This document shows positions 1 through 17,615 of a stretch of 17,615 bases of DNA, piece after piece. A program made the translations under genes and the position numbers. The DNA comes from Clostridiales bacterium (GTDB taxonomy: Bacteria > Bacillota > Clostridia > Peptostreptococcales > BM714). The stretch's first letter is position 1; each line of letters begins with the position of its first letter. The DNA lies in the NCBI GenBank assembly GCA_002869095.1, contig PKTO01000153.1:1-17615 (forward strand). Direction: 5' to 3'. The notes under the pieces are model-generated. The model was not told where the DNA came from. It searched no databases and was given only the letters and a program-made list of their open reading frames with translations.

Positions 1-477
1 AATCATTGCGGATGTTCCGCTTGGTGAATCAAGCTTGTTCCTTGAATGCTTCTCTATAAGCTCAATGTCCGCGTCTTCCATGAGCTGAGCCGCCATTTGC
101 GCAAGCCTTAGCAACACATGGACACCTCTCGACGTGTTGTGATAGTAAATCATCGGAATGAACTTTTGGGCTTCATTTATGAGACTGTCGTCTTTTTCAC
201 TGTAGCCGGTTGTCGCCAAAACAACAGGAATCGCTTTTGTTTTGGCATAGTCCAGGAGCCCAGGAAGATAAAACGGATGGGAAAAATCGATTATGGCATC
301 AGGAGTTGCCGCCAGGCTTTCAAGCTCTTCGAATTTGCTGAAAACCGGATATGCGTTTTGACGCTTGCCCGGACTTCTGTCTATCCCCGCCACTATTGTG
401 CATTTTCCGCTTTCGTCTGCCGCTCTTGTTACAGCGGCTCCCATTTGGCCGTTGCACCCGCAAAGAACAATATTCAT
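1..477 (-). CDS. dapB: 4-hydroxy-tetrahydrodipicolinate reductase DapB, N-terminal 159 residues (cut by window edge)
   Basis: This enzyme reduces hydroxy-tetrahydrodipicolinate with NAD(P)H in the diaminopimelate/lysine pathway in the cytoplasm. The frame is open from ATG at 477 to the window edge. Visible features are the Rossmann nucleotide loop GCNGQMG (residues 7-13), IDFSHP (63-68), ATTGYS (88-93) and the substrate site IEKHSRNKLDSPSGT (141-155). Within that site the catalytic His (H144) and Lys (K148) are kept. The second His of the usual HH pair is Ser145, which is unusual. GAGGAG at 485-490 lies 7 nt before the start and touches the stop of the SRAP gene, so the two genes are probably co-transcribed. 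The product would normally be about 230-270 residues, so roughly a third is missing beyond the edge. Identification is from motifs and is firm. Confidence 0.93.
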   Translation of the reverse strand, partial: MNIVLCGCNGQMGAAVTRAADESGKCTIVAGIDRSPGKRQNAYPVFSKFEELESLAATPDAIIDFSHPFYLPGLLDYAKTKAIPVVLATTGYSEKDDSLINEAQKFIPMIYYHNTSRGVHVLLRLAQMAAQLMEDADIELIEKHSRNKLDSPSGTSAMI

Positions 478-489
478 GTTTCCGCTCCT

Positions 490-1074
490 CTATTTCACTT
501 TCAGTTTTCTGTCGTATTGTGTGGCTATGCTTTTTAGGGCCGGAATGCTCCGCTCTTCATTGTCCAGCCATTTTTCTTCGTTGTCCTTCTGTATGATTAC
601 GGGCATCCTGTTGTGGACGCCGGAAATCCCTTCAAGCGCATCGCGGGTGAGTATTGCAAAGCAAAGCTGGATTATTCCGTTTTTGTCCTCGAATTCTTCA
701 TATATCCCTCCAAGGGACAGTATCTCTCCGCCAGGATCGCCTATTTCTCTTTTCTCTTTTTTGTTTCCTTTCTTCTCCCATTCGAAATATCCGTTTGCCG
801 GAATGAGGCATCGCCTGTTTATTGCGGCCTCGCGGAACAGGGGTTTTTCAAAGACGGTCTCGCTTCTGGCATTTATAATGGGTCTCTTTGCGTAAGGCGG
901 CAGAAAACCCCATTTGAGCCTTTTCAAATGCCTCTTTCCGTTCGACAATACGACGATTGATTTTTCCGAAGGGAAAATTTCACTTTTGGCTTCATATGAA
1001 ATGCGGCTGCCGCCCAGCCCGTATCTTTTGAGTATTTCGGCAAAATCAGCATCCAGATAAAATCTTCCGCACAT
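490..1074 (-). CDS. SRAP-domain abasic-site processing protein (YedK/HMCES family)
   Basis: SRAP proteins covalently trap abasic sites in single-stranded DNA through an N-terminal cysteine and so protect replication forks. I chose ATG at 1074 because it makes Cys residue 2 of MCGRF, as the chemistry requires after Met removal, and because GGAGGG lies 7 nt upstream (1082-1087). An upstream in-frame start at 1137 would bury this cysteine and overlap the previous gene. The other active-site residues are all visible: Asn68 in NARSET, Glu98 in GYFEW and His154 in HNRMP. The length of 194 residues is slightly short for the family but complete. It ends in TAG, sits 32 nt after the unknown 254-residue gene and 12 nt before dapB. 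It is not a flagellar protein; its place here probably only reflects read-through transcription. Confidence 0.93.
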   Translation of the reverse strand: MCGRFYLDADFAEILKRYGLGGSRISYEAKSEIFPSEKSIVVLSNGKRHLKRLKWGFLPPYAKRPIINARSETVFEKPLFREAAINRRCLIPANGYFEWEKKGNKKEKREIGDPGGEILSLGGIYEEFEDKNGIIQLCFAILTRDALEGISGVHNRMPVIIQKDNEEKWLDNEERSIPALKSIATQYDRKLKVK

Positions 1075-1106
1075 TGGTTTTCCCTCCAATCTTTTATACT
1101 CATATG

Positions 1107-1871
1107 TCATTGCTTCTTTGTTGCATCCTTTTCGCATTGCATCTTTACGGATTCAAAATCAATTGGAACCTTGTCTATCCTCTTCTCTAAAAAATCGTAA
1201 TGTCCTTTCAAATAATCGAAAATGATCCACTTCCACTCGAGAGCGCTATCGTTCATTGTCTCGTTCATTATGAGGCAAGTCAGCAGACAGGCTTCATGCA
1301 GCAATTCCACTTCATTTTCATATGTATTTTCATCTATGGACTCGATAGCGGCTTCCACTTCGTTTCTGTCCATCCTCATATAAGGGCTTTTAATCAAGCT
1401 TTCGCCAGAGTAGCCATGCGCATAAATGAAATCGAGATTCAGCTCTTTTCCAATTTGCCTTGTTCTTGCCGCAACACCCATCATTTTTTCCCTTTTGAAC
1501 GAATCATAGCGTTCATCCGCAAACTGTGTGTCGGCTTCGTTTGCCGATCCCCAACTCCCCTTTTCTGCTTCCTTCCACAGCCATTTTTCATCTTGTTTTC
1601 CTTCGGCAAAATCAATATCCGTCATTCGCAAATCCATGAAACTCGCCCACAATAATTTCGACAGCGGCCAGCCCTTCAAAAAATTGCATGTTGAACATAG
1701 CCTCATTATTCCCTTCAGATTGACAAGAACTTTGGCCAGTCTCTGAACCGCAGGCTGATAATCGCCATCGCCGCTAATGATTTCAAATATTATGCAGTCG
1801 GCAAGCACATCGAATTCTCCGACAGCTCTTATGTAAACGTCATACAAGTGACAGCATTCCCCGTTATTCAA
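1107..1871 (-). CDS. Uncharacterised 254-residue protein
   Basis: I do not recognise this protein. It is an intact frame of 254 codons that starts with TTG at 1871, preceded 5 nt upstream by GGGGTGA, and ends in TGA. The product is rich in acidic residues, Met and Trp. It has no signal peptide or obvious membrane segment. The only paired cysteine motif is CSTC near residues 58-61, too little to claim metal binding. The C-terminal half looks helical and contains a Leu- and Cys-rich stretch (LLHEACLLTCLIM). It lies 76 nt downstream of flgG, the widest spacer between flgG and dapB, so it may belong to a separate group with the SRAP and dapB genes. Coding status is supported by length, ribosome site and snug junctions, not by homology. 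Confidence 0.7.
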   Translation of the reverse strand: MNNGECCHLYDVYIRAVGEFDVLADCIIFEIISGDGDYQPAVQRLAKVLVNLKGIMRLCSTCNFLKGWPLSKLLWASFMDLRMTDIDFAEGKQDEKWLWKEAEKGSWGSANEADTQFADERYDSFKREKMMGVAARTRQIGKELNLDFIYAHGYSGESLIKSPYMRMDRNEVEAAIESIDENTYENEVELLHEACLLTCLIMNETMNDSALEWKWIIFDYLKGHYDFLEKRIDKVPIDFESVKMQCEKDATKKQ

Positions 1872-1947
1872 TCAAATCACCCCGAATCCCCCTGCCCATT
1901 TGTGTTTCTGTTGCCAAAATGGTTCTTATGTTGTATTGAGATGCCAG

Positions 1948-2730
1948 TCATCGTTTGATGTTGTTGATGAGGGACCACATATCATCGGCCGATTGCACCG
2001 CCCTTGCGTTCATTTGATATGCCCTTTGCGAAATCATCATATCAACCATTTCCTGACCTATGTCCACATTCGATTTTTCGACAAAGCCCTGTTTCACAAA
2101 AGTATCTACAGAATCACCCAAATCGATTTCCTCAACACCATCTTCTTCTGCTTTAAAAAGGCTTTCTCCCGCATCAATCAGATATTCTTCCGAGAGAACC
2201 CTGTATAGTTTCAAACATCCCTTTGATTCTCTGCTTCCATCCATTCCAATTGCTAACAATTCGCCTGAATTCGAAATCTGCAGCTGCCCCGGATTCAGTC
2301 CTTCCAATGATTCTTGATTGTCAATTTCCACTATGTATCCATCTCCATTGACCAGATTGCCATCAATCGAAATCTCGAATTGCCCGTTACTAGTCAACAA
2401 AAGTTCACCCGATTCGTTCTGCAATCCAAAAAACCCTTCACCTTCAATGGCCATTGCCATCGGATTCTCATCCTGCACGAGTATGCCTTGATCCAGTATA
2501 CGATAAGAAACGCCTGTTCTTACTCCCGTACCAAGTGCCGCGGTTTTTGCCGAATCATCTGTCGAGCCCGTTCCCGAACACTCCATTGAATCTTTTATCA
2601 GTTCCACAAAATCTACATCCAACCGTTTGTAGCCATCTGTTTGGCTGTTGGATATATTATTCGATATGACATCCAATCTGTCCTGATAGGCTTTCATGCC
2701 CGTCCTGCTGGTATGCAACGCTCTATACAT
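1948..2730 (-). CDS. flgG: Flagellar basal-body distal rod protein FlgG (FlgF/FlgG family)
   Basis: It forms the distal rod of the flagellar axle, outside the membrane, after export by the flagellar type III apparatus. The 260-residue product has the family's N-terminal helix ending in LDVISNNISNSQTDGYKR (residues about 19-36). It has the central IEGEGFFGLQ segment. Its C-terminal block, NVDIGQEMVDMMISQRAYQ followed by DDMWSLINNIKR, is close to the FlgG consensus. It starts with ATG behind AGGAGG with ideal spacing and lies 9 nt after the flgF-like gene. It ends in TGA. The FlgG assignment over FlgF rests on the C-terminal block and on its position as the second of the pair, as in clostridial flgG1-flgG pairs. 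It is the last clear flagellar gene here. Confidence 0.9.
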   Translation of the reverse strand: MYRALHTSRTGMKAYQDRLDVISNNISNSQTDGYKRLDVDFVELIKDSMECSGTGSTDDSAKTAALGTGVRTGVSYRILDQGILVQDENPMAMAIEGEGFFGLQNESGELLLTSNGQFEISIDGNLVNGDGYIVEIDNQESLEGLNPGQLQISNSGELLAIGMDGSRESKGCLKLYRVLSEEYLIDAGESLFKAEEDGVEEIDLGDSVDTFVKQGFVEKSNVDIGQEMVDMMISQRAYQMNARAVQSADDMWSLINNIKR

Positions 2731-2739
2731 GTTTTCCTC

Positions 2740-3513
2740 CTACAGCTTGCCTAATTCATTGACAGCCTTGCCCAAAGTTTCGTCCAATGATTGCAATATC
2801 CTTTGATTCGATTCGAAACTCCTTGAAATCTCCATCAGCTTAACCATTTCATCCAAAGCATTTACATTGGACGCTTCTTTCATTCCGGACACTATTCGGG
2901 CATTTTTCGCACTGATTTCATTATCCTCCTCGCCTTCCGGGAGCACCAATACACCTGCCTCATCTTCTTTGAGCAAAGACAAATCCTCGAAATCCGCAAG
3001 TACTATTTTGTAAATCCTTTTACCATCATCATCAATTATGTTGCCTTCTCCGTCGACGGTAAATTCTTCCGTTTCGATTTTTATGGGCTCTACCCTTCCT
3101 CCCGATGCCTTTTCCCCGCAAATGCAAAAACCCTCGGCATTTCTCAAGATGCCTTCGGTATCCCTGCGAACGGATCCGCTTCTTGTATATGCAGTCTGGC
3201 CGGATGGCAACTCTGTTATGAAGTATCCCTGACCATCAATAGCCAAATCACCGTGAAGCCCTGTTTCCCTAAGCAAACCCTGGGAAAAATCCATAACTGT
3301 GCCGTCTATTTCGACTCCCATCTCAATTGTCCCGATGGTAGTATTTTCGCCACAATTTCTTTTGATTACCCCCAATGAATCTCTTGCCTCCACTATTAGA
3401 GACTGCCTTTTGAAAGATGGTGTTTCAATGTTAGCTATGTTGTTGGATGTATTTTCCTGACGCTTTTGCTGGACTATCATGCCTGATGCCGCCGTATACA
3501 GTCCTCTGATCAT
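2740..3513 (-). CDS. flgF: Flagellar basal-body rod protein, FlgF/FlgG family (first of the pair)
   Basis: This is an exported rod component. The 257-residue product begins MIRGLYTAASGM and carries SNNIANIETPSFKR (about 23-36), the rod/hook family signature. It has the central IDGQGYFI segment. The C-terminal helix, SNVNALDEMVKLMEISRSFESNQRI, is more FlgF-like than FlgG-like. The start ATG at 3513 overlaps the TGA of the preceding 69-codon ORF (ATGA), and its GAGGAGG ribosome site lies inside that ORF, which implies translational coupling. It ends in TAG 9 nt before flgG. In some Clostridia the gene in this position is called flgG1, so the symbol is less certain than the family. Confidence 0.85.
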   Translation of the reverse strand: MIRGLYTAASGMIVQQKRQENTSNNIANIETPSFKRQSLIVEARDSLGVIKRNCGENTTIGTIEMGVEIDGTVMDFSQGLLRETGLHGDLAIDGQGYFITELPSGQTAYTRSGSVRRDTEGILRNAEGFCICGEKASGGRVEPIKIETEEFTVDGEGNIIDDDGKRIYKIVLADFEDLSLLKEDEAGVLVLPEGEEDNEISAKNARIVSGMKEASNVNALDEMVKLMEISRSFESNQRILQSLDETLGKAVNELGKL

Positions 3514-3719
3514 TCTGCCGCCTCCTCATAAAAATGTCCTGCTTTGATTTCTTCAGGATATATCATTCCCAAATCCCGGGCATTTTTTTCAAGTTCATAA
3601 TCGGACAATCCTATCTTTGAAAAAACCGATAACAACAACACAGCCGTCAACAAACCTATTCCAAAACCAAATATTATATCGGGTGTAATCCTTATTTTTT
3701 TGAAAGTCTTTTTATTAAT
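3510..3719 (-). CDS. Small single-pass membrane protein, 69 codons, apparent non-canonical start
   Basis: This short frame fills the gap between the swrB-like gene and flgF. The product has a basic N-terminus (KKTFKKIR) and one strongly hydrophobic segment (about residues 15-33). A polar tail follows, with ELEKNARDLGMIYPEE, a pattern I associate, from memory, with small MltG/YceG-like membrane proteins of Clostridia. Its TGA overlaps the flgF ATG. No ATG, GTG or TTG precedes the hydrophobic segment in frame. The frame opens after a TAA, and AAGGGGG (3727-3733) lies 7 nt before an ATT codon at 3717-3719, which I take as the provisional start. The alternative is a -1 shift from the preceding gene at the A7 run. 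Coding is likely, because the predicted peptide is membrane-like and the junction precise, but start and function are open. Confidence 0.6.
   Translation of the reverse strand: MNKKTFKKIRITPDIIFGFGIGLLTAVLLLSVFSKIGLSDYELEKNARDLGMIYPEEIKAGHFYEEAAE
3695..3701 (-). other. A7 run directly before a TAA stop: possible -1 slippage site
   Basis: On the minus strand the swrB-like frame ends TC A AAA AAA TAA. This is an A_AAA_AAA heptamer in the correct phase for tandem -1 slippage, with the stop codon next. A -1 shift would move ribosomes into the frame of the 69-codon membrane ORF. Homopolymer slippage by RNA polymerase could do the same. The sequence is seen directly; its use is inferred, and A runs are common in AT-rich DNA. 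Confidence 0.35.
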
Positions 3720-3925
3720 AACAATTCCCCCTTATTCAAGCCGGTATCAGCAGACAACTCTTCCATACTCCTTTTGTAAAAATCCTTGTCTGCCAAATTC
3801 AATTCGGCGGTTTTTTTCGTATTGATTTTGCCTGAAGAGCGCTTGCAATAAGCGATTCCTGTCAACTCGCCCAAAACTCCTTCCATGGATTCGATTTTTT
3901 CCCCCATGGATTCTTCCGATGTTTT

Positions 3926-3988
3926 AAAAATCTCCAATTTTTCTTCAAATAACTACAATTTTTCTTAAAATAACTCCAATTTTTTCTC
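3926..3988 (-). repeat. Three tandem 21-bp heptad-coding repeats; both in-frame stops are in the middle copy
   Basis: On the minus strand the copies are 3988-3968, 3967-3947 and 3946-3926. They translate as EKKLELF, *EKL*LF and EEKLEIF, so one unit equals one coiled-coil heptad. The middle copy differs from its neighbours mainly by G-to-T changes at the first base of two Glu codons, giving TAA and TAG. Removing one 21-bp unit that carries the stops would restore a continuous reading frame without shifting it. Confidence 0.85.
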
Positions 3989-4155
3989 CATGTTTTTTAT
4001 ATCGACATATGCAACTCCATTATCAAGGGGAAAACTCTCACTATTTTCGATTTCAAAATCAGAATTATCAAGAATTTCTTTGAAATCCATTTCATCCTTT
4101 CTTGCCCTCTGAGCATAAACAATGCATGCAAATCCAATAATCAAAATAGCAAAAG

Positions 4156-4872
4156 TCATTTCTTTAAACGCCCCGCTTCCTCGGAAATCCTTTTCCTTAA
4201 TTTCATCAACGTTTTCCCGTGTATTTGGGAAACTCTAGATAGTGAAACGCCTAAAATTGAAGCTATATCTTTCAATGGCATTTCTTCGAAATAATACAGA
4301 TTCAAAATCAACTTTTCCCTTTCCTTCAAATCGTCGATTGCTTTTGTCAGCATTGACGATTTCTCATCTTCCTCCATAAATACAACCGGATCGACGGCAT
4401 TTTCATCCACTAAAATATCCTTCAATGAATATTCCTGCTGTTCCCCCTTGAACAATGACCCTTCCAATGAATATTGGGAAAGAAAATGCACCGTTTGATG
4501 GATTTCATGCAATTTATCCATTCCAATGTCCAAATAATCACATATTTCATCATCTGTCGGTTCCCTAAATAATTGCTGTTGCAGATTTTTCACGGCATCA
4601 TACAAAAGATTGACCTTGCACATTTTGCTCCTTGAAACAAGTCCATTTCTTCTGAGTTCATCCAAAATCGCCCCTCGAATCCGCCATTTCGCATAATGTT
4701 CAAAGGCAGTATTTTGTGTGGAATCGTATTTAGCCATCGCATCCATGAGGCCAATTATTCCCATATTCACAAGATCGTCCCTCTCCATGTTCTGCTTGTT
4801 TCGAATTCCAATCCTGTCAACTACGCTTTGGACCAACGGCAAATATTTCAATATGTCATCTTGATTTTTCAT
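4156..4872 (-). CDS. fliA: Flagellar sigma factor sigma-28 (FliA/SigD family)
   Basis: It directs RNA polymerase to late flagellar, filament and chemotaxis promoters. The 238-residue product has sigma region 2, DLVNMGIIGLMDAMAKYD followed by YAKWRIRGAILDELRR (about residues 33-75). It has region 3 around residues 100-130. Region 4 is a helix-turn-helix, LKEREKLILNLYYFEEMPLKDIASILGVSLSRVSQI. Region 1.1 is absent, as usual for this group. I chose ATG at 4872, with AAGGA 6 nt upstream, over a TTG at 4914 that lacks a ribosome site and would add 14 atypical residues. It lies 34 nt after the PilZ gene and its TGA overlaps the next start. Its place at the end of the export and regulatory block matches fla/che operons of Firmicutes, where low distal transcription can limit sigma-28. 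Confidence 0.93.
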   Translation of the reverse strand: MKNQDDILKYLPLVQSVVDRIGIRNKQNMERDDLVNMGIIGLMDAMAKYDSTQNTAFEHYAKWRIRGAILDELRRNGLVSRSKMCKVNLLYDAVKNLQQQLFREPTDDEICDYLDIGMDKLHEIHQTVHFLSQYSLEGSLFKGEQQEYSLKDILVDENAVDPVVFMEEDEKSSMLTKAIDDLKEREKLILNLYYFEEMPLKDIASILGVSLSRVSQIHGKTLMKLRKRISEEAGRLKK

Positions 4873-4906
4873 ATATGATCCTTGCTCATTCACATCCTGC
4901 ACCCCA

Positions 4907-5587
4907 TTATTCAATACGGTTTTTTAATTGTTCCCGCATTTTTCTGAAAATATAGCCAACGATTTTTTCCTTTGTGCCGTAATCCAGTTCGTGGAAACTT
5001 ACACCAATCCTGTATTTTAGACCATTTTTCCCAAACAATTTTGTTTTGTGTACAATTTGACCCTTCAGAATCCCATTTATTGCAGGATGTCTTATCATCA
5101 ATGCCAAATTTTCTCCCAAAGGAAGGTTTTCATCAATTATCAATCCGATTCCCCTGCCGCTCAAATCCACACTTAAGCAATCAATCAAATCATCCTTAAA
5201 CCGTTCTTCCACCATTTCAATTCCAATATTTTTAAAATCAATGTTTCCAATCGATTTTCCATGGATATATTTCATTTCAATAACTATGGGCAAACGGAAT
5301 TCTTCTCTTCTTTGCACTACTTCGAAACTTTCCGGCTGCCGTATTTTGTAAAGAATTATATTTTCCTTGCCAACCCCTTCCACCAAACTCGAAAATGCAT
5401 ACAAGCGATTTTCCTCATAGTAAATGAATTTGATTTTATTTCCTGGCTCAAGACTTCTCCGAACTCCTTTTTCCAACGGGATTCCAATAAAGAAATATTT
5501 TTCATCCGAATCCTGGATCAAGGTTATTCCAATTCTTTTTTTATCCATCGAATACAATTCAACCTTGTTGTTGATGACAAAATCCAT
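4907..5587 (-). CDS. PilZ-domain c-di-GMP receptor, YcgR/YpfA (MotI/DgrA)-like
   Basis: Proteins of this family bind cyclic di-GMP and slow or stop the flagellar motor through the stator. The 226-residue product has an N-terminal beta-rich YcgR-type domain (about 1-85) and a C-terminal PilZ domain. The ligand motifs are intact: RxxxR at R94-R98 (in QRREEFR) and DxSxxG at D141-G146 (DLSGRG). The segment between the two motifs is rather long, with a charged insertion (about 108-133). ATG at 5587 follows flhG by 13 nt, with GGATGGAG upstream. It ends in TAA. Its operon position beside flhF/flhG and downstream of motAB supports a motor-brake role. The family assignment is firm; the effect on motility is inferred. 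Confidence 0.88.
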   Translation of the reverse strand: MDFVINNKVELYSMDKKRIGITLIQDSDEKYFFIGIPLEKGVRRSLEPGNKIKFIYYEENRLYAFSSLVEGVGKENIILYKIRQPESFEVVQRREEFRLPIVIEMKYIHGKSIGNIDFKNIGIEMVEERFKDDLIDCLSVDLSGRGIGLIIDENLPLGENLALMIRHPAINGILKGQIVHKTKLFGKNGLKYRIGVSFHELDYGTKEKIVGYIFRKMREQLKNRIE

Positions 5588-5600
5588 ATTGACTCCATCC

Positions 5601-6479
5601 TTATCCGAAAATTTTAACCAACCGATTATAAACCTCAGACATAGTCGTTATTTTGGCACCCTTTGCTGAAAAACCCGTTATCCCTTCTGCTATATTGTCT
5701 ATGCACTGGCTCGCCAGACAAGTAGGATAATTGATTATGAACGGTACCTGCTTCATTACCGAATTCCCAACTCTTGAATCGTCAGCTACATATCCCAGAT
5801 ATTCAAGTTCGATATTGAGGAAACTTTTTGCCGTCTTTTTGAGCTTGGCATATGTAAGTTTTCCCATCTTGTCGCTTGAAGCCTTATTGACTATGAGTTT
5901 GATCTTTCGGTCAATCTTAAGTTCTGAAATTATTTTCATGACACTGTATACGTCTGTTATTGCAGTAGGCTCGGGAGTAGTCACCAATATGACTTCCTGC
6001 GCAAAAGTGATGAATGACAACTGATTCATTGATATCCCCGCGCCAGTATCAATCAAAAGAATATCTATGTCATCAATCTCCGAAAACTGGTTCATCAATG
6101 CTTTTTGCGAGTTACTGTTCAATTTTGTCATTTCCAGCATTCCGGAACCACCCGGGATTATCCTTATGCCGCCTGGCCCCCGTACGACCGCATCCCGAAG
6201 TTTTTTCCCATCAAACATCACGTCCCTGAGAGTGACTTTTGGATATATTCCAAGGACAACATCCACATTCGCCAAACCCAAATCCGCATCTAGAATCATT
6301 ACTCTATATCCTTTTTTCTGCAGCGCTATAGCAGTGTTTACAACCACATTTGTCTTGCCCACTCCGCCTTTTCCGCTTGCAACTGTATAAATTTTTATCT
6401 CCTTCAATGGAGACTTATGTAAGCCTTCAGACTCCCTCTGCCTAACCAAATTCCTCAAACATTCCGCCTGGTCTCTCAT
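5601..6479 (-). CDS. flhG: Flagellar number regulator FlhG (MinD-like ATPase; also FleN/YlxH)
   Basis: FlhG is a membrane-associated ParA/MinD-type ATPase that sets flagellar number and position by controlling FlhF and C-ring assembly. The start was set at ATG 6479 because it follows GGGGGGAG, overlaps the flhF TGA (ATGA), and puts the DQAxxLR motif that activates FlhF at residues 3-9 (DQAECLR). A TTG start at 6497 would extend it needlessly. Other motifs are the deviant Walker A SGKGGVGKT (35-43), DADLGLANVD (64-73) with switch I Asp, and DTGAGIS (144-150) as Walker B/switch II. The 292-residue length is normal. It ends in TAA 13 nt before the PilZ gene. Identification is secure. Confidence 0.95.
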   Translation of the reverse strand: MRDQAECLRNLVRQRESEGLHKSPLKEIKIYTVASGKGGVGKTNVVVNTAIALQKKGYRVMILDADLGLANVDVVLGIYPKVTLRDVMFDGKKLRDAVVRGPGGIRIIPGGSGMLEMTKLNSNSQKALMNQFSEIDDIDILLIDTGAGISMNQLSFITFAQEVILVTTPEPTAITDVYSVMKIISELKIDRKIKLIVNKASSDKMGKLTYAKLKKTAKSFLNIELEYLGYVADDSRVGNSVMKQVPFIINYPTCLASQCIDNIAEGITGFSAKGAKITTMSEVYNRLVKIFG

Positions 6480-7585
6480 ATCTTGGACTCCCCCCAAGCA
6501 TATTTAAATAAAAGTTCCTTCGTTGCTATCTTCATATCATCAGGGACAACCTGTCCTACGCTTATGTATGAAACCGGTTTTTCGGAAAAGTAAAAAGCAT
6601 TCAAAATATTGCCGTAGCTCTGTGTCTCATCCATTTTTGTGAATATAAAATGATCATAATCCATACATTCGTAGCTCTTTACAATTCTTATAAAATCTGA
6701 ATTTTTTGTGGTCATGCTTGCTACGCAATATACATTCTTTTCTTCAATATCGTCAAGATACTTCTTCATTTCATCGAGTTGGCGCTCGTTTTTATGGCTT
6801 CTTCCTGTCGTGTCAACCAGTATCAAATCACAGTCGTCTAGACGTTCCATGGCCCTTCTCATTTCCTCATGGTTAGCTACAACCTCAATGGGAATATCCA
6901 GTATGTTCGCATAAATCCTAAGCTGCTCCACAGCTCCTATTCGGTATGTATCAATCGTAATAAGCCCGACTTTTTTCTGGTGTATTAGAGATTCGCTCGA
7001 GGCGATTTTTGCAATTGTTGTGGTTTTCCCCACTCCGGTAGGACCTACGAAAACCATAGTCCTTCCTCTCGGCAAATCCACCTTGACCTTTTCATTGAAA
7101 CGATCTTTCAAAAACTCGTAAAGAACTATCCTATTTACATCTTCCCTGTCTATTTTTTTTACGGAGCAATATGTATCGAAATCATCTATGACTTTCTTGT
7201 TGAAATCCATTTCTATAAGCATGTCGTGCAAATCCTTATTTGCGTCTGTAACTTGCTTTTGCCGAACTTCCCTTTCCGGCTTTTCTGCAAGACCCTTTAC
7301 AATTTCCCTCAATTCCCTGACTTCGTCACGTATGCCTTGCGTCATCTTTTCAGCGGCAATCTTGGTTTCTTCGGATTCATCAGTTCTTTTCCTTATTCCT
7401 TTGCCTTGGATTTCCAACGATTCAGTTGCCGCCGTCACTTCTATCAATCGTCTTCTAAAAAAACCAAAAAAGCCTTTTTGTCTGACATTGCGTTTACTTA
7501 CAATAACAGCATTGTTGCCTAAATCCTGTTTAATCTTCATCATAGCTTCATACATATCGTTCACTAAATAATTCCTAATGATCAT
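6476..7585 (-). CDS. flhF: Flagellar SRP-family GTPase FlhF
   Basis: FlhF is the third SRP GTPase, with FtsY and Ffh, and helps choose the flagellar assembly site at the membrane. The 369-residue product has a basic N-terminal domain (B domain, about 1-115, with KRNVRQKGFFGFFRRR at 31-46), a helical N domain and a G domain. The GTPase motifs are GPTGVGKT (181-188), DTYRIGAVEQL (212-222), DTTGRS (258-263) and TKMDE (316-320). Its ATG lies 11 nt inside the end of flhA, so translation is probably coupled, with GGTGAG upstream. It ends in TGA overlapping flhG. Nothing looks damaged here, in contrast to flhA just upstream in the operon. Confidence 0.95.
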   Translation of the reverse strand: MIIRNYLVNDMYEAMMKIKQDLGNNAVIVSKRNVRQKGFFGFFRRRLIEVTAATESLEIQGKGIRKRTDESEETKIAAEKMTQGIRDEVRELREIVKGLAEKPEREVRQKQVTDANKDLHDMLIEMDFNKKVIDDFDTYCSVKKIDREDVNRIVLYEFLKDRFNEKVKVDLPRGRTMVFVGPTGVGKTTTIAKIASSESLIHQKKVGLITIDTYRIGAVEQLRIYANILDIPIEVVANHEEMRRAMERLDDCDLILVDTTGRSHKNERQLDEMKKYLDDIEEKNVYCVASMTTKNSDFIRIVKSYECMDYDHFIFTKMDETQSYGNILNAFYFSEKPVSYISVGQVVPDDMKIATKELLFKYAWGESKI

Positions 7586-8483
7586 TCGTTCTCACCATCC
7601 CCACTCCTTCTATCTCTACCGAATTCGGTATTTCATTCAATGAAATTACCGCCAAATCCGGAAAGGTCATCTCAATCAATCGCTTGAAAGGGCTACGTAT
7701 TCTTGGCGATGCCAGCACCACCGGTTTCATGCTTTTGAGTGCGCCTTCCTGTTGTAGACAATCCAGACTCTCAAGAACTGAAGTGTTTAGATCCGGGCTG
7801 ATCGCCGGAAAAGAACCCTGGAAGGATTTCTGTATGTTCTCGTATATCTCTTGTTCTATTTCCGGATGAATTGTAATGACATCCAAGAATCCTTTTTCAT
7901 TAAGATGTCTTTTCACTATAGTCCTTCCCAATCTGTGTCTTACGTATTCCGTCAATATCTCCGTATCTTTAGTGGTGACTGCATAGTCGGCCAAAGTTTC
8001 CAGAATCGATACCAAATCCCTTATAGGCACCTGCTCACGCAAAAGATTCTGCAGAACCTTTTGCACCTCGCCGACAGAAAGTAAATCTGGTATCAGTTCC
8101 TCCACAACTGCACCATGCTTTTCTTTCACCATGTCCAAGAGGGATTTTACTTCCTGACGCCCCATCAGTTCATGACTGTGCTTTCTTATCACCTCGTTCA
8201 TGTGGGTGACCATTACCGTCGTAGGATCGACAATTGTATACCCCAGCATCTCAGCTTTTTCCTTTTGTGATTCATCCGCCCAAACCGCAGGCAGCCCAAA
8301 AGCCGGTTCGACAGTGGGCTTTCCTTTAATATCCATTTTATCACTTCCTGGGTCCATAACAAGATAATGGTTATGTAAAATCTCTCCAGATGCGATTTCG
8401 TTGCCCCTGATTTTTATGACATACCTGTCAGCTGGCAACTGCAGATTGTCGCGGATTCTTATGGGTTGTACGATTATGCCCAT
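7575..8483 (-). CDS. flhA: FlhA C-terminal cytosolic part, possible reinitiation product (302 residues)
   Basis: It begins with an ATG that directly abuts the TAA (TAAATG) in the same frame. An AAGGAG at 8500-8505 lies 16 nt upstream, too far for efficient de novo initiation but usable in termination-reinitiation. It carries most of the cytosolic FlhA domain: VQPIRIRDNLQL, then YTIVDPTTVMVTH, LIPDLLSVGEVQKVLQNLLRE and a C-terminal tail ending VRTNDH. Whether it is made, and whether two separate halves could work together, is not shown by sequence. Confidence 0.5.
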   Translation of the reverse strand: MGIIVQPIRIRDNLQLPADRYVIKIRGNEIASGEILHNHYLVMDPGSDKMDIKGKPTVEPAFGLPAVWADESQKEKAEMLGYTIVDPTTVMVTHMNEVIRKHSHELMGRQEVKSLLDMVKEKHGAVVEELIPDLLSVGEVQKVLQNLLREQVPIRDLVSILETLADYAVTTKDTEILTEYVRHRLGRTIVKRHLNEKGFLDVITIHPEIEQEIYENIQKSFQGSFPAISPDLNTSVLESLDCLQQEGALKSMKPVVLASPRIRSPFKRLIEMTFPDLAVISLNEIPNSVEIEGVGMVRTNDH

Positions 8484-9653
8484 TTAGGTCGCGTTCTGTC
8501 TCCTTACTGCCGCAATCCTATCCAAGAGGTCACCTCCGGAAGATGAATCGGCCAACGAAATAAGCCCGTATCCAATCTCGATTTCCAGTGCTTCGACCTG
8601 TATATATCTGACAACATTTTCAGGTTCGCGCTCAACTTCAGAAACAGGTCTTGCAATCTTTGCATTTTCCATACGTATTTTCTGTTTTTCCTCTTCATTC
8701 AAAAAATACGCCAGAAATCCGTTCAAGCCCGCCAATACGATGAATGGCAGATTTGGCAATGCTGGAATCAAGCCAAGAACAAAAAGTACTACGGATGTTA
8801 TGGCTATGACTTTAGGCACAGAGAAAAGCTGTTTTGAAAGTTCACTTCCAAAATCTATTCCTGATGCCGATCGTGTCACCAAAATTCCCGAAGCTACCGA
8901 TATCAGAAGAGCCGGCACTTGGCTTACAAGGCCGTCGCCTATGGTCAATACCCCGAACATCGGTATGGCTTCGCCGAATGGAATGCCCTTCTGTCCCACA
9001 AAAATTGCGATTCCACCTATGAAATTTATTATGACTATCACTATGCCCGCGATGGCGTCGCCTTTTACAAATTTGCTGGCGCCATCCATAGAACCATAGA
9101 AATCCGCTTCCCTTTGCAGATTTTGCCTTCGTATTCTCGCCTCTTGATCTGTAATGACTCCGGCGTTGAGGTCGGCATCTATGCTCATCTGTTTACCGGG
9201 CATGGCGTCCAATGTGAAACGCGCCGCCACCTCAGCCACCCTTCCGGCTCCGCTGGTGATGACAATAAATTGAATTACTACAATGATTATAAATATTATT
9301 GCTCCGACCACATAGTTGTCTCCCGTCACAAACCCCCCGAAGGCTGCGATTATCTCCCCCGCGGCCCCCCGGCTCATTATCAGGCGAGTCGAGGACACAT
9401 TCAATCCCAGCCTGAAGAGAGTTGTAACCAGAAGCAGTGTCGGAAAAACCGAAAACTGGAGTATGTCCGTTGTAAACAGAGTCAACAGCATTATTATCAT
9501 CGCAAGAGTGATGTTGAATGCCAACAATATGTCCAGCAATATCGGATGCATGGGCAAAACTATCATTCCCACTATCCCCACTACCCCAAAGGCGGCCAAT
9601 GCTCCCATATTTTCGCCTATGCTTTTAATTACTCCAGTCCGATTATTTTCCAT
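8484..9653 (-). CDS. flhA: FlhA N-terminal part as translated to the internal stop (389 residues)
   Basis: This is the part certain to be translated if TAA is read as stop. It contains the eight-helix membrane domain with the conserved cytoplasmic FHIPEP-type region (GRVAEVAARFTLDAMPGKQM, near residues 138-157). This is followed by ADLNAGVI and the RRQNLQREADFYGSMDGA segment. The linker and the first helix of the cytosolic domain (GGDLLDRIAAVRRQ) complete it. Without the remaining 302 residues it could not bind export chaperones. Confidence 0.6.
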   Translation of the reverse strand: MENNRTGVIKSIGENMGALAAFGVVGIVGMIVLPMHPILLDILLAFNITLAMIIMLLTLFTTDILQFSVFPTLLLVTTLFRLGLNVSSTRLIMSRGAAGEIIAAFGGFVTGDNYVVGAIIFIIIVVIQFIVITSGAGRVAEVAARFTLDAMPGKQMSIDADLNAGVITDQEARIRRQNLQREADFYGSMDGASKFVKGDAIAGIVIVIINFIGGIAIFVGQKGIPFGEAIPMFGVLTIGDGLVSQVPALLISVASGILVTRSASGIDFGSELSKQLFSVPKVIAITSVVLFVLGLIPALPNLPFIVLAGLNGFLAYFLNEEEKQKIRMENAKIARPVSEVEREPENVVRYIQVEALEIEIGYGLISLADSSSGGDLLDRIAAVRRQNAT

Positions 9654-9680
9654 AAGGGTTCCTTTCTATCATAAGCGATT

Positions 9681-10868
9681 TTACTTTTTCATCCTGTATA
9701 CGATTGCAAGGATTTCCGCAATCGCCTGGTAAAGGTCCGACGGCACCTCATCCCCAATCTCTGAACGCTTATACAACATTCTCGCCAAAGGCTTGTTCTC
9801 TATCATCGGAACATCATTCTCCCTGGCGATTTCCCGTATTTTAAATGCCATCAAATCGGCTCCCTTGGCTACGACAACAGGAACATCTTCTCTATTTTCA
9901 TCGTACCTCAAAGCTATAGACAAATGAGTAGGATTTGTAAGAATAACAGTAGCTTCGGGCACATCGGCCATCATGCGGCTCATTGCAAGCTGTCTTTGCT
10001 TTTGCTTCCTTTTCGACTTTATTTGAGGGTCTCCCTCCATTTGCTTCATTTCTTCCTTGATCTCATTCTTTGTCATTTTTAGATTCTTCTTGAAATCATA
10101 CTTCTGGTACACATAATCGGTCACAGCCAAAATCCCCAAAACCAAAGCAATTTGAACAACCAAATTGTATATCAAGTCTTTAGCGAAGGGAAAAACCGCT
10201 TTTACTTCCATCCCCGCCACCGAAAAAATTTTCGGGAGGTTCTTCTTGGCAAACAGGTAGGCCACAAATCCAACAAGCAAAAATTTAAAGAGGGTCTTTG
10301 CAAGATTGAACAAGGTCTTTTTGGAAAACATATTCTTGAAGCCTTCCAAGGGATTCAATTTCTTTAAGTTGGGCTTAAGCGGTTCCACAGAAAACAAAAA
10401 CCCCGACTGTAAAAGATTCGCCGCAATTCCCGCAACCATAACAGTTCCAAAAACGATTGTTGTCGCAAAGAAATAGTGGTAGGCATAATTCAAAAGCAGA
10501 GGTCTGAGATTCCCCTCGGTTACTCTGTAGTCAACATTTGAAAGCGACTCATACAAAAATACATATAATCTCCTGAATCCGTATTCTCCAGCGAATGACA
10601 GCAATAGAGCCATAAGAACGAGTATGATTATTGAATTCAAGTCGGTGCTTTTTGCAACCTGCCCCTTTCTTCGAGCTTCACTTAGTTTTTTAGGGGTGGG
10701 GTCTTCGGTCTTTTCATCTGCTGCAAAAAACATCGAATCGAAAGGGCCAATACAAACTTCCCGCAAAACCGATTCCGCAAAACCTGCCGAAGTGCAGACA
10801 GGCGCCCTTCGGTATTTCATCAAAATGCATGCCATTATCATTGCAAAAGTCAATCCAATATGTTCCAT
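9681..10868 (-). CDS. flhB: Flagellar export gate protein FlhB with an N-terminal extension
   Basis: FlhB is the autocleaving switch that changes export from rod/hook to filament substrates. It has four membrane helices, the cytosolic linker, and the cleavage motif NPTH (residues 312-315) followed by LSIALRYDE. The start at ATG 10868 is chosen because GGAGGG lies 5 nt upstream and fliR stops 22 nt before it. It gives 395 residues against about 360 in the family. The canonical FlhB beginning, MFFAADEKTEDPTPKKLSEA, is at residue 46. The preceding 45 residues contain an extra hydrophobic stretch (about 4-18), and the internal Met has no good ribosome site. It ends in TAA, 27 nt before flhA. The core assignment is secure; the extension's expression is probable. 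Confidence 0.93.
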   Translation of the reverse strand: MEHIGLTFAMIMACILMKYRRAPVCTSAGFAESVLREVCIGPFDSMFFAADEKTEDPTPKKLSEARRKGQVAKSTDLNSIIILVLMALLLSFAGEYGFRRLYVFLYESLSNVDYRVTEGNLRPLLLNYAYHYFFATTIVFGTVMVAGIAANLLQSGFLFSVEPLKPNLKKLNPLEGFKNMFSKKTLFNLAKTLFKFLLVGFVAYLFAKKNLPKIFSVAGMEVKAVFPFAKDLIYNLVVQIALVLGILAVTDYVYQKYDFKKNLKMTKNEIKEEMKQMEGDPQIKSKRKQKQRQLAMSRMMADVPEATVILTNPTHLSIALRYDENREDVPVVVAKGADLMAFKIREIARENDVPMIENKPLARMLYKRSEIGDEVPSDLYQAIAEILAIVYRMKK

Positions 10869-10890
10869 CAGCGCCCTCCGGCATTCTGTA

Positions 10891-11655
10891 TTAAGCGACA
10901 AGCACTTTCAACAATCTATCCAATTGGAAGGGTATGCCCTCTATCACAGGAATCATCATCCGAATTATTGCCGGCATAAGAAATATCGAAACCGTAACGC
11001 CTACAAGGACCTTCATAGGCAGCCCCAATATGAAAACATTGAGTTGGGGAACGGTTCTTGCAAGCATTCCCATTATGATGTCCGTCATGAAGAGTATCAG
11101 CAGCAAGGGAATCGCCAACTGAAAGGCAGTCTTGAAGCTCGAAGAAAAAAGAAAAATCACATCGGATGATTTCAAGTGTTCCGCTGCTATTCCACCCAAG
11201 GGCAGAATCTCAAATGTTTCTGAAAGAATATATATGAGATAGTGATGGGCATCCATTGCAAAGAACAGCGACAAGCCAGTCCAATAGTAGAGTCTTCCGT
11301 ATAATGAAACCTTGTTCCTGGTCAACGGGTCATAAGCTGACGCCATCGAAAACCCTATTTGGAAATCGACCAGTTGCCCTCCCATCTGCAAGGATACAAA
11401 AATGATGTTTACTGCAAACCCGAGCGCCAGACCGAACAACCCTTCCAAAGCCACCTGCAAGGCAAATCCGAGTATTGTCGTCTCAATTTTTACACCCGCT
11501 CCGACAAGTGGGTAGATTAGAATGCCAAGTGTCACAACAAATCCCACTTTCACCAGATTGGGTATTCCCCGCGCAGAAACAATGGGCGATCCTCCCATGA
11601 AACCTGCGATTCTTGTAAGAACGAGAAAAAAAACTTCAAATTCCTGGTATGTCAT
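10891..11655 (-). CDS. fliR: Flagellar export gate protein FliR
   Basis: FliR joins FliP and FliQ in the helical export-gate complex in the basal-body membrane. The 254-residue product has about six hydrophobic segments. It also has recognisable FliR stretches: the RIAGFMGGSPIVSARGIPNLVKVG region (about 11-34), GQLVDFQIGFSMASAYDP (about 92-109) and a C-terminal LPMKVLVGVTVSIFLMP. The ATG at 11655 follows AGGTGG within the spacer after fliQ (8 nt from the fliQ stop). It ends in TAA. Unlike some Clostridia, fliR and flhB are separate genes here, 22 nt apart. Confidence 0.93.
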   Translation of the reverse strand: MTYQEFEVFFLVLTRIAGFMGGSPIVSARGIPNLVKVGFVVTLGILIYPLVGAGVKIETTILGFALQVALEGLFGLALGFAVNIIFVSLQMGGQLVDFQIGFSMASAYDPLTRNKVSLYGRLYYWTGLSLFFAMDAHHYLIYILSETFEILPLGGIAAEHLKSSDVIFLFSSSFKTAFQLAIPLLLILFMTDIIMGMLARTVPQLNVFILGLPMKVLVGVTVSIFLMPAIIRMMIPVIEGIPFQLDRLLKVLVA

Positions 11656-11662
11656 ATTCCAC

Positions 11663-11932
11663 CTACCTGATCATATTTGAAATATTGCCAAACATCCTTG
11701 TGGTAAAATCAGTCAATTTGCCCAACATGTAGGGTCCTGTAATCATAATGGTGAAAAAAACGGCAACAATCTTCGGAACAAATGTCAATGTCTGCTCCTG
11801 AACCTGGGTGGTGGCTTGGAGAATGCTTACAATAAGCCCTACGCAAAGCGCCACGACAAGGACCGGCCCGGCCGTTAGCAGTATTGTCGTCAAAGCGTCC
11901 TTCATGACATCATTGACCATAGACTGGCTCAT
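11663..11932 (-). CDS. fliQ: Flagellar export gate protein FliQ
   Basis: FliQ is a small hairpin membrane protein that packs around FliP/FliR in the export gate. The 89-residue product is the usual length. It has two membrane helices (about 15-40 and 53-74). The family's connecting loop, SILQATTQVQEQTLTFVPKI, is almost consensus. ATG at 11932 follows AGGAGG, which overlaps the fliP TAG. It ends in TAG 7 nt before fliR. Confidence 0.95.
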   Translation of the reverse strand: MSQSMVNDVMKDALTTILLTAGPVLVVALCVGLIVSILQATTQVQEQTLTFVPKIVAVFFTIMITGPYMLGKLTDFTTRMFGNISNMIR

Positions 11933-11944
11933 ATGCTATACCTC

Positions 11945-12706
11945 CTAAATGAAACTTTCCATTATCGATTTTACGACAAGATACCAGCCGTCAACCATCA
12001 CAAACAACAATAACTTGAACGGAAGTGAAATCATGACCGGAGGCAGCATGAACATCCCCATGGACATGAGAATGCTTGCAACAATAAGGTCTATCACTAT
12101 GAATGGAATGAACAGCATGAATCCCATTTGAAAAGCCGTCTTCAGCTCGCTTATCACGAAAGCGGGGACCAATGTGGCAAAAGACGTCCCGATGCGTGTA
12201 TCCGGCTGCTCTTCGCCCGAAAGGTTGATGAAAAGAGCAAGATCCTTCTCCCTAGTCTGTCGAAGCATGAATTCCTTCACGGGTTTGGACCCGATTTCAA
12301 TAGCCTCTTCACGGCTTATCTCGTTTTCGAGATAGGGGTTCACAGCATCATCGATAACCTCCGTGTAAACTGGCGCCATAAGAAAAAAAGTAAGAAAAAG
12401 TGCAAGTCCAATCAAAATCTGATTGGGCGGCGTTTGCTGTGTAGCCATTGCATTTCTAAGAAAAGAGAGCACTATGATGATTCGAGTGAAAGATGTCATT
12501 AGAACCAAAAACGACGGCACAAGTGTCAACACCGTCAGTAAAACCAATATCTTTATTCCGTCAACATAATCGTTCGGCGTATCGGCCTCTTCCACGCTGA
12601 TTCCTATCCTCGGGATAGGCAGGTCCACTTCTTCCGCAAAACATACATTGCCAAAAAATGCTATTAAAACAATCGCCAAAATAATTATCGCCAGTTTCCT
12701 ATTCAT
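11945..12706 (-). CDS. fliP: Flagellar export gate protein FliP
   Basis: FliP is the pentameric core of the flagellar export gate. The 253-residue product begins with a cleavable-type signal sequence (MNRKLAIIILAIVLIAFFGN, then CFA), typical of FliP. It continues with the family block LTVLTLVPSFLVLMTSFTRI and LRNAMATQQTPPNQILIGLALFLT. It ends with PFIVIDLIVASILMSMGMFMLPP. ATG at 12706 was chosen because it gives the signal peptide directly; GTG at 12712 is a near alternative with better spacing from GGAAAG. The start lies 8 nt inside the end of fliO. It ends in TAG. Confidence 0.95.
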   Translation of the reverse strand: MNRKLAIIILAIVLIAFFGNVCFAEEVDLPIPRIGISVEEADTPNDYVDGIKILVLLTVLTLVPSFLVLMTSFTRIIIVLSFLRNAMATQQTPPNQILIGLALFLTFFLMAPVYTEVIDDAVNPYLENEISREEAIEIGSKPVKEFMLRQTREKDLALFINLSGEEQPDTRIGTSFATLVPAFVISELKTAFQMGFMLFIPFIVIDLIVASILMSMGMFMLPPVMISLPFKLLLFVMVDGWYLVVKSIMESFI

Positions 12707-13061
12707 TGCCACCCGTCGCTTTCCATTTGAGCCCAAAACCCTTTAGCTGACTGATTATCCCTTGTTCATGCATTGAAATTGACTTGCGGATTGTACCCGC
12801 TTCATCCTTAGACAATTCCCGGATTGTCTCCACTCCATGTTCCGAAACTCCAAGAACATAGTACCCGTCGAGGATTCGCACGATGCTTAGCGCAGCCTTG
12901 CTGTATACCTGCACGGTTTCAATCACTTCCAAATTCTTCGTATTTCCGAAATTCTTCATATACCTGTTTGCAATCCTCAAGCTCAAATAAGCCATCGATA
13001 TAACAACCGGCAGCGCTATGAACAATTTTATAAGGCCTTCAGTAAAATTAAATTCAATCAT
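12699..13061 (-). CDS. fliO: Flagellar export accessory protein FliO (FliZ in Firmicutes)
   Basis: FliO helps assemble the FliP ring and is not itself part of the finished gate. The 120-residue product has one membrane helix (about 8-27). It then has a short cytosolic domain with LEVIETVQVYSKAALSIVRI and GYYVLGVSEHGVETIREL, the typical FliO/FliZ pattern. ATG at 13061 lies 12 nt after fliL, with AAAGGA upstream. It ends in TAG inside fliP. It follows fliL directly: fliM, fliN/fliY and cheY, which sit between these genes in Bacillus, are absent here. Confidence 0.88.
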   Translation of the reverse strand: MIEFNFTEGLIKLFIALPVVISMAYLSLRIANRYMKNFGNTKNLEVIETVQVYSKAALSIVRILDGYYVLGVSEHGVETIRELSKDEAGTIRKSISMHEQGIISQLKGFGLKWKATGGNE

Positions 13062-13073
13062 CTCTAATCCTTT

Positions 13074-13541
13074 CTATTGGACCAAAAAATCAATTATGTA
13101 TATGTCCAAAACCAAATCCGGTTCAAAAAGCCCATTTATGTCATCCATAAGTTCCCTCTTAAGATCTTCAGTCTTTTCAGCAGCCATAATTTCTTCGGCA
13201 TTTTTCATCCTTAAGGTCTGAATAATCACATCCCTTATTTGAAAATTATTTTCAGCCAGTATTTCAACATCCTTTTTGTTTTCATATCCCAGGGCAATCT
13301 TTGTCTTCAAATATCGTCTGCTATTTGAATCCTTCAAATTCAAAACAAATTCATCTAGTGCGTACACCTGGTCAATTACAGGTTCATCTTCCGCCTTGTC
13401 ATCGAAAAAGAATGATTTTGTAATATATGAATATGTAAAAAACGATGCTGCTGCAAGCACCAATACGAGAGCCGATATTATGGCTATTTTATTGCTTTTT
13501 CTTTTTGGTTTATGCGATAGACTCTTTATATTATCTGACAA
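13074..13541 (-). CDS. fliL: Flagellar basal-body-associated protein FliL
   Basis: FliL surrounds the stator and supports motor torque. I chose TTG at 13541 because AAGGAGG (13551-13557) lies 9 nt upstream; an ATG at 13565 has no ribosome site and lies further inside motB. The product of 155 residues has a basic N-terminus and one membrane helix (about 19-39). The periplasmic/extracytoplasmic FliL domain follows, with LDEFVLNLKDSNSRRYLKTKIALGYE and the C-terminal DLVLDIYIIDFLVQ. It overlaps motB by 11 nt and ends in TAG. Confidence 0.9.
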   Translation of the reverse strand: MSDNIKSLSHKPKRKSNKIAIISALVLVLAAASFFTYSYITKSFFFDDKAEDEPVIDQVYALDEFVLNLKDSNSRRYLKTKIALGYENKKDVEILAENNFQIRDVIIQTLRMKNAEEIMAAEKTEDLKRELMDDINGLFEPDLVLDIYIIDFLVQ

Positions 13542-14286
13542 GGTTGATTTCCTCCTTCTCTGCATCGACGAGTATCAAAATATTGACCCTACGGTTTAGA
13601 CCCCTTCCAACCGAATTTTCATTTGGCGCTATCGGACGGTACTTTCCATAACCCGCCGCCGAAATGCGGCCAGGTTCCACATCCATTATTTCCGTAAAAT
13701 ATCTAAGCACATTTACCGCACGAATAACAGACAATTCCCAATTGGACGGGAATTCCGAAGTATGTATAGGCATATTATCCGTGTGTCCCTCTATAATCAG
13801 TTCGTTTTCGAACTGCTGGATAAGTGTAAACACTTTTCCCAGCACCTCTTTGCTTTCCTCTTTTAAAACCGCTTTCCCCGAATCGAAAAGCACTCTCTCC
13901 TTGATATCTATGATGACTCCTCTGCGATCGGTTCTGACCGATATCTCAGCCTGCAAATTCTCATTTTCTACGTATTCGCTGACTATCTTGTACAGTTGTG
14001 CAAGTTCAGTGTTCATATCTTCAACTTTTGTCTGCTCGATGGGCAGAGGATCATTTATCGGGGCCTCCCCCGGAGGTATGTCATTTTGGAATATGGTCGG
14101 CTTCGCCTCTCCCAAAAGCACATTCTGCAATGCGCTTGCGACATTCTTGAATTTTATGGCATCCAATGTGGAGAAGGAATAAAGAAGTATGAAAAATGTC
14201 AACAGCAGTGTCATCAGATCCGAAAATGTGGTCATCCAAGCCGGAGAGCCCCCTCTCTCCTGCTTCTTTTTTTTTCTACGAAGCAT
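13531..14286 (-). CDS. motB: Flagellar stator protein MotB
   Basis: MotB anchors the stator to peptidoglycan and carries the ion-binding aspartate. The 251-residue product has a basic N-terminal tail and one membrane helix, WMTTFSDLMTLLLTFFILLY, with the ion-binding Asp at residue 23. It has a plug/linker region and a C-terminal OmpA-like domain (about 130-240). That domain includes VLFDSGKAVL, GHTDNMPI (167-174), NWELSVIRA (182-190) and NRRVNILI (231-238). ATG at 14286 overlaps motA by 11 nt, so production of the two stator proteins is likely coupled. The ending in TAA overlaps the start of fliL. Whether it uses H+ or Na+ cannot be told. Confidence 0.95.
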   Translation of the reverse strand: MLRRKKKKQERGGSPAWMTTFSDLMTLLLTFFILLYSFSTLDAIKFKNVASALQNVLLGEAKPTIFQNDIPPGEAPINDPLPIEQTKVEDMNTELAQLYKIVSEYVENENLQAEISVRTDRRGVIIDIKERVLFDSGKAVLKEESKEVLGKVFTLIQQFENELIIEGHTDNMPIHTSEFPSNWELSVIRAVNVLRYFTEIMDVEPGRISAAGYGKYRPIAPNENSVGRGLNRRVNILILVDAEKEEINLVR

Positions 14287-15079
14287 CTTTTCTCACCAAT
14301 TCTTCCTCTTCGTCTTCCTTGGTACGTTCTTTTGGAGACAAGTACGTTGTCAATTTTTCTTCCACAATTCTAGGGTTTGTTCCCGACTGTATAGAAAGAA
14401 CGCCTTCAATCATCATTTCCCTCGTGAAAATCTCTTCTTCCGTTTGACTCTGAAGCTTTGTGGCAATAGGAATCAACACGAGGTTTGCCAATAAAGCACC
14501 GTAAAAAGTTGTGATAAGCGCGGTTGCCATTCCTATCCCGATTGCGCCTGCATCACTCAAATCGCTAAGCATTATGATAAGGCCTATAAGTGTCCCGATC
14601 ATTCCGAAGGCCGGAGCAAGCTCGCCCCACGACCTGAAAATGTTGTGCCCTACACCGTGGCGTCTTTCAACCGTCATTACTTCAAGCCCCATTATTTCCT
14701 TAATACTGTCGGGTTCTATTCCGTCAACCACCATTTGCAATCCCCTCTTGAGAAAATCGTCTCCAATTTCCTCAAGCTCATCTTCCAATGAAAGCAATCC
14801 TTCCGACCTCGCCTTCCGTGAAAGATTTGAAAAAATGCCGACCAATTCCCCTCGATTGTCCATCGGAGATATGAAAGCTTGTCTCAGTATTTTGGGAACC
14901 TCCAGAAGCACCTTCATCGGATAGCTCGCCATCAGCGCCGCAAAAGAGCCGAGAATGGTAATAAGCATGGAAGAAAGGCTCCAGAATATCAAAATGCTTC
15001 CCTGGGTTGCAATCGCTATGATTATTACTGTCAGTCCAATAAAAATGGCCATCAACGGGACCAGATCGAACTTTTTCAT
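14276..15079 (-). CDS. motA: Flagellar stator protein MotA
   Basis: MotA is the four-helix ion-channel subunit that generates torque against FliG. The 267-residue product has two N-terminal helices (about 6-26 and 32-50). A charged cytoplasmic loop follows, with SRKARSEGLLSLE (about 87-99). Two C-terminal helices end with LAPAFGMIGTLIGLIIML and the IGIGMATALITTFYGALLANL segment. ATG at 15079 overlaps the flbD TGA (ATGA), with GGAGG ideally placed before it. The C-terminal tail is unusually acidic (KEDEEEE). It ends in TAG inside motB. Confidence 0.95.
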   Translation of the reverse strand: MKKFDLVPLMAIFIGLTVIIIAIATQGSILIFWSLSSMLITILGSFAALMASYPMKVLLEVPKILRQAFISPMDNRGELVGIFSNLSRKARSEGLLSLEDELEEIGDDFLKRGLQMVVDGIEPDSIKEIMGLEVMTVERRHGVGHNIFRSWGELAPAFGMIGTLIGLIIMLSDLSDAGAIGIGMATALITTFYGALLANLVLIPIATKLQSQTEEEIFTREMMIEGVLSIQSGTNPRIVEEKLTTYLSPKERTKEDEEEELVRKDAS

Positions 15080-15279
15080 TTTAAAACCTCCAAATGCCTA
15101 TTGTTGATTTTTCTACGGTAGGAAATGATCCCTTCCACTACTTCCGATCCCTTTTGGCTAACCCTTATCCTCTTGCCGCTCGTCAAAGTGATTATGGTAT
15201 CGGGTATTTCCTCGATCCTCTCTATCAGTTCAGCATTAAGATAGAATTCTTCTCCCTTTAGGGACGTAAGCTTTACCAT
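15076..15279 (-). CDS. flbD: Flagellar protein FlbD (FlbD/YlzI family)
   Basis: This is a small, widely conserved protein of Gram-positive and spirochaete flagellar operons whose job is not known precisely. The 67-residue product shows the family pattern: VKLTSLKGEEFYLNAELIERIE, then PDTIITLTSGKRIRV, and a tail with EVVEGIISYRRKI. It starts with ATG at 15279, with AAGGAG about 10 nt upstream, and its TGA overlaps motA. It lies 91 nt after flgE, the longest spacer in the flagellar part of the window. That spacer holds two stem-loops. Confidence 0.9.
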   Translation of the reverse strand: MVKLTSLKGEEFYLNAELIERIEEIPDTIITLTSGKRIRVSQKGSEVVEGIISYRRKINNRHLEVLK

Positions 15280-15310
15280 AGGAAAACAGCTCCTTTATGA
15301 ATTTAACTTC

Positions 15311-15336
15311 GGGGCGGGTATACATCCGCCCGCCCC
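15311..15336 (-). promoter_or_regulatory. GC-rich stem-loop in the flgE-flbD spacer (no U-tract)
   Basis: An 8-bp perfect stem, GGGGCGGG with CCCGCCCC (15329-15336 and 15311-15318), surrounds a 10-nt loop. It is far richer in G+C than its surroundings. In the minus-strand transcript the bases after it (GAAGTTAAATTC) contain no run of U, so it is not a typical intrinsic terminator. It could be a processing or mRNA-stability element, or a partial attenuator. Confidence 0.6.
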
Positions 15337-15343
15337 TATTTTC

Positions 15344-15366
15344 AAGCAGACAACAGTTTTCTGCTT
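15344..15366 (-). promoter_or_regulatory. Stem-loop 4 nt downstream of the flgE stop codon
   Basis: A 7-bp perfect stem, AAGCAGA with TCTGCTT (15360-15366 and 15344-15350), has a 9-nt loop. It lies between the flgE TAG and the GC-rich stem-loop, so the flgE message would end in two stacked hairpins. The role is inferred. Confidence 0.45.
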
Positions 15367-15370
15367 TCAA

Positions 15371-16297
15371 CTACCGTTTGAGGTTCAGAAGCTCCTGAAG
15401 CATCTCGTCGGATGTGGAAATGGTCCTCGAATTGGCCTGGTAGGCCCTGCTTGTAATTATCATCTCCGTGAACTCGTTTGCGAGATCCACGTTCGACATC
15501 TCTACCACGCCCTGTCTAATCGTACCGAAGCCACCCTCGTTCGCCACTCCGACTTCAAGATCCCCTGAGTTTCTCGAGTCCAGATATGTGTTTCCACCCA
15601 GCTTGTCAAGCCCTCCCGGGTTCTTGAATTTCCCGATTCCGATTTGCCCCAAAGAGTACACTTCTCCATCACTGTATATGCCCTGTATAAGACCCGATCC
15701 ATCTATTGAAAAAGTCTCCAAGCTTACAGTATCTACCCCAACCTCCATTTCGTTGGGAATGCAAATTGAAACCAATGCAGCACTATCGTCAGTATCAGTC
15801 GGAATGGTGATAACATCACTCGTGTCATGTGAATACACTAACGGGTCACCGGTTGCGGTAAGTCCATCCGCATCATACCCCATGACACGAAGACCTTCAG
15901 CATTTACGAGATTGCCCTCGTAGTCTGTGAAGAACGCCCCGTCGCGCGTATAGCGCTTCATGTCTCCCGCCACGTCCTGCGATACCACGAAGAATCCCTC
16001 TCCCTCAATCGCGAAATCAAGCTCCCTTCCTGTAGGCTGGAGAGCACCTCCGCTCATGACGGTGTCTATCGCCGCCACGCTCACTCCGAGACCAACCTGC
16101 TTGGGGTTGATTCCGCCTCTGCCGTCATCCGACGGCATCTGAGCGCTTGAAAGAGTCTGACTGAAGAGATCCTGGAACCTAGCCCGTCCCGACTTGAAGG
16201 CCGTGGTGTTCACGTTTGCTATGTTGTTTCCTATTACGTCCATCTTTACCTGATTGCTTCTCATTCCGCTTACACCCGAATAGAGTGATCTTAACAT
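15371..16297 (-). CDS. flgE: Flagellar hook protein FlgE
   Basis: FlgE polymerises outside the cell to form the hook, capped by FlgD. The 308-residue product begins MLRSLYSGVSGMRSNQ and has MDVIGNNIANVNTTAFKSGR (about 19-38). It has the IEGEGFFVV segment (about 98-106). It closes with NVDLANEFTEMIITSRAYQAN and DEMLQELLNLKR. It is on the short side for FlgE, meaning a small outer domain. ATG at 16297 follows GGGAGG. Its place after flgD and the TIGR02530-type gene, rather than in the flgF/flgG pair, supports hook over rod. It ends in TAG. It is flanked on both sides by predicted RNA hairpins. Confidence 0.9.
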   Translation of the reverse strand: MLRSLYSGVSGMRSNQVKMDVIGNNIANVNTTAFKSGRARFQDLFSQTLSSAQMPSDDGRGGINPKQVGLGVSVAAIDTVMSGGALQPTGRELDFAIEGEGFFVVSQDVAGDMKRYTRDGAFFTDYEGNLVNAEGLRVMGYDADGLTATGDPLVYSHDTSDVITIPTDTDDSAALVSICIPNEMEVGVDTVSLETFSIDGSGLIQGIYSDGEVYSLGQIGIGKFKNPGGLDKLGGNTYLDSRNSGDLEVGVANEGGFGTIRQGVVEMSNVDLANEFTEMIITSRAYQANSRTISTSDEMLQELLNLKR

Positions 16298-16328
16298 AAT
16301 AAATTCCTCCCTTTTGTTGCGAAGATGC

Positions 16329-16354
16329 GCGCCGCTTCATTCAATCCGCGGCGC
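16329..16354 (-). promoter_or_regulatory. GC-rich stem-loop in the spacer upstream of flgE
   Basis: A 7-bp perfect stem, GCGCCGC with GCGGCGC (16348-16354 and 16329-16335), has a 12-nt loop. It lies about 20 nt before the flgE ribosome site and has no U-tract after it. It leaves the GGGAGG free. Confidence 0.5.
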
Positions 16355-16355
16355 C

Positions 16356-16380
16356 AGGCTTCCTCATGGAGGTCCGGCCT
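16356..16380 (-). promoter_or_regulatory. Imperfect stem-loop directly after the flagellar operon protein gene
   Basis: AGGC pairs with GCCT at the base, and CCTC with GAGG around a 3-nt loop, with a small asymmetric internal loop. It starts one base after the TGA of the preceding gene and stacks next to the stem-loop at 16329-16354. The role is inferred; it is weaker than its neighbour. Confidence 0.3.
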
Positions 16381-16381
16381 G

Positions 16382-16780
16382 TCAGTCTTCGTCTATTATC
16401 ACTGCGCTGTCGATGTTTGTAAAAATGTTTTCCTTTGCATCCCTTTGCCCTACCGCTGTAATTATTGTGCGGTTTCTGACGCTTGCGACAAATGCCATTT
16501 CCTTGTAGAGCAGGAGCGATTCCCTCGCGCCCTTTGCCTCAACCTTATCCATCGCCTTTTCAAGATTCTTCATGTCCCTTTCTGTTAGCTTGAGGTTCCT
16601 CTGTTCAAGCCTCCTCGCAGCATGCGCTGAAACCTTCATCTCCGGCTTCTGATTCTTCGCATTTTCAAGAATCTGCTTGAAGCTTCCTTCTACATCCTTT
16701 GCTACGCCTGAGCCCTTGCCTCTTTTTTCCCCGGCTCCACCTACAGGATAGAGCCTTCCGTTGTTGACCTTGTATGCCAT
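16382..16780 (-). CDS. Flagellar operon protein, TIGR02530-type (between flgD and flgE)
   Basis: This is a small protein typically found between flgD and flgE in Firmicutes; its role is not established but is presumed to be in hook assembly. The 132-residue product has a variable N-terminus. The conserved part is FKQILEN, then VSAHAARRLEQRNLKLTERD, LEKAMDKVEAKGARESLLL and a C-terminal RTIITAVGQRDAKENIFTNI. It starts at ATG 16780, overlapping the flgD TGA (TGATG). A TTG one codon upstream is also possible. It ends in TGA just before the stem-loops that precede flgE. The family assignment is from memory of the pattern. Confidence 0.85.
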   Translation of the reverse strand: MAYKVNNGRLYPVGGAGEKRGKGSGVAKDVEGSFKQILENAKNQKPEMKVSAHAARRLEQRNLKLTERDMKNLEKAMDKVEAKGARESLLLYKEMAFVASVRNRTIITAVGQRDAKENIFTNIDSAVIIDED

Positions 16781-17310
16781 CAAATCACTTCCCCAACCGT
16801 ATCTGTCGCTTCGTCAGCCATCGTTTCGATTTCGGGTTCCGGCGCGAACGCCTCGTCAAGCACCTTTCCTATATGCTCCATCTGCTCGATCATTCGCACA
16901 GCTTGGGCATTCTCAGTTCCCGCAATGTCGAGCAATTCTTCAGCAGGATATTCATTGCCTTCCACTACGACATAAAGATTCGACTCCCTCACCCTAACCG
17001 ACTGAACTTCACCGGTTATTATCGCTTGCTCACCCGCAAGACTGACTGTCTTTCCTATCAGTTGGCTTCCAAAAAGCAAGTTCTGGTTGTCTTTAAGGTC
17101 CGCAATAGCCGAATTCAAATTCTCCATCTGCTCAAGCGCCGAAAACTGTGCCAGCTGCGCAACATACTCTGAATTGTCTCCACCTTCCATCGGATCCTGA
17201 AACTGCAATTGCGCCGAAAGTATCTTGAAAAATTCGTCCTTCCCAAGCTCTTGTTCGCGGTTGGTCCGGTTCGATACGTCCACGTAACTGCTTATCCCGC
17301 TAATTTCCAT
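16780..17310 (-). CDS. flgD: Flagellar hook assembly scaffold FlgD
   Basis: FlgD caps the growing hook and is later replaced. The 176-residue product has the family signature LGKDEFFKILSAQLQFQDPM (about 22-41), followed by EYVAQLAQFSALEQMENL (about 48-65). A beta-rich region with LIGKTVSLAG follows. The C-terminal tail (about 150-176) is acidic and probably disordered. It lacks the large C-terminal tudor/FnIII region of proteobacterial FlgD, as is common in Firmicutes. ATG at 17310 follows AGGAGG, which overlaps the fliK stop. It ends in TGA overlapping the next start. Confidence 0.93.
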   Translation of the reverse strand: MEISGISSYVDVSNRTNREQELGKDEFFKILSAQLQFQDPMEGGDNSEYVAQLAQFSALEQMENLNSAIADLKDNQNLLFGSQLIGKTVSLAGEQAIITGEVQSVRVRESNLYVVVEGNEYPAEELLDIAGTENAQAVRMIEQMEHIGKVLDEAFAPEPEIETMADEATDTVGEVI

Positions 17311-17321
17311 CGTTTCGCCTC

Positions 17322-17615
17322 CTAAGCAAATAAATCCAAACCCTTTGGGTTTTGGGGCCCATCTTCAAAATTCAGCCAAGGTTTGTCGCTTTTTTCATCC
17401 AAAATCTCTTGAACTCCAATGCCGCCTGAACCTCTTCTAAAATTGAAAGCGCCCTGACCAAAATCCCTGGACCCGCCGGTTTGTTGTCCAAAAACGCTTC
17501 CTTCCAATTCCTTGGGTTTTAGGCCCTCAAACTGCTGTAACGGCTTTTCCTCCAAAAGAAGCTGGCTGAGTTGCTCCTTGACCCCTTCGCTCTCAACAAA
17601 AATCCTGCCTTTTAC
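17322..17615 (-). CDS. fliK: Flagellar hook-length control protein FliK, C-terminal 97 residues (cut by window edge)
   Basis: FliK measures hook length and triggers the FlhB export switch. The frame is open to the window edge at 17615 and ends in TAG at 17322. The visible part begins VKGRIFVESEGVKEQLSQLL, which matches the end of the hook-length control domain, where family members have VEN-type strands followed by a helix. The remaining tail is Gly-, Gln- and Phe-rich and low in complexity. Position immediately before flgD agrees. The 5' part is outside the window. Confidence 0.8.
   Translation of the reverse strand, partial: VKGRIFVESEGVKEQLSQLLLEEKPLQQFEGLKPKELEGSVFGQQTGGSRDFGQGAFNFRRGSGGIGVQEILDEKSDKPWLNFEDGPQNPKGLDLFA

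Follow-up and report, generated by a model that had tools for sequence, protein, structure and literature searches.

In ciliates, UAA and UAG have been reassigned to glutamate, and in bacteria an 8-oxoG-type mutator arises through the loss of MutY and MutM; oxidation of sequencing libraries, by comparison, has a preference for CGG. Here we analyse three in-frame stops in flhA and a swrB-like gene of an uncultured Clostridiales bacterium, within a stretch of 17,615 nucleotides (hereafter the window) that forms one contig of a 370-contig draft genome with a completeness of 90.9%. As in a UAA/UAG-to-Glu code, stops of this draft sit where relatives have Glu, but half of its comparable stops align with other residues, both codons terminate genes and no matching tRNA was seen. 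The draft shares with an 8-oxoG-type mutator a lean towards G:C-to-T:A in radical and nonsense changes and unmatched MutY and Fpg models, although the same-genus relative G001, lacking the same models, shows neither the lean nor an excess of stops. With consensus errors and strain mixing in metagenome-type drafts it shares isolated substitutions, stops near contig ends, overlaps that disagree and the lack of a second gene copy; a difference is that the contig with the window's three stops is 17.6 kb long and has them in its interior. A literature search on stops in metagenome genomes found nothing.

In Bacillus subtilis, SwrB is reported to act as an activator of the flagellar export apparatus, and secretion of hook protein needs FlhA (PMC4526659). 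Loss-of-function alleles of flhA and swrB offer a further parallel, as the nonsense changes described here fall in two genes of the same export step (PMC4526659), but neither FlhA nor the window's other flagellar genes have decayed further. We favour, at slightly better than an even chance, the explanation that the three stops are consensus errors in a thinly covered, strain-mixed draft. They most likely carry no biological function, and the misplaced stops of the two flagellar genes look like errors or strain-specific defects, not a new reading of the code.

Three stops in two flagellar genes

All three stops announced by an earlier sequence-only reading are present at the positions that it gave (Table 1). 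In flhA, the stop interrupts a frame across which the TIGR01398 profile is otherwise complete, with the two halves covering positions 5–379 and 382–678 of 678 and neither alone reaching the curated cut-off; the FHIPEP profile (657 positions) is likewise divided, with 1–365 on one half and 368–656 on the other. The interrupted column holds Glu in 108, Asp in 10 and Gln in 2 of the 120 homologs listed, and Glu in all 10 nearest among them, bearing out the suggestion that the family usually has an acidic residue here. In the relative G001 and in the order-level genomes G009 and G020, the FlhA frame is open with Glu at this column, and in all matched genomes but the draft (22 of 31 were matched) the frame runs to 674 to 721 amino acids. 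Stop aside, FlhA is preserved as well as in its relatives: among the first 30 homolog rows examined, it has 3 private residues and the remaining 29 rows have 0–11. The draft contains a single copy of each half, and a search for a second contig with flhA or swrB found none.

Table 1 Features of the window discussed in the text
Feature	Position	Strand	Basis or remark
swrB-like frame, 155 codons	3692..4159	-	broken at codons 65 and 69
21-bp tandem repeat, 3.0 copies, 85% matches	3924..3984	-	codes for a Glu/Leu-rich heptad
In-frame TAG, swrB-like codon 69	3953..3955	-	middle repeat unit
In-frame TAA, swrB-like codon 65	3965..3967	-	middle repeat unit
sigD-like gene	4156..4914	-	intact ORF; upstream of swrB
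flhA frame, flagellar export apparatus	7575..9653	-	Pfam FHIPEP and NCBIfam TIGR01398 on both halves
Downstream flhA fragment, 302-aa ORF	7575..8483	-	ATG 8483-8481 directly 3' of TAA
In-frame TAA, flhA codon 390	8484..8486	-	692-codon frame; Glu in most homologs listed

The two stops of the swrB-like gene are 12 bases apart in a single repeat unit, and the other two units have sense codons at the corresponding sites, as had been proposed. The name swrB rests on position and layout, because Pfam and NCBIfam models match neither piece of the ORF: the gene follows sigD and has an N-terminal hydrophobic stretch, which would suit SwrB, a short single-pass membrane protein encoded behind sigD. A protein search for swrB gave 31 candidates, none at E 0.01, and in G001 the gene in the corresponding position behind sigD is a weak tblastn match (25.8% over 151 amino acids). 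The sigD-like gene, by comparison, shares 65% identity over 250 amino acids with its counterpart in that relative. The description of the neighbouring genes as intact also holds, in that the remaining flagellar genes of the window have open frames in the ORF list.

In-frame stops across the draft

To place the three stops in context, the draft was compared with G001 by tblastn over 493 kb of the draft (about 74,700 aligned codons in each genome). Under a symmetric strict filter requiring aligned residues on both sides of a stop, the draft has 8 in-frame stops and the relative 1 (L160:7371), and two other parameter settings of this filter gave 8:1 and 7:1. The excess depends on the filter: the unfiltered output holds 33 stop rows for each genome, a first filter on local identity leaves 12 in the draft and 15 in G001, and a conserved-context filter leaves 8 in each. 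The rows lost between filters, judged by eye, come mainly from the starts or ends of genes, from frames of low identity or from likely antisense frames. Frame breaks show no excess in the draft (4 compared with 5 in G001).

Annotated from their copies in G001, the draft genes with stops encode MgtE, an RND permease, Kbl/BioF, a TrkH-like protein, rubrerythrin, ArgG and an AlaDh_PNT_N protein; the Kbl/BioF gene has one stop and one frame break. The residues replaced at the 8 draft stops are Glu (4), Gly, Ser, Tyr and Tyr, and one of the four non-Glu stops is TGA. The wider scan for stops at conserved Glu that was proposed earlier thus shows no Glu share beyond what the mutation type explains, as Glu codons make up 47% of the G:C-to-T:A nonsense targets in the aligned genes, the largest such target. 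For the same reason, the observation that all three window stops replace Glu stands but is unremarkable in itself (three of three has p about 0.1).

Contig ends and the substitution spectrum

Four of the eight strict-filter stops lie less than 200 bp from a contig end, where 0.29 would be expected (p 1e-4). Radical changes and stops together are raised in the same zone (14 compared with 5.1 expected), but conservative changes are not (75 seen, about 80 expected); unevenness of events among contigs is not significant (p 0.15). Contig C228 (L119) ends with an in-frame stop nearby for which C329, whose end overlaps it, has a sense codon, and the three mismatches of this overlap nearest the C228 end are all nonsynonymous. 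An overlap between C223 and C260 contains an adjacent GG/TT disagreement, which we liken to the two swrB-like stops as a cluster of G:C-to-T:A-type changes elsewhere in the draft. Where contig ends of the draft overlap, they diverge by as much as 11.5%, with most differences synonymous, and the bin therefore mixes strains; overlapping contigs were also sought for the stops at the ends of C10 and C226, and none were found. The three window stops are interior, 4 to 9 kb from either end of their contig.

Changes of the G:C-to-T:A type account for 6 of the 8 draft stops (8 of 10 once the two swrB-like stops are counted), and G:C-to-A:T transitions for none of the 8. Among radical G/T differences, T is in the draft in 30 cases and in G001 in 11, as against 305:387 for conservative differences (Fisher p 0.0003), a lean that fits an error- or damage-like process. 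In the window, stops being 11.6% of G:C-to-T:A changes, three of them predict about 26 such changes in all; a polarised test found no excess of G>T missense changes there, with 6 unambiguous G>T outliers including a stop, compared with 11 in the relative. The base preceding the G in G>T events is A in 14 cases (8.5 expected) and G in 7 (14.6 expected), giving no clear context signature and no preference for CGG.

Origin of the stops

The error explanation gains from the clustering of stops at contig ends and the disagreement of overlapping contigs, and in one case, that of C228 and C329, the assembly itself contradicts a stop. The lean among radical G/T differences suits the damage-type signature that the sequence-only reading attached to such an error, but the CGG context is missing. 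Under this explanation, G:C-to-T:A-type substitutions would have fallen by chance on Glu, the commonest nonsense target of that type, and the process behind the draft's other stops would also have made the three interior ones. Counting against error are the interior position of the window stops, where coverage should be normal, the lack of a G>T missense excess in the window, the lack of significant unevenness among contigs, the missing CGG context, the stop counts under looser filters, which show no excess in the draft, and the failure to find overlapping contigs for the stops at C10 and C226. The main rival, which we regard as possible but on balance doubtful, is that the stops are real and recent null alleles, so that neither flhA nor swrB would still function in the sequenced strain or in a minority strain of the mixed bin. 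FlhA would then end at residue 389, in its cytoplasmic part, the export gate would fail and the cell would be non-motile, with nothing recoding the stops. The depth of the stops inside their contig and the window's want of a missense excess agree with this, as does the action of flhA and swrB in one process; the draft genes with stops are probably not universally essential, Kbl/BioF has both a stop and a frame break, as expected of a true pseudogene, and the relative also has one clear in-frame stop. Against null alleles stand the open frames of the window's other flagellar genes and an FlhA free of other decay, the clustering of draft stops at contig ends with one contradicted within the assembly, and the lack of G:C-to-A:T transitions among the nonsense changes. 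Such alleles correspond to the strain losing motility of the earlier reading; motility loss as the only cause is insufficient, as stops also occur in unrelated genes. Real mutations under a G:C-to-T:A mutator, in which a lineage without MutY and Fpg (MutM) would fix 8-oxoG lesions as G>T changes, inactivating genes through their Glu, Gly (GGA) and Ser (TCA) codons, are improbable. The radical G/T asymmetry and the share of G:C-to-T:A stops suit such a mutator, and the repair defect considered earlier would agree with the model searches, the MutY model staying below its cut-off in the draft and in G001 (best 84.4 bits, cut-off 286.5) and the Fpg model matching in neither. The missing models are, however, not specific to the draft, as G001 without them has a single clear stop and the opposite G/T lean; Fpg also went unfound in 6 of 14 control genomes, absence from a draft of this completeness is not proof, and the window shows no missense excess.

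Two further readings would give the stops a role. A Glu-inserting suppressor tRNA reading UAA and UAG, with part of the translation passing through the stops as Glu, is hardly credible. The three window stops and half of those in the sampled draft do align with Glu, but the other half fall at Gly, Ser and, twice, Tyr, the TGA among them could not be read by the proposed tRNA, and the Glu share is no higher than expected from G:C-to-T:A nonsense changes. Nor are TAA and TAG avoided as terminators: the 202 aligned 3' gene ends of the sampled draft carry TAA (66), TGA (60), TAG (50) or other codons (26), and the 116 ending in TAA or TAG agree with the earlier remark that both end many intact genes. 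No stop-reading anticodon (UUA or CUA) was seen in 16 draft tRNAs, an incomplete set in which absence is not proof, or in the 31 tRNAs seen of 35 in the relative. Recoding or suppression to Glu is rejected on the residues replaced, the TGA and the use of TAA and TAG as terminators. It is also very unlikely that FlhA is made as two polypeptides, with termination at the UAA, a restart at the adjoining AUG and halves that would together form a working export gate. The ATG follows the TAA at once and the downstream ORF is intact, but this ATG is the family's ancestral Met (present in 86 of the 120 homologs listed), and its position thus needs no explanation. No split FlhA occurs among those 120 homologs, all of 673 to 700 amino acids, and the other matched genomes have the whole frame. 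A Shine–Dalgarno-like motif, AAGGAG at 8505-8500, lies 16 bases ahead of the downstream ATG, a long spacing for a ribosome site. That such a stop and restart, or partial readthrough, would let termination tune flagellar export is similarly far-fetched.

The stops matter little in themselves, and their value is as a caution for fragmented drafts. Stops aligned with Glu in such a draft are the outcome to be expected from an unbiased G:C-to-T:A process of error or mutation, because Glu codons make up about half of the nonsense targets in these genes. This can be checked without reads, by comparing a sister genome, by measuring how far stops lie from the ends of contigs and by examining where contigs overlap.

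In-frame stops in flhA and the swrB-like gene

The flagellar gene cluster lies on the minus strand of the window, and the three in-frame stops that a sequence-only reading had reported in two of its genes were all recovered, in frame and out of place relative to homologs. In flhA, Glu or Asp had been expected at the stop, and the residue at column 390 is indeed Glu in 108, Asp in 10 and Gln in 2 of the best 120 of 8,000 scored homologs. Among 31 genomes, made up of the draft and 30 relatives, 22 had a flhA match; outside the draft, all 21 matches lie in open frames, 674 to 721 aa long. Apart from the stop, 3 residues are private to the draft FlhA; the 29 other rows compared have 0 to 11 each. 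The draft holds a single copy of each flhA half and of the swrB-like gene; the closest FlhA in the protein collection, among the matches listed, is 89% identical, and so no second same-species copy was found there. In the swrB-like gene, conservation of the middle part is poor even among members of the genus. Counterparts of the flgF/flgG-like genes that follow this gene stand in the same order in the same-genus relative G001, the nearest of the genomes compared, and in the order-level genomes G009 and G020.

Features in the window, the draft and the relative G001 (window positions unless a locus is named)
Feature	Coordinates	Strand	Details
flhA stop	8484-8486	(-)	TAA, codon 390 of 692; the two halves cover one Pfam model end to end
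swrB-like stop	3965-3967	(-)	TAA, codon 65; middle copy of 21-bp repeat (3 copies)
swrB-like stop	3953-3955	(-)	TAG, codon 69; same middle copy
21-bp tandem repeat	3924-3984		within swrB-like gene; codes for a heptad-like sequence rich in Glu and Leu
flgF/flgG-like pair	1948-3513		two adjoining rod or hook genes after the swrB-like gene
Kbl/BioF-type gene, draft	L119:2600-3400		in-frame stop (3390) and frame break (about 2620)
One clear in-frame stop, G001	L160:7371		likewise aligned with Glu
Weak DNA-glycosylase match, G001	L185 (G001:C25:13140-13451)		35.4 bits to MutY model; one in-frame TAG
Differing contig-end overlaps, draft	L042/L114, L113/L183, L119/L188, L163/L178, L168/L173		1 to 11.5% mismatches

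In-frame stops across the draft and its relative

The window makes up one entire contig, C111 (17,615 bp), of its draft genome (1.93 Mb, 370 contigs, 90.9% complete, 2.6% contamination). The draft was sampled through 77 contigs (28 of them only N), the window and seven shorter loci, giving 493 kb of readable sequence, and G001 through about 1.10 Mb; the open frames of each were compared with the other genome by tblastn. Under a strict filter requiring aligned residues on both sides, applied alike in both directions, there were eight in-frame stops in the draft and one in G001 (~74,700 codons each), a difference that is absent under looser filters (12 versus 15, or 8 versus 8 in conserved contexts). 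By our reading, filtering removed from G001 mainly rows at the starts or ends of genes and in probable antisense frames. Of the eight stops, four align with Glu, two with Tyr and one each with Gly and Ser. Judged by the relative's copies, the genes that carry the stops encode FlhA, an RND permease, a Kbl/BioF-type enzyme (open in the relative), rubrerythrin, ArgG, an AlaDh_PNT_N protein, MgtE and a TrkH-type transporter; the stops are thus confined neither to Glu nor to flagellar genes.

The observation was right, and the most interesting reading proposed for it, a Glu-charged suppressor tRNA, is not supported: half of the stops lie at other residues, and TAA, TAG and TGA all terminate genes (66, 50 and 60, respectively, of 202 aligned gene ends), as had been noted for TAA and TAG. 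No stop-reading tRNA was present among the 16 draft tRNAs, a clearly incomplete set, or the 31 seen of 35 in G001. We consider it highly improbable, all variants taken together, that any form of split or read-through is functional.

Nor is the Glu share remarkable. Across the aligned genes, 47% of the nonsense targets for a G:C-to-T:A change are Glu codons, with GGA at 25%, Ser at 15%, Tyr at 9% and Cys at 4%. Of the stops of this type, 4 of 6 align with Glu (P = 0.29), a share that becomes 6 of 8 (P = 0.11) once the swrB pair is added. The excess of the G:C-to-T:A type itself is mildly unusual (6 of 8 stops, 8 of 10 with swrB; P = 0.04 to 0.002, depending on the assumed transition weight), with no G:C-to-A:T transitions among the stops. 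Radical amino-acid differences in conserved contexts lean the same way: the draft has coding-equivalent T where the relative has G at 30 sites, and the reverse holds at 11, in an unpolarised comparison whose radical class was chosen after the stops were seen; conservative (305:387) and synonymous (2,060:2,618) differences lean oppositely (Fisher P = 0.0003 and 0.0002 versus radical).

Consensus error, mutator or recent null alleles

Three results point to consensus error over mutation. Contig ends have four of the eight stops within 200 bp, against an expectation of 0.29 (P = 1e-4); of the four distances tried, 300 and 500 bp gave the same count and 100 bp gave two. The 200-bp end zones hold 14 radical changes plus stops (5.1 expected), with no rise in conservative changes. 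Seven pairs of overlapping ends were found among the draft contigs examined, two identical over 99 bp and five differing, with gap-free overlaps of 152 to 380 bp at 88.5 to 98.8% identity. In the four differing pairs whose frame could be set, 44 of 60 mismatches are synonymous, which indicates that the bin mixes close strains; the others include error-like ones. At the end of contig C228, the overlapping C329 has a sense codon in place of the in-frame stop; two adjacent nonsynonymous changes lie close by, and C223 and C260 differ by an adjacent GG/TT pair. With two changes in 13 bp, the swrB stops look similar to these clustered changes. We judge the chance that the stops originated as consensus errors to be slightly better than even.

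A mutator background involving 8-oxoG repair was another of the readings suggested. The MutY model has only a weak match in the draft (84.4 bits; cut-off 286.5), likely an Nth-type enzyme, and the Fpg model has none in either whole genome. Yet the relative is in the same state (80.1 bits to MutY) without the stop excess, so enzyme loss alone does not explain the draft, and mutator-driven nulls are very unlikely.

Ordinary recent null alleles are a possible but less probable source. Evidence from the window itself speaks against error: its stops lie 4 to 9 kb from the contig ends. With stops accounting for only 11.6% of G:C-to-T:A changes, three stops imply about 26 changes of this type across the contig, enough to show as an excess at conserved sites. 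No excess emerged when the window's flagellar genes were put through a polarised test at sites where at least four other sequences agree: the window had 87 outliers, 6 of them unambiguous G>T, and G001 had 97, with 11. Either a few errors fell in bad places, or the stops are real and very recent. In Bacillus subtilis, one study describes SwrB as activating the flagellar export apparatus and FlhA as acting downstream of SwrB in hook secretion (PMC4526659). If the stops are real nulls, the joint loss of flhA and swrB would make sense given these roles.
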